A DNA stretch of 64,000 nt from Paraburkholderia sp. (GTDB taxonomy: Bacteria; Pseudomonadota; Gammaproteobacteria; Burkholderiales; Burkholderiaceae). Every line of letters begins with the position of its first letter. Position 1 is the stretch's first letter. The notes below the pieces were generated by a model. It was not told the origin of the DNA, ran no database searches, and saw nothing but the letters and a program-made list of their open reading frames with translations. Location of the stretch: the NCBI GenBank assembly GCA_004322045.1, contig SCRN01000034.1, forward strand, positions 124,001 to 188,000, read 5' to 3'. A program made the translations under genes and the position numbers. Shown here in pieces: positions 1-64,000 of this stretch.

Positions 1-159
1 GACTTATGGTCCAGCCTCGTCGTGGAAGGAACGCGCGGGACGATCGAGTTTTCTCGCCCGCCGCAGATGCGCGTGTGGCAGTGGGCGTGGCCGCCGGTGG
101 AAGTCGTCGATCGCGACCCAGAGCAACCCGATCGCTTTCGGTTGCTCCATGCCGGCTAA
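1..159 (+). CDS. C-terminal end of an unidentified protein (5' end outside window)
   Basis: Frame 1 is open from the first base to a TAA at 157-159 and gives 52 residues. The piece is rich in tryptophan and proline (WQWAWPP) and ends in RFRLLHAG. Composition is like the chromosomal genes around it. It converges on the oxidoreductase gene with a 16-base gap, so it belongs to a separate plus-strand unit. The family is not recognised from this fragment. It could be the tail of a membrane-associated or beta-sheet protein, but nothing decides this. Confidence 0.55.
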   Translation, partial: DLWSSLVVEGTRGTIEFSRPPQMRVWQWAWPPVEVVDRDPEQPDRFRLLHAG

Positions 160-175
160 GACCCGAACGAGCCCG

Positions 176-955
176 TCACCTAGCGATATGCGCGCCGAGG
201 CCAACCTGCCCAGGCGCCACGTCCTCTTTCAGCGTGCATTCGGGAATGTCGTAGTCGCCGCCATTCTGCCGTCGATAGGGGATCGGGCGCGTGCTCCAAA
301 GCTCGTCGAGCCTGCGCCCCAACGCATCGCAGGTTTGTGCAAACCTCGCCTCGTCCATCTTGCCCGTTCGATAGACGACGAACGGCGGCAGCACCTCGAA
401 ACCCGGGTAGAACAGCGTGCCGTGGTTGATCGGAAACAACACGTCGTCGATCGGTCCGTTGATCCCGCGCGCGCTATAGTGCGGCTCCCAGCCTCCGGCC
501 GACACGACTAGCATGGCGCGCTTGCCGGCCAAGGATCCCTCGCCGTAACGATCGCCCCAGCGATGGTCGGAATGTTCCCCGACGCCGTAGGCGAAACCGT
601 ATGCGTACACCCGCTCGACCCATCCTTTCATGATCGCCGGCATGGAAAACCACCACAGCGGAAATTGAAAGATGACGGCATCGGCCCATTTGAGTTTCTC
701 CTGCTCGCTCGCAATGTCTTCGCTCTGCGTGCCGCTCTGGAAAGCATGCTTGGAATCGCTCGACGGGTGAAACACGGCCCCGGGCACGTGGTCGGTACTA
801 TCACCGGCGTCCAGCACCGCCTTCCACTGCATCTCGTACAGATCGGAAACGCGCACGGTATGCCCCGCATCTTCCAATCGCTTCACGGCAAATGCCTTCA
901 GCGCTCCGTTGAAAGACCTCGGCTCGGGATGCGCATAGACGATTAGGACCTTCAT
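176..955 (-). CDS. NAD(P)H dehydrogenase (quinone)-type flavoprotein
   Basis: A 259-residue protein of the flavodoxin-like NAD(P)H oxidoreductase family (MdaB/NQO1/YwrO group), which reduces quinones or nitro compounds with FMN or FAD. The N-terminus IVYAHPEPRSFNGALK is the phosphate-binding loop of the fold. Residues near 95-110 (ADAVIFQFPLWWFSMPAIMKGW) are the family's isoalloxazine-contact region, and VVSAGGWEPHYS follows. The length is normal. It is divergent from a LysR gene across an 86-base gap, the usual arrangement for a reductase controlled by its own LysR regulator and induced by an electrophile. The substrate is not predictable. Confidence 0.88.
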   Translation of the reverse strand: MKVLIVYAHPEPRSFNGALKAFAVKRLEDAGHTVRVSDLYEMQWKAVLDAGDSTDHVPGAVFHPSSDSKHAFQSGTQSEDIASEQEKLKWADAVIFQFPLWWFSMPAIMKGWVERVYAYGFAYGVGEHSDHRWGDRYGEGSLAGKRAMLVVSAGGWEPHYSARGINGPIDDVLFPINHGTLFYPGFEVLPPFVVYRTGKMDEARFAQTCDALGRRLDELWSTRPIPYRRQNGGDYDIPECTLKEDVAPGQVGLGAHIAR

Positions 956-1019
956 CGCTCAGACTCCAAAATTATCGAAGGCCTAGGCTACGACGTCCCA
1001 AGGTATAGTTGAAATGAAT

Positions 1020-1035
1020 TCCTGAAATTACAGGT
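1020..1035. promoter_or_regulatory. Candidate LysR operator between the divergent genes
   Basis: TCCTGAAATTACAGGT contains the inverted repeat CCTG-N6-CAGG and has a T-N11-A core like LysR boxes. It lies 6 bases before the LysR start and 65 bases before the reductase start. Binding is inferred, not shown. Confidence 0.4.
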
Positions 1036-1041
1036 ATTACA

Positions 1042-1941
1042 TTGGATAATCGCCTTCGACGCCTCGATCTGAACTTGCTCGTCACGCTGGACGCCTTGCT
1101 TAGCGAGCTGAACGTGACGCGGGCGGCTCAGCGCCTGCATTACTCGCAGCCTTCGGTCAGCGTCCAGTTGGCCAAGTTGCGGGATATTTTCGACGACCCG
1201 CTCCTCTTGCCCGGTCCGCGCGGCATGCGTCCGACGCAACGTGCCGAGCAACTGCGCGAGCCGTTGCGCGAAGCGCTCGATGCGCTGGAGTGTGCGGTGG
1301 CGCCGGCGCGGCCTTTCGATCCTTTGGCAGCCGATCACACATGGAAGCTGGCCGCGACAGACTACGCGGAATCGACCATCGTGCTACCGGCCCTGCAGGG
1401 CCTTCGTACCAGCGCGCCGGGCTCGCGCCTCGCCGTGGTGGAAATGGTGCCGCCGCGCTTCGAAAAGCAAGCCGAACAGGGTGACATCGACATCGCTTTT
1501 CATACAACGATAGGGGCGCCGGAAGGTCTGCGCCGCCGCATATTGTTCGCCGAGCGCTACGTGTTGATCGGCCGCGCCGGTCATCCGCGCTTGAAACGGC
1601 GTCCGACGCTCGCGCAATTCTGCAAGCTCGAACATGTCATCGTGTCGCCGGACGGCGGCGGGTTTCGTGGCGTCACCGATGAAGTGCTCGGCGAAGCCGG
1701 CCTCACACGGCGAGTAGCGCTTTCGGTTCCGCACTTTCTCTTTCTCATCGCCGCAGTGGCGCAGACGGATCTCGTCGCGATGGCGCCGCATCGCCTCGTG
1801 CGAGACAACCCGGCGCTCACCATCGTCGAAGCTCCGGTCCACGTTCCCGGCTACGAGATGTGCATGCTCTGGCACGAACGCGCGCATCGCGATCCGGCGC
1901 ATCAGTGGCTGCGAGAGCATCTCGTTGCTTCGATTGGATGA
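1042..1941 (+). CDS. LysR-family transcriptional regulator (NodD-like group)
   Basis: A 299-residue LysR protein. Residues 8-65 hold the winged HTH (LDLNLLVTLDALLSELNVTRAAQRLHYSQPSVS), followed by a LysR substrate-binding domain to about 295. The RRLDLNLL opening is typical of the NodD-like group. The start used is TTG at 1042, because no in-frame ATG lies near the conserved N-terminus. It probably controls the divergent NAD(P)H oxidoreductase. The effector is unknown. Confidence 0.87.
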   Translation: MDNRLRRLDLNLLVTLDALLSELNVTRAAQRLHYSQPSVSVQLAKLRDIFDDPLLLPGPRGMRPTQRAEQLREPLREALDALECAVAPARPFDPLAADHTWKLAATDYAESTIVLPALQGLRTSAPGSRLAVVEMVPPRFEKQAEQGDIDIAFHTTIGAPEGLRRRILFAERYVLIGRAGHPRLKRRPTLAQFCKLEHVIVSPDGGGFRGVTDEVLGEAGLTRRVALSVPHFLFLIAAVAQTDLVAMAPHRLVRDNPALTIVEAPVHVPGYEMCMLWHERAHRDPAHQWLREHLVASIG

Positions 1942-1958
1942 TTTTTCCCACTGTGAAA

Positions 1959-2162
1959 CTAACCTTTAAAGGGATTCAGCACGCGGGTGCCTGTGCCGGC
2001 GAAATCATCAACATTTCGCGTCACCACCGTCAGATCGTGGATCAACGCGGTTGCCGCAAGCGCTTTTCCATTCGCCCTGCTCATCCGAAGCCCCTCCATT
2101 CTCTTCTCAGCCGCTGTGCGAGTGATATTAGTCGAACCGACCCACAGAAAAATCGACGCCAA
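1959..2162 (-). pseudogene. C-terminal remnant of a VapC-type PIN-domain toxin
   Basis: The last 40 or so residues (ALAATALIHDLTVVTRNVDDF followed by AGTGTRVLNPF) match the conserved C-terminal part of FitB/VapC PIN ribonucleases: the AATAL helix, the TRN motif and an LNP(F/W) end. The N-terminal half with the first catalytic Asp is missing and no VapB-like antitoxin is visible. A neighbouring minus-strand frame (2128-2331) may hold scrambled upstream sequence. This is a decayed toxin gene beside the MNIO operon, which suggests past recombination here. Confidence 0.6.
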
Positions 2163-2517
2163 GGTTTTCGGCCGCGAGAGCCCTCTCGAATCTCACTATT
2201 TGCGACGAGTCGATAAAAATCACCGTTTGGGCAGAGCTTTTTCGATCATCCTGGTATCTGGCGATGTCGCTCCATTTAACGGAAATAAGCATCCCAACCC
2301 AAATTATCGTTCCGGACGAAACCGAGCTCATGAAGGTGCCTTTTCATTGGCCGAGCTGAGTTTCGGCTATGAATAAATGTCTTTCCAAGAATTTACCTGT
2401 CAACTTTAACAGCTACTTTTTGATCAGCACTGCGAGTGGAATAAAACAAGAGCAGCCTGCTGTCTAGGTCGAAGAATTATTAAATCCAACGTCAGTAACT
2501 ACTTTTATGGTGGGCAC
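2163..2517. other. Intergenic stretch, AT-richer, upstream of the MNIO operon
   Basis: No convincing gene. Base composition is clearly lower in GC than the flanks. The operon promoter should lie here, in the AT-rich 2380-2510 part, but no clean -35/-10 pair was identified. Frames covering 2128-2331 on the minus strand look like decayed coding sequence. Confidence 0.4.
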
Positions 2518-3879
2518 ATGGAACGGGGATTTTCAGCGCAAGCGGTTACGGTGCAGTCGAATCAAGGGTGGCAGTCAACGGGGATCACAGTCGACGGCAG
2601 TATCGGCGTGACCGTCGCGTATCAAACCGGTCAGTGGGAAGTGGACGCCGACGACGATGACGACGTGCCCTATGACGCGAACGGCAGTCAGATGATGGAG
2701 GCCATCGACGGTGCTCCCTTACCCTACAAGGCACTCGGTGCGCTGGTAGGGCGCATCGGCACTTCCGGACAACCGTTCTGGGTCGGTGACGGTCCCACGA
2801 CGCTTCCCAAAGGCCAATCCGGCATGCTTCAGCTTGCCACCAATACCGACTTGAGCAAGGACCTAAGCAGCAATGTCGGCAATGTCACGGTATTCATCTA
2901 TCCCGAGATCACCGTTGCTGATCTATCGACGCCCCTCGTCAGCGAACCGCCGCAGAGTATCCCGGCCGTGCCGACGGAGGGCTTGGGTCCACTCGCGCAT
3001 TTGATTGGCACCTGGACCAACCAACCGCTCGGGACCTCGGGCAAAGGTGGTACCGACAGTCCCTTCTCGTACAACGTCATGCCGTTACCGCAAGCCGATC
3101 CCTCGGCGCCTCCCGGCTACTTCCTTAAGAACTTCTCCTACTACGAAGAGCTCACCTTTACGGCCATCCACGGCCCGGTTCTCAACCGCAACGGCAACGG
3201 TGCGCAAGTCGCCTATACGCTGTTTTACGAGCAGCGCGTCTATTTCGCGGAGGGTCCTAAAAAGGATGCCCTGGTACATGCCGAAAACGGCTCGATGTTG
3301 TTATTGGGCGATCAGAAGCAACCGCTCGGTCCCTACGGGAACGGGTTCCTGCAGGGCGAGGGCAATCAAACGGTCCCAGACAGCATCGCGCCGAACCAGT
3401 CGTTCAACGTTGCGAAGCAGATATCCGTGCCGCACGGTAATTCGATCCTTGCCCTTGGCTCGTACGCCACGGGCAGCTGTGCACCGGTCATTCCACCGGC
3501 GACGGTGCTGCCCTCCGGGGACGTCGACCCCTTTCCCTACACATGGAAGAACGAGCCCACGAATCCGCAGCCAAGCTATACCGCCAATCCGAACCAAGCG
3601 CTGACGGACGCGCTGGCGATTCGAGCACCGACAAATTTCATCGCGCTGAACGTCAGCTCCGCGAACGGAAGTGGCGCAGTCAGCAATATCGGCTTCGAGC
3701 AAAAGTACAGCAATGTCTCCCGCTACGACTTCACCTGCTGGCTAGAGAGCTTTGACGGGGGAAGCAGTTTTCCGCAGTTGCAATACAGCCAGTCCATCAC
3801 ATTACTGCTGCAAATCAAAAACGGCCTCGTGTCCTTCCCGCATGTGACGACCAATACGCTGACGAAGAAACCCTCGTGA
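2518..3879 (+). CDS. LecA-like lectin domain plus lipocalin/nitrobindin-like domain protein
   Basis: A 453-residue protein, first gene of a four-gene operon. Residues about 8-130 resemble the PA-IL (LecA) galactose-binding lectin fold: GWQSTGITVDGSIGVTVAY, an acidic DADDDDD stretch, GALVGRIGTSGQPFWVG, and a strand ending VTVFIYPEI. Residues about 155-450 start with LAHLIGTWTNQPLG, the GTW signature of lipocalin/FABP-like (nitrobindin-like) barrels. No signal peptide is visible; LecA itself also lacks a classical one. The start follows the LecA-like domain border; the ribosome site is weak. The next gene begins 13 bases downstream. A carbohydrate-binding or carrier role for the modified neighbour protein is inference. 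Confidence 0.7.
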   Translation: MERGFSAQAVTVQSNQGWQSTGITVDGSIGVTVAYQTGQWEVDADDDDDVPYDANGSQMMEAIDGAPLPYKALGALVGRIGTSGQPFWVGDGPTTLPKGQSGMLQLATNTDLSKDLSSNVGNVTVFIYPEITVADLSTPLVSEPPQSIPAVPTEGLGPLAHLIGTWTNQPLGTSGKGGTDSPFSYNVMPLPQADPSAPPGYFLKNFSYYEELTFTAIHGPVLNRNGNGAQVAYTLFYEQRVYFAEGPKKDALVHAENGSMLLLGDQKQPLGPYGNGFLQGEGNQTVPDSIAPNQSFNVAKQISVPHGNSILALGSYATGSCAPVIPPATVLPSGDVDPFPYTWKNEPTNPQPSYTANPNQALTDALAIRAPTNFIALNVSSANGSGAVSNIGFEQKYSNVSRYDFTCWLESFDGGSSFPQLQYSQSITLLLQIKNGLVSFPHVTTNTLTKKPS

Positions 3880-3892
3880 CCGACCTGGAGAA

Positions 3893-5980
3893 ATGAGCAT
3901 GTCCCACCTCGATTCAACGGGCAAAGATCTGCCTGTGCGTCCGCTCAGCGAAGCGGAGCAACGCCTGGTGCGCCATATCGATGAGCATTGGAATCGCGCC
4001 CGCGCGTTAAGCGAGCTACGTGATGGGCTGCAGACCGCCGTCGAAATCGAACTTGCGACGGTACCGCTTTACTTGTTCGCCTATTACTCGATAAACCGTA
4101 CACCCGAAGGCTTTCCGGAGACCGAACTGTCCCGCTTCGCCGGTCAGGCGGGCGGCATCATGATGAGCGTCGCGGTCGAGGAAATGCTTCATTTGTCGTT
4201 GTCGTCCAACATGCTCTTTTCGCTCGGCGTGCAGCCGCAGCTCTATTTGCGCTCACCCTCGCCCTATCCAACGGATCTGCCGGGTCATGCCAGGCTCGGC
4301 CCCGACCGCAAGCCAATGGCGCTTCCCCTGGCCAAGTTCTCGCGCGAGCAGCTATGGCAGTTCCTCGAAATCGAATATCCGGCGTCGGCAGATGCCCCGC
4401 CTGAGTTGAACAATTGGCAGACGATCGGCCAGATCTATTCCTTCCTTCGTTGCATCATCAGTTCGAAGCACATCACTGACGACGATTTCAAGTCGGGGCG
4501 AGCGCCGGCCCAGATCCAGCCGTCCAACTATTCGCCGAACAACATCGACTCGGTATATCCGACTGCCGGCTTCAATTACGGCTGTCCGATTCCCGCGCCG
4601 GCGGGCGGCTCCGCGGCGACCACCGCCGCTTATGCGAGCCGCGGCGATAGCCACGCCGGCCGCAGCGCGCTGATGACGATTGCATCGCGCAAAAACGCTC
4701 TCCAGGCGATCCAAACGATCGACGCCGAGGGCGAGGGCTTTGGCCCTGAGAAGTTCGACGATGAGAGCGACCACGAGCTCTCGCACTACTACAAATTCCT
4801 GACGCTGCAATCGCAACTCGTCGGCTACGATCCCCACGACGAAAAATTGCGGAACCTGCCGCCCCCGCCTCCGCCGGCGGCACGTCAGTTCGGCCCGGAT
4901 GAGCTCGCGAAAATCATGTTCAATTTTCCCGACAATCCCGTTGCCGCCGCGTACCCGCCGGGGCGCCGCGAGCTCGCTGACATCGTCAGTGGTCTGTATC
5001 AGTATATGTTGATCATGACCGAGAGCATCTTCCTCATCGAACCGAGCCAGCAAAAGCTGTACTTCAATCAGACGCTGCACCGATCGATGATCTGGATCCT
5101 CGATAAGGTCATCCAGGCGATGCGCAAGCTCTCCTTGAACGGTGCGGACGGCTACCCCGGCATGCTCCAATTGGCACCGACTTTCGAGAACATCAATCTG
5201 GGCCCGCGCAACCAGGCCTTCGCTACGCTGGTCGCCATGTGTAAGGGGATGGATGCCAAATATGGCGGCGAATCCTGGTACAGCAGCGACGCGCAATATT
5301 TCGTCGACATGGTCCCCACTTTGCCGGATGTCAGCGGGCTGTGGCAGGCACAGCCCGATCAGCCGACATTGGGCAAGCCCGGCTGTGACGTCAGCAAATA
5401 TCAAGGCATTCCGAAGTTTCCCGCGACGCCGCCTGCGCCCGGCGACCTACTGGCTGGCGAGGTCCGGCATGCCTGCATGGGGTTGAACCAATGCAAGGGA
5501 CAAGGACGCACCCGCGATAATGCGTGCGCTGGCCAAGGCTATTGCTCGACGGCGCTGGAATTCAACTTCGCCGACCCGGACGCGCCGCTCGTATCGGATC
5601 ACACCTGCCGCGTCCAGAACGCGTGTGCAGGTCAAGGCGGTTGCGGTCTGTACGGCACGGGACATGAACAAGAGACGCCAGGAGCGAACGCCTGTGCCAC
5701 GCAAGGCTGCTGTGCCACGCCGATCAACGCCGAGCGCTTCAGCACCGACGGGCACAACCGCGGAAAGAGCGTGTGGTTACGCGCACGCGAAGTCTTCACC
5801 GAGCAAACCTGGCCTGAATTGCGGAATAAGAACGCGTCGTTGTCCGCTCAGCCGCCGGAGCCGCCGCATCCCGAATTGTTTCAGTATGGTCCGACCATCG
5901 AGTGGATCCAGGAATATAGCGGTCATGGCATGACGGCTTGCGGGGCCAGCGGCATGAGCGGCGCGGGTAGCTGCAGCTGA
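3893..5980 (+). CDS. Ferritin-like (VioB/RebD-type) protein with Cys-rich repeat tail, proposed MNIO substrate
   Basis: A 695-residue protein. Residues about 40-230 match the ferritin-like domain seen in VioB/RebD iminophenyl-pyruvate dimer synthases (LQTAVEIELATVPLYLFAYY, later VAVEEMLHLSLSSNML), with EIE and EEMLH as plausible metal ligands. The last 175 residues differ: 12 cysteines in repeats CMGLNQCKGQG, NACAGQGYC, CRVQNACAGQGGC and NACATQGCC, and a CGASGMSGAGSCS end. C-x-G-Q-G repeats beside an MNIO gene recall bufferin-type substrates, whose cysteines are turned into thiooxazole-like metal ligands. This tail is therefore the likely modification site. There is no signal peptide. The start at 3893 has the ribosome site TGGAGAA. 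The fusion of a large folded domain to a substrate tail is the odd feature. Confidence 0.8.
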   Translation: MSMSHLDSTGKDLPVRPLSEAEQRLVRHIDEHWNRARALSELRDGLQTAVEIELATVPLYLFAYYSINRTPEGFPETELSRFAGQAGGIMMSVAVEEMLHLSLSSNMLFSLGVQPQLYLRSPSPYPTDLPGHARLGPDRKPMALPLAKFSREQLWQFLEIEYPASADAPPELNNWQTIGQIYSFLRCIISSKHITDDDFKSGRAPAQIQPSNYSPNNIDSVYPTAGFNYGCPIPAPAGGSAATTAAYASRGDSHAGRSALMTIASRKNALQAIQTIDAEGEGFGPEKFDDESDHELSHYYKFLTLQSQLVGYDPHDEKLRNLPPPPPPAARQFGPDELAKIMFNFPDNPVAAAYPPGRRELADIVSGLYQYMLIMTESIFLIEPSQQKLYFNQTLHRSMIWILDKVIQAMRKLSLNGADGYPGMLQLAPTFENINLGPRNQAFATLVAMCKGMDAKYGGESWYSSDAQYFVDMVPTLPDVSGLWQAQPDQPTLGKPGCDVSKYQGIPKFPATPPAPGDLLAGEVRHACMGLNQCKGQGRTRDNACAGQGYCSTALEFNFADPDAPLVSDHTCRVQNACAGQGGCGLYGTGHEQETPGANACATQGCCATPINAERFSTDGHNRGKSVWLRAREVFTEQTWPELRNKNASLSAQPPEPPHPELFQYGPTIEWIQEYSGHGMTACGASGMSGAGSCS

Positions 5981-5993
5981 GGAGCGCTGAGAT

Positions 5994-6950
5994 ATGACGG
6001 CACTTCGAGGGGGCGCTGCTGCCGAGCATCAGCTTGGCTTCGGCGTCGGACTGCGCAACCAGCATTTCGACCATATCTTGGCAACCCGGCCGCCCGTGGA
6101 TTGGTTCGAGGCCATCTCGGAAAATTTCATGGATTCGGGCGGCCGGCCGCGCGCCGTCCTGCGCCGGATCGCCGAACATTATCCGGTCGTACTGCATGGC
6201 GTATCCCTGTCGATCGGCAGTACCGACCCGCTCGATCACGACTATCTCGCCCGCTTGCGGCAACTGGCCGACGAGGTATCGGCCCGCTGGGTCAGCGACC
6301 ATCTGTGCTGGACCGGCATGCAGGGGATCAACAGCCACGATCTCCTGCCGCTTCCGCTAACCGAAGCGACGTTGGTGCATGTGAGCACGCGGGTTGCCGA
6401 GGCACAGGAGTTATTGGGGCGGCCCTTGGTATTGGAAAATCCCAGCACCTATGTTCGCTTTCGCCAGTCGACTCTGGACGAGCCGACCTTTCTGCGCGAA
6501 CTCAGCCGGGCAACGGGCTGCTGGCTGCTTCTCGATGTCAACAATGTATATGTCAGCTGCTTCAATGCCGGCACCGATCCGGTGGACTATCTGAACCGGT
6601 TTCCATTCGATCGCGTCGTGCAATTGCACCTAGCCGGACATCAGCATTGCGGCACCCATATCGTCGACACGCATGATCGACCAGTTTCCGAGGCGGTGTG
6701 GCAGCTCTTCCACTTGGCTTGGCAACGCAGTGCGCAAGCAGCCACCTTGCTCGAGTGGGATGGCGATGTGCCCGCCTTCGAGCGTGTGTACGCCGAAGTG
6801 ATGCGGGCGCGACAGATTATCGATGGCGACCGTTCCGTCGATGTCGAGGCTGCCGACCAGCAGCAACCAGACAAAGCAGAGGCGGTATCCACGCCGGTTG
6901 CGTTCTTGGTGCCCGAAATCTTGAGCAACAGCGACACGTGCCAGTCATGA
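5994..6950 (+). CDS. MNIO family (DUF692) multinuclear iron oxidative enzyme
   Basis: A 318-residue DUF692 TIM-barrel protein, the family of MbnB, TglH and bufferin-modifying BufB, which use two or three irons and O2 to rearrange cysteines in peptides. Visible metal-site segments are VVLHGVSLSIGS (His), WVSDHLCW (Asp, His), LVLENPSTY (Glu), LLLDVNNVYVS (Asp, Asn), VVQLHLAGHQHCG (two His), VDTHDRP and LLEWDGDVP (Glu). All expected ligands appear present. The start has the ribosome site AGGAG 9 bases upstream. It follows the Cys-rich protein by 13 bases and overlaps the next gene by 4 (ATGA), so coupled translation with its partner is likely. Confidence 0.93.
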   Translation: MTALRGGAAAEHQLGFGVGLRNQHFDHILATRPPVDWFEAISENFMDSGGRPRAVLRRIAEHYPVVLHGVSLSIGSTDPLDHDYLARLRQLADEVSARWVSDHLCWTGMQGINSHDLLPLPLTEATLVHVSTRVAEAQELLGRPLVLENPSTYVRFRQSTLDEPTFLRELSRATGCWLLLDVNNVYVSCFNAGTDPVDYLNRFPFDRVVQLHLAGHQHCGTHIVDTHDRPVSEAVWQLFHLAWQRSAQAATLLEWDGDVPAFERVYAEVMRARQIIDGDRSVDVEAADQQQPDKAEAVSTPVAFLVPEILSNSDTCQS

Positions 6951-7786
6951 ACATCGACCAGGATCGATTGGCGGTGCTGCAACGATGGATGCTCGACGCG
7001 TTGGTCGCGCCGGACGGCGTGGGCGCCGATACCGTCGACGCCACCTTTCTGCCTGGGCCGAAGCTGTCGCCATCGGCCTGCCTAGCGATCTATCAGCGCA
7101 GCTACATCCTGCGCTTGCGCAACTGCTTGGAAGAGCAGTTCCCGGCCAGCCGCCACGCCCTGGGACCGGCTCTTTTCGCCGACTTCGCAGACGAGTATCT
7201 GCGAGTCTGTCCGTCCGACAGCTACACGCTGCACGAGCTCGGCCGACGCTTCCCGAAATGGCTCGAGGACAATCGTCCGGATCGAGGCAAGCCGCCGGAA
7301 AGACGCGAGTCATGGATCGATTTCATGATCGACTTAGCGACTTATGAGCGCGACCTCTACCGTCTGTTCGACGCGCCGGGCCATGAGGGTCAGCCTTGGC
7401 CTGACGTGTCGGTCGACGACGACAAACTGATCCTTCAGCCGTGCTTGGTTCTAGTCGAGTACCTCTATCCCGTCGCCTGGTATTACCACGAGGTGCGTGC
7501 CGGGCGCTCACCACAGTTTCCAGCTGCCAAGCATTCCTACGCAGTGATCCTGCGCCGCGATTTCCTCACGCACACTTTTCCGGTCACTCGCCTGCACTAC
7601 AGATTCCTGTCGCTTGTGAAACAGACTCGAAATTTACGGGGGTCTCTGGAGGCAATTGCCGCCGAGTCAGAGTTTCCCATTGACGACGTATGGAGATCCT
7701 GGCGCCGCGAGGTACGCCGGTCTTGGCTGGAAGCGGGCTTCTTCGTCGAGAAAAAGGGCGATCAACGGCCCATACACCAGACTTGA
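6947..7786 (+). CDS. DUF2063 partner protein of the MNIO enzyme (BufC/HvfC-like)
   Basis: A 279-residue protein. The N-terminal 100 residues (LAVLQRWMLDALVAP, then LAIYQRSYILRLRNCLEEQFPASR and ALFADFADEYLRVCPSDSYTLHELG) are the DUF2063 helical domain of HvfC/BufC proteins. The C-terminal half is the beta-rich domain found in such partners. These proteins bind the precursor and present it to the MNIO. Its start overlaps the MNIO stop. It closes the operon and is followed, convergently, by the accessory island. The family call is secure; its action on the upstream Cys-rich protein is inference from gene order. Confidence 0.85.
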   Translation: MNIDQDRLAVLQRWMLDALVAPDGVGADTVDATFLPGPKLSPSACLAIYQRSYILRLRNCLEEQFPASRHALGPALFADFADEYLRVCPSDSYTLHELGRRFPKWLEDNRPDRGKPPERRESWIDFMIDLATYERDLYRLFDAPGHEGQPWPDVSVDDDKLILQPCLVLVEYLYPVAWYYHEVRAGRSPQFPAAKHSYAVILRRDFLTHTFPVTRLHYRFLSLVKQTRNLRGSLEAIAAESEFPIDDVWRSWRREVRRSWLEAGFFVEKKGDQRPIHQT

Positions 7787-7793
7787 CCTCATC

Positions 7794-8048
7794 TCATTTT
7801 ACGCAACCCCTGGGCCCATGGATGTATGCACCACGAGCGCTGGGCGTCAGTACCTTCCTGAACATGAGTGGACAGCATGCCCCTAGACTATTGAAATTTG
7901 CACGGGCCTCGCGAAGCGTCAGCCCGTGATTTGCACCGGACCGCACGTCGATTTCGGCCCGGCGAAATCCGTCGTCTTCCCAATAGCAGATCGGGCAGAT
8001 TTCCCAACCGCCCACTTCAGATAGGGTGTAATAATCGCAGCAAGGGCC
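7794..8048 (-). pseudogene. CPCC-family cysteine-rich protein, 5' end damaged
   Basis: Reading leftwards, PCCDYYTLSEVGGWEICPI followed by CYWEDDG and LREARANFNSLGAC matches the small Cys_rich_CPCC family, usually YPCPCCGYxTL...EICPVCFWEDD. An in-frame TAG (8049-8051) sits two codons before the first conserved Cys pair and no ATG is available; only an internal GTG at 8015 could start a shorter form lacking the first knuckle. CPCC proteins often sit in toxin/immunity neighbourhoods. The gene abuts the end of the MNIO operon with a 7-base convergent gap. Confidence 0.6.
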
Positions 8049-8094
8049 CTATACAGCGTTTCGATCAGTTGGTTCACCGCGCATGTGAGCCTTC

Positions 8095-8304
8095 CTATGC
8101 CGGTTGAATGTCGAAATGTGCCACGGCGAACCGTACGCTGCAATCCCACACTGGCTCACCGTTTCGAGTGAAGGTCGCCCAGCCGTCCGCAACGGTCATC
8201 TTCGCTTGCGGAAACACTGCGCCATAGCCGTTCGCGGATGCCGCAATTCTTGTCCGTTCGCGGCAAGTCGCCCAATATTCACCGTCCGGCAATACCTCGC
8301 GCAT
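8095..8304 (-). CDS. Small unknown protein, 69 residues
   Basis: Short soluble protein with EYWATCRERTRIAAS near the start and a WDCSVRFAVAHFDI end; no family recognised. The start has GGACAACGGAA directly before the ATG, 15 bases after the stop of the Pmp3/YqaE-like gene, so the two are probably co-transcribed. The ACGGAA leader resembles, but does not match, the leader used in the array to the right. Confidence 0.5.
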   Translation of the reverse strand: MREVLPDGEYWATCRERTRIAASANGYGAVFPQAKMTVADGWATFTRNGEPVWDCSVRFAVAHFDIQPA

Positions 8305-8319
8305 TTCCGTTGTCCGCTC

Positions 8320-8514
8320 TTATCCTCGGTTCGCTAAGGCGCGCTCGATCTTTTTGTCCGTCTTGTACTGGCTCAGCGCGTAGACGGACCAAATTGCAGC
8401 CGGGATCCAGCCGATCAAGGTGATCTGAAGCAGCAGACAGATGATTCCCGCGAACGGGCGGCCGATCGTGAAGAACTGGAGCCACGGCACAATCAGGGCA
8501 AGCAAGAGACGCAT
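8320..8514 (-). CDS. YqaE/Pmp3-family small membrane protein
   Basis: A 64-residue protein with two hydrophobic helices (LLLALIVPWLQFFTIG and GIICLLLQITLIGWIPAAIW) and a charged tail YKTDKKIE. This is the hallmark of the Pmp3/YqaE proteolipid family, linked to membrane stress in other organisms. The start at 8514 has the ribosome site GAGGACC. Upstream in-frame extension would add a basic stretch not typical of the family, so the shorter form is preferred. Confidence 0.75.
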   Translation of the reverse strand: MRLLLALIVPWLQFFTIGRPFAGIICLLLQITLIGWIPAAIWSVYALSQYKTDKKIERALANRG

Positions 8515-8676
8515 TTCGGTCCTCGTGTGGTTTAGCATTGTTGTTGACGCTGGCAACCGGCCGGTCCAGGGCGCAGCGCTCGAAAGCCATTTCCCCATTT
8601 TCCTATCTGACCGGAACCAGCACCAGCATGCTGGCGCTTAAACACAACCATCGCCCTTCCCACAAAAGCAAAAGCG

Positions 8677-8700
8677 CACATCTGATAACTTTCCTTACCA
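8677..8700 (+). repeat. Left copy of a direct repeat bracketing the array
   Basis: CACATCTGATAACT at 8677-8690 is identical to 29972-29985 in the same orientation. The following 10 bases match 7 of 10, and AACACAACC occurs upstream of both copies (8641 and 29961). The two copies lie 21.3 kb apart. This left copy has lost the perfect TGATAA/TTATCA symmetry seen on the right. Confidence 0.5.
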
Positions 8701-8742
8701 AGCTTGGCGAGTGAGTTTGCACGGCATTGCACCGCAAATCGG

Positions 8743-9822
8743 CTACGCGCCAGCTGCACCAGGCAGCAGGTCGCGAAAGGCTTTATCCATGGCGAGGGCC
8801 GCACCGATCATTCTCGTTTGGATCTCGGGCCACTCCGTCCGCTGGGATTTCCATCCACCTGGGAGGCTTTGGCTGATACGACAAGCCCGGCTGCCGGACA
8901 GCTTGTCCCAAACGAGCGGGCCGGCAATGCGCTCGACCGCGTCCTTCCTTGCCTCCAGGTAAGCTAGCGACCGGAGGTTGGCGTCCTTGTCCCCACGGTC
9001 AATATAGATTTCGATCTGGACATCGTCACCCCGGATGGCGTAATTCAAGTTGACCCCGTCCCCTCGGCCAATCCAACCGCGCTCGGACGGGGCTCTATTC
9101 CCGTGGGGCGCCCCCTTCTCTCGGGCCAGTTCGAGGACACCTGTCCAGAATTCACGACGCTGGGCATGACGTGGTCCCCTCCGTTCCTCCACGCGCTTAT
9201 CGGCTAGCTTGGTGAGATATTCCGAGGCTTCTGGTAACGGAATGATCTGCTGGGCGTCTACTAGCAAGGTACCGTCGGCAAGGCTGTAGGGCTTCAGCCT
9301 GACGCAGCGGACGTCAATGCCGCGCTCGTTCAGCCAGAGCACCGTGGTCGTTACTTCACGGCTAAAATCCGCCGCGGCCAGAACAATCCGGACGTCCTTG
9401 CCAAACTCTTCATCCATCGGCTCAGCCCACCCGAGGAACGCGAGAATGTCCGCCTCGGCGCGATCGGTGGCGTCCAGTCGCTTGTACTTGGCATAGGCGT
9501 CGACGAGTTGGGCGAAGGTCATGCTCGACACCATCGCGGCATAGCGGAGTGCTTGGAGGTCGGAGTGGCCAGCGTCGTCGGTGCGCTTCAACTCGATGAT
9601 GACAAGGTTGGCATCCCGGTCTAGGCAGAGCAGGTCGACACGCCGGCTGCTGTCCGACCAGTCAGCGAATTCCTCCGCCACGACCATGACGTCGGAAGCC
9701 AGGATCGAAACGTCGGCCTTGATACGGCGCTGGATGTCCTCCCGCTCGCGCAGGCCAGCCGCAGCGAAGGTCGTTTCAGCGACCGGAACAAAAGCGTTGT
9801 CTTCCATGCGATAGATCGCCAT
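8743..9822 (-). CDS. DUF4268-type protein with PD-(D/E)XK nuclease domain
   Basis: A 359-residue protein. Residues about 55-85 read RRVDLLCLDRDANLVIIELKR: a D-x(13)-ExK nuclease core with Asp63, Glu77 and Lys79. Residues 90-200 complete a restriction-endonuclease-like fold of the NucS/DUF91 type. The C-terminal 130 residues resemble the DUF4268 domain (WTGVLELAREKG, then KDAVERIAGPLVWDKL). Such proteins are found in defence-rich islands, but no modification partner is nearby. The start chosen is ATG at 9822 after CGGGGGATGC; a TTG at 9840 would add six residues. Confidence 0.72.
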   Translation of the reverse strand: MAIYRMEDNAFVPVAETTFAAAGLREREDIQRRIKADVSILASDVMVVAEEFADWSDSSRRVDLLCLDRDANLVIIELKRTDDAGHSDLQALRYAAMVSSMTFAQLVDAYAKYKRLDATDRAEADILAFLGWAEPMDEEFGKDVRIVLAAADFSREVTTTVLWLNERGIDVRCVRLKPYSLADGTLLVDAQQIIPLPEASEYLTKLADKRVEERRGPRHAQRREFWTGVLELAREKGAPHGNRAPSERGWIGRGDGVNLNYAIRGDDVQIEIYIDRGDKDANLRSLAYLEARKDAVERIAGPLVWDKLSGSRACRISQSLPGGWKSQRTEWPEIQTRMIGAALAMDKAFRDLLPGAAGA

Positions 9823-9905
9823 GCATCCCCCGATGATCAACAGCCCTTGATGCGGCCAACGAACTGCAAATACCGCTTCTCATGACCGCTCTCCGATCCG
9901 ATGCG

Positions 9906-10322
9906 TTACCGCAATCCGCCGATCGGTTCCTCCAGGTTCACCGTGAGCGGTATGTCGATCGCCGCATACGCCTTCTGATTTCGGTAGCTGCAATAAAGTA
10001 ACCATAGTCCGATCGGAGCAAAAACGATGGAGCAGCAAAACGCGCCTCCCACGAAACAATAAAGGGCAACAGACGATTTACCTTTCACCTTGTTGCTCAT
10101 GTTGCAGTAAGCAAGACCGCGAAAAAGGCCCCTCTTTGCGTTGCCCGCCACGCTTACCTTGTCTCCCTCAGCAATCGCGATCACCTCTGGGAGCGACAAG
10201 GTAACAGGCACACCGTCGATCTCGAAGAGCGCCACCTGAGATGTTGAGGTTCCGCCGTACTTTGATCCGGACGTTCGCGTTGAGTAGCGAATATTCCCCA
10301 CCGTGCCTGTCAGAATTTTCAT
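9906..10322 (-). CDS. Membrane protein of unknown function, last gene with the array leader
   Basis: 138 residues from ATG 10322: a soluble beta-rich first half (LFEIDGVPVTLSLPEVIAI, EGDKVSVAGNAKRG, an OB-like pattern) then a hydrophobic helix pair near 80-115 (YCFVGGAFCCSIVFAPIGLWLLYC). The start is set by GGAAAAC 6 bases before the ATG (10329-10335 on the plus strand as GTTTTCC), the same leader that precedes most array genes; AGGAG lies just upstream. A longer start at 10424 is possible but less likely. It is separated from the array proper by about 490 bases. Confidence 0.6.
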   Translation of the reverse strand: MKILTGTVGNIRYSTRTSGSKYGGTSTSQVALFEIDGVPVTLSLPEVIAIAEGDKVSVAGNAKRGLFRGLAYCNMSNKVKGKSSVALYCFVGGAFCCSIVFAPIGLWLLYCSYRNQKAYAAIDIPLTVNLEEPIGGLR

Positions 10323-10810
10323 TCGCAAGTTTTCCACTCCTGTACGCGTACCAAACGTCGCGATTGACTCTCGGCGATCGGCACGTTCGGACTCTCGCCC
10401 CTTCACGAACTTCCGCGCGGTCATGGAGGCGCGAACAGTCTTTGCGAATGTGCAATTGAATGCTCTACGTCAAAATGGCTGTCTACCAGACCCTCGAGCC
10501 GCTTATCGATCGGCCTGCGAGTCAAGCCGCGTGTGCCAATTGGTCCTCCAGTCTTTCAGAATTTACGACTGATGAAAAAGCCGCCGAATCCGTTCGCAGC
10601 AGTCAGGATATACGTCACATTGTTAGACTTGAAGCCGTACAAAGCAATCAACGCCTGGAAGAAACAGAATCACTTTTCGCAGGCGAACTATTGACACCGT
10701 TCGATGCGCCCTTTTTCGCCGACGGTTAACCCGATCGACCGAAGCATAGGTACGACAATTTTGTCGTAGACAGCTGCTGCGACAGCAAACGCAGATCGGC
10801 CGAACCGGCC
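10323..10810. other. Gene-free stretch with an 8-bp-arm inverted repeat
   Basis: No frame here has recognisable protein character; the plus-strand open frame 10460-10729 has no ribosome site or family resemblance. TACGACAATTTTGTCGTA at 10751-10768 has 8-base arms around a 2-base centre and could be an operator for the 9906-10322 gene or an end hairpin for the longer gene at its right. Confidence 0.4.
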
Positions 10811-11824
10811 TCACTGGGCGCCCCCCGGTGAATGATCCCGTTCCGCAGGCACATCCGTCGCTGCGAGCGCCATCTCCTGGCTTGTATGCTGTCGCGCCAG
10901 GAGCCCCGTCAAGTGCGAGCCGAGGTCCAGGATACCCGCGTCGCGGAGTTCTGCTGCGACGCGCATCGAGCGTCGCTCAGAGCGAGGCAGCAAGATCGCC
11001 CGGGTGGCACCAAACGGCCGTGGCATATCGTGCCATAGCCAAGTCGCTTTGAAAGCCTTCAAAGCGTCAAGAAAGGCGTTCGCGATAGGGGGATCATCGG
11101 AAATGACAAATATCTCGAAATCGCGACGCAGCGACGCTATCGCCGCCCCGTTCAGAGAGTAGGTGTAGAGACTGCCCATAAGTGGTACCGGCCGGCCAAG
11201 ACGCGTAGCAATGTACTTGGCAGCTGCGAAGTGATGCGATCCCCCATCGTTCATCAACCACAGCCGCCCATCCCATTGATACCGTGCGAAGAAGTCCGAA
11301 GCGCCACGGTCTGGGAAAATCCTGATCTGGTCGTGCGCAAGATTCTTCTCGAGTTTCGCGAGCGAAATCTCGTCGATCATGTCTCTACTGTTCCTCTCCA
11401 CCATCTCGTCGGTGCTGCGAAATGCAAATAAATCGGACTTGGAGCCGGAAAACCCATGCACGTCGGAAATATCGCATGTCCAATCCGGCGTGATCGTCCT
11501 TTGCCCAATCGAGGCGTACTCCGCCCGCTCCTGAAGGAAGCCATGGTAGGACTCACCGCCCCATTTCCAACCTGTCAAGACGCCACGCGGAACGTCCGAC
11601 CGGCACGAGCCCGATGCTCCACCGAGTTGGTCCCATCGCGTGATACTCCTTGCATGGATGCATAATTCGGGCTCGTTCAAGTTGACACGAGCATCCGGTT
11701 GCCGAGCGAGTAATTGAATCAAGGTGGACGGATGACCAAATTGCTCGCGGATGCTGTCGGTGATGCTCCGAATAACGCCCAGGATCGGAGCTGCGGCCCT
11801 CGTCTTTTCGTTTCTCGCACGCAT
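10811..11824 (-). CDS. DUF6685-like conserved hypothetical protein
   Basis: A 337-residue soluble protein and the largest array member. Segments FAFRSTDEMVERNSRDMI, KLEKNLAHDQIRI and FFARYQWDGRLWLMNDGGSH resemble the DUF6685 family as remembered; its function is unknown. No signal peptide or membrane segment. The upstream gene's TGA is separated from the ATG by 20 bases containing AGAAAACACC, a variant of the array leader. It lies at the distal end of the array, so expression may depend on read-through of the whole run. Confidence 0.62.
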   Translation of the reverse strand: MRARNEKTRAAAPILGVIRSITDSIREQFGHPSTLIQLLARQPDARVNLNEPELCIHARSITRWDQLGGASGSCRSDVPRGVLTGWKWGGESYHGFLQERAEYASIGQRTITPDWTCDISDVHGFSGSKSDLFAFRSTDEMVERNSRDMIDEISLAKLEKNLAHDQIRIFPDRGASDFFARYQWDGRLWLMNDGGSHHFAAAKYIATRLGRPVPLMGSLYTYSLNGAAIASLRRDFEIFVISDDPPIANAFLDALKAFKATWLWHDMPRPFGATRAILLPRSERRSMRVAAELRDAGILDLGSHLTGLLARQHTSQEMALAATDVPAERDHSPGGAQ

Positions 11825-11844
11825 AGCCGGTGTTTTCTGTGGTC

Positions 11845-12306
11845 TCAGTCACAGTTTTCGCCGAGCACAAATAGATGCGCCTCGGCCGGAACCTGCACGC
11901 CCTCCACACCAAATCTCGCCAACGTCTCGGCAGTGGCAGCGAGCGGATAGACCGCCTGCTTCAGCTGGTTCACGTCGCCCGCGGTAATGCCGAGATCCAA
12001 CAGCCAGTCGGCATATGCCTTCTCGTGCTCTACCGTCGCCCCATAGTCGAGCGAATCGTATTTGCACGAGCTGCAAAAATGCTCATTGGCGATCGCACTC
12101 AGGATTTCGCGGCCCTTCGTCGGCTTCAACTCAAGAACGTAACCATCGAGTGTGTCGCAGGAAAAACCGTTGCAGGCGTGTCCTTCGAGCCTTCCCCAAT
12201 CGGTCTGATCTCGCTTGATCCCGTCTTGCCAGAGTACAAGCCAAGGGCCGGCGCCTTCGAGCTCGACGACGTTCGATCTCGCATCATTCCCGTTTCTACG
12301 CAGCAT
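11845..12306 (-). CDS. Unknown protein, 153 residues, with a Cys pair
   Basis: Soluble acidic protein with CNGFSCDTLDGYVLEL and HFCSSCKYDSLDYG, two Cys pairs that could bind metal. The C-terminus (AYADWLLDLGITAGDVNQL, then LAATAETLARFGVEG) is helical. The start ATG at 12306 follows the previous stop by only 7 bases in the string TAGGAAAATCATG, so the stop codon forms part of the ribosome site. No family recognised. Confidence 0.6.
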   Translation of the reverse strand: MLRRNGNDARSNVVELEGAGPWLVLWQDGIKRDQTDWGRLEGHACNGFSCDTLDGYVLELKPTKGREILSAIANEHFCSSCKYDSLDYGATVEHEKAYADWLLDLGITAGDVNQLKQAVYPLAATAETLARFGVEGVQVPAEAHLFVLGENCD

Positions 12307-12313
12307 GATTTTC

Positions 12314-12493
12314 CTAGATCAACTCGTACTTGTTCATCAACTCGAGCTTGCGGTGCTCCTTACGCTGACGCTCAGCGCGCGACACCCCTGTCGGCTGAAT
12401 GTCGGGTTTCGCCGCAAGCGTCGCGTCGTACCACTCCGTCTCTGCGATGAGTTGCACCAGTTCGCGCAGTTCGGTCTTGGCAGTCGAGAACAT
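12314..12493 (-). CDS. Small charged unknown protein, 59 residues
   Basis: Reads MFSTAKTELRELVQLIAETE, then WYDATLAAKPDIQPTG and a highly charged helix (RAERQRKEHRKLELMNKYELI). Probably helical or coiled-coil. The leader TAGGAAAAAGGACCGGCG precedes the ATG at 12493 and its own TAG runs into the leader of the next gene. It lies in a frame with no other credible gene. Family unknown. Confidence 0.6.
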   Translation of the reverse strand: MFSTAKTELRELVQLIAETEWYDATLAAKPDIQPTGVSRAERQRKEHRKLELMNKYELI

Positions 12494-12506
12494 CGCCGGT
12501 CCTTTT

Positions 12507-12652
12507 TCCTAGTCGTTCCAAGCTGCGCTATATTGCGCACCGTTGCAGCGCGGCTCGAACTCGTTGGCAAGCTCCTGCTGCGCTTCTTACGCACGCGCGA
12601 GATCGTCCGCGCCGCACCCGTCGATGATGACCTCGACAACTCTGCCGCGAAA
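12507..12652 (-). pseudogene. Decayed small array gene
   Basis: Between two array genes one frame reads GRVVEVIIDGCGADDLARA, a TAA, then EAQQELANEFEPRCNGAQY and SAAWND before a TAG that overlaps the next leader. The protein-like composition and the terminal TAG-leader fit a former array gene of about 48 residues. It has a nonsense codon in the middle and no start in frame after the upstream gene's stop. A CGGAAAAG leader-like string lies at the end of the upstream gene. Confidence 0.45.
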
Positions 12653-13021
12653 TCAACTTTTCCGCTGGAACGCTTTCCGCGCAACTTCAAAAATTGGTTT
12701 CAGGTCAATACCGAAGCCGAAGAATGAAGGCTTCAATTGCAGCGCCTCGTAAACCGTGTCAATGGCATTTTTTTCGATATTCGGGACAGCTCGCAGGGCA
12801 CTTTTTAGAGCATTCTCCTGCTCAACGCGATAGCGATCGTTTGTGATTTGCAGTTTTCCGAATACCAGGACAATAGGATCATCGCGTGAATCAAGCTCTA
12901 CAAGGGCGTGCGCCAATGACATCGCCGCTTTGATCTTCTCGCTTTCGGATCGTGGCAGGCTCTGAGCAAGGGCTTCTATCGACTTTAGAGCTTCCGGTAT
13001 AACTGTGATTTTTGGCTTCAC
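12653..13021 (-). CDS. Unknown protein, 122 residues
   Basis: Helical protein with ALKSIEALAQSLPRSESEKI and a C-terminal IDTVYEALQLKPSFFGFGID segment. GC content is lower than in flanking genes. It starts at GTG 13021 with leader TAGGAAAACGCGCC, whose TAG is the stop of the upstream gene. Its own end contains CGGAAAAGTTGA, which may have been the leader of the decayed gene that follows. No family recognised. Confidence 0.6.
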   Translation of the reverse strand: MKPKITVIPEALKSIEALAQSLPRSESEKIKAAMSLAHALVELDSRDDPIVLVFGKLQITNDRYRVEQENALKSALRAVPNIEKNAIDTVYEALQLKPSFFGFGIDLKPIFEVARKAFQRKS

Positions 13022-13032
13022 GGCGCGTTTTC

Positions 13033-13314
13033 CTAGAAGACGTGCACACGGTTCGGAACAACGTTCCCGTCGAGGTCGTACACAAGCAAGTGCGTTCCCA
13101 TCGCCGGGTTGCCGGGCACAATCGGGTGCTGCAGTACTGTTCCGCCCAACTGCTGAACAAGGCGCACTGCGGTTTCGATCGTCGCAGCCGACACGTGCGA
13201 GTCGGGATGACCGGCAGCAATTGCTGCTTCGGAGGGGTAGATACCAACGAGCGCGAGGTCTCGAATCAGCGCGGAGTTTTTAGCTTTCTGTTCGTCGTTT
13301 GAATTGATCGTCAT
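13033..13314 (-). CDS. Unknown protein, 93 residues
   Basis: Begins MTINSNDEQKAKNSALIRDL and has a YPSEAAIAAGHPDSHVSAAT segment and a C-terminal GTHLLVYDLDGNVVPNRVHVF. The start at 13314 follows GAAAGAAGATC, a variant of the array leader; an in-frame GTG at 13347 would add 11 residues. The stop TAG begins the GGAAAAC leader of the next gene. Soluble; no family recognised. Confidence 0.58.
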   Translation of the reverse strand: MTINSNDEQKAKNSALIRDLALVGIYPSEAAIAAGHPDSHVSAATIETAVRLVQQLGGTVLQHPIVPGNPAMGTHLLVYDLDGNVVPNRVHVF

Positions 13315-13390
13315 GATCTTCTTTCGTGGCTTCCATTCATTTGACACTGACCTCTACCATCTGCGCATACAAGGATGGCAGCGCGTTTTT

Positions 13391-13567
13391 CTATTCGTGC
13401 CCGCGCAACTGCTCGAGCGATTCGTCCAACACAGCGGCCGCGCTCGCGTGCAGCTCGGACGTTGCCTCGTCCAGATCGATACCCGATGGCATCTTGTGCG
13501 ACTCGGCAACGTCCCGTGGCGCGTCGATCGCGAGTCGAAGCGCATCAGCAACCGTCATGTCGGGCAT
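13391..13567 (-). CDS. MPD-type 58-residue protein, copy 1 of 3
   Basis: Reads MPDMTVADALRLAIDAPRDV, then ESHKMPSGIDLDEATSELHA and AVLDESLEQLRGHE. Close copies occur at 15495-15671 and 17579-17755; this one is the most diverged (M4, A16-P17). Helical, acidic, soluble; function unknown. The leader CGGAAAACTGCG precedes the ATG. The ending LEQLRGHE-TAG is conserved in all three copies, and the TAG leads into an A-rich string in each. Confidence 0.7.
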   Translation of the reverse strand: MPDMTVADALRLAIDAPRDVAESHKMPSGIDLDEATSELHASAAAVLDESLEQLRGHE

Positions 13568-13606
13568 CGCAGTTTTCCGTCGACCAACGTCGTCGCGCGA
13601 AACCCG

Positions 13607-14059
13607 TCACGCGAAAAACTTTTTGGCTGCAGCCTCACCAACGCGGCCAGGCAACCCCTTCGCCTCAGCGAATGCCCGGACGATTCGATCATAGCTGGCC
13701 TTCTTGGCTCCGCAGCGGAACTCGACATGATCGATAGCATCCTTGAACGTACGCAATCTAGCAAGCTTGCCGTCCAGTGCACCCAACGTATACGGGTCGC
13801 ACGTGTCACACCACGGGTAAAGCGCTTCATCATTGCCCCAGTAGGCCGACACAAGCGTTGCCGGCTTGTGGCAGTGGGCACACGACTTCGCCAGCGGCTT
13901 CGCATCGAATTTCTTGACCAAGCGTTGTAGATCTGCGCGAAGCGCCGCAAGGCCGCCGCTGGCGTCAGTCTTGCCAAGCACCCAGCTTGCGTAAGACGCG
14001 TGTTTGAGTAGGACTACTTCCGATGATTTGCCCTCGTGCGCGCCAAACGTAACTAGCAT
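13607..14059 (-). CDS. DUF3820-like/zinc-ribbon protein
   Basis: A 150-residue protein. It opens LVTFGAHEGKSSEVVLLKHASY, like the FGKxKGK...YxxW module of exonuclease X-type C-terminal domains (DUF3820). Residues 60-90 hold CAHCHKP...YPWCDTCDPYTLG, a four-Cys zinc knuckle. The C-terminal region ends in a basic helix. Probably a nucleic-acid-binding protein. The ATG at 14059 has an ordinary ribosome site (GAGGATCAACC) and not the A-rich leader. Confidence 0.62.
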   Translation of the reverse strand: MLVTFGAHEGKSSEVVLLKHASYASWVLGKTDASGGLAALRADLQRLVKKFDAKPLAKSCAHCHKPATLVSAYWGNDEALYPWCDTCDPYTLGALDGKLARLRTFKDAIDHVEFRCGAKKASYDRIVRAFAEAKGLPGRVGEAAAKKFFA

Positions 14060-14080
14060 GGTTGATCCTCGTATTCCCGG

Positions 14081-14323
14081 TTAGTTGGCAGAAGCACGAT
14101 TCGCTGCGATCGCCGCGTCGCAGGTCATGCCGTGCTTCCACGCGGTGAACCCGTTACTGCCGCCATCGATCGAACAGCCCAGTTCGGAGACAACATCGAT
14201 TGAATATCCTGTTGCCCGTGCAATGTCGGCGAAATCGTACACATGCGCGATAAACGACTCCAGGCACGACCTCTTGAACCGCAGCTTGAGCCGCGAACAA
14301 CGCTTCCAGCTGTATCCCCGTTT
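14081..14323 (-). pseudogene. Frameshifted array gene sharing its start with the 19.6-kb gene
   Basis: The 5' part encodes LEALFAAQAAVQEVVPGVVY, nearly the same as the start of the gene at 19638-19928 (MEALFAAQAAVQEVVPAVVH), with the same GGATACAG leader, but the ATG is replaced by CTG. Downstream the protein-like frame shifts by one: VYDFADIARATGYSIDVVSE, then GCSIDGGSNGFTAWKHGMT, ending at TAA 14081. This looks like a fusion of one gene's head with another body plus an indel, hence a broken cassette. Confidence 0.5.
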
Positions 14324-14974
14324 TCATGCGCGATGATTCAAGCGGACATAGCCAGCGCGCGCGAGTCGGCGACGCGCACGCACAAACCGTACGCATGAAA
14401 TTGGTCGCAGAATCGATGGGCGACCGGCATCGTACCGGGCGCGATCGCGGATATACCGCTCGAGGTCGTGCTCTGCCTTGGCCAGCGGCATGCGGCGCAT
14501 GCCGACGCGCCGGCGGTACGCGGCCGCGAGGTCGAGCGCGCGGGCGCCGATTCGGTAAGCGCGGCGGTCGAGTGTGTCGAGCGCCGCATAACCATCCCAT
14601 TCGCCGCGATCGGTCAGGCTGACGTTCCAGTTCGCGCGTGCGACCTCGATCTGCAGGTCACGGTACGCGTTCAGCAGCGCGTGGTCGCGATGACGATGGC
14701 CGGTCAAGGCCGCGTCGGTGAGCGACGGAAGCTCGAAGGTGAACGGACCGGCAGTCGGGCGCATGTCGTTGTTACGTTCGATCAGGTCATGGAGGTCGTA
14801 CGCGTGCTGCTCGAGCCCGGTCGCATTCTCGCGCGCCGCGTCCATTTGTGTCGTCGCCAAGTCGCGTAGACGCTGGAACCGGCGTGCAATACCGCCCCCG
14901 GCGAGGAAGCCGGCAAGCGGTTTCGCGACCTCTTCAACGATTTTCACAACATCTTGCAAATCCGGCATGACCAT
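14324..14974 (-). CDS. Unknown protein, about 216 residues, possible frameshifted 3' end
   Basis: Helical protein: LQDVVKIVEEVAKPLAGFLAGGG near the start, then long charged helices (TTQMDAARENATGLEQHAYDLHDL; RAYRIGARALDLAAAYRRR). The last 35 residues turn Arg-rich and unlike the rest. A neighbouring frame gives a more protein-like end (CDQFHAYGLCVRVADSRALAMSA, stop 14338-14340), so a frameshift near 14,440 is possible. Leader TGGACGGAAAACTG before the ATG at 14974. Function unknown. Confidence 0.55.
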   Translation of the reverse strand: MVMPDLQDVVKIVEEVAKPLAGFLAGGGIARRFQRLRDLATTQMDAARENATGLEQHAYDLHDLIERNNDMRPTAGPFTFELPSLTDAALTGHRHRDHALLNAYRDLQIEVARANWNVSLTDRGEWDGYAALDTLDRRAYRIGARALDLAAAYRRRVGMRRMPLAKAEHDLERYIRDRARYDAGRPSILRPISCVRFVRARRRLARAGYVRLNHRA

Positions 14975-14989
14975 CAGTTTTCCGTCCAG

Positions 14990-15259
14990 TCAGCGAAGAT
15001 CGTAGTCACGTTCAAGGGAGTTGTCCGCCAACGGACATTCACGCAGCGTTTGCAGCATCACGTGTCCATCGGCTACCTCACGCACCGCCTCGCGCAGCAG
15101 CTTTAGAGACGATGTTGACCTGAGTTCCACATCGACGTCCGGCAAACCGCTCGTGTCGGGATGGACTTCCCAGGCGGTAACTAGCCCGCGCCGGTCGCAT
15201 ACCTGCCGAAAGCCTTGCACGTCGGCTGCGCACTCCGCGCGAAACGAAAAACTCTGCAC
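14990..15259 (-). CDS. Unknown protein, 89 residues
   Basis: Contains FRQVCDRRGLVTAWEVHPDT, DVDVELRSTSSLKLLREAV and a C-terminal TLRECPLADNSLERDYDLR. Mixed alpha/beta, soluble, acidic; no family recognised. It starts at GTG 15259 directly after leader TAGGAAAAAGAC, which supports this start over any downstream ATG. Confidence 0.58.
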   Translation of the reverse strand: MQSFSFRAECAADVQGFRQVCDRRGLVTAWEVHPDTSGLPDVDVELRSTSSLKLLREAVREVADGHVMLQTLRECPLADNSLERDYDLR

Positions 15260-15274
15260 GTCTTTTTCCTAGGT

Positions 15275-15484
15275 TCAGATCGGCGAGAGTCGCGCGTCGC
15301 GAAACTCCCTCGCCATGGTCATCGCACGGTACTTAGCGCACTCGGCATGAAACATTCGAGTCAGGCGGTCGCCTTCCTTGCGCTCAAGTGGATCGTCGGT
15401 CCACGCCAATTCAAGGTGGCCGGCGACCTCCTCGTACGCGCTCGCTCGCGCACGGCATTGCTCAGGTGTTAGTTTGCCCGCCAT
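15275..15484 (-). CDS. Unknown protein, 69 residues
   Basis: Helical protein MAGKLTPEQCRARASAYEEV, then LELAWTDDPLERKEGDRLTR and FHAECAKYRAMTMAREFRD. The opening TPEQCRARAxxYEE is seen in small phage-type proteins of unknown role. Leader TAGGAAAACAGAT directly before the ATG, its TAG being the stop of MPD copy 2. Confidence 0.6.
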   Translation of the reverse strand: MAGKLTPEQCRARASAYEEVAGHLELAWTDDPLERKEGDRLTRMFHAECAKYRAMTMAREFRDARLSPI

Positions 15485-15494
15485 ATCTGTTTTC

Positions 15495-15671
15495 CTATTC
15501 GTGCCCGCGCAGCTGCTCGAGCGAATCATCCAGCACATCAGCCGCGCTCGCGTGCAGCTCGGCCGCCACGTTGTCCAGAACAACACCCGACGGCATCTTG
15601 CGCGACTCGGCCGAGTCACGCAGGACGTTTATCGCGAGGCGCAGCGCGTCGGCGAGAGTGAGATCTGGCAT
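15495..15671 (-). CDS. MPD-type 58-residue protein, copy 2 of 3
   Basis: MPDLTLADALRLAINVLRDS, then SRKMPSGVVLDNVAAELHAS and ADVLDDSLEQLRGHE. It differs from copy 3 at only a few positions, and the nucleotide sequence between them is also very similar, so the duplication is fairly recent. Leader TAGGAAGACGGCC (A-rich, one base off) before the ATG at 15671. Function unknown. Confidence 0.7.
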   Translation of the reverse strand: MPDLTLADALRLAINVLRDSAESRKMPSGVVLDNVAAELHASAADVLDDSLEQLRGHE

Positions 15672-15681
15672 GGCCGTCTTC

Positions 15682-15924
15682 CTACAATTCGTGATTTGCT
15701 AGCCATAGCAGCGCGCCGTCGCGCTCGCTGCCCGCTATGGTCGTCCAGGTGAGGCCCTGCTCATCGACCGCGATGCAGCCGGGTTGCCAGTGCTCGGGGT
15801 TGCGTAGTTGGTTCATCCAACCTTGTACCTCACCGTGGAAAAACACCACGACTCCCCCCTTGCCAACCGGCCCTTCCTGCTCGCGATAGCGACGAGCATC
15901 ATTGATCATTGTCTTCGCATCCAT
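15682..15924 (-). CDS. Unknown protein, 80 residues
   Basis: MDAKTMINDARRYREQEGPV, then GVVVFFHGEVQGWMNQLRNP and WQPGCIAVDEQGLTWTTIAG. Compact alpha/beta protein with several tryptophans; no family recognised. Leader TAGGAAAACGCGACG before the ATG at 15924; the upstream gene's TAG is part of the leader. Confidence 0.6.
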   Translation of the reverse strand: MDAKTMINDARRYREQEGPVGKGGVVVFFHGEVQGWMNQLRNPEHWQPGCIAVDEQGLTWTTIAGSERDGALLWLANHEL

Positions 15925-15936
15925 CGTCGCGTTTTC

Positions 15937-16203
15937 CTACAGGAACTTCGTTGTACGTTGCCCCCATCGGATGTCCATAAACAACGCCATGGCGTCATCA
16001 AACAGTGGCTGGTTAGGCGTCGGCGATGATTCAAGCTCCTTGATCGCTTGCCACACAATTTCATGGCTCCGATCTACGACTTTGCGAATTTCGCGGAGCT
16101 TCCCCTTGTCGATCGCGTCGTTTAACTCCCTCGCCACTACATGGAGACGTGCGCGCAACTGCGCATGGGTATGCGGAGCCGGATCATCATGTTCGCTCGT
16201 CAT
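15937..16203 (-). CDS. Helical unknown protein, 88 residues
   Basis: After a His-rich start (HDDPAPHTHAQLRARLHVVA) the protein is a charged helix (DAIDKGKLREIRKVVDRSHE). It ends LFMDIRWGQRTTKFL. Probably a helical adaptor or small regulator; no family recognised. Leader GACGGAAAACGGCG before the ATG at 16203, 11 bases after the stop of the 87-residue MANHLL protein. Confidence 0.6.
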   Translation of the reverse strand: MTSEHDDPAPHTHAQLRARLHVVARELNDAIDKGKLREIRKVVDRSHEIVWQAIKELESSPTPNQPLFDDAMALFMDIRWGQRTTKFL

Positions 16204-16217
16204 CGCCGTTTTCCGTC

Positions 16218-16481
16218 TTAGTTGAAGACGCCCGCCTTCAGGTCGTTCTCGAAGTCGACGATCCAGTGGCTGACGTGACCGCCATCGTAAAGCTTCACTG
16301 TATCCGTCCCCCGGAGCGCCACGGTGACTTCCCGCCGAATCGCGCCAAGTGCGCCGCCCGCCGGATATTGGTCTTCGTCGCGAACTTCAAACTCGGCGAC
16401 AGTGCGCCCGTGCCCCTTGCACACAGCCGCAAAATCGTCCTGTTCGTCCTGCCAGAACTCATGAAGTAGATGGTTTGCCAT
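16218..16481 (-). CDS. MANHLL-type 87-residue protein, copy 1 of 2
   Basis: MANHLLHEFWQDEQDDFAAV, then GHGRTVAEFEVRDEDQYPAG and a C-terminal DGGHVSHWIVDFENDLKAGV. It differs from the copy at 23881-24144 at about five residues. The spacer before it (CGGAAAAAAGAGACGGATGG) is also shared with one or two changes, so leader and gene were copied as one unit. ATG 16481 is preferred over the adjoining GTG at 16484. Soluble; function unknown. Confidence 0.72.
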   Translation of the reverse strand: MANHLLHEFWQDEQDDFAAVCKGHGRTVAEFEVRDEDQYPAGGALGAIRREVTVALRGTDTVKLYDGGHVSHWIVDFENDLKAGVFN

Positions 16482-16514
16482 CACGCCATCCGTCTCTTTT
16501 TTCCGTTGTCTCGA

Positions 16515-16634
16515 TCACTTTTTGCGCGCGGCATCGACCAGCATAAATGCCAGAACCAACCCACCGATGACCGCCATGTATCCAAGCGAACGCGCGGGGT
16601 TTTCGCGCACGTACGAGAGAACAGTTTCGATCAT
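16515..16634 (-). CDS. 39-residue single-helix membrane protein
   Basis: MIETVLSYVRENPARSLGYM, then one hydrophobic helix (AVIGGLVLAFMLVDAARKK) with a basic end, giving a small inner-membrane protein. It has the leader CAAGGAAAACATC before the ATG at 16634 and stands between the SieB-like gene and the first MANHLL copy. A small partner of the SieB-like protein is one possibility. Confidence 0.6.
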   Translation of the reverse strand: MIETVLSYVRENPARSLGYMAVIGGLVLAFMLVDAARKK

Positions 16635-16651
16635 GATGTTTTCCTTGGCGT

Positions 16652-17206
16652 CTATCGACTCATCCAGTCGAGCGGATCACGCTGAATCTCTTCCGCGCCT
16701 TCGAGCAGCTCCGGGCGCTTCTCCAGTTCTTCGCGTGCCCATGGCTGGAGATTGAAGGCGAAACCACTGATGGCGTGTCCTACGTTGGACGATCGAAACA
16801 AGATGCCCTTGCCCACGAGTTCTCCGACAACTCCATCCTCAATTGGATACTTCACCGACGCGCGTTGATCACGAATGTACGGTATCAGTCGCCCTCTCTC
16901 ATCCGGTGCGAGGCTGGCGAGCCACTTTACACGTCGCTTGTCGAGGTTCCTGCTGAGCAACCAAGCATTAATACCATCATCCACGAATTTGACGACGTGT
17001 GCCAAAAGGTACGCGCATGCAAGCGTGAAAGCCCCGCCGAGCCAAGGCCGATACTTCCCGACGATGTTCGTCATTCCCGCCGCGTCGAGGAGCGACGGTC
17101 TCGCGAACAGTAGAGACCCGCTTCCCAGCGCAATGGCAAGAAGTGGCTTCACAGCTATTTCGCCGAAGGCTTTGATACCCTCTTGGACGTCACTCACAAT
17201 TCCCAT
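16652..17206 (-). CDS. SieB-like superinfection exclusion membrane protein
   Basis: A 184-residue protein. The N-terminal half has two membrane segments (VKPLLAIALGSGSLLFA and LGGAFTLACAYLLAHVV). The C-terminal half (WLASLAPDERGRLIPYI, KYPIEDGVVGELVGKGILF, RSSNVGHAISGFAFNLQPW) matches the SieB (superinfection exclusion protein B) pattern: a soluble region with GI(V/I)xxLxxKGI, RSSNVG and FAFNxQPWA. SieB of P22-like phages aborts development of other phages. The start at 17206 follows GCGGAAAATAGGCGAAAT. This is the clearest functional hint that the array carries phage-exclusion genes. Confidence 0.72.
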   Translation of the reverse strand: MGIVSDVQEGIKAFGEIAVKPLLAIALGSGSLLFARPSLLDAAGMTNIVGKYRPWLGGAFTLACAYLLAHVVKFVDDGINAWLLSRNLDKRRVKWLASLAPDERGRLIPYIRDQRASVKYPIEDGVVGELVGKGILFRSSNVGHAISGFAFNLQPWAREELEKRPELLEGAEEIQRDPLDWMSR

Positions 17207-17226
17207 ATTTCGCCTATTTTCCGCTT

Positions 17227-17565
17227 CTAGGCTTGGTCGTCGGGCAACAGGTGACCGGTCCGCTGAAGATCTGCAACAAACGCTCCGATGTCTCGCGCGT
17301 AATGGGCACACAGGAACTCGTAGCTAGGATGCCCCTGCTCGATCACGACTCCCTGCACATGGAATGACATACCCGATGCACCCCAATGAATCTCGACGTC
17401 ACTGTATCCGATGAACTCGCAATCGTAGTGCAAGTTAGGATCGTTAAAACACTGCAACGCTGCGCTTGAGCTAGGAGCAGGAACAATGTACTCGCGAGCT
17501 TGCTTGTGCACGTTGCGGGCCGTGACCCTGTGAATCCGGACCCGGGGCATCCTTTGTTTTCTCAT
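17227..17565 (-). CDS. Unknown protein, 112 residues
   Basis: Basic N-terminus (MRKQRMPRVRIHRVTARNVH), then a soluble alpha/beta region with QCFNDPNLHYDCEFIGYSD, EIHWGASGMSFHVQGV and a helical end. No family recognised. Leader TAGGAAAACAGAGATC before the ATG at 17565, with the TAG being the stop of MPD copy 3. Confidence 0.6.
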   Translation of the reverse strand: MRKQRMPRVRIHRVTARNVHKQAREYIVPAPSSSAALQCFNDPNLHYDCEFIGYSDVEIHWGASGMSFHVQGVVIEQGHPSYEFLCAHYARDIGAFVADLQRTGHLLPDDQA

Positions 17566-17578
17566 GATCTCTGTTTTC

Positions 17579-17755
17579 CTATTCGTGCCCGCGCAGCTGC
17601 TCGAGCGAGTCATCCAGCACATCAGCCGCGCTCGCGTGCAGATCAGCCGCCGCGTTGTCCAGATCAACACCCGACGGCATCTTGTGCGACTCGGCAGAGT
17701 CGCGCAGGACGTTGATCGCAAGGCGCAACGCGTCGGCAAGAGCGAGATCCGGCAT
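17579..17755 (-). CDS. MPD-type 58-residue protein, copy 3 of 3
   Basis: MPDLALADALRLAINVLRDS, then SHKMPSGVDLDNAAADLHAS and ADVLDDSLEQLRGHE. Closest to copy 2 (15495-15671). The leader AAGGAAAGGAAAGCGACC differs from those of copies 1 and 2, so here the upstream junction was not conserved with the gene. Confidence 0.7.
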   Translation of the reverse strand: MPDLALADALRLAINVLRDSAESHKMPSGVDLDNAAADLHASAADVLDDSLEQLRGHE

Positions 17756-17787
17756 GGTCGCTTTCCTTTCCTTGCGCCACGATGGGG

Positions 17788-18129
17788 CTATCGCGCATTC
17801 GCCCGCGTTTCCAAAAGACTTGTCGCACCGTCAGCGATCTGGTCCAAGGGATGGGCGCGGCAGTAGTTATCCATCCACCCCAACACGGCATTAGAGTCCA
17901 GCCCGTCCAGAAGGTCTCGATCGAGCGCGCTCGCTGCTCCCGACATAAACCCGAGAACCCAGTTTGCCGCGGAAAACCATTGCGTCGATGTTTTTCGTTC
18001 AGCCGTCCACGTCCCGCAAGTGGACCCAACACCTTTGCCCAGCTGTTCGACGGTGTCGCGGGCGTTGGCATTGGCTGCCACGCAGAGTAGGACAGCAATC
18101 AGCGAAACAACCAGTGTCTTGGGTTTCAT
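17788..18129 (-). CDS. Secreted Rap1a/Tai-like small protein
   Basis: 113 residues. A signal peptide is evident (basic MKPKT, hydrophobic LVVSLIAVLLCVA, cleavage after ANA). The mature part has a Cys pair (GSTCGTW; DNYCRAHPLDQ) and WFSAANWVLGFMSGAASALD. The Cys spacing and the pattern (Y/W)xxGxxSAxx...YCxxHPxxxxxxA recall the Rap1a/Tai periplasmic immunity fold against T6SS amidases, at low certainty. Start 18129 after GGAACCTAAGACA; an upstream ATG at 18159 would spoil the signal peptide. Confidence 0.58.
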   Translation of the reverse strand: MKPKTLVVSLIAVLLCVAANANARDTVEQLGKGVGSTCGTWTAERKTSTQWFSAANWVLGFMSGAASALDRDLLDGLDSNAVLGWMDNYCRAHPLDQIADGATSLLETRANAR

Positions 18130-18249
18130 TGTCTTAGGTTCCTGTTGGTACCTCATCATCCGCTCGCTGCGAGGTAACTGTTCGCTCCGTCCTCGTCCAC
18201 GTGTGACGCAGGTGTTTTCCGTTGTCAGTTGACGCGATTTCCGATTCGA

Positions 18250-18651
18250 TCAGTTGGCCGCGTCTGCCAGCGCAGTCCCTGCGGCACACGCGCCGTTCCC
18301 CGGTCGTCCCAGCACTATCCCCGCGTGGAGGTCTCTAAGCACGATGCCCGCAACGTGAAGTGCATCGGCCATGTCAACTACACGGGGCTCGCTGGTGTCG
18401 CGCAAATCGGTCCTTCCGTCAATAACAAACGTGATAGCGAAAACGTTCTGAGAATGTTCGTTCTCGTCGTACCAAACGTCGCACGACAGGCATTCGCCTA
18501 GTCCCTCACGATATGGCCAGACATACGCCACGAGCCTACCGCTGGATAGGGCTTTTCGGGCATCCGCTACAGCACGGCGAGCCCATTCCAGAAATGCTGT
18601 TGGCGTCTCCGTCGGCCCGCCCGCAGCAAGATGGCATGTCATAGTCATCAT
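18250..18651 (-). CDS. Unknown protein, 133 residues
   Basis: Soluble protein with FLEWARRAVADARKALSSGR, YVWPYREGLGECLSCDVWYD and FVIDGRTDLRDTSEPRVVDM. It ends in a Gly/Ala-rich tail. The start at 18651 follows GGATACAG, a leader also seen before the 19.6-kb gene and in the broken 14.3-kb gene. A GGAAAAC string lies further upstream at the preceding junction. No family recognised. Confidence 0.58.
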   Translation of the reverse strand: MMTMTCHLAAGGPTETPTAFLEWARRAVADARKALSSGRLVAYVWPYREGLGECLSCDVWYDENEHSQNVFAITFVIDGRTDLRDTSEPRVVDMADALHVAGIVLRDLHAGIVLGRPGNGACAAGTALADAAN

Positions 18652-18704
18652 CTGTATCCGTTCGGCTGCCGGCCGTGCGGGGCGCTCGTGCGCCGTTTTC
18701 CGTC

Positions 18705-18911
18705 CTACTTCTTCATCGCTGTGTCGATCGCCAACCGGGCCGCAGCGGCACATTGATCTTCGGACTCGATGCCCGGTATCGGCTCACCGACAGGAAGAAC
18801 GCTGTCGCCGTCGATCATCACCAAGCGTCGAGGTGCGCGACCTCGCGCGGTCACGATGTCTCGAACTTGCTCTTGCAGACTGGCATACAGTCCCTTGCGC
18901 TAGGTTTCCAT
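18705..18911 (-). pseudogene. Small array gene with an amber codon at position 4
   Basis: A good ribosome site (CCGGAGCGACT) precedes ATG-GAA-ACC, then TAG, then 64 protein-like codons: RKGLYASLQEQVRDIVTARG, RRLVMIDGDSVLPVGEPIPG and QCAAAARLAIDTAMKK. No alternative start is well placed. Either this is a fresh nonsense mutation, or the amber codon is read through. It stands in the correct slot and orientation, with a leader following its stop. Confidence 0.55.
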
Positions 18912-18926
18912 AGTCGCTCCGGTTGC

Positions 18927-19187
18927 CTATGAATGTCCGCCGCTGACACGGTAAATCGTGTTGTCGACGTCTATTTGCGCTTGCTTTAAGTGTGCACAAA
19001 GGCTGTCCGGTTCTACGTGATCCTGACATCCGCCCTTGGCCATCGCCAACTGGATCTGCTCGTTCGCGTCGCGCGCAGCGGAAAGTTGCGCCGCCTTTGA
19101 ATCGTCGTCACCGTAACGTTGGTGAATCCCGAAGGCGATCGCACCGGCAAGTGCGAGGATATAAGCAGCATCCTTCATTTTGTACAT
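18927..19187 (-). CDS. Small membrane-anchored protein, 86 residues
   Basis: One N-terminal membrane helix (AAYILALAGAIAFGIHQ) and a periplasmic or cytosolic helical part (SKAAQLSAARDANEQIQLAM) with two Cys (KGGCQDHVEPDSLCAHL). It resembles small lysis-region or entry-exclusion-type proteins only in layout. Leader GACGGAAAACGGGG before the ATG at 19187. Confidence 0.6.
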   Translation of the reverse strand: MYKMKDAAYILALAGAIAFGIHQRYGDDDSKAAQLSAARDANEQIQLAMAKGGCQDHVEPDSLCAHLKQAQIDVDNTIYRVSGGHS

Positions 19188-19206
19188 CCCCGTTTTCCGT
19201 CGTCCC

Positions 19207-19614
19207 TCACCGAGGTAGCAGTTCGAGGAGTCGCCACAGCACGAAGGCAACCCCACCCGATACGAAGAACCGAAATTGCCATCGACTGGATGACGCGCTC
19301 GCGCGAGCTTCGTCACCCATGAGAGAGTTGAGGGCAACCTTGTCCGTCATTGAGCGTGCAGTGGTGAGATAAGCGTGGTTATACCGGAGGCCGTACTCGC
19401 TCCGTTTGATAGCACGACACCCGAACCAGAAGCTGATAGCCCATGCGGCCAATGATAGGGCAAGCGGCGTCAATTTCCATGTCAGGGCGAAACCCGCAAC
19501 TTTCTCGACGGCGTACCCAATACAAGCACCGGCGGCAGTCAGCAGGAAATAAGTGTATTTCTCCCGCGTGTCTTGAATTTGCCCTTGAAGTTTGTTGGCA
19601 GCATCAGTGTCCAC
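19207..19614 (-). CDS. Two-helix membrane protein, about 135 residues
   Basis: A charged N-terminal helix (NKLQGQIQDTREKYTYFLLT), two membrane segments (LTAAGACIGYAVEKVAG, ALSLAAWAISFWFGCRA), a charged stretch, and a third short hydrophobic end (FRFFVSGGVAFVLWRLLELL). The start is uncertain: GTG 19614 follows AAAACAAGGACCGCCAA, whereas GTG 19656 would overlap the upstream gene. Function unknown. Confidence 0.58.
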   Translation of the reverse strand: MDTDAANKLQGQIQDTREKYTYFLLTAAGACIGYAVEKVAGFALTWKLTPLALSLAAWAISFWFGCRAIKRSEYGLRYNHAYLTTARSMTDKVALNSLMGDEARASASSSRWQFRFFVSGGVAFVLWRLLELLPR

Positions 19615-19637
19615 TTGGCGGTCCTTGTTTTCAGTAT

Positions 19638-19928
19638 TCAATTGACCTTGGCCCACGAGTCCGCGATCGCGCCGAAAACGACCGGCACGAAGTCGCGACC
19701 ATCAAACGACGCTGGCCGATCGTCGTTCGGATAGGCAAGCGCTTCCGGCGCTCGCAGCATCTCCAACAAACGCTTGCTGTGCTTTCCCGTCGCCCCGACA
19801 TCAACCAGCACTTCGGACTCGATCCGGTGAAGCAAGGCCCACGTTAAGACGCCCTCGGACCGATGGCGATGGACAACCGCAGGTACGACCTCTTGTACCG
19901 CAGCTTGAGCTGCAAACAACGCTTCCAT
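19638..19928 (-). CDS. Unknown protein, 96 residues, relative of the broken 14.1-kb gene
   Basis: Begins MEALFAAQAAVQEVVPAVVH, shared with the damaged gene at 14081-14323. It continues with HRIESEVLVDVGATGKHSKR and DRPASFDGRDFVPVVFGAIA. Mixed alpha/beta. ATG 19928 follows GGAAGACAAGGATACAG. Family unknown. The shared head but different body suggests recombination inside genes as well as between them. Confidence 0.6.
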   Translation of the reverse strand: MEALFAAQAAVQEVVPAVVHRHRSEGVLTWALLHRIESEVLVDVGATGKHSKRLLEMLRAPEALAYPNDDRPASFDGRDFVPVVFGAIADSWAKVN

Positions 19929-19947
19929 CTGTATCCTTGTCTTCCGA

Positions 19948-20097
19948 TTAAGACTTCTGGGCGTCGATCCGAGCGTAGATCTTGTCGATCTCGCTCTGAT
20001 ACGCTCTGTTTTCTTCGTCGTTCGCGTCCATCTCGGATGCCAAGAGCGCGGCGCGCTCTTTCAACTGCTCGATGGTCATGCTTTCGATCGATTCCAT
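19948..20097 (-). CDS. 49-residue coiled-coil-like protein
   Basis: MESIESMTIEQLKERAALLA, then SEMDANDEENRAYQSEIDKI and YARIDAQKS: almost entirely a charged amphipathic helix. The start at 20097 follows GGAGG (TTGGAGGATGGA). The upstream stop runs into the A-rich TAGGAAAATTGG. Too short for many gene callers. Confidence 0.58.
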   Translation of the reverse strand: MESIESMTIEQLKERAALLASEMDANDEENRAYQSEIDKIYARIDAQKS

Positions 20098-20114
20098 TCC
20101 ATCCTCCAATTTTC

Positions 20115-20351
20115 CTATCGCTTACACATCGCCCGTAACTCCGCCTTGACGCGTCGAGCGACCGGACCGCGCCATCCTTTGGCGCCGACGAGAAATTGCC
20201 CGACGATGCCGTAACCGTTTGAGTCAAAACCATAGGGCTCCGATGCCAGGCCCATCCTCGCCATAGCATCGAGGGCAGACACGGACGCTCCATTGTTGAT
20301 GTGGCGCCAGTCCTTCCTTGCCTCGGCTGCAATCTCTGAGAGTTTGCGCAT
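20115..20351 (-). CDS. Unknown basic protein, 78 residues
   Basis: MRKLSEIAAEARKDWRHINN, then ASVSALDAMARMGLASEPYG, GIVGQFLVGAKGWRGPVARR and a basic end AELRAMCKR. It resembles small phage-type proteins with a GWRGPxARxxKAELR end. The start at 20351 follows TAACGGAAAAAGGGCG, where TAA is the stop of the 39-residue gene. Confidence 0.6.
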   Translation of the reverse strand: MRKLSEIAAEARKDWRHINNGASVSALDAMARMGLASEPYGFDSNGYGIVGQFLVGAKGWRGPVARRVKAELRAMCKR

Positions 20352-20364
20352 CGCCCTTTTTCCG

Positions 20365-20484
20365 TTATTTGTCCAGCGGCGCACGAAGCGCCTTGTACTC
20401 AGGCCAGTCGAGTGCCGCGTAACCGCTTGCGCGGCACCAATCGCAGTAGCGCAGATATCGACGGGCCATGAGTTGGAGGTTCAT
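20365..20484 (-). CDS. 39-residue protein with a CDWC motif
   Basis: MNLQLMARRYLRYCDWCRAS, then GYAALDWPEYKALRAPLDK. Cys-x2-Cys near the start. Leader AACGGAAAAAGATC before the ATG at 20484. It is defined by its leader and its stop-leader junction; codon use is like its neighbours. Function unknown. Confidence 0.52.
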   Translation of the reverse strand: MNLQLMARRYLRYCDWCRASGYAALDWPEYKALRAPLDK

Positions 20485-20530
20485 GATCTTTTTCCGTTGT
20501 TATGTGGCTTGTTCGCTCGCTGGCTCGACG

Positions 20531-21301
20531 CTACGGTGCGGTCCTGCGCATCGACGTCAAAAGACCACGTGTAAGTAAGCAAACCGGGACCCACAGCGCA
20601 CGGACGGCAAGTCCAACAAGAAGCCCGCTGGAGCTTGCCAACAGTTGCTGCGTCGCGTTGTGTACGGTCAACGCAACATGCGTCTGAAATTGACAGTACG
20701 CGAACGATATGGACAAAAAGGCCCAGAGGCAAAGTGCGATCGCCAAGCACATCAACCAATGGTGTTTGCTGGCCCATGCCACTGTGCGCGCCGGCCTCAT
20801 GGCAAGAGACCAGAGGAACGCAGTACTCAGCAGAAACGGTGCAATCGAGACGGGCGAAAGCCCGAGATCAAGATAACAGGACCCGGCGACCGCAAGGGGC
20901 AGGCACACGATCATCCAAAAGAGCCCGCCAGGCACGCGTCGTTGCTGGTACTGCTGCCTCGCCTCGCGGGCCATCCAAGGCAACGCGCGCACAACAATAC
21001 TCGCAGCCCACGTGCACAAGATCCCCGTCACGAAGTGTTCGATTAGCACCGGCGTATCGCCATTACCGAGATGCTTCTCTCCGGCGCGCAGTAGTTGCAC
21101 CAATGGGTTCCCAGCTTTGAAGCGGTGCGCGGCAATCGCCAGCGCAAGCGCGAGCCAGGGCCACGCATGGCGCAATGCAATCCGCCCCGACCTGGTCAAC
21201 GAGGCGACAACGATAACGACGACGCCACAAACGACGTAGGTCTCGACCATTGCTAGCTCGGCCGGCAGATTCGTTTTTTGACACTGTAGCGCGACCATCA
21301 T
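20531..21301 (-). CDS. Multi-spanning membrane protein, 256 residues
   Basis: About six hydrophobic segments (YVVCGVVVIVVASLT, PWLALALAIAAH, LIEHFVTGILCTWAASIVV, LFWMIVCLPLAVAGSCYL, MCLAIALCLWAFLSISFAY, GLLVGLAVRALWVPVCLLT). No transporter signature is seen. The start at 21301 follows ACGGAAAAAGAACAGAGAGGC. The 45-base spacer after it is longer than most in the array. Confidence 0.62.
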   Translation of the reverse strand: MMVALQCQKTNLPAELAMVETYVVCGVVVIVVASLTRSGRIALRHAWPWLALALAIAAHRFKAGNPLVQLLRAGEKHLGNGDTPVLIEHFVTGILCTWAASIVVRALPWMAREARQQYQQRRVPGGLFWMIVCLPLAVAGSCYLDLGLSPVSIAPFLLSTAFLWSLAMRPARTVAWASKHHWLMCLAIALCLWAFLSISFAYCQFQTHVALTVHNATQQLLASSSGLLVGLAVRALWVPVCLLTRGLLTSMRRTAP

Positions 21302-21322
21302 GCCTCTCTGTTCTTTTTCCGT

Positions 21323-21511
21323 TCAATCACTCGTCGCGGGCTGGATATCTCGCCCTTCTGTATGGGCGCGGCCTCGCGCCTCGGCGCAAGCTCGATGTGC
21401 TGGATTCACGCCATCAAGCCGTACAAAATCAGCCGACTTCACCACGCGTTGACACAGACGGCAACGCGGTTTCGCCTTGATTACTTCGGGATTCCAGTTG
21501 CCTTGTGCCAT
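21323..21511 (-). CDS. 62-residue zinc-knuckle protein
   Basis: NWNPEVIKAKPRCRLCQRVV, then SADFVRLDGVNPAHRACAEA: CxxC...HRxC, a small zinc-binding knuckle of the kind found in phage and plasmid small proteins. Leader AGCGGAAAAAGCCGCG before the ATG at 21511. Function unknown; nucleic-acid binding is plausible. Confidence 0.6.
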   Translation of the reverse strand: MAQGNWNPEVIKAKPRCRLCQRVVKSADFVRLDGVNPAHRACAEARGRAHTEGRDIQPATSD

Positions 21512-21527
21512 CGCGGCTTTTTCCGCT

Positions 21528-21917
21528 CTATTTCGCCTGTGCTTCGGCTTCTCTACTAAGAACCACCCATAACGTTGTGAGCAGCACGACAGCGCCCTCA
21601 AGCAGAAGCATACGCATGAGATTCCGCATCCAACCGGCCCACGGTTGCGCACTGGTCCATTGAGAAAACGGTAGGTCTCTTGATCCTTCACGAGAGCATT
21701 GATTCGCTTGTTCGATGCTGCGATCGATATCGGCTTGCGTCATCGTCCTGACATCCGCTTTGGCGAGGTTCAAGCACTCCGGCGTTAGCGGATTCGTCCA
21801 TGGCGTCTCCGTGAGATAACCATTGAACGGGTTGTGGGCAAGCAGCACAACAATCGCCAAGCAAGACCCGACGAACATTCCAATGCGCTGCCCGCGTTGT
21901 AGACGCCTAGGTGCCAT
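21528..21917 (-). CDS. Two-helix membrane protein, 129 residues
   Basis: Basic start (MAPRRLQRGQRIG), a membrane helix (MFVGSCLAIVVLLA), an extracytoplasmic domain with two Cys (TPECLNLAKADVRTM; QANQCSREGSRDL), and a second helix (LLLEGAVVLLTTLWVVLS). The topology suggests a periplasmic loop. Leader TAGGAAAACGTC before the ATG at 21917. Confidence 0.6.
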   Translation of the reverse strand: MAPRRLQRGQRIGMFVGSCLAIVVLLAHNPFNGYLTETPWTNPLTPECLNLAKADVRTMTQADIDRSIEQANQCSREGSRDLPFSQWTSAQPWAGWMRNLMRMLLLEGAVVLLTTLWVVLSREAEAQAK

Positions 21918-21964
21918 GACGTTTTCCTAGTGTGTGCCGTTCAGGTTTGCCAGTAATCACCCGC

Positions 21965-22360
21965 TCAGGCCCACGAGATCTCAAAGCCTTTGGCTCCGGC
22001 CTTCACGGTAGGCGGCTTGCGATCCGCGAGAATCCATACCGCACTCGCCCCACCTGTTGCTGCGAGCACGATACCTCCCGTGACGAGCGCTGTGAGCTTG
22101 CTCGTCGGTTCCGGGTCGAGGATAGCGGCAATCACGATGCCCACTCCAACAACCGACATGCCAATGGCAACGCAAGCGCCGGCGATCTCGCGCGCACTCA
22201 GCTTCGCTTTGCGCGCGATGTTGTACAGCGTATCCTCGGCCGGGTTGAATCCGACCAATGCGTCATCGATCACCAGTACCGCAACGCGGTCCTTATACGC
22301 GCGAGCGAGTGCCGCGTACCACCCGCGCTCCGAAGTGCGTATTACAAGTTCGTCCGCCAT
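21965..22360 (-). CDS. Two-helix membrane protein, 131 residues
   Basis: Cytosolic N-terminal domain (MADELVIRTSERGWYAALAR, RVAVLVIDDALVGFNPAED), then two glycine-rich membrane helices (IAGACVAIGMSVVGVGIVIAAIL; LVTGGIVLAATGGASAVWILA) and a short tail. The start at 22360 is preferred over upstream in-frame codons, which overlap the previous gene. GGAAAAC is present at the junction (22391-22397) but 31 bases from this start. Confidence 0.58.
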   Translation of the reverse strand: MADELVIRTSERGWYAALARAYKDRVAVLVIDDALVGFNPAEDTLYNIARKAKLSAREIAGACVAIGMSVVGVGIVIAAILDPEPTSKLTALVTGGIVLAATGGASAVWILADRKPPTVKAGAKGFEISWA

Positions 22361-22403
22361 CTCAGCCCCGTAGCTTGAATTCAACTCGTTGTTTTCCGTC
22401 GTC

Positions 22404-22646
22404 TCACTGAAACGATTCGTGGAGCCGCGCTCGAGCGGCGATTTCGTCAGCGGTAAGTTGCCGCACGTCCTGCCCGTCGATCCGCCACTGGGTTCCATCG
22501 GCGAGACGCACAGTAAGCGCGCCGTCACGCCCAAGCACAGCGAAACCACGCGTCGCCTCTACGACTTCCGCGGCCGTCGGATTGATCTTTCGGATCGCGG
22601 CGCCAGCCTGTTCGATCCACAGTTTGTTTGGCTGTAGCAGGTTCAT
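22404..22646 (-). CDS. Unknown protein, 80 residues
   Basis: MNLLQPNKLWIEQAGAAIRK, then VVEATRGFAVLGRDGALTVR and DGTQWRIDGQDVRQLTADEI. Small beta-rich domain with a helical end. Leader TAGGAAAACAG directly before the ATG at 22646, its TAG being the stop of the upstream gene. No family recognised. Confidence 0.6.
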   Translation of the reverse strand: MNLLQPNKLWIEQAGAAIRKINPTAAEVVEATRGFAVLGRDGALTVRLADGTQWRIDGQDVRQLTADEIAARARLHESFQ

Positions 22647-22654
22647 CTGTTTTC

Positions 22655-23131
22655 CTAACCAATCCGCGGGCGGCCGCCGCGCTGGTCGAAGAACGCGTCA
22701 GCTTTACGCTGTTCGACGGCTACAGTGCTGCGATGCCGGACGGCATAGCGCTCAATCCATTCCGTATCGACCGTTGCCAGCCGCGCGCGATCGATCGCAT
22801 TGGCGACGAGATAGAAATGGTACGCGTCCGACCGGAAATTCAACGAAACGCCCCTCCGGGCAAGAAAGAGCGCGGCCTCCATGGCTGCGCCGTGAGTGTC
22901 CTGCGATGCGGCCCGATACGCGTCCATGGCCTGCCGCGCAGACTTCGATTGCGAGATGCCTTTGAGTTCGAGTCCACGCCATTCAACGATTTCGCTGGAA
23001 GCGCTTACCCACGCCCCGGCACGAAAGTCAATGCGGTCTTCGGTGCCGGCTCGCAGACGAACGTCGTATGCGCCGTTGTGGAACGGAGACTGTTGCTCGG
23101 CCGCCCGCCAAGTTCCTTGTCTGAATCTCAT
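22655..23131 (-). CDS. Unknown protein, 158 residues
   Basis: Mixed alpha/beta with YDVRLRAGTEDRIDFRAGAW near the N-terminus, a helical centre (KSARQAMDAYRAASQDTHGA) and a Trp/Tyr-containing C-terminal helix (DTEWIERYAVRHRSTVAVEQ). Leader ATAGGAAAACGGGATACCA before the ATG at 23131. No family recognised. Confidence 0.6.
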   Translation of the reverse strand: MRFRQGTWRAAEQQSPFHNGAYDVRLRAGTEDRIDFRAGAWVSASSEIVEWRGLELKGISQSKSARQAMDAYRAASQDTHGAAMEAALFLARRGVSLNFRSDAYHFYLVANAIDRARLATVDTEWIERYAVRHRSTVAVEQRKADAFFDQRGGRPRIG

Positions 23132-23155
23132 TGGTATCCCGTTTTCCTATCTTTC

Positions 23156-23869
23156 TTAAGTGCCCACAGCACAGCCGATTTCGCTCAGCTCAAACTTGAC
23201 GCGGTATTCGAACAACCAGACGTCTTGGAATGCAGCAATGGCGTATCGCAAGTTGTCGCTGATCCGATGCGCCACTATCACCCCATGCACGGGGCGCCCG
23301 TTTGCGAGGTGGGTCTTCACCCACCCCATGTATCGCGCAAGTTGCCCGATTGCCTTGTCTGGAGCCCGGCCGCGCTTCAACTCAAAGACTACATACCCGC
23401 CATCCTGGTCGACGGCCAGTATGTCAATCGGACCCACGGCAGTGGGATACTCGAGTCCATCACCCCCGCCTTCCGTATAGAGCCGCAGTCGAGCTGTACC
23501 GACACGGATAGACTCGATGTTGTGCGCGATGAACTCTTGCAACTGACGTTCGAGTTCGAAAACTGTCTCGCCAAGTTCTCCTGCCTCATCATCACTTGAA
23601 GAATCGTCGCCCGCGACGCCGCCCAGCACTTCGTCTACCGCTTGGGCGGAAGCTGGCGGGGTGATGCGGACCTCAGTTTCGGTCTCCTGCACCGACCAGC
23701 CCATGCGTTGAAATCCTCGCCTCAGCATCTGTGAGTTGGTGAAATCAGGATCCATTTCGGGCGGGCTCTGATCGCGGTGCGCGCGGCACCACTTCTTCAT
23801 GGGGTGAAACTCAATGCCAGCGCCGTCGGCGGACGCCTCGACGATCAGATAGGTTTTCGGAGGTCTCAT
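23156..23869 (-). CDS. NucS/EndoMS-like (DUF91) PD-(D/E)XK nuclease
   Basis: A 237-residue protein. Residues 1-95 are variable with an acidic linker. Residues 102-237 match the C-terminal nuclease domain of NucS: ELERQLQEFIAHNIESI, GLEYPTAVGPIDILAVDQDG, VVFELKRG with Asp149, Glu163 and Lys165, then GQLARYMGWV with Gln176 and HGVIVAH. All catalytic positions are present. NucS proper cleaves mismatched DNA; shorter relatives occur in defence islands. The start at 23869 directly follows TGGAAAACG. Confidence 0.72.
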   Translation of the reverse strand: MRPPKTYLIVEASADGAGIEFHPMKKWCRAHRDQSPPEMDPDFTNSQMLRRGFQRMGWSVQETETEVRITPPASAQAVDEVLGGVAGDDSSSDDEAGELGETVFELERQLQEFIAHNIESIRVGTARLRLYTEGGGDGLEYPTAVGPIDILAVDQDGGYVVFELKRGRAPDKAIGQLARYMGWVKTHLANGRPVHGVIVAHRISDNLRYAIAAFQDVWLFEYRVKFELSEIGCAVGT

Positions 23870-23880
23870 CGTTTTCCATC

Positions 23881-24144
23881 TTAGTTGAAGACGCCCGCCT
23901 TCAGGTCGTTCTCGAAGTCGACGATCCAGTGGCTGACGTGACCGCCATCGTAAAGCTTCACTGTATCCTTCCCCCGGAGCGCCACGGTGACTTCCCGCCG
24001 AATCGCGCCAACTGCGCCGCCCGCCGGATATTGATCTTCGTCGCGAACTTCAAACTCGGCGACAGTGCGCCCGTGCCTCTTGCACACAGCCGCAAAATCG
24101 TCCTGTTCGTCCTGCCGGAACTCATGAAGTAGATGGTTTGCCAT
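23881..24144 (-). CDS. MANHLL-type 87-residue protein, copy 2 of 2
   Basis: Same length as and nearly identical to the 16218-16481 protein (differences include Trp/Arg near residue 10, Gly/Arg at KxHGR, Leu/Val at GGxxGA, Thr/Lys at RGxDT). The spacer CGGAGAAAAGAGACGGAGGG is also shared with small changes. The second copy 7.7 kb away shows that leader-gene units duplicate. Function unknown. Confidence 0.72.
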   Translation of the reverse strand: MANHLLHEFRQDEQDDFAAVCKRHGRTVAEFEVRDEDQYPAGGAVGAIRREVTVALRGKDTVKLYDGGHVSHWIVDFENDLKAGVFN

Positions 24145-24170
24145 CACGCCCTCCGTCTCTTTTCTCCGTT

Positions 24171-24611
24171 CTATCTCTCGCTGGCTGAAGGTTCCTGCTT
24201 TCGATAAATCCACGGATACTGCTTTCGCAACTGATCTTGATACTCAGGCTCGTCTTTGGCCCATGTTTCCGCATCTTGCTCGTTGATGAATAGCGTCGTT
24301 GTCCCGTCGCCCCAGTCCTTCGTATGCCCACCTTGGCGGTAGCCATCGTAGTCGTTGTAGAGACATGTAAGCAAATGGTTCGCGTCAGCCTTCGGAAAGT
24401 GCTTGGCGACGACAGCAAGATACCTCTGTTCCGCTTGGCGCAAAGGGATCGGGTGCGGAGACTTTGCGAGGTAAAAGCGGGCAAGAGCCTTTTCGAACTG
24501 AACGAGTTCTTTTTCGGCGCCATCGCTAACCGCAGGCTCATTCTGCTTGGACGTGCGCTTCCAAGCCCAAATTCCCAAGACCGCCAACGCGATAATCACA
24601 ATGTACGCCAC
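24171..24611 (-). CDS. Membrane-anchored unknown protein, 146 residues
   Basis: Starts at GTG 24611 after AAAGGGGGAACT. An N-terminal membrane helix (YIVIIALAVLGIWAW) is followed by a soluble domain with KHFPKADANHLLTCLYNDYD, GYRQGGHTKDWGDGTTTLFI and a Trp/Tyr-rich end. GGAAAAC sits immediately after the vapC stop, 30 bases from this start, so here the leader string does not serve as the ribosome site. Confidence 0.58.
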   Translation of the reverse strand: MAYIVIIALAVLGIWAWKRTSKQNEPAVSDGAEKELVQFEKALARFYLAKSPHPIPLRQAEQRYLAVVAKHFPKADANHLLTCLYNDYDGYRQGGHTKDWGDGTTTLFINEQDAETWAKDEPEYQDQLRKQYPWIYRKQEPSASER

Positions 24612-24647
24612 AGTTCCCCCTTTGCGCTCTATGTTGTCCCTGTTTTC

Positions 24648-25052
24648 CTACTTGTTGAGCCAGTTTTCGAGCCTGATACCGGGATAGCTGGCAAAGTCGC
24701 GCTCGTTGTTGGTCACGAGAATAACGTCCAGCGCAATCGCGTGTGCGGCGATCAGTTTGTCAAGAGCATCCTTCTTTCGCTCGCGCGTCGCTTCGCGCAC
24801 AGGCCCGTAGGCCGTTGCTGCGGCAGCATCGAACGCGGCCACAGGAATATCTTCGATTAGAGCGGCGAGATTGCGGCGCTCGCGAGTTCGGTTCGCAGAC
24901 ACTACGACGCCGTATTCAAGTTCAGCGTAGGTCACTGCGGACATAACCACATCCCCGACGTAACACTGCGCAAATCGCTTCGCGACTTCTTCGGGCTGAT
25001 TCTTCATCAGGTAGATGCACATGTTCGTGTCCAGCATGAAGCGCGGCATCAC
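24648..25052 (-). CDS. vapC: VapC-type PIN ribonuclease toxin
   Basis: 134 residues. PIN domain: Asp8 in FMLDTNMCIYLM, Glu in TYAELEYGV, and the C-terminal acidic pair around KDALDKLIAAHAIALDVILV then TNNERDF. Length and motifs are normal for VapC. Its ATG overlaps the vapB stop by 4 bases (ATGA). It should cleave RNA (tRNA in studied members) when VapB is lost. It is the second gene of the array, so toxin-antitoxin autoregulation may control everything downstream. Confidence 0.88.
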   Translation of the reverse strand: MMPRFMLDTNMCIYLMKNQPEEVAKRFAQCYVGDVVMSAVTYAELEYGVVVSANRTRERRNLAALIEDIPVAAFDAAAATAYGPVREATRERKKDALDKLIAAHAIALDVILVTNNERDFASYPGIRLENWLNK

Positions 25053-25285
25053 AATCCCTCGCGCTCAGCCTGCTCTTGCTCGCCGCGCCCTTCTGCCATG
25101 AAATCCGGCCCGAATTTCGCGAACTTCTTGAGCACTCCTGCCAGCGGACGACGCGCCGGACGGATACGGATCTCATCGCCTACGCGCTCAATTTCGACTT
25201 CGACATCGCTGCGATCGTAAGCAAGGTCGGCCGGAATGCGAACGGCTTGCGAGTTGCCATTCTTGAAAACGCGGGTGGTATGCAT
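25049..25285 (-). CDS. vapB: VapB-type AbrB-fold antitoxin
   Basis: 78 residues from ATG 25285 (ribosome site GAAGGAACC). The N-terminal AbrB/MazE-like DNA-binding fold reads RVFKNGNSQAVRIPADLAY, followed by a C-terminal toxin-binding tail (GVLKKFAKFGPDFMAEGR). The longer reading from 25327 would run through the promoter, so it is rejected. It is the first gene of the minus-strand array, 31 bases downstream of a strong -10. Confidence 0.87.
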   Translation of the reverse strand: MHTTRVFKNGNSQAVRIPADLAYDRSDVEVEIERVGDEIRIRPARRPLAGVLKKFAKFGPDFMAEGRGEQEQAEREGL

Positions 25286-25315
25286 ATCGGTTCCTTCTGT
25301 GTGTACTGTGGATGT

Positions 25316-25344
25316 ACTATAAGCCATCCCGCACTCGATGTAAA
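25316..25344 (-). promoter_or_regulatory. Promoter of vapBC and probably of the whole array
   Basis: On the minus strand TTTACA (25339-25344) and TATAGT (25316-25321) are spaced by exactly 17 bases, a good sigma-70 promoter. It lies 30 bases before the vapB ATG. No other promoter of this quality was noticed inside the array, and most spacers there are too short to hold one. Confidence 0.65.
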
Positions 25345-25358
25345 TACGCGTATCTACA
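25339..25358. promoter_or_regulatory. Palindromic operator overlapping the -35 box
   Basis: TGTAAATACGCGTATCTACA is a 20-base palindrome with one mismatched pair (TGTA-N-ATACGCGTAT-N-TACA). It overlaps the -35 hexamer, the expected position for a VapB/VapBC autorepression operator. AGTACA direct repeats between the -10 and the start codon could be accessory sites. Confidence 0.55.
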
Positions 25359-25526
25359 TGGGCGGAGACTGCACTCCACGCCCTGACGCAGATCGAGCAA
25401 GGTCATGCCTCGGAACGAGCGCGCCTTGGGTCACTGTTACGAGGATGCTTGTATCCACGAGCGCAAAAACCGGTCTGCGAGGTGGAATTTTCGGCTTTCC
25501 TCGGAAAAGAATCGACGCTGCGCGAG

Positions 25527-25777
25527 CTATATGTAGATACGCTCAACCTCATCCAGACTGATGTCGTCACGACGTCGATCATAGAACTGTGTCGTGCGCG
25601 TTCACGCGTGATTGGCCATCGCCGCGGCGCTCTCGAGCGTGCCGCCGCTCTTCAGGTAGGCCGTGATGCCCGTCGCCCGGAACGTATGGTTGCCGATTTT
25701 CGTGGCAATCCCTGCAGCCACGGCACGGCGCCGGACCATTGCGTAGGCATTGGCCTGCGGCAGCGGCGTGGCGCTCA
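25527..25777 (-). pseudogene. C-terminal remnant of a phage-type tyrosine recombinase
   Basis: Reading leftwards from the end of the 1301-residue gene: PLPQANAYAMVRRRAVAAGI, then KIGNHTFRATGITAYLKSGG and TLESAAAMANHA, a TGA, then TRTTQFYDRRRDDISLDEVE and RIYI. This is the HxxR...H...Y end of an integrase, including the catalytic Tyr in QFYDRR. The N-terminal two thirds are absent and the TGA replaces a serine-type codon. It lies just upstream of the array promoter in the same orientation as the array. Confidence 0.7.
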
Positions 25778-28700
25778 GCGACGACGATACTGCCGGGACA
25801 GCATTCCACGAAACAATCTCCTGATGTGCCGCGGAAGGTGGCGACCATTACGACCGAAGACTCCCAGACGAGGGGCGAATACTTTCTTGAGTTCGTCTTC
25901 TGTGGCACGTCCGCCATAAGCAAGCACCTCGACAGCCATGACCGCATACCGACCCGTGGTCGATGGTGGTAGCTTCCTCACGGCCAGTCTCAGAAAATCG
26001 GCGCAGACCTTGACCCCCGACGAAAACATCAAGGTGGGACGCCGAAAACTCTGAAACGCGGCGCGCACGGCCGGGTGTACCTTGCCAGGCGTATGAGTGG
26101 CCAACTGCATCAGGTCCGGAGCGGCGACAGCTACGAAGTCATGATTGCCTAAAAGCTTCGAAGCCAAGCAATTGACGTAGGTGGAATGACTCAAACGGTC
26201 TCGTGCGAGAGCCTCGAGCCACACTGGCTGTAGCCCTGATGACTTCGCGACACCGACCGGAGCAGCCACCTGTCGCAGCCCTCCGTCTTCAGTAAGCAAC
26301 GCCGCCCCCCTCTCGAGACACAGAAGAATGCAATCCGCCGATGGATCATCGAGAATCTGCGCTAGTTCACGCAGTTCCCTAGATTGTTCCTCTGGGCCCG
26401 CCGTTGCAACTACCTCGCAGCAATCGTCAATGAACGCAAGCATCGAGCGTAAAAAGCTTGCCCGTTGATGCTGATATCGATTTGACAGTTCAACGATTCG
26501 AAGCCGGCCGTTGTGCTCGTGCATTGTCGTCGCACGATCGACAACGCGGCTTTTTTGTATGATTTCGAGTAGCTTTTGACGTTGTGATTCGGGTACAAGG
26601 GGCCGTCCGACCGTCTGCACGACGCTGTCGCCCGTTTTCTGAAGCACCACTTCAGCGATCGTGAAAAGATCGACCACAAAACGCTGGCCAGGCTGCTGGA
26701 TCGCGCTCTGCGCTGCATGCCGCTCATCCTCTGTTCCTAGGCCGACAAAAAGGGAAGCCTCTTTGTAAGGCCAGTCCAGTCGCAGAGTAACTGAGTCGGT
26801 GCCGATAAGCTGGGCGAGCAATCCGATCGGAATGCGGTGGTCCCGATATAGGGCGAAGGCCGCTTCAGCCTGCTCACGTCGCCGACGCGATTGCTGCAGA
26901 AGCATGTCAATGTCGAGCTCGCCGTCATTCTTGACAACCTTCATGCTCCAGACTGGACCACGCGTGTTAGCCACCGATGCGATGATGCCTCGCGCCTTCT
27001 CTACCGCGTAAGCAAAAAGGCTTACGATTCGCGCCACTTGCGCTTCGACTGTAGCGATTCCCCTAGTTACTGTGAGCGCGGATCCTGCTTCAGCTCCTTT
27101 CAGTTCTTGGGCGACGGCCGACGTAGAAGAGACTAGTTCAGGCCACGACTCGACCGGGTCGGCGTCGTCGTGGTCGATCGCTACCCACCAGCTCTCCGAT
27201 TGTGAACGCAGCTCGACGGCGCATCCTGGAACAACGCGCACAGGTACCTCGAGCGCCCGTAAGGACTTCGCAGCAAGTACCTGCATGAAGAGAAACCCGG
27301 CGACTTGGGAGTCGTTGGGATGCATCCTGAAGAGGCGGAACAATCGCTGCAGACCCTGCTCTGGAATCCCAGCGGCAACTTGCAGCTTTGCGAACTCCAG
27401 CTCCTGATCGACCCGGGCGTTCGCGAACGTCGGGTCGGTGGCCACGAAATGCCTCAAGCGCGCGATGTCGTTCAATCTGTAAAGTGCGTTTCCAAATCCC
27501 AAAGCGACATCGGCACGGATGGGGACTTCGGTGAGATCCGGCTCAAGTAAATCTCGCATGCGCGCCCAGTCCATCATGCGCGCCGCCAGGTTAATTTCGA
27601 TGTGCCTGACAAGTTGCTGGGTTCGATCCTCAGGCCGGAGCTTTTCGAGCGCGAGCAGAGCCTTCTTCCGCTGGTTCGACGAAACTAGACATTGAAGCCA
27701 ATTGGTAGTCAGTTCGTCAGCACAAGGATTCTCGATAAACCGCTCGTACAGGGACGCCGCTTCTACATACAATTCCACACGCATCAACAAATTTGCAACC
27801 TGCAACGCATCTGCACTTGCAATCTCATCTGGTAGCAGGGTGTTGCACGTACGCGCCTCGTGCTTCGCTTCATCGAAGCGCCCCGATCCGATCAACATAT
27901 CCGCGAAGACGACATGGCCGAAGACGTGATCTGGGCGTTGAGCGACGTAATGTTTTGCCTGGTCGAGTGCCGCCGCGTGGTCACCTTGCCGCCAGATCGC
28001 AACTGCGGCCAGTGGAGCAAGCTCGACGAGGCGCGCATCTTCCTCGGAGCGACGTGACACTACCCCCAGGATCTCTGCATTCCACGTGACGTCCCCCTGG
28101 TTCGCAGAGGCTTCAGCGAGTATCGCAAGGGCAGAAGGCGGGAGCAAATCCAGGCGATCCCTCGCGAGCGCTTTGAGGTTCTTTTTGTCGTTGTTTTCCA
28201 CCAGCTCGACTAGGCGGATGCGCAGCAGCTGCTCGAGAGCAGGATGCCGCATGAGAAGCTGCGCCGTGATTGCACGCGCACGATCTAGCTGCCCCAACAG
28301 TTTTAACGACGAGGTGATGTTGGTCGCCAGCTCCGCAGAAAGCTCCACGCTCTGAATCGACGCAAGCGTTTCGTTAAGTGGCTCGAACTGCTGCAGTGCA
28401 TCCTCAAGCGCTTCGCGATGCCCCTGCGGCATCTGGCCGAAGAAAGCCGCAACCGAACTAGGGCCGACCCACATTAAAGCCTCGGCCAGGTAGGCGCGTC
28501 GAGCTTCGAGAGATCCACCATCGAGCTCAATGCACTTCTTCAAAAGTTCGATGGCGGTCGCCTGATCGCCCTTGTCGCCATGAATACGCGCAAGCGAAAA
28601 CAGATAATCCGCCGTCTCGCGCGCTTCCGTCGGTACTGCATCGCCCTCCGGCTCCTCACCTTGCCGGAAGCGGACGTGTAGCCGCAACCCCCACAGCGCA

Positions 28701-29680
28701 CCGCTCGTCGGGAACCGGACCAAGGCTTCTTCGCACATCACCCCGGCAGTTTCAACCTTGTTCTGCAGCAGGTAAGCACGCACGCGGTTGATGTGTGCCC
28801 TCTCGTCATCTCGAGCGAATTCGAAGGCATTCAGGAACTCGGCCGCCGCCGGTTCGAGTCTGCCATCAATCAGATCAACGGCAGCGACATTGGTATGCCA
28901 CCGAAATCGGGAGAAGTCGTCGCGGAACAGACTTGGATCGCCCAGTTCCTCCAATAGTTTGCGTGCGTCGCGGGTTTTACCTTCACGCAACCTGTCGCGC
29001 ACATGATTGAGACTGACAACGATTCCAGGGTCCGCCTCATTACCCTTGGGCTCTGGACTCAACGAGCGGGCGCTGGACGTCTGTAGATCGGATAGCCCAC
29101 GCAATATGTCCACATGGCCCGCCTTCAGGACCTCGAACTCACGCTGTGACGTAGTCGCATGTTCCTCGGCTATTGACAGCACTGTCAGGACGTTTTCTTG
29201 CACATGGAGCAGCGCGCCGCCGGGGAACCCTGGTATGAAAGCCCGTCCGATCTCCGGAAACATCCGGATATGGGCCTGGATGGTGTTCCAGTACTCGACG
29301 GACACGCTGAATTTGCCCTGCCTCCGCCGGTGCTCGCTCAGTTCGTGCACCTGCCGAACGACATCTGCGTTTGCCGGTGCCGTTGTCGCGAAGGTCAGGT
29401 GTTCGATCGCGAGGTTGGCGTTATCCGCCTCCGTGACGTCGTCAGTGACCGTGCGCAGCGTGAACTTTTTCGCCTGGTAGTGCTTGCACTGGATGCCAGA
29501 GCTTATGCCCGTCGGACTTCGCCGGTCAGCGCCGAGCAGATCGACTCCGAACTGCGCCTGACCCGAGCGTCCCACCCGCATGAGACCAGGATCGTTGTAG
29601 ACGCGCTGGTACAGCATGCAACACATTGCCTCAAAATCTTCCTCAGTCTCGGGCCTTGCTAGTTCTGTATTTACAGGCAT
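25775..29680 (-). CDS. Mrr-like nuclease / TPR / PIN-like large protein
   Basis: 1301 residues. Residues about 12-140 form a restriction-endonuclease-like domain (FGVDLLGADRR with Asp47; SGIQCKHYQAKKF with Gln64-Cys-Lys66; later ATTAPANADVVRQVHELS). Residues about 220-840 are helical TPR-like repeats. Residues about 960-1200 resemble a PIN domain (FVVDLFTIAEVVLQ; ADCILLCLERGAALLTEDGG). No ATPase motif is visible. The N-terminal nuclease plus a long TPR scaffold recalls Avs-type and other phage sensors but lacks their STAND core. Codon use and GC are slightly lower than the chromosome. Its 3' end abuts an integrase remnant. A defence role is inference. Confidence 0.68.
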   Translation of the reverse strand: MPVNTELARPETEEDFEAMCCMLYQRVYNDPGLMRVGRSGQAQFGVDLLGADRRSPTGISSGIQCKHYQAKKFTLRTVTDDVTEADNANLAIEHLTFATTAPANADVVRQVHELSEHRRRQGKFSVSVEYWNTIQAHIRMFPEIGRAFIPGFPGGALLHVQENVLTVLSIAEEHATTSQREFEVLKAGHVDILRGLSDLQTSSARSLSPEPKGNEADPGIVVSLNHVRDRLREGKTRDARKLLEELGDPSLFRDDFSRFRWHTNVAAVDLIDGRLEPAAAEFLNAFEFARDDERAHINRVRAYLLQNKVETAGVMCEEALVRFPTSGALWGLRLHVRFRQGEEPEGDAVPTEARETADYLFSLARIHGDKGDQATAIELLKKCIELDGGSLEARRAYLAEALMWVGPSSVAAFFGQMPQGHREALEDALQQFEPLNETLASIQSVELSAELATNITSSLKLLGQLDRARAITAQLLMRHPALEQLLRIRLVELVENNDKKNLKALARDRLDLLPPSALAILAEASANQGDVTWNAEILGVVSRRSEEDARLVELAPLAAVAIWRQGDHAAALDQAKHYVAQRPDHVFGHVVFADMLIGSGRFDEAKHEARTCNTLLPDEIASADALQVANLLMRVELYVEAASLYERFIENPCADELTTNWLQCLVSSNQRKKALLALEKLRPEDRTQQLVRHIEINLAARMMDWARMRDLLEPDLTEVPIRADVALGFGNALYRLNDIARLRHFVATDPTFANARVDQELEFAKLQVAAGIPEQGLQRLFRLFRMHPNDSQVAGFLFMQVLAAKSLRALEVPVRVVPGCAVELRSQSESWWVAIDHDDADPVESWPELVSSTSAVAQELKGAEAGSALTVTRGIATVEAQVARIVSLFAYAVEKARGIIASVANTRGPVWSMKVVKNDGELDIDMLLQQSRRRREQAEAAFALYRDHRIPIGLLAQLIGTDSVTLRLDWPYKEASLFVGLGTEDERHAAQSAIQQPGQRFVVDLFTIAEVVLQKTGDSVVQTVGRPLVPESQRQKLLEIIQKSRVVDRATTMHEHNGRLRIVELSNRYQHQRASFLRSMLAFIDDCCEVVATAGPEEQSRELRELAQILDDPSADCILLCLERGAALLTEDGGLRQVAAPVGVAKSSGLQPVWLEALARDRLSHSTYVNCLASKLLGNHDFVAVAAPDLMQLATHTPGKVHPAVRAAFQSFRRPTLMFSSGVKVCADFLRLAVRKLPPSTTGRYAVMAVEVLAYGGRATEDELKKVFAPRLGVFGRNGRHLPRHIRRLFRGMLSRQYRRR

Positions 29681-30106
29681 GTCCGGCTCACATTTTTAGA
29701 TCGCCCGCCCCTGCGGGTCACTCACTTTAGCCTAGATCCGTCGCATCGCCAGTTCGAGACGTGGTCTGCAGTAGGGAGCCCCCTTCCCCAACTAAACAAA
29801 CGCGCCCACGATTATCTCGAACACGACGACGAGTTCGACGGTCGTGGCCTTACTGTCCCCGCAATCGGCGGCCGCCGTCTCGGCGAGTTCCTGCCTCCTC
29901 ATGAACGGTTCCTGTATAGCTGAAATCGCAATGACGCCAAGCTCCTGCCCGCTCCCGCGGAACACAACCGCCACATCTGATAACTACCCTTATCAGGCGT
30001 GTGCATTTTTGTTGTCAGATTTTCCGCGCTTCGGTAGGCTTCGCCCAAACGCCCGCCCGGCAAGGGATTGCGGGCGACGCCAAGATTCCATTTTGTGGGA
30101 TTGCCA
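29681..30106. other. Intergenic stretch between the divergent 1301-residue gene and the integrase locus
   Basis: No convincing gene; short minus-strand frames near 29792-29974 lack support. Divergent promoters for the flanking genes must lie here. It contains the right copy of the array-bracketing repeat and a perfect 7-base inverted repeat (see separate entry). Confidence 0.4.
29972..29997 (+). repeat. Right copy of the direct repeat, with a perfect CTGATAA/TTATCAG hairpin
   Basis: CACATCTGATAACT (29972-29985) repeats 8677-8690 exactly. Here it continues as ACCCTTATCAG, so CTGATAA (29977-29983) faces TTATCAG (29990-29996) across 6 bases. It lies about 110 bases before the conserved gene that precedes the integrase. 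It may be a recombinase binding site or an operator of the integrase operon. Confidence 0.5.
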
Positions 30107-30874
30107 ATGCCGCCGACTATCGACCCGACGAACCCCGAAGCCCTCTTGCGCGAACTGTTCGACGACGACCGCTGGGTCAAGGACCAGTTCGCCGCACATC
30201 TGAGCGAGCCGCTGATCGCGCTGTGCGAAGCGCTCGCCGCGTGCTTTCGGTTGCAGACTCAGATCAACGAGGCGGCCGACCGTGTGGAAACGAGGCGCAA
30301 CGCGCTCGTCGGCGGCTTTACGTTCGGCGTGCTTGACGATCTTGTAACCGCCACGAAGCTCCTCTTGACGGGCAAGTTGCCCGCCGCGGGCAATTTGATG
30401 CGGCAGGTCGTCGAGGGCATCGCGATGTCGATCCTGTGCTCGACGGACGAGTTGTTGGTGATCGAGATGAACAAGAACCAGGGTGCGGTTCGCGCGCGCT
30501 ATTGGGAAAAGCTGTGGGCCGACGACAGGCGCACAGAAGGGGTTCGCGCCGTCCAGCAGTTGGAATGGAACGCCGGCACGCTCGGAGTGGCGGCCGCCGC
30601 GATCGAGCAGCTGCGCCGCGCGAAAAAGCACTACAACGCCTTCAGTCACTGCGGCAAGGTGACGATCGCCAGCCGGGTATCCCTCAAAGAAGTCGGTAAG
30701 GTGTATATGGGCGGCCACTTCGACCCGGCCAAGCTGGAGGCCTATCGGGTCGAACTGGACAGTCGGATCGGCCTGTGCCGTGTGCTACCGCAGTTCATGG
30801 AGCGCATGCTCGCGAGCATCACGGCGCCAGTCCTTGACGCCGCCGGACCGATGCAGCAAGCAGAACCGGCATGA
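30107..30874 (+). CDS. Conserved unknown protein paired with the integrase
   Basis: 255 residues from ATG 30107 (TTG 30068 would add 13). Helical: NPEALLRELFDDDRWVKDQF, LPAAGNLMRQVVEGIAMSIL, AKKHYNAFSHCGKVTIASRV with YNxFSHxGxxTI, a pattern recalling AbiV/HEPN-like or DUF-type helical bundles. It overlaps the integrase start by 4 bases, so the two form an operon. From memory this gene pair recurs in Burkholderiaceae. A recombination accessory role is possible; no domain assignment is secure. Confidence 0.62.
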   Translation: MPPTIDPTNPEALLRELFDDDRWVKDQFAAHLSEPLIALCEALAACFRLQTQINEAADRVETRRNALVGGFTFGVLDDLVTATKLLLTGKLPAAGNLMRQVVEGIAMSILCSTDELLVIEMNKNQGAVRARYWEKLWADDRRTEGVRAVQQLEWNAGTLGVAAAAIEQLRRAKKHYNAFSHCGKVTIASRVSLKEVGKVYMGGHFDPAKLEAYRVELDSRIGLCRVLPQFMERMLASITAPVLDAAGPMQQAEPA

Positions 30875-32822
30875 AGCAGGTCCATTCGACCGCGCGCCGG
30901 CTCACGCGGCAACACTTCGCACTCTATCGCGGCTACCTCGAAGGCGCGGACGTCGAGCGCCTGCATGGCGCCTACGGCGAGTCCGGCACCGACGTGCGCG
31001 TGACGCGCCGTCTGCTCGTGACGCTGCGCGACACGCTCGCGGCGGCCGCCCGGCGCGCGCGCGACGTCGAGGCCGCGCACCTGTTGCGACTGCGTCCGGG
31101 CAGCCTACATGGCAACCTCACGCTGGCCGAACTGCACGGCCGGGGCCATTCGCCCTCGCTTGAGGACTACCGTACGCAGGTCGACCCGGAGGGTTCTACT
31201 CCGAGGCCGAGTTGCTCGAGTTGTATCGCGCGGATTTCCCGCCGCAGGCCCCGAACCGTGAGCGCGTCGACCGGAAAATCGCCCGCAATGCGCGCCTGCG
31301 GGCGCGTCAAGCCGCGGCGCTCGAGCGCATGGAGCGAGCGCTCGCCGAGGAGCCCGCACCCGAGCACCCGCTCGACGGCTGGTTCGAGCCGGTCCTAGCC
31401 GCCCGCTTGACCACTGCGGGCCTGACCACATTGTCCGATCTGCTCACGCTGATCGGCCGGCGCCGGCAGCGCTGGTACACGAGCGTGCCGCGGCTCGGCC
31501 CCAAGGGCGCGCAGCGCATCACCGCCTGGCTGTCGCTGCACGCGGCGTCGCTCCAGTGCTACTTGTCTCCACTGGCGACCACCCCGCGCCGGCAACTGCC
31601 GGCCGACCACCCTGCCCTCGCGCGCCCCGCCGTAGCGGGTGTCATCGCGCCGTGGGAGGCGATCGTCGTCCCGGCGGAGCTCAGCGGCGCCGAAGGTCTG
31701 AATCGCGCGCCGGTGCCGGCGCACCAGGCGGAAATCGCGCACGACTACGCCGCGATCGACACCTGGATCCGCATCCGCGGGGCGCGCAGCGAGCACACGC
31801 AGCGCGCCTACCGGCGCGAGGGCGAGCGATTCTTGCTGTGGGCGCTCTTCGCCAAGGGCAAGGCGTTCTCGTCGCTTAACACGCTCGACTGCGCCGAGTA
31901 CCTGGACAAGTTCCTACCCGATCCCCAGCCGGCCGACACCTGGGTCGGGCGCGGCCGCATCGAGCGCTTCGACGCCGGTTGGAAGCCCTTCACGGGCGGA
32001 CTGTCGGAGCGCAGCCGCGAGATCGCGCGGCGCATCCTCTCGGCCTTATGCGGGTGGCTCGTCAAGCAGCAGTATCTGCGCGTCAATGCCTTCGACGGCC
32101 TGCCGGCCGTGCCGATCGCCCAGCCGGCGATCGACGCCAAGGGCCGCACGCTCACGCACGCGCAGTGGCGCTACGTGCTACAAACCGTCATGGTGCCGCC
32201 CGGCGCCCCGATCACGCTCGAGCAGCAGCGTGACGTGTTCGCGGTGATGTGGGCCTACGCGACCGGTCTGCGCCGCGTCGAATTGGCTACGGCGACCACG
32301 GGGGCGCTCTCGCGCAAGGCGCTCGACGCAGCGCTCGAGGACGCCTGGACGCTGCAGGTCGTGGGCAAAGGCAAGCGCCAGCGGCCAGTGCCGATGCCCT
32401 CGCGTCTGATGGCCGAGTTGGTGAAGGAACTGCGGCTTCGGGCCACGCCGCTTGCGCTCGAGCAAGCGCCGGCGAACACGCCGCTCCTCGCCCATCTGAG
32501 AACCGGCGTGCCGCTCACGCCCGATGCCATCGGCCGCCTCTACAAGGCGATCTTCAAGCGGGCTGCCGCGCGGCTCAAGCCCGCCTACCCCGGCGCCGCG
32601 GCGGATCTCGAGCGCGCCAGCACGCACTGGCTGCGTCACACGCACACCAATCACGCGCTCGACTCCGGGGCGGATCTGCGCGATGAGCGGGAGCTGCTCG
32701 GCCACGCCTCGCTGGCCACCACCACCCTCTACACCAAGGGCGATGCGGCGCGGCAGTATCGGTCGGTGGAACGGTTTTTCGATGCGGCGCTGGACGAGGC
32801 AGCGAACGAGACGCCCGCCTGA
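30871..32822 (+). pseudogene. Large tyrosine recombinase (integrase), single frameshift near 31,192
   Basis: About 650 codons. The first frame (30871 to about 31195) reads RRLTRQHFALYRGYLEGADV and SLEDYRTQVDPEG. The sequence then needs one extra base to continue into FYSEAELLELYRADFPPQAP in the frame running to 32822. The catalytic part is intact: ATGLRRVELAT, VVGKGKRQRPVPMP, HWLRHTHTNHALD, LLGHASLATTTLYTKGD (R, K, HxxR, H, Y). This is the Burkholderia-type integrase with a long N-terminal helical arm. The G-run (GGAGGG) at the break makes slippage, programmed frameshifting or an assembly error possible. Confidence 0.82.
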
Positions 32823-33014
32823 TGCCTGGGAGTCGCAAAAGCCGCTGAGTTGTATATCCAGAGCGGCACAATGTATGGCATTGCGCGACGCTGCAGAGGC
32901 TCAGTTGCCGGCTCGTCGAGCCCATAATGCTCACTCGATTCGCAGGGCAATCATTCTGCTAGCACCCCGCGTCAGACCAATGGCCTACCCGTATAAAGAG
33001 GAACAAGAAGCATC

Positions 33015-33713
33015 ATGGATGACCTGCCCGACAAGTTACGCCGCAACGTGGTCGTGCTCTCGGCCGCGATCTTGGCCATCGCCTTCTTCAATCTGTCGTT
33101 CAAACCCACCGGCACCTTGCTCGATTTTGCCGAGGTAGGCAACGTGAGCCCGTTCAAGGTGTGGCTCGCGCTCGGCGTCACCCTGCTCTACACATTTATG
33201 CGCTACCGCTTTTACGCCGACACGCTGAAGGACCTGGCTGCCATGCGACGCGCGATCGAAGCACGTGTGCGACAACTGGTTGAGCACGCAGTTGCGGCAG
33301 AGGTGCGCCAACGTATTGCCGGCAGAACGGTGAGGTTCAGACTGGTAGACGCCGGTGATCTGCCAGCGCTTGAAGTACCGGAGCTACGCCGCAAGAACAG
33401 CGAGCGGCTCATGCCAGTAAGGACGAGCGGCTCGAGTGTGACTGGGAACGGCACCATACCGCCGCTGCCATGGGGCAATCGCATTACAGTGAGCGTGTTC
33501 CACCTGAAGGAAAACGGCGAACCAGAGGGCACGCCCACGACCGTAAAATGCCTCGTAGCGGCCAGCATCCTGCATCGCGGCTTCATCTCGATTACTGCAG
33601 CCTTGCTCGAGTTGTATTCCGGCCACTTCGTCGACGTTGTGGTCCCTTTCTGGCTGTCAGGGCTTGCAATGTTGGTGTGTCTGTTCAAACTCGGCTTCTA
33701 CTTCCCCCATTAG
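33015..33713 (+). CDS. Four-helix membrane protein of a three-gene operon
   Basis: 232 residues: two N-terminal membrane helices (VVVLSAAILAIAFFNLSF; KVWLALGVTLLYTFMRYRF), a charged cytosolic region of about 110 residues with many Arg (DLAAMRRAIEARVRQLVEHA), then two more helices (GFISITAALLELYSGH; FWLSGLAMLVCLFKLGFYF). No family recognised. The next gene starts 7 bases after the stop. Together with the AlbA_2 protein it may form a membrane-linked defence unit. Confidence 0.65.
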   Translation: MDDLPDKLRRNVVVLSAAILAIAFFNLSFKPTGTLLDFAEVGNVSPFKVWLALGVTLLYTFMRYRFYADTLKDLAAMRRAIEARVRQLVEHAVAAEVRQRIAGRTVRFRLVDAGDLPALEVPELRRKNSERLMPVRTSGSSVTGNGTIPPLPWGNRITVSVFHLKENGEPEGTPTTVKCLVAASILHRGFISITAALLELYSGHFVDVVVPFWLSGLAMLVCLFKLGFYFPH

Positions 33714-33720
33714 GTGGCCC

Positions 33721-34923
33721 ATGATCCCGCGCGCGAGGCTTGAGGACGTTACCGAAACGGACATTCAGCGGCTCATCGATCACGGCGTGCGCGAAGGTCG
33801 CACGCTCGACTTCAAGCGCGAACTCGACCTCTCGCGCGATGGCAAACAGGAGTTAGCTGAGGACGTGTGCGCTTTCGCCAATGCGATCGGAGGCGATCTC
33901 GTGATCGGTTTGGAAGCGTTCGACAAGCGCGAAGGTGATTCGGCTGTCGCCAAGGTCTTGGCACCGGTGCAGGTCGACAACCTCGATGCCACGTTACTCG
34001 AGCTCGTCAGCAGCTTGCGCGATTCGCTCGAGCCGCAGCTAGCCACGCTCCATGCGCACCCGGTGCCGCTTTCCGCCGGCGGCCACGTAATCGTGCTGCG
34101 GGTGGGCGCGAGCCCCAATGCCCCGCACCGCGTCGTGCGCAAAGGCGGGGGCCACTTCTATCTGCGCAACTCTGTCGGTAAGGAAGCTATGGACATTCAC
34201 GCCATTCGCACCGCGTTCGCGTTTGCAGACTCGCTGGCGGATCGCGCGTTCGCATGGCGCGATCAGCGGCTCGGCGTAGTGAAGCAACGCCGAGCACCGC
34301 TCCCCCTGCCGGATGAGCCGCTGGTCATGGTCCACGTGGTGCCGGTGGCCGCGCTTACGCGGCGAGACGCGCATCCGGTAGAGACGCTGCTAAAAGCCGC
34401 GGCGCCTCTGCAGCGGGCCCAGCCCGCAGGCTGCGGTCATCTCCCCCCTCGGGTCAACTTCGAAGGCGTGATCTGCACAGCGAGCCCTGGCGCAAACGGC
34501 GTGGTCAACGGATACTCGCAACTCTTTCGCGAAGGCTGTATCGAGCTCGTCGGGGTCTTGGACAAGCACGGCGACACCGGGTCGCTGCACCTTAACCCTG
34601 TTCAGTACGAACGGCCCCTCGTCGAACACGGCCTACCCGCCATCGCGCAGTCGTTCGCGAGCCTCGAGATCCCGGCACCGGCCTATCTGTTTATGAGCTT
34701 GCTGCGCGTGCAAAGCCTACAGGTCATATTCAAGCGGCAAGGTGAGCATTACGGCACGTACCGCCCGATTCCGAGTCACTTGGTCGACATCGTCGCCCCG
34801 CCGGTCTACCTAGAGTCGTTCGAGGGAGACTGGGCCGACATCGCCCGCCCCGTCCTCGATCCGCTGTGGAACGCGATCGGCGAAGAGCACACGCACACGA
34901 ATTTTGACAAGGGCAGGCAATGA
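33721..34923 (+). CDS. AlbA_2 (Schlafen-type) domain protein
   Basis: 400 residues from ATG 33721 (AGGTGG upstream). Residues about 10-150 match the AlbA_2 domain: VREGRTLDFKRELD, GKQELAEDVCAFANAIGGDL, VIGLEAFDK, VVRKGGGHFYLRNSVGKEAMD. This fold is shared with the Schlafen core. Residues 150-400 are an effector or sensor region of unknown type (GYSQLFREGCIELVGVLDKHG). Its stop overlaps the next start (ATGA). Proteins of this type occur in many defence islands. Confidence 0.78.
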   Translation: MIPRARLEDVTETDIQRLIDHGVREGRTLDFKRELDLSRDGKQELAEDVCAFANAIGGDLVIGLEAFDKREGDSAVAKVLAPVQVDNLDATLLELVSSLRDSLEPQLATLHAHPVPLSAGGHVIVLRVGASPNAPHRVVRKGGGHFYLRNSVGKEAMDIHAIRTAFAFADSLADRAFAWRDQRLGVVKQRRAPLPLPDEPLVMVHVVPVAALTRRDAHPVETLLKAAAPLQRAQPAGCGHLPPRVNFEGVICTASPGANGVVNGYSQLFREGCIELVGVLDKHGDTGSLHLNPVQYERPLVEHGLPAIAQSFASLEIPAPAYLFMSLLRVQSLQVIFKRQGEHYGTYRPIPSHLVDIVAPPVYLESFEGDWADIARPVLDPLWNAIGEEHTHTNFDKGRQ

Positions 34924-35339
34924 GTTCAACCACGTTGTCGACCTACCCAGTCGGCCATGAAACGTTGGCTAGCGCACTGCTTAACGGCCTGGCTGCAGCC
35001 CGCCGTGCAGATTCTGCGCGGCATGTACGCGCGACGGCTGCGCCGAAGCCCAACTGCCATGATGCGGTCGACACCTGGGTCAGCCTTCATCCCGGCACAC
35101 TGGCGGTGCGAGGGTGGCTGTGTCTCGGCGTCGCCGACGGCACCGCTCGCTTTTACGCACACTCCCTTGTTCGCGACACCGATGGCGCACTGGTCGATCC
35201 GACCTTCTCGCCGACTGACTATCCGTTGCCGTTCGTGCCGCATCCGCGCCATGTCGGCGGCTTCTTCGGACTGCTGTGCATGCCCCAGGCACCCCACGAA
35301 CTGATCGCGTTTGGGGTACCCGACCAGGATCCCGCTTGA
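34920..35339 (+). CDS. Unknown protein, 139 residues, third gene of the AlbA_2 operon
   Basis: Contains PKPNCHDAVDTWVSLHPGTL, RGWLCLGVADGTARFYAHSL, DGALVDPTFSPTDYPLPFVP and HPRHVGGFFGLLCMPQAPHE. The C...H...H pattern is reminiscent of small hydrolase or ADP-ribosyl-like folds seen in toxins, but no confident match. Translationally coupled to the AlbA_2 gene. Confidence 0.62.
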   Translation: MSSTTLSTYPVGHETLASALLNGLAAARRADSARHVRATAAPKPNCHDAVDTWVSLHPGTLAVRGWLCLGVADGTARFYAHSLVRDTDGALVDPTFSPTDYPLPFVPHPRHVGGFFGLLCMPQAPHELIAFGVPDQDPA

Positions 35340-35674
35340 ACACACTCACGCTCCCGTCGGCGCACGACGAGCGGCTCGCAACTAGCTCAGTCGTCAATGC
35401 CGCTAATGAGACTTAACGGCATTGGTAAAGGCCCACGCCGTCCGCGCGGCGATTCATCGCCCATTAGCCGAGTGGCGCAGCGCGTGCTCACTCATGGCGG
35501 TCGTCGGCACCCTTCACCGGTCGCCACCCCTCCCACTTGAAAGCAGAACCGCGACATGGGAAGCGTGACAACGAACGCAGATGAGGCCCTCAACATCACG
35601 ACGGAACTCGATGGAACGGCGCGTGACGCGATGTTGGCCGTCGTGTCGTCGCAGTCAAGCTGCCGAGTAGTCAC
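35340..35674. other. Gene-free stretch after the AlbA_2 operon
   Basis: Apart from the small stem-loop nothing convincing is seen. Short frames here have no recognisable protein character. It probably marks the right edge of the accessory island, but no tRNA or attachment core was recognised. Confidence 0.35.
35396..35423. terminator. Weak stem-loop after the AlbA_2 operon
   Basis: AATGCCG (35396-35402) pairs with CGGCATT (35417-35423), 57 bases after the operon stop. There is no T-run, so it is at best a weak or Rho-assisted terminator. Confidence 0.3.
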
Positions 35675-36060
35675 ATGGAGTTCTCTCAAGCCGACAAGTT
35701 CGTGTTCACCCAGGGCTAGCGCGTTGGACAACGCATAATGCAGGTACTGGCGACGAAGTACGGCCAGATCCAATTGATTCCCGCGGGAGCCACGGTCGTT
35801 TTTGTGGCTCGACGGAGTCCCTGCATTGAGTGCACGCAGCAATTAATTCCTGTTTTTTTGCGCGACGCGGACATCGTCAAACGACGGATTCACGTAAAGT
35901 TCCGCTTTGAAAAGTACTACACGCAGGACACCTTTCCGCGAGGAGACCGAGTGTCAGCCAAGAATCTCGGGGCCAGCTCTCGCGTGGCCGACCACGCAAT
36001 CGCCTCTCTTGCCCTAGTACCTCGCGGCGGCTCGCCAAGGGACGACATCATGCTTTACGC
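35675..36060 (+). pseudogene. Fragment resembling a polymorphic-toxin C-terminal deaminase-like domain
   Basis: One frame reads MEFSQADKFVFTQG, a TAG, then RVGQRIMQVLATKYGQIQLI, PAGATVVFVARRSPCIECTQ and VFLRDADIVKRRIHVKFRFE. The RSPCIEC motif after a beta strand recalls the PCxxC zinc motif of deaminase-superfamily toxins. The upstream part with the HAE-type motif is absent and the frame has a stop. The 3' end runs without a clean stop into the convergent MFS gene. The family call is tentative. Confidence 0.35.
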
Positions 36061-36071
36061 GTCCTACCCGC

Positions 36072-37295
36072 TCAGCGCGGCCACATCCGCACGGCGAGCG
36101 CGCCGAGCGACGATACAACGGCGAGTCCAATCACGCCGGCCCAGCCCCATTGCGCCAACGCCAAGCTGCCGATGCCCGCGCCCGCCGCCATGCCGATGAA
36201 CATGCCGACGAACAACACCGCGTTCAAACGGCTGCGCGAGGCAGGGTCGATGCCGTACACGATGGTTTGATGCGCGATCAACGTGGCCTGGACGCCAAGA
36301 TCGAAACCGACCGTCGCGAGCGCAAGCAGCACCAGTTGCGTATGAGGCGCCATCGTCAAGCCCAAGGCCATCGCCCCGAACGAGAGCGTTGCGATAGCAA
36401 TGCCGAGGCGCGTGACCAGCTCCGGCCCGCGTCGATCGGCCAAGCGCCCCGCAATGGGCGCCGCCAGTGCGCCAGCCGCACCCGCAAGACCGAAGGCGCC
36501 CGCTACCGCGCTGCCCAGATGAAACGGCGCGCCGTGCAACATGACGGCCAACGTCGACCAGAACGCGCTGATGCCCAACGACAGCAGGCCTTGCGCGAAT
36601 GCAGCGCGGCGCAACGCACGGTGATGCCACCAAAGATGCGTGAGCGAGCCGATCAGCGCGCGATACGGCAGATGCGTCGTCGGCTTGAACGACGGCAATC
36701 CGCGCCAAACAGCCACGCCGATCGCGGCCACGCTCGCCGCGGCCGCGAAGAACATCGTCCGCCAACTCGCATTTTCGGCGACGAAACCGCTGACCACGCG
36801 CGAGAGCAAAATTCCCAGCAACAACCCTGTCATCACCGTGCCGACGATCTTGCCGCGGCTCGCATCGGGAGCGAGCGTAGCCGCTGCCGGGACGATGTCC
36901 TGCACCATCGTCGCCGATAAGCCGATCGCGAAACTCGCTGCCAACAAGTACCCAATCGAAGGCGATACCGCGGCGAGCAACAAAGCGCCGACGAGCGCCG
37001 TCGCCTTGATGAGAATCACGCGGCGCCGATCGTACCGATCGCCGAGCGGCGCGAGCAGCAAGATGCCGAGCGCATAACCGAGCTGTGTCAGCATCGGCAC
37101 CATCCCAACGGCGCGTGCCGAGGCGCCGAGATGGGTTTCCAGAATGCCGAGCATCGGCTGACTGTAATAAAGCGGGGCAACGCCAAAGCCGGCCGCAGCC
37201 GCAAGCAATAACACTAGGCGAGGCTCGAGCGCGTCAACCGCGCCTTGCACACGCGAGGCCGACGGCGCTGCCTGGAGAGTCTGTGAAGTGGACAT
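36072..37295 (-). CDS. MFS transporter (drug/sugar efflux type)
   Basis: 407 residues from ATG 37295, with about 12 membrane helices. Signatures: LGDRYDRRRVILIKA between helices 2 and 3 (MFS motif A), GLLLGILLSRVVSGF (motif C-like region), and a central loop. The longer open frame upstream runs through the divergent intergenic region and is rejected. It is divergent from a LysR regulator 103 bases away, which suggests regulated export of an unknown compound. Confidence 0.88.
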   Translation of the reverse strand: MSTSQTLQAAPSASRVQGAVDALEPRLVLLLAAAAGFGVAPLYYSQPMLGILETHLGASARAVGMVPMLTQLGYALGILLLAPLGDRYDRRRVILIKATALVGALLLAAVSPSIGYLLAASFAIGLSATMVQDIVPAAATLAPDASRGKIVGTVMTGLLLGILLSRVVSGFVAENASWRTMFFAAAASVAAIGVAVWRGLPSFKPTTHLPYRALIGSLTHLWWHHRALRRAAFAQGLLSLGISAFWSTLAVMLHGAPFHLGSAVAGAFGLAGAAGALAAPIAGRLADRRGPELVTRLGIAIATLSFGAMALGLTMAPHTQLVLLALATVGFDLGVQATLIAHQTIVYGIDPASRSRLNAVLFVGMFIGMAAGAGIGSLALAQWGWAGVIGLAVVSSLGALAVRMWPR

Positions 37296-37398
37296 CGTCA
37301 AATCCTTATGCGTATGTCGAAGGAATGGACGCGAGTGTGACGTTCCTCTCCAAGTCTCGGTAGTACCGCGGGACGAAAATTTGTTATACGCTGCACGT

Positions 37399-38376
37399 AT
37401 GACCAAAAAAAGCAGCCATTTCGCCGCCCAAAGCACCCGTTCCCGCGGGCCGGAAGGTTTCTCCGAAGGTGCGAGCCAGCGTTTCGAGCTAATGGAAACG
37501 TTCGTGCGTATAGTCGAGGCCGGGAATTTGTCAGCCGCCGCAGCCCAAATGCGAACGACGCAACCCACTATAAGCCGCCGTCTGCAGGCGCTCGAGCGCT
37601 CGCTCGGCGTCAGGTTGCTGCAGCGCTCGACGCACACGATGCGGCTGACGGTAGATGGAGAACGGTGCTTTACGCGCGCCAAGGAGTTGCTGGCGAGCTG
37701 GGCATCGTTCGAGGCCGATGTGCGCGGGGCGCAGGAGGAGCCTGAGGGGCTGCTGCGGGTCGCGGTGCCCCATGCGTTCGGACAACAGCGATTGGTCGAA
37801 CCGCTCGCGACGTATCTCAACGATCACCCGCGCGTATCGGTCGAGTGGTTGCTGCGCGACGATGTGCGCGATTTCATCGCCAACGGCATCGATTGCGCGA
37901 TCCAAGTGGGCGAACCCAGCGATCCCGCCGTGGTGGCGATCCGGCTCTCGAACGTCGCGAGAATCGTGGCCGCTTCGCCGTCGTTGCTCGAAAACGGTCG
38001 CGTGCCCACGGAGCCTGAAGAACTCATGTCCCTGCCGTGGCTCGCGTTGCGGACGTATTACCGAACCGAGTTGACCCTGACGCACGAAGAGACAGGCGAG
38101 ACGCGCCGCATCACGATCAGCCCGCGCATGAGCACTGACAACCTGTATGCACTGCGCAATGCGGCACTGCTCGGCATCGGCGCATGCGCGAGCTCGGCAT
38201 GGCTGCTCGCCGACGATCTAGCCGCGCAGCGCCTCGTCCATCTCGCGCCGAAATGGCGCGCCGCGGCGCTGCCCGTGTACCTCATCTACCCGCACGCGCA
38301 GTTTTATCCATCGCGGTTGCTGCGGTTCATCGCGCTGATGCGCGAGGCCGTTCCGCTTGCGATAGGCGGCATATAG
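37399..38376 (+). CDS. LysR-family transcriptional regulator
   Basis: 325 residues from ATG 37399. An N-terminal extension of about 28 residues precedes the HTH (FELMETFVRIVEAGNLSAAA, TTQPTISRRLQALERSLGVR), then the substrate-binding domain with EWLLRDDVRDFIANGIDCAI, typical of the LysR subgroup that regulates adjacent MFS exporters. Probably controls the divergent MFS gene. Confidence 0.87.
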   Translation: MTKKSSHFAAQSTRSRGPEGFSEGASQRFELMETFVRIVEAGNLSAAAAQMRTTQPTISRRLQALERSLGVRLLQRSTHTMRLTVDGERCFTRAKELLASWASFEADVRGAQEEPEGLLRVAVPHAFGQQRLVEPLATYLNDHPRVSVEWLLRDDVRDFIANGIDCAIQVGEPSDPAVVAIRLSNVARIVAASPSLLENGRVPTEPEELMSLPWLALRTYYRTELTLTHEETGETRRITISPRMSTDNLYALRNAALLGIGACASSAWLLADDLAAQRLVHLAPKWRAAALPVYLIYPHAQFYPSRLLRFIALMREAVPLAIGGI

Positions 38377-38402
38377 GAGCGCGGCCTCGCGCGATCGGTC
38401 TC

Positions 38403-38446
38403 CTTGCTATTGCTATTGCTTTTGTTATTGCGCTTGTTATTGCTTT
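38403..38446. repeat. Short TTGCTA/TTGTTA-type tandem repeat over the thiolase stop codon
   Basis: The stretch consists of imperfect TTGCTATTGC units. It spans the last codons and the stop (38437-38439) of the beta-ketothiolase gene, so length change would alter the protein's C-terminal residues. Slippage is possible but not shown. Confidence 0.5.
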
Positions 38447-39630
38447 TGCAGGTTTTCGAAGATCGCGGCAATGCCTTGGCCGCCGCCGATGCACATCGTC
38501 ACCAGCGCATAACGTCCGCCAATGCGCTGCAGTTCGTCGATCGCCTTCACCGTGATCAACGCCCCCGTTGCGCCGATCGGATGCCCCAGCGAAATGCCCG
38601 AGCCGTTCGGATTGACCTTGGCCGGATCGAACCCCAACTCGCGCGTGACCGCACAGGCCTGCGCGGCGAACGCTTCATTGGCTTCCACCACGTCGATATC
38701 GCCTACCGCCAAGCCGGCTCGCTGCAAAGCGAGCCGCGTCGCCGGGACGGGGCCGATGCCCATGTGCAGCGGATCGACGCCGGCATGCGCGTACGCAACG
38801 AGGCGCGCTACCGGCTTGGCCCCATGCCGCTCGGCCGCCTCGCGCGACATCAGCAGCACGGCTGCGGCGGCATCGTTGATGCCCGAGGCATTGCCCGCCG
38901 TGACCGTGCCGTTCTCGCGGTCGAAGACCGGTTTCAAATGCGAGAAGTCCTCGATCGTCGCACCCAGGCGCAAGTGCTCGTCCGTGTTGAAGACGACATC
39001 CTTTCCTTTGACGCGGCGCGTGATCGGCACGATCTGACGCTCGAACCGGCCTTCGGCGATCGCGCGCTCCGCGCGCCGATGCGATTCCAGCGCGAGCGCG
39101 TCTTGGTCGGCGCGCGAGATCCCGTATTTGCGCGCGACGTTTTCCGCGGTCACGCCCATCGGCACGCCATGGAACGGATCGTTCAGCGCGCCCAGCATCA
39201 TGTCGACCATCCGCATATCGCCCATGCGCGCGCCAAAGCGTGCGTCGCTCGCGATATAGGGCGCACGGCTCATGTTTTCGGCGCCGCCGCCGATTGCGAC
39301 TTCCGCGTCGCCCAGCACGATCGTCTGCGCAGCGGATACGATCGCCTGTAGGCCCGAACCGCACAAGCGATTGACATTGAACGCAGGCGTGGTTTCGGGA
39401 ATCCCCGCATTGATCGCGGCAACGCGCGAAAGATAGAAGTCCTTCGGCTCGGTCGGGATGACGTTGCCGAACACGACGTGCTCGACATGCGCGGCATCGA
39501 CGTGCGCTCGCGCGAGCGTTTCGCGCACGACGATCGTCGCAAGCTCGGTCGGAGCGACATCCTTGAGACTGCCGCCGAATTTACCGATGGCGGTGCGTAC
39601 GCCGCCGACAACGACCACTTCCTTGTTCAT
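38437..39630 (-). CDS. bktB: Beta-ketothiolase (acetyl-CoA C-acyltransferase, BktB-like)
   Basis: 397 residues, normal thiolase length. Catalytic residues: Cys in NRLCGSGLQA, His in GISLGHPIGATGA, Cys in TMCIGGGQGIAAI. MNKEVVVVGGVRTAIGKFGG is the BktB-type start. It condenses or cleaves acyl-CoA, and in PHA producers BktB-type enzymes accept propionyl-CoA. It lies downstream of an acyl-CoA dehydrogenase in the same direction (gap 80 bases), consistent with fatty-acid or PHA metabolism. The choice of bktB over phaA is by resemblance. Confidence 0.88.
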   Translation of the reverse strand: MNKEVVVVGGVRTAIGKFGGSLKDVAPTELATIVVRETLARAHVDAAHVEHVVFGNVIPTEPKDFYLSRVAAINAGIPETTPAFNVNRLCGSGLQAIVSAAQTIVLGDAEVAIGGGAENMSRAPYIASDARFGARMGDMRMVDMMLGALNDPFHGVPMGVTAENVARKYGISRADQDALALESHRRAERAIAEGRFERQIVPITRRVKGKDVVFNTDEHLRLGATIEDFSHLKPVFDRENGTVTAGNASGINDAAAAVLLMSREAAERHGAKPVARLVAYAHAGVDPLHMGIGPVPATRLALQRAGLAVGDIDVVEANEAFAAQACAVTRELGFDPAKVNPNGSGISLGHPIGATGALITVKAIDELQRIGGRYALVTMCIGGGQGIAAIFENLQKQ

Positions 39631-39710
39631 ACGTTCTCCTAAATGTCTCGTCTCATTGGAAGGCTCGCCTGCCGCATCCTGCCGACAGGCAATCGCCGTT
39701 GTTGTCGTGC

Positions 39711-41498
39711 TTAGAACTGTTCGGCGGTCAGCCCGATCCCATCGCCCGCCTGCGCGCTGACGATCGACGTTTCGAGCGCCGTTGCGTGCGGCAGCAGATG
39801 CGTGGCGAAGAACGCCGCGGTGGCGACCTTAGCGCCATAGAACGCAGGATCCGCGTCGTGTTTGTCCTGCGCAATCAGCGCCGCCCGCGCCATTTGCCAC
39901 CCGGACAAGACGAGCCCGGCCAACTCCAGATAAGGCACGCTGCCCGCGAAGACGGCATTCGGGTTGCGTTTTCCGTGTTCGACGACGAACGCTATGACGC
40001 GAGCCAACGCATGCCGGCCGGCTTCGAGATGCGTCGCGATCGTGCGCAACGGCTGGGCGTCATGCGCTTTCAACGCTTCGATCGTGGTGTCGATTTCGCG
40101 CAGCAGCCCCTGAGCCACCGCGCCGCCGTCACGCAGCGTCTTGCGGCCGACGAGATCGTTCGCTTGGATCGCGGTCGTGCCTTCGTAGATCGGTAGGATG
40201 CGCGCGTCCCGATAGTATTGCGCCGCGCCCGTCTCCTCGATGAACCCCATGCCGCCGTGCACTTGCACGCCCAGGCTCGCCACTTCCAGCGACATCTCGG
40301 TGCTCCATCCCTTGACGATGGGCACGAGATATTCGTAGATCGCCAGATGCTTGGCCCGCTCCTCTTCACTCACGCCGTGATGCGCGATATCGCTGTGCGC
40401 GGCCGCCACATACGCGAGCGCGCGCGAGCCTTCCGTCAAGGCGCGCATCGTCGCGAGCATGCGCCGCACGTCCGGGTGATGAATGATCGTCACGGCCTGC
40501 TTGGCCGAACCGTCGACGGGCCGGCTTTGCACGCGCTCCTTGGCGTAGGCGACGGCCTTTTGATAAGCGCGATCGGCCACCGCCACTCCTTGCATCCCCA
40601 CCGCGAAGCGCGCCGCGTTCATCATGATGAACATGTATTCGAGCCCGCGATTCTCTTCGCCGATCAAGTAGCCGATTGCGCCGCCGTGATCGCCGAACTG
40701 CAACACGGCGGTCGGGCTCGCCTTGATGCCGAGTTTGTGCTCGATCGACACGCAATGGACATCGTTGCGCTCGCCGAGCGCACCGTTTTCATCGATCAAA
40801 AACTTGGGGACGATGAAGAGCGAGATGCCCTTCACGCCTTCCGGTGCATTCGGTGTGCGCCCCAACACGAGATGGACGATGTTCTCGGCCATGTCGTGTT
40901 CGCCCCAGGTGATGAAGATCTTGGTGCCGAACAGGCGGTAGGTGCCGTCGCTTTGCGGCTCGGCGCGCGTGCGCACGAGCGCCAGGTCCGAGCCCGCCTG
41001 CGGCTCGGTCAAGTTCATCGTGCCCGTCCACCCGCCCGAAAGCAGCTTGGGCACATAGCGTTGCTTCTGCTCCTCGCTGCCGGCCGTCAGCAGCGCTTCG
41101 ACGGCGCCGTCGGTCAGCAACGGGCACAACGCGAACGACAGGTTCGACGCATTGAGCATTTCGATGCAAGGCGTCGCAATCAGTTTCGGGAGTCCCTGCC
41201 CGTCGTATTCCGCCGGGTGCTGCACGCCTTGCCAGCCGCCGTCGGAGAACTGCCGGAACGCCTCCTTGAAACCGGGCGTGGCCGTCACGACGCCGTCTTT
41301 CCATGTGCTCGGGTTGCGGTCGCCCTCGACGTTGAGCGGGGCCAGCACTTCCCCGCATAGCTTGGCCGATTCTTCGAGCACCGCTTGCGCGGTATCGATG
41401 CCGGCTTCCTCGAAGCCGGGGAGTTCGGCAATCTTGGCGATATCGGCCAATTCTTCCAAGACGAACAGCATGTCCTTGATCGGGGCGGCGTAGCTCAT
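39711..41498 (-). CDS. Acyl-CoA dehydrogenase with C-terminal extension
   Basis: 595 residues, the longer DmdC/FadE-type form. FAD/substrate segments: LTEPQAGSDLALVRTRAEP, FGTKIFITWGEHDMAENIVH, ARFAVGMQGVAVADRAYQKA. The catalytic Glu is likely in PIYEGTTAIQANDLVGRK. The last 130 residues form the acyl-CoA dehydrogenase C-terminal domain. It catalyses the first oxidation in beta-oxidation and is probably co-transcribed with the ketothiolase. Confidence 0.9.
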   Translation of the reverse strand: MSYAAPIKDMLFVLEELADIAKIAELPGFEEAGIDTAQAVLEESAKLCGEVLAPLNVEGDRNPSTWKDGVVTATPGFKEAFRQFSDGGWQGVQHPAEYDGQGLPKLIATPCIEMLNASNLSFALCPLLTDGAVEALLTAGSEEQKQRYVPKLLSGGWTGTMNLTEPQAGSDLALVRTRAEPQSDGTYRLFGTKIFITWGEHDMAENIVHLVLGRTPNAPEGVKGISLFIVPKFLIDENGALGERNDVHCVSIEHKLGIKASPTAVLQFGDHGGAIGYLIGEENRGLEYMFIMMNAARFAVGMQGVAVADRAYQKAVAYAKERVQSRPVDGSAKQAVTIIHHPDVRRMLATMRALTEGSRALAYVAAAHSDIAHHGVSEEERAKHLAIYEYLVPIVKGWSTEMSLEVASLGVQVHGGMGFIEETGAAQYYRDARILPIYEGTTAIQANDLVGRKTLRDGGAVAQGLLREIDTTIEALKAHDAQPLRTIATHLEAGRHALARVIAFVVEHGKRNPNAVFAGSVPYLELAGLVLSGWQMARAALIAQDKHDADPAFYGAKVATAAFFATHLLPHATALETSIVSAQAGDGIGLTAEQF

Positions 41499-41721
41499 TA
41501 CGGACAGTCCAAATGAAGAGAGGGAACGTTCAGGTCGGCGGACATGACAAATGCGGCCACCCTGACATGGCGTTTTCCCGATCGTACCGCCAAACCGGCG
41601 TCATAGGCTGGCTAAACCGGACCGCCTACTGACATATCTGGCCACTATTTCGTTCGTCAGCGCGTCGCCGCGGACAGCGGCAGCCCTGCGGTGCAGCAAG
41701 CGCATCTCGACGGGATCCGCC

Positions 41722-42789
41722 CTAGGCGCGGCGCCGATAGGTACCCGGCGTGCTGCCGGTCCAGTGGCGGAACGCGCGGTGAAATGCGCTGGGATCGTCG
41801 AAACCGATGTCGCCCGCGATTTGGGTGATCGTCTCATCCGTTTCCGTGAGCCGCGCAATGGCGACGTCGCGTCGCAATTCATCCTTCAAGGCTTGAAACG
41901 TCGTATCTTCGGCGGCCAAGCGCCGGCACAGGGTGCGTACCGAGCAATTCAGGCTGGCAGCCGCTTGTTCGATCGTCGGCAGATCGGGCAAGCGAGCGGC
42001 CAGATATTGGCGTACCCGGTGACTGACCAACTGTTCGCTGAACGAACCGAAAATCCAATCCCCGGGGGCGCGCGCGAGAAACCGGCGCAAGTTGCGCTTG
42101 CTCTGCCGAATCGGCAAATCGAGGTAGGCGGCGCTAAAGCGCATCAACGTGGCTTGGCGATCGAAGCTCACGGGGCCGGAAAAGAAATAGCGATGATCGA
42201 GTGCATGGGCCGGACGCGGGCAAGCGAGATCGACTTGCAGCAGGGGAATATGCTGGCCGATGAGCCAAGAGGCCACGCCATGCGCGAGCTTGAGCATCAA
42301 CTCATGCCCGAGCGGGCGGATGCGCTCGAACGCCGGATTCGGCGCCAAGGTCAACTGCGCGATAGGCCCGTCGCGCCGCGACTCGATGCGGAAATCGTCG
42401 AGAACGATATGAAAAAACTGTGAGAAGCGATGAAGCGCCGTTTCAAGGTTTCGCGCGTCGAGCAGGCTCAAGGATAGGAATTTGAGCGTCCCGCTGCGCA
42501 GCGGCCGGCTGAAGAATCCCGGCATTTCGTCGTCGAGCGCAATCGCCAGCGCTTGGTATAGCGTCGAAAACTGCTCTTCCGTCACGCGCGCGCCGGGCTC
42601 GGTCAGCAATTGCTCCGCGATGCCGGCCTCCTCCAGATAGCGACGAATCGTATCGGGCCGTGCGTCGGCGCCGGCGAGGAACGCCTTCACCAAGGAGATG
42701 GGAACGGTGGCGCTCGGCGGTTCGGGCGCGGCGTCCAAAGACGGCACGCCCGAACCGCCGCTGACGGGCGAATACATAGGCAACTCCAA
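41722..42789 (-). CDS. AraC-family regulator with Arabinose_bd-type sensor domain
   Basis: 355 residues. N-terminal sensor of the OruR/ArgR-like type (ARPDTIRRYLEEAGIAEQLL; EEQFSTLYQALAIALDDEMP). C-terminal double HTH (LNCSVRTLCRRLAAEDTTFQ; DETITQIAGDIGFDDPSAFH then RAFRHWTGSTPGTYRR). It lies 220 bases upstream of the acyl-CoA dehydrogenase in the same direction, so it is a good candidate regulator of the beta-oxidation pair. Confidence 0.88.
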   Translation of the reverse strand: MELPMYSPVSGGSGVPSLDAAPEPPSATVPISLVKAFLAGADARPDTIRRYLEEAGIAEQLLTEPGARVTEEQFSTLYQALAIALDDEMPGFFSRPLRSGTLKFLSLSLLDARNLETALHRFSQFFHIVLDDFRIESRRDGPIAQLTLAPNPAFERIRPLGHELMLKLAHGVASWLIGQHIPLLQVDLACPRPAHALDHRYFFSGPVSFDRQATLMRFSAAYLDLPIRQSKRNLRRFLARAPGDWIFGSFSEQLVSHRVRQYLAARLPDLPTIEQAAASLNCSVRTLCRRLAAEDTTFQALKDELRRDVAIARLTETDETITQIAGDIGFDDPSAFHRAFRHWTGSTPGTYRRRA

Positions 42790-42850
42790 TGCGAGCGCCA
42801 GCAGTATAACGACGACCGAGGTAAAGAAAATCTAGGAACGTAGCGTGCCG

Positions 42851-43741
42851 TCAATGCTGCTTGACGAAGTCGATGAACGCCCGTAACGGCGCCGGCACGT
42901 GCCGATGGCCCGGGTAGTAGAGAAAGGGACCGGGAAACGACTGCCACCACGGCTCGAGCACAGGCTCGAGCGCGCCGCCATCCAAGTGCGGGCGCAGCAC
43001 GTCTTCGAACAGATGAACGATCCCGCCGCCCCTGAGCGCAATGCCGACGGCGAGATCGAGGGCCGCGACCGGTTTGACGAGCAGCGGCCCTGGCGGATCC
43101 AACCGATACACTTCCTCGCCGTGCTGAAAATTCCACATCGCCATCGCACCGCCTGAAAATTGCCCGCGCAAGCAGGCATGCGACAACAGCTCGCGCGGGT
43201 GCTCGGGCCTGCCATGCGCATCGAGGTAGCTCGGCGCTGCGGCCGTCGCGAATCGCTGCGTGCGCGGGCCGATCGGGATCGCGATCATGTCTTGTTCGAG
43301 CCGTTCGTCGTAGCGAATGCCCGCATCGCATCCGATGGAAAGCAGATCGACGAAGCCGTCCTCGACGAGCACTTCGACTCGAATGCCGGGGTACGCCTTC
43401 ATGAACGAGGCGACGATGTCCGGCAGGATGACCCAGGCAGCGCTGGCCGACACGTTCAGCCTCAGTGTGCCTGTGGGCTTGTCGCGGAAAACGTTGAGCA
43501 CGTCCAGCGCCGCCTCCATTTCCCCGAAAAGCGGCGTGATGCGCTCGAGCAAGCGTCGCCCGGCTTCGGTCGGCGCGACGTTGCGCGTGGTCCGGTTCAG
43601 CAAGCGCAAATCGAGCCTCGCCTCGAGACGGCGCACGGCAGTGCTCAAACTCGATGCCGAGACGCCGTTCGCGCGGGCGGCTTCGCGAAACCCGCCCGCC
43701 CTGACGACGGAAGCAAACGCTGCAAGGTCGTTGAAATCCAT
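42851..43741 (-). CDS. LysR-family regulator (CrgA-like group)
   Basis: 296 residues from ATG 43741; the frame is open further upstream but the conserved start is MDFNDLAAFASVVRAGGFRE. HTH: ARANGVSASSLSTAVRRLEA. Sensor domain with GTLRLNVSASAAWVILPDIV and GCDAGIRYDERLEQDMIAI, typical of the CrgA-like group. Divergent from the aldo/keto reductase gene (116 bases), its probable target. Confidence 0.87.
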   Translation of the reverse strand: MDFNDLAAFASVVRAGGFREAARANGVSASSLSTAVRRLEARLDLRLLNRTTRNVAPTEAGRRLLERITPLFGEMEAALDVLNVFRDKPTGTLRLNVSASAAWVILPDIVASFMKAYPGIRVEVLVEDGFVDLLSIGCDAGIRYDERLEQDMIAIPIGPRTQRFATAAAPSYLDAHGRPEHPRELLSHACLRGQFSGGAMAMWNFQHGEEVYRLDPPGPLLVKPVAALDLAVGIALRGGGIVHLFEDVLRPHLDGGALEPVLEPWWQSFPGPFLYYPGHRHVPAPLRAFIDFVKQH

Positions 43742-43857
43742 GTCATCGTGCAATATTTTGAACAACCCGTGCAACTTAAATCGGATTATCGAAAGGCGCA
43801 ATCGCAGCAATACTGGGCGTCATGCAATCATTCATTGGATCAACCCAGGAGAGCGCG

Positions 43858-44733
43858 ATGTTCAAGCTTGCAACCAATGACACTTTCTCGCTCGGCGCTC
43901 GCCACGTCCGCCGTATGGGCTATGGCGCGATGCAATTGGCCGGCCCCGGTGTGTTCGGCCCACCGAAGGACCGCGCCGAGGCCCTCGGCGTTCTTCGCGA
44001 AGCGCTTGCCGCGGGCGTCGATCATATCGACACGAGCGACTTCTATGGGCCGCATGTCACGAATCAGGTGATCTGCGAAGCGTTGCATCCCTACCCCGAT
44101 TCGCTCGTCATCGTCACCAAGATCGGTGCGATTCGCGGGCAAGACGCCTCGTGGCTACCGGCCCAGGAGCCGGAGCAATTGCGCCAAGCCGTGCACGACA
44201 ATCTACGCAACTTGAAGCTGGAAGCGTTGGAGGTCGTCAATCTGCGCGTGATGGGCGCGATCCATGCGCCGACGGAAGGATCGATCGAGAAGCAAATGCG
44301 TGTGCTGGCCGAGCTTCGGCAAGAAGGGCTCATTCGGCACATTGGCCTGAGCAATGTCACCGCAACGCAGATCGAAGAGGCGCAACGCGTCGCCCCGATC
44401 GTCTGTGTGCAGAATCACTACAACCTAATTCATCGAGATGACGATGCGCTCGTGGATGCGCTTGCGCAACAGGGCATCGCTTATGTGCCCTTCTTCCCGC
44501 TTGGCGGATTTTCGCCACTTCGATCGGCAGCGCTCTCGCACATCGCAGAGACGATCGGCGCAACGCCGATGCAGGCAGCGCTCGCTTGGCTGTTGCATCG
44601 GTCGCCCAACATTCTGGTGATCCCGGGCACGTCGTCGGCCGCACACCTGCGTGAGAATCTTGCGGCCGCGACGATCCGTCTGTCGAACGAGGTCTATGCA
44701 CAACTCGATGCGATTGCAGCAATGACCGAGTGA
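43858..44733 (+). CDS. Aldo/keto reductase
   Basis: 291 residues, start ATG 43858 after AGGAGAGCG. TIM-barrel AKR: catalytic tetrad Asp (DHIDTSDFYGPHV), Tyr in the same segment, Lys (VIVTKIGA), and an Arg/His-type position near NLRVMGAIH. NADPH-binding end VIPGTSSAAHLRENLAAA. The tetrad His is replaced in a changed NLRVM segment. It probably reduces aldehydes or quinones and is controlled by the divergent LysR protein. Confidence 0.87.
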   Translation: MFKLATNDTFSLGARHVRRMGYGAMQLAGPGVFGPPKDRAEALGVLREALAAGVDHIDTSDFYGPHVTNQVICEALHPYPDSLVIVTKIGAIRGQDASWLPAQEPEQLRQAVHDNLRNLKLEALEVVNLRVMGAIHAPTEGSIEKQMRVLAELRQEGLIRHIGLSNVTATQIEEAQRVAPIVCVQNHYNLIHRDDDALVDALAQQGIAYVPFFPLGGFSPLRSAALSHIAETIGATPMQAALAWLLHRSPNILVIPGTSSAAHLRENLAAATIRLSNEVYAQLDAIAAMTE

Positions 44734-44767
44734 GTGGCCGGAGCTTGTTCGCGCTTGGATCGCTCGA

Positions 44768-45484
44768 TCATAGGGACTGCTTGCGCACCGCACTCAGCGA
44801 CGCCCGCTGCCGCCCTTGCTCGTCGAAATTGTCGGGGCTGAGCCATGCCTTGAATGCCGGCTTGAGCAGGGGCCATTCGCTATCGAGGATCGAGAACCAC
44901 GCCGTGTCTCGGTTGCGGCCCCGGTAAGCCACCGCCTGCCGGAAGATGCCTTCGAACTTGAAGCCCAACCGTTCGGCCGCCGCGCGCGAAGGCGCGTTCA
45001 AGCTGTCGCATTTCCATTCGTAGCGACGGTAACCGAGCTCATCGAAGGCATACGCCATCAACAAGAATTGGGCCTCCGTAGAAATCGGCGTGCGCTTGAG
45101 CAGCGGCGAAAACGTCACGGACCCTACCTCGATGACGCCGTTGTTCGGTTCGATGCGCATCAAGGCCAACGTGCCGACGGCCTTCCCCGTTCGTTTGTCG
45201 ATGACGGCGTAGTGTCTCGGATCGGCGCTGCGCTGCGCGGTTTCGGCGTACTGCCGGTACGCTTGCGGATCGTCGAACGGCCCAACGTTCAGATAAGTCC
45301 AATCGCGGTGATCGGGCGCGGTGCGATAAGCCGCATATAGGTCGTCGGCGTGACGGTCCGCGTTCAAACGTTCGAGGCGGCAAAAGGCGCCGTCGAACGT
45401 TTCCGCCGTAGGTAGCGGCCGCGGCGACCAGCCGGGCACGGGCGAGCCGATCGGCTGGCCGTATTCGTTCGTTGCAGTGGACAT
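44768..45484 (-). CDS. GNAT-family N-acetyltransferase
   Basis: 238 residues from ATG 45484 (GGGAGAAACG). Acetyltransferase_3-like: CRLERLNADRHADDLYAAYR, GTLALMRIEPNNGVIEVGSV, FSPLLKRTPISTEAQFLLMA, YEWKCDSLNAPSRAAAERLG, FEGIFRQAVAYRGRNRDTAW. It is of the RimJ/RimL type that acetylates proteins or small molecules. Divergent from the MocR gene, a frequent pairing. Confidence 0.88.
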   Translation of the reverse strand: MSTATNEYGQPIGSPVPGWSPRPLPTAETFDGAFCRLERLNADRHADDLYAAYRTAPDHRDWTYLNVGPFDDPQAYRQYAETAQRSADPRHYAVIDKRTGKAVGTLALMRIEPNNGVIEVGSVTFSPLLKRTPISTEAQFLLMAYAFDELGYRRYEWKCDSLNAPSRAAAERLGFKFEGIFRQAVAYRGRNRDTAWFSILDSEWPLLKPAFKAWLSPDNFDEQGRQRASLSAVRKQSL

Positions 45485-45636
45485 CGTTTCTCCCGGTTGC
45501 ATATGGCGAGGAAAACTTTAGAATTTCCGTGGACTGCTTGGAAGTGCCACGCGCGGTCTATTCGATGGTGCCACGCATTGTCCGCCATTGCCATTGCTTA
45601 CGATCCTCCATCCCGGCCCCTATCGTGCACCCCGCT

Positions 45637-47130
45637 ATGTCCGCCGTCGACGAACTTGTCAGCCCCGCGATCGATTTCTTGCTTGAAACGCCGCTCGTCA
45701 AGGACCGCAGTGGCGTGTCATTGCAAAAGCAATTGCACGAGCGGATCCGCCGCGCGATCTTGGACGGTCGCTTTCCCTCCGGCTGCCGCCTTCCCGGCTC
45801 GCGCGCGCTGGCTGTCGCGCTCGGCATTTCGCGCAACAGCGTCACCGCCGTGTACGAGCTCCTCGGCGCTGAAGGCTTCATCGAGCCGAGCCGCCAAGGC
45901 ACGCGCGTCACCGAGCTCGAGCAACGAAACAGCGCACGGCGTGGCATCCGGCGCCCTCCTGCATACCCGGTTTCGAATCGCGCCACGCTGATTCGCGGCA
46001 CACAATTGGGCGCGGCCGATACTTTGTCGTTGCGGCCCGGCGTACCCGCATTTGCGCGCTTCCCGTTGAGCGCGTGGAAGCATTGCCTCGATCGCGCTAT
46101 CCGCACGGCAGGCGCCAGCGGCCTCGGGTATGGCGATCCACAAGGCGAGCTGGCCCTGCGCAAGGCGATCATGCGTCATCTCGCCGTCGCGCGCGGCGTG
46201 CGCTGCGCGCCGGATCAGGTGGTCATCACGGAGGGCGCGCAAGAAGCGCTGTCGTTATGCGTGCGGCTCGTGACGAATCCCGGCGACAACGCGTGGGTGG
46301 AAGAACCGGGCTATCGCGGTGCGAAATCCGCATTCATTTGCGGCGATCTCAACGTCGTGCCGGTCCGCGTCGATCAGGATGGGCTGAGCATCACCGATCT
46401 CGCATGGGAGAGGCACACACCCAGGCTCATTTATACAACGCCTTCTCACCAATATCCCACGGGAGCGGTCTTGACCGTATCGCGACGCCTCGACCTCATC
46501 GCCAATGCGCAAGCGCACGGCACATGGATCATCGAAGACGACTACGACAGTGAATACCGTCACTCGGGCGAACTCATCGGCGCAATGCAGGGCCTCGTTC
46601 CGCACGCGCCGGTACTTTACGTGGGCACCTTCAGCAAAACCTTGTTTCCGTCGCTGCGGCTCGGTTTTCTCGTCATGCCCGAGGCATTGCTCGGCAAGGC
46701 TTCTACGTTGCTGAGGGAAACGCTGCGCGGCGGCCATCGCTACGAACAGCTCGCATTGGCCGAATTCATCGAGAGCGGTCAGTTCGGCCGGCATCTCGGG
46801 CGTATGCGGCGCCTCTATCGGCGGCGGCAAGATGCGCTGCGCGCGGCATTGACCCAACATTTGGCCTCACCGCATGCCATCACCGGGGGCGATAGCGGCA
46901 TGCATCTGACCGTCAAACTGCCCGCCGACTGCTCCGACGTACGTATTGCCGAGGCGGCTCGGCAATACGACATGGCGCCGATGCCCCTATCGCGTTTCGC
47001 GTTGAAGCCGCAAGCCGAGGACAACGGACTCGTGCTTGGGTATGGGAATACGTCGGAGTCGTTGTTCGTGCCGCTCGTCAAACAGCTTGCACGACTGATT
47101 CAAGCCGACCGGCGCGGCGCAAAACTCTGA
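45637..47130 (+). CDS. MocR-family (GntR-HTH/aminotransferase) regulator
   Basis: 497 residues from ATG 45637; an upstream in-frame ATG at 45472 overlaps the divergent gene and is less likely. N-terminal GntR HTH (FPSGCRLPGSRALAVALGIS, RNSVTAVYELLGAEGFIEPS). C-terminal class I aminotransferase fold with PLP Lys in YVGTFSKTLFPSLRLGFLV and IIEDDYDSEYR. It probably senses PLP or an amino compound and regulates the divergent GNAT gene. Confidence 0.9.
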   Translation: MSAVDELVSPAIDFLLETPLVKDRSGVSLQKQLHERIRRAILDGRFPSGCRLPGSRALAVALGISRNSVTAVYELLGAEGFIEPSRQGTRVTELEQRNSARRGIRRPPAYPVSNRATLIRGTQLGAADTLSLRPGVPAFARFPLSAWKHCLDRAIRTAGASGLGYGDPQGELALRKAIMRHLAVARGVRCAPDQVVITEGAQEALSLCVRLVTNPGDNAWVEEPGYRGAKSAFICGDLNVVPVRVDQDGLSITDLAWERHTPRLIYTTPSHQYPTGAVLTVSRRLDLIANAQAHGTWIIEDDYDSEYRHSGELIGAMQGLVPHAPVLYVGTFSKTLFPSLRLGFLVMPEALLGKASTLLRETLRGGHRYEQLALAEFIESGQFGRHLGRMRRLYRRRQDALRAALTQHLASPHAITGGDSGMHLTVKLPADCSDVRIAEAARQYDMAPMPLSRFALKPQAEDNGLVLGYGNTSESLFVPLVKQLARLIQADRRGAKL

Positions 47131-47208
47131 GCCGCACGTATTCGGGCGTGGTGCAGTTGGGTCTGCGTACAATACGCACTCGTCGATTCCAACCGCAGGA
47201 CGTGTTCC

Positions 47209-47487
47209 ATGGCAATGAAGAAAACCGACCTTGAGAAGAACAAGGCACTGAAGCTAACCCAATCGATGAAGCAAGGTCATTCCGATCGCTTCGGTAAAGG
47301 CGCCGCCGATCCGGCGGTCAATCGCCGCGAGCAGCGCAAGCTCGATCAAGCGAAAGGCCTGGTGCCGTTCGCGTGCAAGCTCGACGGCGAGCTTGTCGCC
47401 ACACTGAAGGAACGCGCCGCCGCACACCCGGAAGGGATGAACGGCCTCATCGATTCGTTGCTGCGACAGGCGCTGGATCAGGCGTAA
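47209..47487 (+). CDS. Conserved hypothetical protein, 92 residues
   Basis: MAMKKTDLEKNKALKLTQSM, then basic and helical (RREQRKLDQAKGLVPFACKL), ending LKERAAAHPEGMNGLIDSLL. The layout (basic arm, then a short ribbon-helix-like end) suggests a nucleoid- or plasmid-type DNA-binding protein. It is recalled as conserved in Burkholderiaceae. Single gene between MocR and a secreted small protein. Confidence 0.75.
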   Translation: MAMKKTDLEKNKALKLTQSMKQGHSDRFGKGAADPAVNRREQRKLDQAKGLVPFACKLDGELVATLKERAAAHPEGMNGLIDSLLRQALDQA

Positions 47488-47733
47488 CGCTGCACGCATG
47501 CTCGACTTGTGCCGAGGCATTTCGATCGGGCGGATTCTGAATGAAAGAAGGTTTCGAATAGGATCTGCGCGTCTCCCGTGATCCGAGCCGGCCCGCGCCT
47601 GAGGCGCGCCAAACAAGCCCGTAATGCAGCGTTACGAATCTCGCATGCCGCTTTCACATGTATCGCGGGTCCGCTCCTACACTGCGGTCGTCTTCCCCAG
47701 AAACGAGCGCATGCAGCGCGCAAGGAGTACCAA

Positions 47734-48042
47734 ATGAATAAGAAGCTCGTCGCAGTCATGTTCGGCGTCGGCATCGCCGCGCTCGGCATCTCGAAGGCGG
47801 CATCGGCCCACGTCGATCTCGCCGTCGGCATCGGCATTCCTTCGCCGGTGTACGTGGCCCCCGAGCCTGTGTACGTCGCCCCGCCTCAGGTTGCCTACGC
47901 GCCTGCGCCGGTCGTCAGCGGGTATTGGGGTGGCGACGACGGCTGGCGTGAACGCGAATGGCGCCGCCGCGAATGGCGCGAGCATCAATGGCGCGAACAC
48001 GAGGAGCGCGAACATCGCGGCTGGGGCCGAGGCGACGACTGA
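47734..48042 (+). CDS. Secreted small protein with Pro/Val repeats and Arg/Glu/Trp-rich tail
   Basis: 102 residues, start ATG 47734 with AAGGAG. Signal peptide KKLVAVMFGVGIAALGISKA with cleavage after ASA. The mature protein has VAPEPVYVAPPQVAYAPAPV followed by repeated REW units (WREREWRRREWREHQWREHE). Such YXWxxxx-tail proteins are common periplasmic or surface proteins of unknown role in betaproteobacteria. Confidence 0.78.
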   Translation: MNKKLVAVMFGVGIAALGISKAASAHVDLAVGIGIPSPVYVAPEPVYVAPPQVAYAPAPVVSGYWGGDDGWREREWRRREWREHQWREHEEREHRGWGRGDD

Positions 48043-48070
48043 TACACGAATTGCAGCGGGGCGTCGCGAA

Positions 48071-49093
48071 TTATGACGCCCCCGCCCCTCGCTCGGGACT
48101 ACCCAGCCAGTGAACGCTAAATAGGCGCGCCTCGTCGGTCCAGACAGGCCCAGGCCGGAATCCCGCCGATACGGCAAGCTTACGAAAGCCTTCTATCGTG
48201 AACTTATGCGAGCTCTCGGTATGAAGGCTTTCTCCTTCCTCGAAGTCGAAGCTTCGTCCCGCCACGCGCACCGTTTGCGCACATCGACTCACGAGATGCA
48301 TTTCGATCCGATGCTTACGCGGATCGTAAAAAGCATAGTGCGCGAATGCCCCCACATCGAAATCGGCCGATAACTCCGTATTCGCACGCCGAAGCAAATT
48401 CAAATTGAACGCAGCCGTGACGCCTTGCGCGTCGTTGTAAGCCCGATGAAGGGTTTGTGGGTCTTTAACGAGATCGACGCCGACGAGCAAGCCGCCGCCT
48501 TCGAGCAGCCGCGCAGCCAAGCGCAAGAAGGTCATCGCTTCGTATTCATCGAAGTTGCCGATCGTCGAGCCCGGGAAAAAACCCACGCGACGCCCCATCG
48601 CCGCATCGAGGCCCTTCAGTTGCGCTTCGTTCATGTAATCGGCCGCGACGGGCCGCACTTCCAGCCACGGACAGTCGGCATGCATCCGCCGTGCGGCCTC
48701 TTCCAAATGCGCCGCCGAAATGTCGATCGGAAAATACCGGCGCGGCAGCGTCCGTGTTTCGAACGACTGCAACAAGATACGGATTTTCTCGAGCGAGCCC
48801 GCACCGAATTCGATGATGTCCGCTTGCGGTCCGACGACTTCCGCCATTTCCCGTCCGTATCGCTCGAGAATGCGGCGTTCGGTGCGCGTCGGATAGTATT
48901 CCGGCAGTTCGCAAATACGATCGAACAGCGCGGAGCCGTGCGCATCGTAGAAGTACTTCGGCGCGATGCTTCGCGGCGTACGCGACAACCCGGCCAGCAG
49001 GTCGCGGCAAAATGCGCTGTCCGATAGATCGGAACGTGGGCGCCGCGGGGGCGCCGCGCCCACGAGGGCGGATGCGTCAGTTGTCTCGTACAA
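48071..49093 (-). CDS. egtD: EgtD, histidine N-alpha-trimethyltransferase
   Basis: 340 residues. The family is clear: IAPKYFYDAHGSALFDRICE, LPEYYPTRTERRILERYG, IIEFGAGSLEKIRILLQSF (SAM site), ADYMNEAQLKGL, GFFPGSTIGNFDEYEAMTFL, SHKFTIEGFRKLAVSAGF. It makes hercynine from histidine with three SAM, the first step of ergothioneine synthesis. It overlaps the egtB stop by 17 bases. Confidence 0.93.
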   Translation of the reverse strand: MYETTDASALVGAAPPRRPRSDLSDSAFCRDLLAGLSRTPRSIAPKYFYDAHGSALFDRICELPEYYPTRTERRILERYGREMAEVVGPQADIIEFGAGSLEKIRILLQSFETRTLPRRYFPIDISAAHLEEAARRMHADCPWLEVRPVAADYMNEAQLKGLDAAMGRRVGFFPGSTIGNFDEYEAMTFLRLAARLLEGGGLLVGVDLVKDPQTLHRAYNDAQGVTAAFNLNLLRRANTELSADFDVGAFAHYAFYDPRKHRIEMHLVSRCAQTVRVAGRSFDFEEGESLHTESSHKFTIEGFRKLAVSAGFRPGPVWTDEARLFSVHWLGSPERGAGAS

Positions 49094-50288
49094 GGCGTAC
49101 TCCGGTGAACTGCCAGCGCGCCGCCGGCGGGAAAAAGTTGCGATAAGTCGAGCGGGTATGTCCCGGCGGCGTCGCGATGCTGCCGCCGCGCAGCACCTGC
49201 TGCCCCACCATGAACTTGCCGTTGTATTCGGCCGCCACGCCAGGCAACGGACGAAAGCCCGGATACGGGTCGTACGAGGAACGCGTCCATTGCCAGACGT
49301 GCCCTGTCATCTGTTCGATCCCCGGGGCGTCGACCGCCGCCTCCCACTCGAATTCCGTCGGCAGCCGCGCGCCCGCCCACTCGGCGTAGGCCGCGGCTTC
49401 GTAAAAACTCAGATTCGAGACGGGCGCATCGGGATCGAGCGCGTGCAAGCCCGATAACCCGAATACCCGCCAGTTCTCGCGCCCTGCATCGTCGGCGCGC
49501 ATCCAGTAGATCGGCGCACTCCAGCCTTCGCGTTGCACCGCGGCCCAGCCGTCCGATAGCCAGAGCTCGGGTCGCGCGTAGCCGCCGTCGGCGATGAACG
49601 CCGCGTATTCGCCGCACGTCACGAGGCGATGAGCGATCTCGTAAGGCCGCAACAAGTACTGATGGCGGGGCCTTTCGTTGTCGAAGTAAAAGCCTTTTCC
49701 GTCGTGCCCAATTTCAACGACGCCACCCGCTTGGCGCAGCCATTCGAGCGGTTGCGAGTGCAGCGGCTTAGACGCAGCGTCGTTGCGCTTGGCGCGGTAC
49801 GCGGGCAACAGCGGATTGCAGGAGAACGCGTGCAAGATGTCGGTCAACATCAATTCTTGATGTTGCTGCTCGTGATGCAAGCCAAGCGTAATCAACGGTT
49901 CGACGATGGCCGTCAGGTCGCCGTCGGCCGAAGCGAGCAACGCCGCCACCGATGCGTCGACGTGGCGGCGGTAAGCATCCACTTCCTGCAATGACGGCCG
50001 TGTCAAGAGGCCGCGTTGCGGGCGGGCGTGCCGCGGGCCTAACGCTTCGTAATAAGAATTGAAAAGGTAGGCGTATCGTTCGTCGAACGGGCGGTACCCC
50101 GACGCGTGCGGCGCAAGCACGACGGTTTCGAAGAACCAAGTCGTATGCGCCAAATGCCATTTCGTCGGGCTTGCGTCGGGCATCGACTGGACACCCTGAT
50201 CTTCTGCGGAAAGCGGTTCGGCGAGCGCGAGGCTATAGCGCCGAACCTCGTCGTAAGCTCGCTGCAATCCTGATACGACGACGCTCAT
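49077..50288 (-). CDS. egtB: EgtB, ergothioneine-forming iron sulfoxide synthase
   Basis: 403 residues from ATG 50288 (AGGAGCG). N-terminal DinB-like domain with the iron-binding HHEQQHQELMLTDI and TKWHLAHTTWFFE. C-terminal FGE-sulfatase domain (DAPVSNLSFYEAAAYAEWAG, RLPTEFEWEAA, VWQWTRSSYDPYPGF). It joins hercynine to a thiol donor to give the sulfoxide. egtA, egtC and egtE are not in the window. With egtD it forms a two-gene operon. Confidence 0.93.
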   Translation of the reverse strand: MSVVVSGLQRAYDEVRRYSLALAEPLSAEDQGVQSMPDASPTKWHLAHTTWFFETVVLAPHASGYRPFDERYAYLFNSYYEALGPRHARPQRGLLTRPSLQEVDAYRRHVDASVAALLASADGDLTAIVEPLITLGLHHEQQHQELMLTDILHAFSCNPLLPAYRAKRNDAASKPLHSQPLEWLRQAGGVVEIGHDGKGFYFDNERPRHQYLLRPYEIAHRLVTCGEYAAFIADGGYARPELWLSDGWAAVQREGWSAPIYWMRADDAGRENWRVFGLSGLHALDPDAPVSNLSFYEAAAYAEWAGARLPTEFEWEAAVDAPGIEQMTGHVWQWTRSSYDPYPGFRPLPGVAAEYNGKFMVGQQVLRGGSIATPPGHTRSTYRNFFPPAARWQFTGVRLVRDN

Positions 50289-50401
50289 CGGATCGCTCCT
50301 GTCCTTGGGTGGGACGGCCGAATATACGATCGGCCGCAATGGCGGTACACGCTGCGGTAGCCCGCAAGCGTTCCACTTTAAGGGGTTTTCGGCGAGGCTG
50401 C

Positions 50402-50690
50402 TTAAGTGCGTGCCGGACGCTGCCGCTGGGTGGGCGCCGGCATGGGCAGCGGGTCGATATTCCCGCTCAGCCGCGCCTTCAATCTTCGCGCATCATCCTC
50501 GAAGTACGGCCATCCCGCCACCGAATCGGATAGCACGAGCGCTCCATGATGACGCCGCAAAATGTCAGGAAATTGGGAGACGCAGAAACTCGCATGCCGC
50601 ACTTCCACTGCATGGCGTAGCCGCCCGCGCCGTTTCGGCTCGCACCATGGACGTTTGACGCGCGCATCGTGCCTTTGGGCCAGAGCGATC
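50402..50690 (-). pseudogene. DUF72 gene remnant
   Basis: A frame without a start codon reads ALAQRHDARVKRPWCEPKRR, then LRHAVEVRHASFCVSQFPDI, LRRHHGALVLSDSVAGWPYF and EDDARRLKARLSGNID. RHAxEVRHxSF and ALVxxDxxGxWPxxED are DUF72 hallmarks. The N-terminal half is missing and the end diverges from TADFVYxRLHG. A decayed gene between egtB and ggt. Confidence 0.65.
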
Positions 50691-50833
50691 GCATCGTCGA
50701 TCGTGCGCGGGTCCCGGTACGGTGTTTATCGAAGCTGCATTGCAGCAAGCGCCGTTCCCGGGATGGCGCTCGCTGCGCAAGACGGCCACGGGTGATGGCC
50801 CGCCTCGCATCATCGTGCGAAGTTAGTGCACTT

Positions 50834-52564
50834 TTATTGCACCGTGCGCGTCACCCCGCGGCCGCGAGGATCTGCCACGGCCTCGGGTGAATCGCCGTCC
50901 ACTTTGATGACCTGAATGTCGCCGTTGAAGTTTTGCCCCTTCAAGACATAGCCCTTTGCTTCGAGTGCCTGCGCGAGCTCGCCCTCGATCGGCTTGTACG
51001 GCTCCCAGAAGATCGTGTTGGGCGGCAACAACTGGTGATGGAAGCGCATCGCGGCAACGGCGGCAGGCAACGGCATACCGAAGTCGTAGACATTCGTCAG
51101 CACTTGGAAGATGGACGTGAAGATGCGCGAGCCGCCGGGCGTCCCGATCACCATCGCGACCTTGCCGTCTTTGGTCAGGATCGTCGGCGTCATCGACGAT
51201 AACGGCCGCTTCTTCGGTTCGATCGCATTCGCGTCGCTGCCCACCACGCCGAACATGTTGGCTACGCCGGGCTTCGCGGAAAAATCGTCCATTTCGTCGT
51301 TCAGCAGGACGCCGGTGCCATCCACCACTTCGCCGGAACCGAAGTAGCCGTTCAGCGTGTACGTGTTCGATACGGCGTTGCCCCACTTGTCGACGATCGA
51401 GAAATGCGTTGTTTCCGCCTTCTCCGGCATGGAGGTACCGAGGCCCGGTTGCACGGCCTTCGTGTCGGTGGGCTTCTCGGGATCGACTTCGGCGGCCCGC
51501 TTGGCGATGTAGGCGTCGTCGGTCAATTGAGCAATCGGCACTTTATAGAAATCGGGATCACCGAGGTATTGCGCGCGATCGGCGAATACCCGTTTCTCGA
51601 TTTCCGCGACGAGATGGACGTATTGCGGCGAATTGAGCTTCACGTCCGAGAAATCGTTCTTGAGATCGGCCTTCATGTTCAGCAACTGCACGAGACCGAT
51701 GCCGCCGGAACTCGGCGGCGGCGCCGTGATCACGCGGTAGCCGTTCCAATTGGCCTGAACCGGTTGCCGCCATACGGCTTTGTATTCGTGAAGGTCCTCT
51801 TTCGTGATGAGGCCGCCGCGCGCTTTCATCGATGCGGCGATCAATTCAGCCGTCTTTCCCTCGTAAAAGCCTTTCGCACCTTGATTCGCGATGCGTGTCA
51901 GCGTGGCGGCCAACTCGGGTTGCTTGAGCATCTCTCCTGCTTTCAGCTGCCCGAAGTATTGGCCGAAGTTCGTTTTGTCGTTGAGCTCTTTTGCTGCCGC
52001 GTCGCGGCGCTGTTGCAGTTGCTCGCTGACTTCGAAGCCGTCGCGCGCGTAGTGGATCGCGGGCGCGAGCACTTGTTTCCATTTCAGCTTGCCCAAGCGC
52101 TTTTGCACTTCCCACATGCCTTCGACGGTGCCCGGCACGCCGACGGCACGCATGCCGACCAAGCTCATGCCTTTGATGACGTTGCCGTCTTTATCGAGGT
52201 ACATGTCTTTGGTCGCAGCGATTGGCGCGCGTTCGCGGTAGTCCATGAAGTACGGCTTGCCGTTGACGTAGAGCGTCATGAAGCCGCCGCCCCCGATGTT
52301 GCCCGCCTCCGGATAGGTCACTGCAAGCGCGAACGCCACCGCGACCGCGGCGTCGACCGCATTGCCGCCTTCCTTGAAGATCCGCTCGGCCGCATCGGCG
52401 CTGAACTCGTCGGCCACGGCCATCGCCGATGCGGACAAGACTGGCTGCGGTGTGCCCGTCTTCGCCCATGCGGGCATGCTCGGCGCGAAGCCGAGGGAGA
52501 CGGTTGTTGCGAGTACCCACCCGCTCACGCGGATAGCCGTGCCGATCCCACTCGTCGCTTTCAT
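50834..52564 (-). CDS. ggt: Gamma-glutamyltransferase, periplasmic
   Basis: 576 residues. Signal peptide (GWVLATTVSLGFAPSMPAWA). Autoprocessing site with nucleophilic Thr in AETTHFSIVDKWGNAVSNTY; earlier GNAVDAAVAVAFALAVTYPE and GFMTLYVNGKPYFMDYRERA (Arg contact to glutamate); KKRPLSSMTPTI near the C-terminus. It hydrolyses or transfers the gamma-glutamyl group of glutathione. The position behind egtBD is notable because some ergothioneine routes need removal of a gamma-glutamyl group; a link is only inference. Confidence 0.92.
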   Translation of the reverse strand: MKATSGIGTAIRVSGWVLATTVSLGFAPSMPAWAKTGTPQPVLSASAMAVADEFSADAAERIFKEGGNAVDAAVAVAFALAVTYPEAGNIGGGGFMTLYVNGKPYFMDYRERAPIAATKDMYLDKDGNVIKGMSLVGMRAVGVPGTVEGMWEVQKRLGKLKWKQVLAPAIHYARDGFEVSEQLQQRRDAAAKELNDKTNFGQYFGQLKAGEMLKQPELAATLTRIANQGAKGFYEGKTAELIAASMKARGGLITKEDLHEYKAVWRQPVQANWNGYRVITAPPPSSGGIGLVQLLNMKADLKNDFSDVKLNSPQYVHLVAEIEKRVFADRAQYLGDPDFYKVPIAQLTDDAYIAKRAAEVDPEKPTDTKAVQPGLGTSMPEKAETTHFSIVDKWGNAVSNTYTLNGYFGSGEVVDGTGVLLNDEMDDFSAKPGVANMFGVVGSDANAIEPKKRPLSSMTPTILTKDGKVAMVIGTPGGSRIFTSIFQVLTNVYDFGMPLPAAVAAMRFHHQLLPPNTIFWEPYKPIEGELAQALEAKGYVLKGQNFNGDIQVIKVDGDSPEAVADPRGRGVTRTVQ

Positions 52565-52852
52565 GCCCGATCCTCCATGGTCGTCTCACAGAAGCAAGCC
52601 AAGTTAACCGCTTCGCCGCTTATAGCACGTGTAAATCGTAGGGGGAACCAAGCATTTGCGTAGGGTTGATGGGGGCGGCGGTCGGGACGCGTGGAGATCG
52701 GGCCACCATCGACCGAGAGCAATTTCGCGGCGAGGATTTCCTTCTCCCTGTCTTCTTCCAGCGCGTCCTGGATTTTCTGCAGCATCGTCGACCGGCAACT
52801 GCGCCCATTTAGATTGGCAGCCGCCGCAATGCTGATGGTGCCTTGCGCATCG

Positions 52853-53614
52853 TTAGCCTGGCTCAGGGCGAGAGGAATCCGGCCCGTAGGTCATTTCAAA
52901 TGCTTCTCGCTCGATCAGGTAAACGTCCGTTTCGTCAGTCTCGGACTGAGCAATTCGTCCACCAGGCAAAGCCCTTTGGATTTCTCCCCAAGGAGCGACC
53001 AGTTCCACAGACTCGCTTAGCTGGATCGCACGAATCACGTTCTTTGCACGATATCGATTCGGATCATTGGGGTCTTGCTCATACATTTTTGAAAACCTCT
53101 CCGGCGTATGGACGTAACGTTCGCCTTTGGGGCCGGTAATGATCGCATCGCCGGGTTCCGCGATATTCCGTGTTTCCTCAATTCCGGCGATCATTGTTAT
53201 CACTTCTTGCCGAGCGCCAGAAAATTCCACATTTGATTTATCGAGACCCGCCGTCTTTCGGTACCTTGGCGCCGAAGCAAAATCGAACTCCTGTGGCGTA
53301 ACCCGCCGGTATGAAATGCTTGTCTCTCCCGCGGCACCGACAGCTGTGTCACATTCAGCCTGTTCAGTACGACCGCTGGCAAACCTCACTGGGCTCGGGT
53401 TGGAAATATTTTCACGCTCCAATGGTTCAAACTCTTTTCGCGCTGTCCGCTTGATAGGTCGAATTTCGTTTGTTGAATTACCATTACTATCCGGCAGCGA
53501 CGAGGATTGGCCGGATGAGCCGATAGGCGGCAGAATCATGTTCGATAGATCCAGTCGATGTTGATTTTGCACCGCTGACGCAGTGCGCAAAATCGCGACT
53601 ATAAACAACTGCAT
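52853..53614 (-). CDS. Unknown protein with two PGD...TGPKGE...Y-type units
   Basis: 253 residues. A low-complexity Ser/Asn/Arg-rich first 110 residues precede EPGDAIITGPKGERYVHTPE, RFSKMYEQDPNDPNRYRAKN and, later, WGEIQRALPGGRIAQSETDE followed by VYLIEREAFEMTYGPD. The pattern PGDxIxTGxKGExYxxxxxxFxxxYE...GDxLxQxxxDxYxIxxxxFxxTYE is a small repeated domain seen in assorted proteins of unknown function. GC is lower than the flanks, suggesting transfer. Start not certain. Confidence 0.58.
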   Translation of the reverse strand: MQLFIVAILRTASAVQNQHRLDLSNMILPPIGSSGQSSSLPDSNGNSTNEIRPIKRTARKEFEPLERENISNPSPVRFASGRTEQAECDTAVGAAGETSISYRRVTPQEFDFASAPRYRKTAGLDKSNVEFSGARQEVITMIAGIEETRNIAEPGDAIITGPKGERYVHTPERFSKMYEQDPNDPNRYRAKNVIRAIQLSESVELVAPWGEIQRALPGGRIAQSETDETDVYLIEREAFEMTYGPDSSRPEPG

Positions 53615-53945
53615 TTAATCAAACGCATCCAGGTGCGAAGCCGTGGTGCCCCGAACGAAAATTCGCTCCTTCGCAATGCGAAACAGCATTGAATCGATTC
53701 TGGACGGTCATCTGGCGCCCGAGCGCATGCAGGAACTGCACGACAGCCTGCTGGCTGCCTGCGTGCCGCCATAGGCATTCTCAGCTAATGTGGTTCTTGC
53801 TCGATGTAATCTGGCTGTTCTCAACGAATGTGAGTTCGCTCTCGCTTAATCCGGCCCCATGGAAACCACACTTTGACCCGGTTCAGCGAATCGGTATAGA
53901 TCTCTTCGTCGTCGGGCCCGGCGACGATCGCCGGCTGCGACTGCA
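53615..53945. other. Scrambled stretch with IS21-like end remnants
   Basis: ATTCTCAGCTAATGTGG (about 53775-53791) and GTTCTCAACGAATGTGAG (about 53818-53835) are imperfect repeats of the kind that make up IS21-family ends; no istA or istB is present. Before them lies a 33-codon plus-strand frame starting at 53680 (MRNSIESILDGHLAPERMQE), probably a truncated gene start. Confidence 0.4.
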
Positions 53946-54302
53946 TCACCGGCTTTTTGTGTTCGGGTGGGCTACGGAACGGTATTCGACGCGGTTGAGC
54001 CGATCAATGTCTGCACGTACCTGTTTGGGAAAATCGGGACGTTTGTAGTCGAACGTGCGTGTCGTTAGCGTGGCGCTTTGAATTGACTGCAACTCTTTCC
54101 ACTGAGTAATGCCCTCGGCCTCTCGGTGAATACCGGTGCGGATGAATGCGATTTCTGGATATGCGCGACGAACGAAGCAAATATCCCCGCATATCAACCC
54201 ACCCCTCATCGAAACCGGGAATTCTTCCCTCTCCATCGGCACGCGCACACCAATCACGCCATAATTGCGCATAGATTCGACAGCTTCCCCCTCGCCTTTC
54301 AC
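53946..54302 (-). CDS. Unknown protein, up to 118 residues
   Basis: Contains MEREEFPVSMRGGLICGDIC, FVRRAYPEIAFIRTGIHREA, TTRTFDYKRPDFPKQVRADI and NRVEYRSVAHPNTKSR. Composition is protein-like and lower in GC than its neighbours. The start is unsettled: the full frame overlaps the leader of the plus-strand membrane gene, and an internal start is likely. Same direction as the 52853 gene; possibly both are remnants of one transferred segment. Confidence 0.38.
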   Translation of the reverse strand: MKGEGEAVESMRNYGVIGVRVPMEREEFPVSMRGGLICGDICFVRRAYPEIAFIRTGIHREAEGITQWKELQSIQSATLTTRTFDYKRPDFPKQVRADIDRLNRVEYRSVAHPNTKSR

Positions 54303-54318
54303 CCCGGAGGAGTCTTAC

Positions 54319-55020
54319 ATGCAAATGCGCGCGGTCGCCGCACGCCAGGGCACACGTTGGTTCGCCGAGGGCTGGACGCTATTCCAGCAACGCCCCGGGA
54401 TGTGGATCATGCTCGGCCTCATCGATCTGCTCGTCACCGTCCTGCTGGTCGAATTGCCCTACGCGAGCGACCTCACAGCCGTCTTCACCGTGCTCTGGAC
54501 CGGCGGCATGATTCACGCCGCCGATCATTGCCGGACGACAGGCTCGGTTAGGTTGGCCGACGTGGTGCGCGGCATTCGCGCACATTTCGAACCGCTGTTC
54601 GCGGCGGCTGTGTTCGGGTTGCTGATCGCAATCATCTGCGACTTGACGAGCGAGCGCGCATCGAGCGCGCTGCGTTTATTGGCGTTCGGCGGCGCAACCG
54701 GCGACGCGCGGACAGTGCTCGCGCTGATAGCCGGCGCGCTATATTTGGTAACGGCCGTCATCGGCACGATGGCCTTATGGATCGCCCCGGCATTGATCGT
54801 GCTGAACGGCGCGACGGCAGCCGATGCGCTGCGGGCCAGTTTCGCGGCAACATGGCGCAATGGGTCGGCCGCGCTCGTGTATGGCGCTATCGCGGCGGGG
54901 CTCTTGATCGCCTGCGTGCTGACGCTCGGCGTCGCCACGCTCGTCGTTGCGCCGCTCATCTACCTATCGACGTATGCGGCAAGCCTCGATATGTTCCCGC
55001 GCGATCCAACGATCGGCTAA
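54319..55020 (+). CDS. BPSS1780-family membrane protein
   Basis: 233 residues from ATG 54319 (GGAGGAG upstream). About six membrane helices (MWIMLGLIDLLVTVLLVELP; LFAAAVFGLLIAIICDL; IAGALYLVTAVIGTMALWIA; ALVYGAIAAGLLIACVLTLG). The soluble start AARQGTRWFAEGWTLFQQRP is typical of the family. Function unknown; conserved in Burkholderiaceae. Confidence 0.82.
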   Translation: MQMRAVAARQGTRWFAEGWTLFQQRPGMWIMLGLIDLLVTVLLVELPYASDLTAVFTVLWTGGMIHAADHCRTTGSVRLADVVRGIRAHFEPLFAAAVFGLLIAIICDLTSERASSALRLLAFGGATGDARTVLALIAGALYLVTAVIGTMALWIAPALIVLNGATAADALRASFAATWRNGSAALVYGAIAAGLLIACVLTLGVATLVVAPLIYLSTYAASLDMFPRDPTIG

Positions 55021-55096
55021 GCATTCAGGCCCCGAAGCTTGCGCCGAAATCGTTAGGCGTTCTTGACAATTGCGCGCTCATCGCCACATTGACGAT

Positions 55097-58000
55097 ATGA
55101 ATGCTCCCTCGGTTGTCGATCCGCTGGCCACGTTTCACCCGGCCGTCGCCGTATGGTTCGCGTCGGCTTTCAGCGCACCGACCGACGCCCAAGTGCGCGC
55201 CTGGCCGCACATTCGCAGCGGCACGTCGACGCTCGTCGCCGCACCGACCGGCTCGGGCAAAACGCTGACGGCATTTCTATGGGCACTAGACGAACTCGTG
55301 CGCGTCGGGCTCGCCCATGATGGCACGCTGCCCGACGAGACGCTCGTCGTCTATGTATCGCCGCTCAAAGCGCTGTCGAACGATATCCACACCAACCTCG
55401 AACGCCCGCTTGCGGGCATCGGCGAAGCACTGGCAGCGCAAGGGTTGCCGCGCGTGGAGATCCGCACGGCAGTTCGCACCGGCGACACCACCGCGCAAGA
55501 GCGCAACGCGCTCAAAAAACGGCCCGCGCATATTCTCGTCACGACGCCCGAATCACTCTATGTCTTACTGTCCTCCGATTCGGGCCGCCGTATCCTTTCG
55601 ACCACGCGCACCGTCATCGTCGACGAAATCCACGCGATGGTCGGCAGCAAACGCGGCGCCCATCTCGCGCTCTCGCTCGAACGTCTCGACACGCTGTGCG
55701 AGCGCCGTTTGCCGCGCATCGGGCTATCGGCCACGCAAAAACCGATCGAGGCCGTCGCGCGCTTTCTCGTCGGGGTGAGCGACGACGCGCGCTGCGCCAT
55801 CGTCGATGTCGGTCATCACCGAGCACGCGATCTCGCGCTCGAACTGCCGCCCGTGCCGCTCGAAGCGGTCATGCCCAACGAAGTTTGGGAACGCGTCTAC
55901 GATCGGTTGGCCGAACTGGCCAGCGCCCACGCCACCACGCTCATCTTCGTCAATACGCGCCGCATGGCTGAACGCGCAGCTCGACATTTGACCGAGCGCT
56001 TGGGCAAGCAAGCGGTAGCCGCGCATCACGGCAGCATGGCGAAAGAGCATCGCCTCGATGCGGAGCAGCGCCTGAAGCGCGGCGCCTTGCGCGTGCTGAT
56101 CGCGACGGCCTCGCTCGAATTGGGCATCGACATCGGCGACGTCGATCTCGTCTGCCAGCTCGGCTCGCCGCGCGCCATCGCGCCCTTTCTGCAACGCGTC
56201 GGGCGCTCGGGGCATCAGGTGGGCGGCATGCCCAAGGGCCGGCTCTTTCCCACCTCGCGCGACGATCTCGTCGAATGCGCCGCACTCATCGATTGCGTGC
56301 GACGCGGCGAACTCGACACATTGACGATGCCGCATGCGCCGCTAGACGTACTGGCGCAACAGATCGTCGCGGAAGCAGCCTGCGAGGAATGGAGCGAAGA
56401 CGCCCTGTTCGCTTGTTTCAAACGCGCCGCGCCTTATGCCGATCTCCCACGCGAGCGGTACGACGCAGTATTGCGCATGCTCGCGGAAGGCTATACGAGC
56501 CGGCACGGCCCCCGCGGCGCCTATATCCATCGCGACGTCGTAACGGGGATGCTGCGCGGCCGGCGCGGCGGGAAAATGACGGCCGTCACCTCGGGCGGGA
56601 CGATTCCCGACAACGCCGACTATGCCGTGCTGCTCGAACCGCAGGGCCTGAACATCGGCACCGTCAACGAGGACTTCGCCGTCGAAAGCCTTGCGGGCGA
56701 CATCTTCCAACTCGGCAACACGTCGTACCGGATTGTGCGGGTAGAACCGGGCCGCGTCCGCGTCGTCGACGCCCAAGGACAGGCGCCGAATATCCCGTTC
56801 TGGCTCGGCGAGGCGCCCGGACGCAGCGATGAGCTTTCGGCCGCCATCTCCCGCTTGCGGGTGCGCATCGACACGTTGATCGGCAGTGCGAAGCAATCGA
56901 CTGACGCGCGCGAAGACGGTCAGGCGCTCGGGCGTGTCGCCAACACGCTGATGCACGAGCTGGCCATCGATGAAGTCGCCGCACATCAAATCGTCGAGTA
57001 TCTCGCTCGCGCGCGCGCAGCGCTCACCGTCTTGCCCTCGCAAAATACACTCGTCATGGAGCGGTTCTTCGACGAATCGGGCGGCACGCAGCTCATCATT
57101 CATTCGCTCTTCGGCAGCCGTATCAATCGCGCGTGGGGCCTTGCGCTCAGAAAGCGCTTTTGCCGAACCTTCAATTTCGAACTGCAGGCCGCGGCCACCG
57201 AGGATGCGATCGTGTTGTCGCTGACGGGCAGCCACAGCTTCGCACTCGATGAAGTGTGGCGCTTCCTTCATTCGAACAGCGCCGAGCACGTATTGATTCA
57301 AGCGTTGCTCGATGCGCCTTTGTTCAACGTGCGCTGGCGCTGGAACGCCACCACCTCGCTCGCTTTGCCGCGCTTCACCGGCGGGCGCAAAACGCCGCCG
57401 CAATTGCAGCGCATGAAGAGCGAGGATTTGCTCGCTGCCGTGTTTCCCGATCAGGTGGCGTGTCTCGAGAATATCGTCGGCGAGCGCGAGTTGCCGCATC
57501 ATCCGCTCGTCGACCAGACGATCGACGATTGCCTGCACGAAGCGATGGATTGTGAAGGATGGCTTGCGCTGCTGCGCCGGATAGAGCAAGGCGACATCGC
57601 GCTGGTGACACGCGAGCTCAGCGCCCCCTCGCCGCTCGCGGCCGAGATTCTCAATGCGCGCCCCTACGCGTTTCTCGACGACGCCCCGCTAGAGGAGCGC
57701 CGCACGCAGGCCGTTCTATCGCGGCGTTGGAGCGATCCGGAAGACGCGTCCGATTTGGGCGCGCTCGATGCGGACGCCATCGCAGCCGTGCGCGAGGAAG
57801 CGTGGCCGCAGGTGCGCGGCACGGACGAAATGCATGAGGCGTTGACGGGGCTAGCGTGCATCAACGAGACCGAGGCGCGCGCGAACGAAGGTTGGATCGC
57901 ATGGCTCGACGCCCTCGCACGCGCGGGACGCGCCACGCGCATGCAGATCGCCGAGAACGAAGCGCTGTGGCTACCCATCGAACGCCTCACTTGCCTGCGT

Positions 58001-59548
58001 GCGATCTACCCCGATGCCGAGTTCGCACCGCGCCTCGTCGCGCCGCCGGGCTTCGACGACGAATGGACCGATGCCGATGCGCTCGTGGATGTATTGCGCG
58101 CGAGGCTCTCGGGCCTCGGCCCCGAGCCGGTGCCGGTGCTTGCGCGCTCGCTCGCGTTGCCGGCGTCGCACGTCGCCGCCGCGCTCGTGAAGCTCGAAAG
58201 CGAGGGCTATGCAATGAGGGGCCGCTTCACCCCGGGCGCGGAGCATGACGAATGGTGCGAGCGGCATCTGCTCGCGCGCATTCACCGATACACGATCAAG
58301 CGGTTGCGCCGCGAGATCGATCCGGTCGAACGCGCCGATTTCGTGCGCTTTCTAATCGAATGGCAACGTCTTACGCCGGCCGCGCGCGGTATCGGTCGCG
58401 AAGCGCTGGCCGCCACGCTCGAACAACTCGAGGGCTTCGAAGCCGCAGCGGCCGCGTGGGAGGAAGAGATTTTGCCCGCGCGTTTGCGCGACTACGCCGG
58501 CATGACGCTCGACGAACTGTGTCGCTCCGGCCAATTCGTGTGGGCGCGATTTGCAGCCGACGGGCGCGGCGCTTCCGCCCCGGTGCGAACGACGCCGATC
58601 GTCATACTGCCCCGCCGCACCCTGCCGATTTGGCACGGACTGATCGATCGCCGTTCGGCCGAGCCAGGCGCCGCGGAGACCGATGCGCTTTCGCCCCGCG
58701 CAAGGCTGCTGTTCGAAGCGCTATCGCGGCACGGCGCGATGTTCTTCGACGAACTGCTCGGTGAAGCGCACGCGCTGCCGCTCGAAGTCGAAACCGCGCT
58801 CGGCGAACTGGTCGCGGGCGGGTTCGTCAACGCGGATAGTTTCGCGGGGCTGCGCGCGCTGATCGCGCCCGCCGCGACGCGCCATCGCGGCTCGCGCGCC
58901 ATGGCGCGGCGCGGTGCGCATCGCGGCGCGTTCATCGGCGGCATGCAGGACGCTGGCCGCTGGGCATTGCTGCGGCGGCCGACGATTCCAGAACGATCGA
59001 CCGGGGACAACGCGCAGCCAGGCGCGAATGGCGCATCGTCTACATCATCGTCGTCCTCTCCCTCCGCGCGCATCGGCACACACGCGCTGCCGCCCGATAT
59101 CGCCGAGCACATCGCCATGTCGTTGCTGCGCCGCTACGGCGTCGTGTTCTGGCAATTGTTGGAACGCGAAGCGGGATGGCTGCCGCGTTGGCGCGATTTA
59201 TTGCGCGTGTTCCATCGCTTGGAAGCGCGCGGTCTCGTTCGAGGCGGCCGCTTCGTCAACGGCCTTTCCGGTGAACAGTTCGCGTTGCCCGAAGCGCTGG
59301 CGTTGCTGCGCGATGTGCGCAAGCGCACGCCGGACGGGCAACTCGTCTGCGTTTGCGCAGTCGATCCGCTCAACATCGTCGGCACGATCTTGCCGGGCGA
59401 GAAGGTGGCCGCTTTGGTCGGCAACCGCATCGCCTTGCGCGATGGCGTATGCGTGGCCACGCTGATCGCCGGCAAATTCCAGTTTGCGGAGCACCTCTGC
59501 GCTTCGGAACAAGAAGCCGCACGGCTTTGCCTTGCCCACCGTACGTAA
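55097..59548 (+). CDS. lhr: Lhr-type DEAD/DEAH helicase
   Basis: 1483 residues, the long Lhr form. Motifs: Walker [15 protein letters not shown], Walker [15 protein letters not shown] ([15 protein letters not shown]), [29 protein letters not shown]. The Lhr winged-helix core follows, then the Lhr-C region up to [19 protein letters not shown] and [13 protein letters not shown]-like end ([20 protein letters not shown]). ATP-dependent 3'-5' DNA/RNA helicase, linked to DNA repair. The ATG at 55097 precedes MNAPSVVDP. Confidence 0.93.
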
Positions 59549-59553
59549 CCGCT

Positions 59554-60876
59554 TCAGGCCAGTTGCCCGGACAACCCTTCGAACAAAATATCGGCGCCGA
59601 GCACGAAGCCGTGTTCGCCCCTGCGCACGAGCACCGACAATGTCACGCATAAGTTCGTCGAACTCGACGACATATAGGGCTCGCTGACGATCGTCTCGCC
59701 GGGACGAAGCAACGCGTCGCGAAAATAGGCGCGCTTGGACCAATTGGCGCCTGCCCGGCGCGCGAGCAAGGGAAACGTCGCGCAGCGCCGCTCGCAATGA
59801 TGATCCGATTCGACGTTCTCGCCGACTTGCTGTCCCGTGTCGTCGAGCACGAACACACGTAACGCCCATTCGCACTCCAAGAAATGGCGGGCGGCATGCG
59901 TCAGCGGTTGACCCAAGCACCAGGCGTCCTTGAAGCGCCCAAACGCGCGCCGGTATGGCGCCAACTCGTCCAGATCGGCGATCCGGCGCAACTTGCGTGC
60001 GTCGCAGGGCCGATCATCGAGCGCCGGCAGCGAACCGGCGCCAAACGGGGCCGGTACCTCGACTTCGATCGCCGGCCGCCCGAAAAAATAGCCCTGGACG
60101 AAATCCGCATCGCAGTCGGCGCTCAGCCTCGCCTGTTCTTCGGTCTCGATCCCCTCGATCACGACGAAGGTTCCGATGTCGTGCAATAAATCGACGAGAC
60201 GCAGCAAGCTGCGCGCATTTCGATAGCTTTCGATCGCCTTGCAAATCAACTCGCGATCGAGCTTGACCACGTCGGGACGCAAATCCCACACACGGCCGAG
60301 ATTGGTCAAGCCCGCGCCGAAATCGTCGAGCGCGATCAGAAATCCGTGCGCTCGCAGCCGCTCGACGGCGTCGACTAGCGCGGCGGGCGTCTCTTGCCGC
60401 GCCTCGAGCACTTCGATGACGATGCGATTGGGCGCCACCGCGCTATCGACGAGCTCTTGCGCCAGCGCGGGGCCATGCACGGGATCGACTAGAACGTCCG
60501 GGTGCAAATTGGCGAAGAGGACATGCTGCTCATGGGCGAACTGGGCGAAACGCGCCACGTGGCGCTGCAAGCAGGCGCGCTCGTACTCCCCGCAACGCCC
60601 CGCTTGCCGCGCCACGGCGAAGGCGGCTTCGGGCGAGCACGGTCTGCCGCCGGCATCCCGGGCACGCAGCAGCGCCTCATAGCCCACGGGGGCGCCATGG
60701 GCCAGCGAGAGCACGGGCTGAAAGGCGCTTTCTATCTGCGGCAGTTCGGGCGCTGAGGCATCGATCATGAAGAAAATCGATTCGTTGGGGTCGGGAGCAA
60801 ACATCGCGTCGAATTCCTCGGACACGGCTCGCGGGCGCTGTCCTTGGCAGAATATAACGTCAGTTGTTTGCCTCAA
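59554..60876 (-). CDS. EAL-domain cyclic-di-GMP phosphodiesterase with sensor-like C-terminus
   Basis: 440 residues. EAL domain at about 45-290: GYEALLRARD, FANLHPDVL (Asn), IVIEVLEAR (Glu), ALDDFGAGLTNLG, VVKLDRELI (Lys), VIEGIETEEQ (Glu), VQGYFFGRP (Gln). All catalytic positions look present. The last 130 residues resemble the YkuI-type C-terminal sensor fold (ECEWALRVFVLDDTGQQVGE; SEPYMSSSSTNLCVTLSVLV). The start may be an internal Met (residue 25 or 37). It converges on lhr, gap 5 bases. Confidence 0.87.
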   Translation of the reverse strand: MRQTTDVIFCQGQRPRAVSEEFDAMFAPDPNESIFFMIDASAPELPQIESAFQPVLSLAHGAPVGYEALLRARDAGGRPCSPEAAFAVARQAGRCGEYERACLQRHVARFAQFAHEQHVLFANLHPDVLVDPVHGPALAQELVDSAVAPNRIVIEVLEARQETPAALVDAVERLRAHGFLIALDDFGAGLTNLGRVWDLRPDVVKLDRELICKAIESYRNARSLLRLVDLLHDIGTFVVIEGIETEEQARLSADCDADFVQGYFFGRPAIEVEVPAPFGAGSLPALDDRPCDARKLRRIADLDELAPYRRAFGRFKDAWCLGQPLTHAARHFLECEWALRVFVLDDTGQQVGENVESDHHCERRCATFPLLARRAGANWSKRAYFRDALLRPGETIVSEPYMSSSSTNLCVTLSVLVRRGEHGFVLGADILFEGLSGQLA

Positions 60877-61024
60877 CTTGATAGTTTTGTCGGGGGAAAC
60901 ACGGAGCCGTATTAATTTTCTGGGCGAAACGCCGTTATCAGCCTTATAGCCCGTGCGGCCTCGGCGCTCGCCTTACCGAAAGGTGCAACCGCCGCTCACG
61001 GGCGCAACCCACGAGGAAATTTCG

Positions 61025-61984
61025 ATGGCCGCTGATCACCACTCGATCGACGAACGCTCCAATCTGACGAGTACGAACAAGTTCGAACTCTTGCTGTTCC
61101 GCCTGGGCGCGGCGCCCGGCAACGACGACTCGCACGAGTTGTACGGCATCAACGTGTTCAAAGTGCGCGAGATCATGACCATGCCGGCCATCACGCCGAT
61201 TGCCGGGGCATCGGATCACATGATCGGCGCCGTCGATATCCGCGGCCAGATCATTCCCGTAATCGACCTGCCCAAACTGATGGGGTGCAACCCGACGCGC
61301 GGCTTGAACATCTTGCTCGTGACCGAGTTCGCACGGTCGACGCAGGCGTTCGCGGTGGAGGAAGTCGACGACATCGTTCGCCTCGAATGGAATCAGGTGC
61401 TTTCGGCCGAAGGCTCGGCCGGCGGTAACTCCGTCACCAGCATTGCCCGCATCGACGGCAATACGGGCGATTCGCGGCTAGCGCAGGTGGTCGACGTCGA
61501 GCAGGTGTTGCGCGACGTCTTCCCGGCCCAGCATCCGAGCGTCGAGGCGGCCGACGTGGGGACCTCGGTCAAGATGAGCGGCGGGGCCAAGATTCTGGCG
61601 GCCGACGATTCGGGCTTCGCGCGCAAGCTCATCGAGCAGAGCCTCGCGGCGCTCGGCGCGCAGTACATCATCACGAAGACCGGGCAGGAAGCCTGGGATA
61701 CGCTCACGAGAATTGCCGCAGAAGCGCAGAAGGAAGGGGTTCGAACGCGCGACAAGGTGGCGCTCGTGCTGACCGACCTCGAAATGCCCGAAATGGACGG
61801 CTTCATGCTCACGCGCCAAATCAAGGCCGACGAGCGCATGCGCGACATCCCCGTCATCATCCATTCTTCGCTCACGGGCACGGCCAACGAGGCGCACGTC
61901 AAGAATGCCGGGGCGACGGGCTACGTCGCCAAGTTCGCCGCCGGCGACTTGGCCGAGGCGATCCGCCAGGCGCTCGCCGCTTAA
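61025..61984 (+). CDS. cheV: CheV chemotaxis coupling protein (CheW-REC)
   Basis: 319 residues from ATG 61025 (GAGGAAAT). CheW domain at 20-165 (FELLLFRLG, GINVFKVREIMTMPAITPIA, GAVDIRGQIIPVIDLPKLMG). Receiver domain at 190-319 (AADDSGFARKLIEQSL; phospho-Asp in LVLTDLEMPEMDGF; HSSLTG; AKFAAGDL). It couples receptors to CheA with phosphorylation-dependent adaptation. It is an orphan here, with no other che genes in the window. Confidence 0.92.
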   Translation: MAADHHSIDERSNLTSTNKFELLLFRLGAAPGNDDSHELYGINVFKVREIMTMPAITPIAGASDHMIGAVDIRGQIIPVIDLPKLMGCNPTRGLNILLVTEFARSTQAFAVEEVDDIVRLEWNQVLSAEGSAGGNSVTSIARIDGNTGDSRLAQVVDVEQVLRDVFPAQHPSVEAADVGTSVKMSGGAKILAADDSGFARKLIEQSLAALGAQYIITKTGQEAWDTLTRIAAEAQKEGVRTRDKVALVLTDLEMPEMDGFMLTRQIKADERMRDIPVIIHSSLTGTANEAHVKNAGATGYVAKFAAGDLAEAIRQALAA

Positions 61985-62074
61985 GCACTTCGCCCGTCCG
62001 CAGGTTTGGCCCGCCCCCGGGCGATCTGCGAGCGGTGCGCGCATTGCCCCCGCGTCGTCATCCGGGCCTGTCGC

Positions 62075-62536
62075 TCAAAGCAACGGCAGGCCCGCGTCGC
62101 GCTTCACTTCGCGTAGCGACAGCACCGATTCGACCGACGTCACTCCCGGCAATGCACGCAGCACGTCGCGCATGAACGCGCCGTAATCTTCAAGATCGCG
62201 TGCGACCACGTGGAGCAGGTAATCGGCGCTGCCCGAGACGTTGTGACACGAGACGATGCGCTCGATCGCTTGGATCTGCCGCTCAAACTCGTCGGCGAGG
62301 CGCCGGTCGTGAACGCCGAAGCGCACGAGTGCGAACGCGGTCACCCCGATGTGCAGCGCCGATTTCGACAGCACGGCGCGATACCCCTCGATATAGCCGT
62401 CGGCTTCCAACCGCTTCAAGCGGCGCGCGCACGGGGTTTCGCTCAAGCCTACCGCTTCGGCGAGACTCGCGTTCGTGGTGCGGCCGTCCCCTTGCATCGC
62501 CATGAGAATGGCCCGGTCGGTCTTGTCCAAAGTCAT
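62075..62536 (-). CDS. Lrp/AsnC-family transcriptional regulator
   Basis: 153 residues from ATG 62536. N-terminal HTH (LDKTDRAILMAMQGDGRTTN, SLAEAVGLSETPCARRLKRL), then the RAM/AsnC ligand domain (CHNVSGSADYLLHVVARDLE, LPGVTSVESVLSLREVKRD). The target is unknown; the regulated gene may be across the 750-base gap to the right. Confidence 0.9.
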   Translation of the reverse strand: MTLDKTDRAILMAMQGDGRTTNASLAEAVGLSETPCARRLKRLEADGYIEGYRAVLSKSALHIGVTAFALVRFGVHDRRLADEFERQIQAIERIVSCHNVSGSADYLLHVVARDLEDYGAFMRDVLRALPGVTSVESVLSLREVKRDAGLPLL

Positions 62537-63289
62537 GCGTCGCAGCCCTTCGTTCCGAAGCTGCGATGGTAGCGCATGCACGCAGGCATCGTGTTTGCTC
62601 CACGTTGCGACATGCGAACGCGCCCTTCCTCGTTGCGGCAGGATGCCGCCCCGTGCATGGTCATATCGCCGCATCTGGATGATGCGGTTTTCAGTTGCGG
62701 CATGCTGCTGGCGCAACGGCAGCACATACATGATTTGATCGTGTACGAAGATGCGCCCGGACCGCGCGAGTCGTTTCCCGGGCTTCCTCAAATTTGTGAC
62801 GAGCAAATTAAACCTTTGGCATTGCCGTGGCACAGACATCAAGCGAACACATTTGAATGTTAATGTGCAACCCGCCATCGGCCCGTACCCGTCAAAACAA
62901 ATGGGGCTGTAGAAATAGATCGCCCTCCCATATTGCGAACTACGGGCGACGGTATTAGTATTGCGCCAACCAAGAATCGCGCCTCGGCCGCACGAACCTG
63001 ACGGGCCGCCGAAACAATTACCGTATCGCCCGCAGGATGCGTGCCTGCGGCGGGTAATTAATACCTTGGCATACCCAGCCCAAATAAATAATCGAAAACG
63101 TTTTATAGCGTCATATGAATAGCCATTCCGTTCGTCACCTGTTTTACGTTTCTCCGCTGAAATTCCTTCCGGTTTTTCTCGGTGCGTTTCGTCGACGATG
63201 TAATTGATGCATTCAGCGCTACCGGTGCAACCCGCACCCGCATCAATTGAGGATACGGACCGACCCTCTATAGCCGATTGGAGACACGC
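62537..63289. other. Long AT-richer intergenic region with one stem-loop
   Basis: No convincing gene. ATTACC (63017-63022) and CCGCAGG (63030-63036) face CCTGCGG (63044-63050) and GGTAAT (63053-63058), forming a bulged hairpin. AT-rich parts near 62,900 and 63,100 could hold promoters of the Lrp gene or of the small gene to the right. No tRNA or riboswitch was recognised. Confidence 0.4.
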
Positions 63290-63487
63290 ATGCTGAGTCC
63301 ACACGAACTCGCCACTTTGATGCTCGTTAAGGACGATCCCGATCAGATCGGCGATCGCGCCGAACTCGACACGTTGCTCGAGCGCCATCTGATCAAGCTC
63401 GAGCAAGCCGAGGACATCGGTTTGCCGCGCCCGCGCATCACGGAGAACGGCAATTCGATTCTCGAAGCCTGCTCGCGCTTGCGCTAA
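63290..63487 (+). CDS. Conserved hypothetical protein, 65 residues
   Basis: MLSPHELATLMLVKDDPDQI, then ELDTLLERHLIKLEQAEDIG and RPRITENGNSILEACSRLR: a winged-helix-like short protein ending in the pattern LTxxGxxIL. Seen upstream of phaB in related genomes, by memory. An in-frame TTG at 63278 is an alternative start; ATG 63290 is preferred. Confidence 0.7.
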   Translation: MLSPHELATLMLVKDDPDQIGDRAELDTLLERHLIKLEQAEDIGLPRPRITENGNSILEACSRLR

Positions 63488-63587
63488 TCCGCGCGCGGCA
63501 AGGTAGGGCGGTACGTGCGGTTTGAGAGGCCCGCATCGCACCAGCCGAAGTTTCACTTCGTCAAACACTCGTCAATGGAGAACAGAC

Positions 63588-64000
63588 ATGACAAAAAGAA
63601 TTGCCCTCGTCACGGGTGGCATGGGTGGCATCGGCGAAGCGATCAGCATGAGGCTCCACGACGTGGGTCACGCCGTCGTGGTCACCTATTCGCCGAGCAA
63701 CACCGGCGCCGATGCGTGGTTGGCGCGCATGGAGACATCCGGACGGCAGTTCCGCGCCTATCCCGTCGACGTGGCCGATTACGATTCGTGCGCACGCTGC
63801 GCCACTCAGATCAAAAGCGAGATCGGCCCCATCGACATTCTCGTCAACAACGCCGGCATCACGCGCGATGCGAGCTTCAAGAAGCTCGATAAGGACAGTT
63901 GGGACGCGGTGCTCAGCACCAATCTCGACTCGGTGTTCCATATGACGAAGCAATGGTACGAAGGCATGACTGCGCGCGGCTGGGGCCGCATCGTCAACAT
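63588..64000 (+). CDS. phaB: Acetoacetyl-CoA reductase PhaB (3' end outside window)
   Basis: 137 codons visible from ATG 63588 (ATGGAGAACAG upstream). SDR fold: MTKRIALVTGGMGGIGEAIS (TGxxxGIG cofactor site), DVADYDSCARCATQIKSEIG, IDILVNNAGITRDASFKKLD (NNAG), NLDSVFHMTKQWYEGMTARG, WGRIVN. The Ser-Tyr-Lys site lies beyond the edge. NADPH-dependent reduction of acetoacetyl-CoA to (R)-3-hydroxybutyryl-CoA for polyhydroxyalkanoate; the bktB-like thiolase 24 kb away may serve the same pathway. Confidence 0.9.
   Translation, partial: MTKRIALVTGGMGGIGEAISMRLHDVGHAVVVTYSPSNTGADAWLARMETSGRQFRAYPVDVADYDSCARCATQIKSEIGPIDILVNNAGITRDASFKKLDKDSWDAVLSTNLDSVFHMTKQWYEGMTARGWGRIVN

Follow-up and report, generated by a model that had tools for sequence, protein, structure and literature searches.

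A ferritin-like protein with a cysteine-rich tail related to bufferin-2 precursors, encoded beside an MNIO and its DUF2063 partner in Paraburkholderia sp.

The cassette analyzed in this work lies in a window of 64,000 nucleotides (the whole stretch of DNA that was examined) from Paraburkholderia sp. It consists of four closely packed genes on the plus strand (2518-7786), which encode a heme-binding-type protein, a ferritin-like protein, an MNIO and a DUF2063 protein, and which are called here genes A to D (Table 1). The host is a soil bacterium. The initial interpretation, made by reading the letters (hereafter the sequence-only reading), took the DUF692 and DUF2063 genes as an MNIO modification pair, and this is borne out by the family models that both products pass. 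Gene C reaches 357 bits with PF05114 (cut-off 25, E 6.9e-107) and 356.7 bits with the NCBIfam model NF050167 MNIO_BufB (cut-off 310), and all 48 aligned MNIOs share H68, H103, E148, D181, N183, H212, D225, H227, E254 and D256, which we take by motif to be the candidate metal ligands and the catalytic Asp. The product of gene D matches PF09836 DUF2063 with 68.1 bits (cut-off 27.2, E 8.3e-19), and it scores 19.9 bits with NGO1945_C, the RRE region (cut-off 27), and 61.3 bits of 142 with the HvfC model. Two further MNIOs are encoded in the genome, and each of them follows a Buf1-like precursor with four Cys. A scan of 1900-8200 returned no promoter-like sites (2.1 expected) and six terminator-like sites (5.1 expected), and DoxX was absent among the window proteins scanned.

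Table 1. Positions of the genes and features of the cassette in the window.
Feature	Position	Strand	Description
Gene A	2518..3879	+	453 aa; N-terminal ~155 aa, then FMP-type heme-binding domain, aa 156-451
Gene B	3893..5980	+	695 aa; PF12902 ferritin-like part and Cys-rich tail
Gene B, ferritin-like part and linker	3893..5467	+	aa 1-525; PF12902
Gene B, tail block 1	5468..5548	+	aa 526-552; Buf2-like Cys motif; invariant Cys 528, 534, 545, 551 (10/10 tails)
Gene B, tail block 2	5600..5728	+	aa 570-612; C-x5-C-x5-C-x16-C-x5-C, then ATPIN
Gene B, tail helix	5771..5830	+	aa 627-646; best-predicted part of the tail
Gene B, C-terminal segment	5939..5974	+	aa 683-694; two further invariant Cys
Gene C	5994..6950	+	318 aa; MNIO, BufB type; position 257 is Gly
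Gene D	6947..7786	+	DUF2063 partner; ATG at 6947 overlaps the TGA of gene C

Gene A had been described as a LecA-like lectin/lipocalin protein, an assignment that we could not confirm. Its product carries an FMP-type heme-binding domain (heme_bind_FMP, NF040572 of NCBIfam, 234 bits, cut-off 150), and its N-terminal ~155 residues have no lectin match in Pfam (E<=0.1) or the PDB (E<=1); the structure model of the protein is poor (mean pLDDT 36.7). Gene A is an accessory gene, missing from some of the relatives described below (given by locus number): it adjoins the cassette upstream in L010 and L011, a remnant persists in L012, a homologue that is 57% identical lies downstream in convergent orientation in L014, and tblastn found no match in the examined stretches of L013, L015, L018, L030-L034, L036, L041 and L042. 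PADLOC gave no match for A or B.

The product of gene B matches PF12902 Ferritin-like of Pfam (E 1.8e-34, 120 bits, cut-off 22.3), a family of the VioB/RebD type. The length and the family proposed for this protein stand as read, but membership in VioB itself does not, since TIGR04492, the equivalog model of the VioB iminophenyl-pyruvate dimer synthase, gives 10.7 bits against a cut-off of 1250. The structure model has block means of mostly 70-95, except at about 121-140, 201-260 and from 481 onwards, and Foldseek matches it to 3hl1 of Caulobacter (E 1.9e-6), the profile match being confined to aa 37-184; B thus has a common domain and a fold match with such PF12902 proteins. All 11 aligned sequences of types I and II, which are defined by the relatives, share E53, E97, H100, E161, E281 and H298, and these four Glu and two His plausibly form a putative di-metal site. 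Whole B matched 131 plasmid records, all below 60% identity, and the 20 matches listed cover 38-57% of the query; they begin within the ferritin part, and none extends beyond residue 434. PHROGs held no match for B or for the tail of L030.

The tail of B was said to carry 12 Cys in its last 175 residues, and the count agrees: 12 of the 16 Cys of the protein lie there (hypergeometric P 3.3e-5). In ten tail sequences 11 of these 12 are invariant, vs 62 of 177 columns overall (P 4.5e-5), and each of the other four Cys of the protein is missing from at least one of the 11 rows compared. A weak BufA2 match falls at block 1 in 7 of 7 tails scanned; the invariant Cys of block 2 are 572, 578, 584, 601 and 607, and C606 is not conserved. 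The tail is predicted to be mostly unfolded, with block means of 70 (631-640) and 83 (641-650) at its helix, in which V, W, A, R and F are invariant in 10 of 10 tails and which aligns in type II too; the helix is a possible recognition element for the partner protein. Among distant relatives, conservation is higher in the tail than in the ferritin part (for example, 61% vs 42% in L030 and 59% vs 44% in L041). Searches of plasmids with the window tail and of phages with the L030 tail protein gave no match; a search of viral contigs with the profile of the tail returned 47 stretches that fit a pattern, but no relative.

Cassette relatives comprise 16 members including the window, 12 with the ferritin-like protein and the Cys domain fused and four with them separate. 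The fused B form occurs in the window, L010-L015 (the B sequence of L013 being truncated at its N-terminus, where the contig ends), L034 and L041, and a type II fused form in L018, L036 and L042; tails of types I and II match each other in hhalign (97.1%, E 7e-11). In the split form (L030-L033) a ferritin gene of 422-432 aa, a ~157-aa Cys protein, an MNIO and a DUF2063 gene are found, and the ferritin gene still adjoins the tail gene in all four. The statement that the operon has no short precursor thus holds for the window locus, where none of the 13 small Cys-rich ORFs in a mechanical listing of 1900-9000 is precursor-like by eye, but not for the relatives, in which the split forms encode short precursors. 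One small Cys-rich ORF on the minus strand (7794-8015) is a PF14206 CPCC protein. Relatives that have the MNIO pair and lack a Cys-rich tail, named beforehand as evidence against the tail as substrate, were not encountered among these members; the Cys domain is nearest upstream of the MNIO in 16 of 16, an association partly built in because the loci were found through homology of B or of the tail. In a tree of 48 MNIO sequences the 16 members form one clade (support 98/95) next to the Buf2 MNIOs, and no other MNIO of a separate MNIO-search census falls inside it. A ferritin-like neighbor was seen at 2 of the 91 census loci, both in this clade, and at none of the other 89, and this census, the only independent evidence for the association, has just these two positive loci.

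Profile comparison indicates that the tail shares ancestry with Buf2 bufferin precursors (hhalign against ten of them, 95.2%, E 2.8e-8), although the type II tail alone matches weakly (38.7%). The tail had been read as NACAGQG-like repeats; it is indeed Cys-rich, but it is a Buf2-type domain and not an unrelated repeat. A Buf1-type domain was rejected (1.6% against ten Buf1 precursors). With the BufA2 model (cut-off 60) the window tail scores 19.2 bits and that of L030 22 bits, both below the cut-off; L035 with its Buf2-like precursor also fails, at 28.8, and L043 passes at 82.2. Position 257 of the MNIO, the published selectivity residue, is Gly or Ala in 16 of 16 members of the clade vs Asp in 11 of 12 Buf2 MNIOs, a change that counts as one event in the tree, and small residues are common at this position in Buf1 MNIOs too. 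In step with it, the substrate has largely lost the Lys that follows Cys: such a Lys is found at 4 of 45 Cys in four type I tails and 1 of 27 in three type II tails, vs 41 of 60 in ten Buf2 precursors.

The cassette resembles the Buf2 system (BufA2; BufB2/BufC2) in the order precursor, MNIO and DUF2063, in the related Cys motifs, in an MNIO that passes the BufB model and in its nearest MNIOs in the tree. It differs from it in the acidic residue lost at position 257 and the Lys largely lost after Cys, in a substrate of ~145-180 aa joined to a ferritin-like protein in 12 of 16 members, in the DoxX not found in the window and in the Sec signal peptide, which was not seen. By hydropathy, a crude measure, no signal peptide is apparent in fused or split forms: the maximum over 15 residues within the first 60 is 0.46-1.70 in ten ferritin and tail proteins vs 1.92-2.02 in three Buf2 precursors. 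A surface protein, as had been suggested for the product, is therefore unlikely. DUF2063-type partners have been linked with signal-peptide precursors, which counts against the tail as their substrate, and MNIO-modified precursors are described as mostly exported peptides (PMC12452194).

The Cys of the tail could also bind metal or form disulfides unmodified. In that case the tail would be a metallothionein- or zinc-knuckle-like domain and the MNIO pair would act on a substrate encoded elsewhere. Many regularly spaced Cys can bind metal without modification, and bufferin precursors do exist elsewhere in the genome (those of the two further MNIOs), but we regard this as improbable, since the gene nearest upstream of the MNIO encodes the tail or the tail protein throughout the clade, the tail is related to Buf2 precursors, and its residue after Cys changes along with position 257. 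Together, the split forms, the relatedness to Buf2, the MNIO clade and position 257 support the proposal that the tail is the likely substrate of the MNIO/DUF2063 pair.

A different role may be considered for the ferritin-like domain, which would then be no partner in the final product but an enzyme that tailors or holds the tail, for example by acting as a second oxidase or by presenting it to the MNIO as a carrier. Proteins of the VioB/RebD type catalyze oxidations, the four Glu and two His are conserved, and split forms keep the ferritin gene beside the tail gene. Covalent fusion in 12 of 16 members would be wasteful for an enzyme, however, and FonBC, an MNIO/PME1 pair, was reconstituted in vitro with no ferritin-like protein mentioned in the main text of that report (PMC13097082), so that we hold this role to be unlikely, while granting it some weight. 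A third explanation is a small-molecule operon like those of VioB/RebD, in which a diffusible compound is the substrate of A, B and C and the tail is a passive docking region. The heme-binding domain in A agrees with it, as does the L030 ferritin protein, which partially matches TIGR04492 (E 1.4e-6); we find this explanation very hard to credit, because this match (26.4 bits) and that of the window are far from the cut-off, nine neighbor proteins of seven loci have no family in common, and peptide precursors are given as the substrates of MNIOs that have DUF2063 partners (PMC12452194).

Systems described elsewhere offer parallels. In the captophorins fontiphorin and oxazolin, 5-thiooxazole copper peptides, an MNIO and a PME1 act on a Cys-rich substrate, as proposed here, but the repeats are EGKCG and the selectivity site is Phe (PMC13097082). 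FonBC is reported to leave an NACKG motif unprocessed (PMC13097082), so that the chemistry is not transferable by motif alone. The fusions MerC/Buf2 and Buf1/Cytochrom_C/FGE-sulfatase likewise join a bufferin domain to a larger metal-related protein, but none of those named in the text is ferritin-like (PMC12452194); the present family differs further in alternating between fused and split forms and in the separate clade of its MNIOs. TIGR04222 proteins are likewise large, and their C-terminal Cys segment has been proposed as a target of MNIO modification; as far as their description goes, they are set apart from B as membrane proteins with PME-type 2 partners, and the same source considers that large proteins are perhaps modified too and calls precursor status for such ORFs "hazardous" (PMC12452194). 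Our literature search returned no on-topic report that pairs an MNIO with a ferritin or ferritin-like protein, or DUF692 with VioB; "ferritin" and "VioB" are absent from the main text of PMC12452194 and "ferritin" from that of PMC13097082, although the supplementary tables of either may list the pairing.

We consider it likely that the C-terminal ~170 residues of B are a substrate domain derived from bufferin-2, oxidized to a metal-chelating domain that cooperates with the ferritin site. C and D would oxidize several of the 11 invariant Cys in the cytosol, most likely to 5-thiooxazoles, the product of related MNIO/PME1 systems (PMC13097082), and the resulting domain would chelate metal, probably copper. 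It may then work with the ferritin-like di-metal protein in the same chain, when fused, or as a separate product of the operon, when split. More tentatively, and with somewhat less than even confidence, we hypothesize a cytosolic metalloenzyme in which the di-metal site and a thiooxazole, copper-chelating tail make up one redox or metal-handling unit, bufferin chemistry having been taken from secreted metallophores for an intracellular protein-derived cofactor, the fused form being ancestral and having later split in one lineage.

Modification of the tail by a dedicated iron enzyme, if true, would carry a copper chemistry of modified peptides over to a large internal metalloprotein. The family offers a clean test: it has an enzyme pair of its own, no signal peptide is apparent, the substrate domain occurs both alone and joined to a ferritin-like protein, and the ~157-aa protein of the split form should be easy to express and weigh. 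The tail proteins of L030 and L031 have just 14 residues before the first Cys, which makes recognition at another site probable, perhaps at the conserved C-terminal helix. Both the recognition of a substrate by MNIO partners without a leader or signal peptide and the role of a thiooxazole inside a metalloprotein become testable in this family.

The four genes A to D lie on one strand, with gaps of 13 nt between A and B and between B and C, while C and D overlap. The sequence-only reading had claimed a ferritin-like protein with a Cys-rich tail beside MNIO and DUF2063 genes, and this is borne out: B matches PF12902 and holds 12 of its 16 Cys in its last 175 residues (B numbering, 695 aa, is used throughout). 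Two further MNIOs occur in the 6.0 Mb host genome, each downstream of a four-Cys Buf1-like precursor recognised by eye. The sole significant solved relative of the ferritin-like part is 3hl1 (profile E 6e-4; Foldseek E 1.9e-6, TM 0.67 by target length); an identification of B as VioB was ruled out by the equivalog model. Residues E53, E97, H100, E161, E281 and H298 are identical in all 11 aligned sequences, which include both window-like (type I) and type II forms, and would fit a carboxylate di-metal site.

Cassette genes and neighbouring features in the window
Feature	Position	Strand	Description
Gene A	2518-3879	+	FMP-type heme-binding domain
Gene B	3893-5980	+	PF12902 ferritin-like + Cys-rich tail
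Gene C	5994-6950	+	BufB-type MNIO
Gene D	6947-7786	+	DUF2063 partner
Flavodoxin-like-fold protein	176-955	-	Upstream of cassette; divergent from LysR gene, ordinary-looking pair
LysR regulator	1042-1941	+	Upstream of cassette
Cys_rich_CPCC small protein	7794-8015	-	PF14206, E 1.6e-18; convergent with gene D, outside cassette
DUF4268 protein	8743-9840	-	Matches PADLOC candidate phage-defence model PDC-S11, E 5e-106
DUF6685 protein	10811-11824	-	

The search for B-type ferritin-like proteins beside MNIOs in other genomes, proposed in the same reading, was productive, yielding six loci by a named-genome scan with B and, with the window counted, 16 loci finally, 12 fused and 4 split, some of them mutually close (window/L011; L032/L033). 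Ferritin-like part and tail form one chain in the window, L010-L015, L034 and L041. The type II loci (L018, L036, L042) encode a PF12902 protein that is 655-687 aa long and distantly related, followed by MNIO and DUF2063 proteins; their tail differs from that of type I but is related to it (hhalign 97.1%, E 7e-11). At the split loci L030-L033, a ferritin-like gene (422-432 aa, its end mapping ~40 residues upstream of the first tail Cys in B) is followed by a ~157-aa Cys protein (in L032 and L033, 172 aa when counted from the first start codon), MNIO and DUF2063. The earlier statement that no short precursor is present holds for the window; at these four loci a short putative precursor does occur. 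In the MNIO tree the split forms are nested among fused type I, with type II as sister to type I, so that fusion looks older and fission derived, some inner supports being only ~80.

Several observations point to a substrate role for the tail. Eleven tail Cys (528, 534, 545, 551, 572, 578, 584, 601, 607, 683 and 694) are invariant in ten tails, across which C606 is not conserved; the four non-tail Cys vary among 11 rows, C187 being present in all fused rows and absent from every split one. In distant relatives the tail is more conserved than the ferritin-like part (identity to the window, ferritin/tail: L030 42/61, L031 42/60, L032 and L033 40/59, L041 44/59, L034 43/53, L014 52/64, L015 69/79), and in the three nearest the two are about equal. 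The BufA2 model weakly matched all seven tails scanned, the only other family being a marginal match in one member (E 0.073). Profile comparison of the type I tail with ten Buf2 precursors gave 95.2% (E 2.8e-8); a Buf1-type tail was rejected, the comparison with ten Buf1 precursors giving just 1.6%. The type II tail scored 38.7% against Buf2 and 2.5% against Buf1. In an AlphaFold model of B built on a shallow alignment (14 rows), the ferritin-like part is mostly at pLDDT 70-95 with weaker loops, and the tail is mostly unfolded (<50 at 487-564, 566-624 and 666-695) except for a helix at 627-646.

The 16 MNIOs form a single clade in a maximum-likelihood tree of 48 rows (support 98/95), the nearest outside it being the Buf2-associated L035, then L043. 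A census independent of B (64 MNIO-bearing genomes among 120; 91 loci from 92 matches, two fragments falling at one locus) showed a ferritin-like profile match at two loci, the window and genome G551, both known beforehand; the other 89 had none within ~1.5-2 kb per side, less near contig ends, and a FastTree of 107 rows placed no additional census MNIO inside the clade (support 0.92). PMC13097082 describes the residue following the catalytic Asp as a selectivity site of MNIOs: Lys-Cys enzymes have Phe there, and Cys-Lys (BufB2) enzymes an Asp that is modelled as contacting the substrate Lys. This site is position 257 by alignment, FonB numbering being mapped via the motif ERDF/ERDD, with FonB itself not aligned. 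It is Gly/Ala in 16/16 clade MNIOs, Asp in 11/12 Buf2 and Phe in 4/4 EGKCG MNIOs, and mixed, often small, in 13 Buf1. Lys follows Cys at 4/45 sites in four type I tails, 1/27 in three type II tails and 41/60 in ten Buf2 precursors. Enzyme and tail have thus changed in step, yet as one single event on the tree. At L035, a 553-aa open frame (4298-5959, minus strand) downstream of a Buf2-like precursor comprises an MNIO and ~280 extra residues, possibly an MNIO fused to its partner.

The system is rare and scattered, as seen from tail-profile matches in 2/369 (class sample), 8/399 (order) and 4/398 (phylum) genomes, 2/100 and 1/100 among relatives of two hit genomes, and type II profile matches in 2/359; these counts come from overlapping samples, include the window or centre genome where matched, and cover L035 and L043, Buf2-like loci without a ferritin-like match. 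The six named-genome loci, all with C and D downstream of B, belong to Trinickia sp. Y13 (a near twin of the window genome, B 99% identical), Burkholderia sp. OK233, Paraburkholderia terricola, Collimonas humicola, Tahibacter aquaticus and an uncultured Asticcacaulis bin whose contig begins within B; we take the named hosts to be Alpha-, Beta- and Gammaproteobacteria by usual naming. Among eleven same-genus genomes (own and ten others), only the own genome and G005 carry full-length B. Gene A is accessory to the cassette, since it accompanies the other genes at four loci (window, L010, L011 and, convergently, L014), is reduced to a remnant in P. terricola (L012:3260-3446), where B, C and D are open, and is unmatched in the examined stretches around the remaining loci. 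The A/B pairing also occurs independently of MNIO: in same-genus genome G003 (L021:7623-9588), ferritin-like (+) and FMP heme-binding (-) matches lie ~0.6 kb apart, with neither tail nor MNIO match within the 16 kb examined.

The suggestion of a surface protein is disfavoured by N-terminal hydrophobicity, which was 0.46-1.70 in ten ferritin/tail proteins, none reaching the 1.92-2.02 of three Buf2 precursors. DUF2063-type partners go with signal-peptide precursors as a rule (PMC12452194), and the B-type cassette would be an exception to that rule as stated there. In L030 and L031 the first Cys is preceded by just 14 residues, leaving no classical leader; the conserved C-terminal helix of the tail is one candidate for a recognition element.

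Large-protein MNIO modification and bufferin fusions were already proposed (PMC12452194); what appears to be new here is an MNIO cassette with a ferritin-like protein, a pairing for which we found no report in the literature searched, including the main texts of PMC12452194 and PMC13097082, supplements being outside this scope. Most likely, C and D act in the cytosol and oxidise some of the Cys in the tail; that the tail is modified at all we hold to be highly probable. If the chemistry is as in the MNIO/PME1 systems of PMC13097082 and PMC13419390, the products would be 5-thiooxazoles, an outcome that we consider reasonably likely. The modified tail may then be a copper-type chelating domain working with a ferritin-like di-metal protein, and a joint metal or redox function of the two parts is proposed tentatively.
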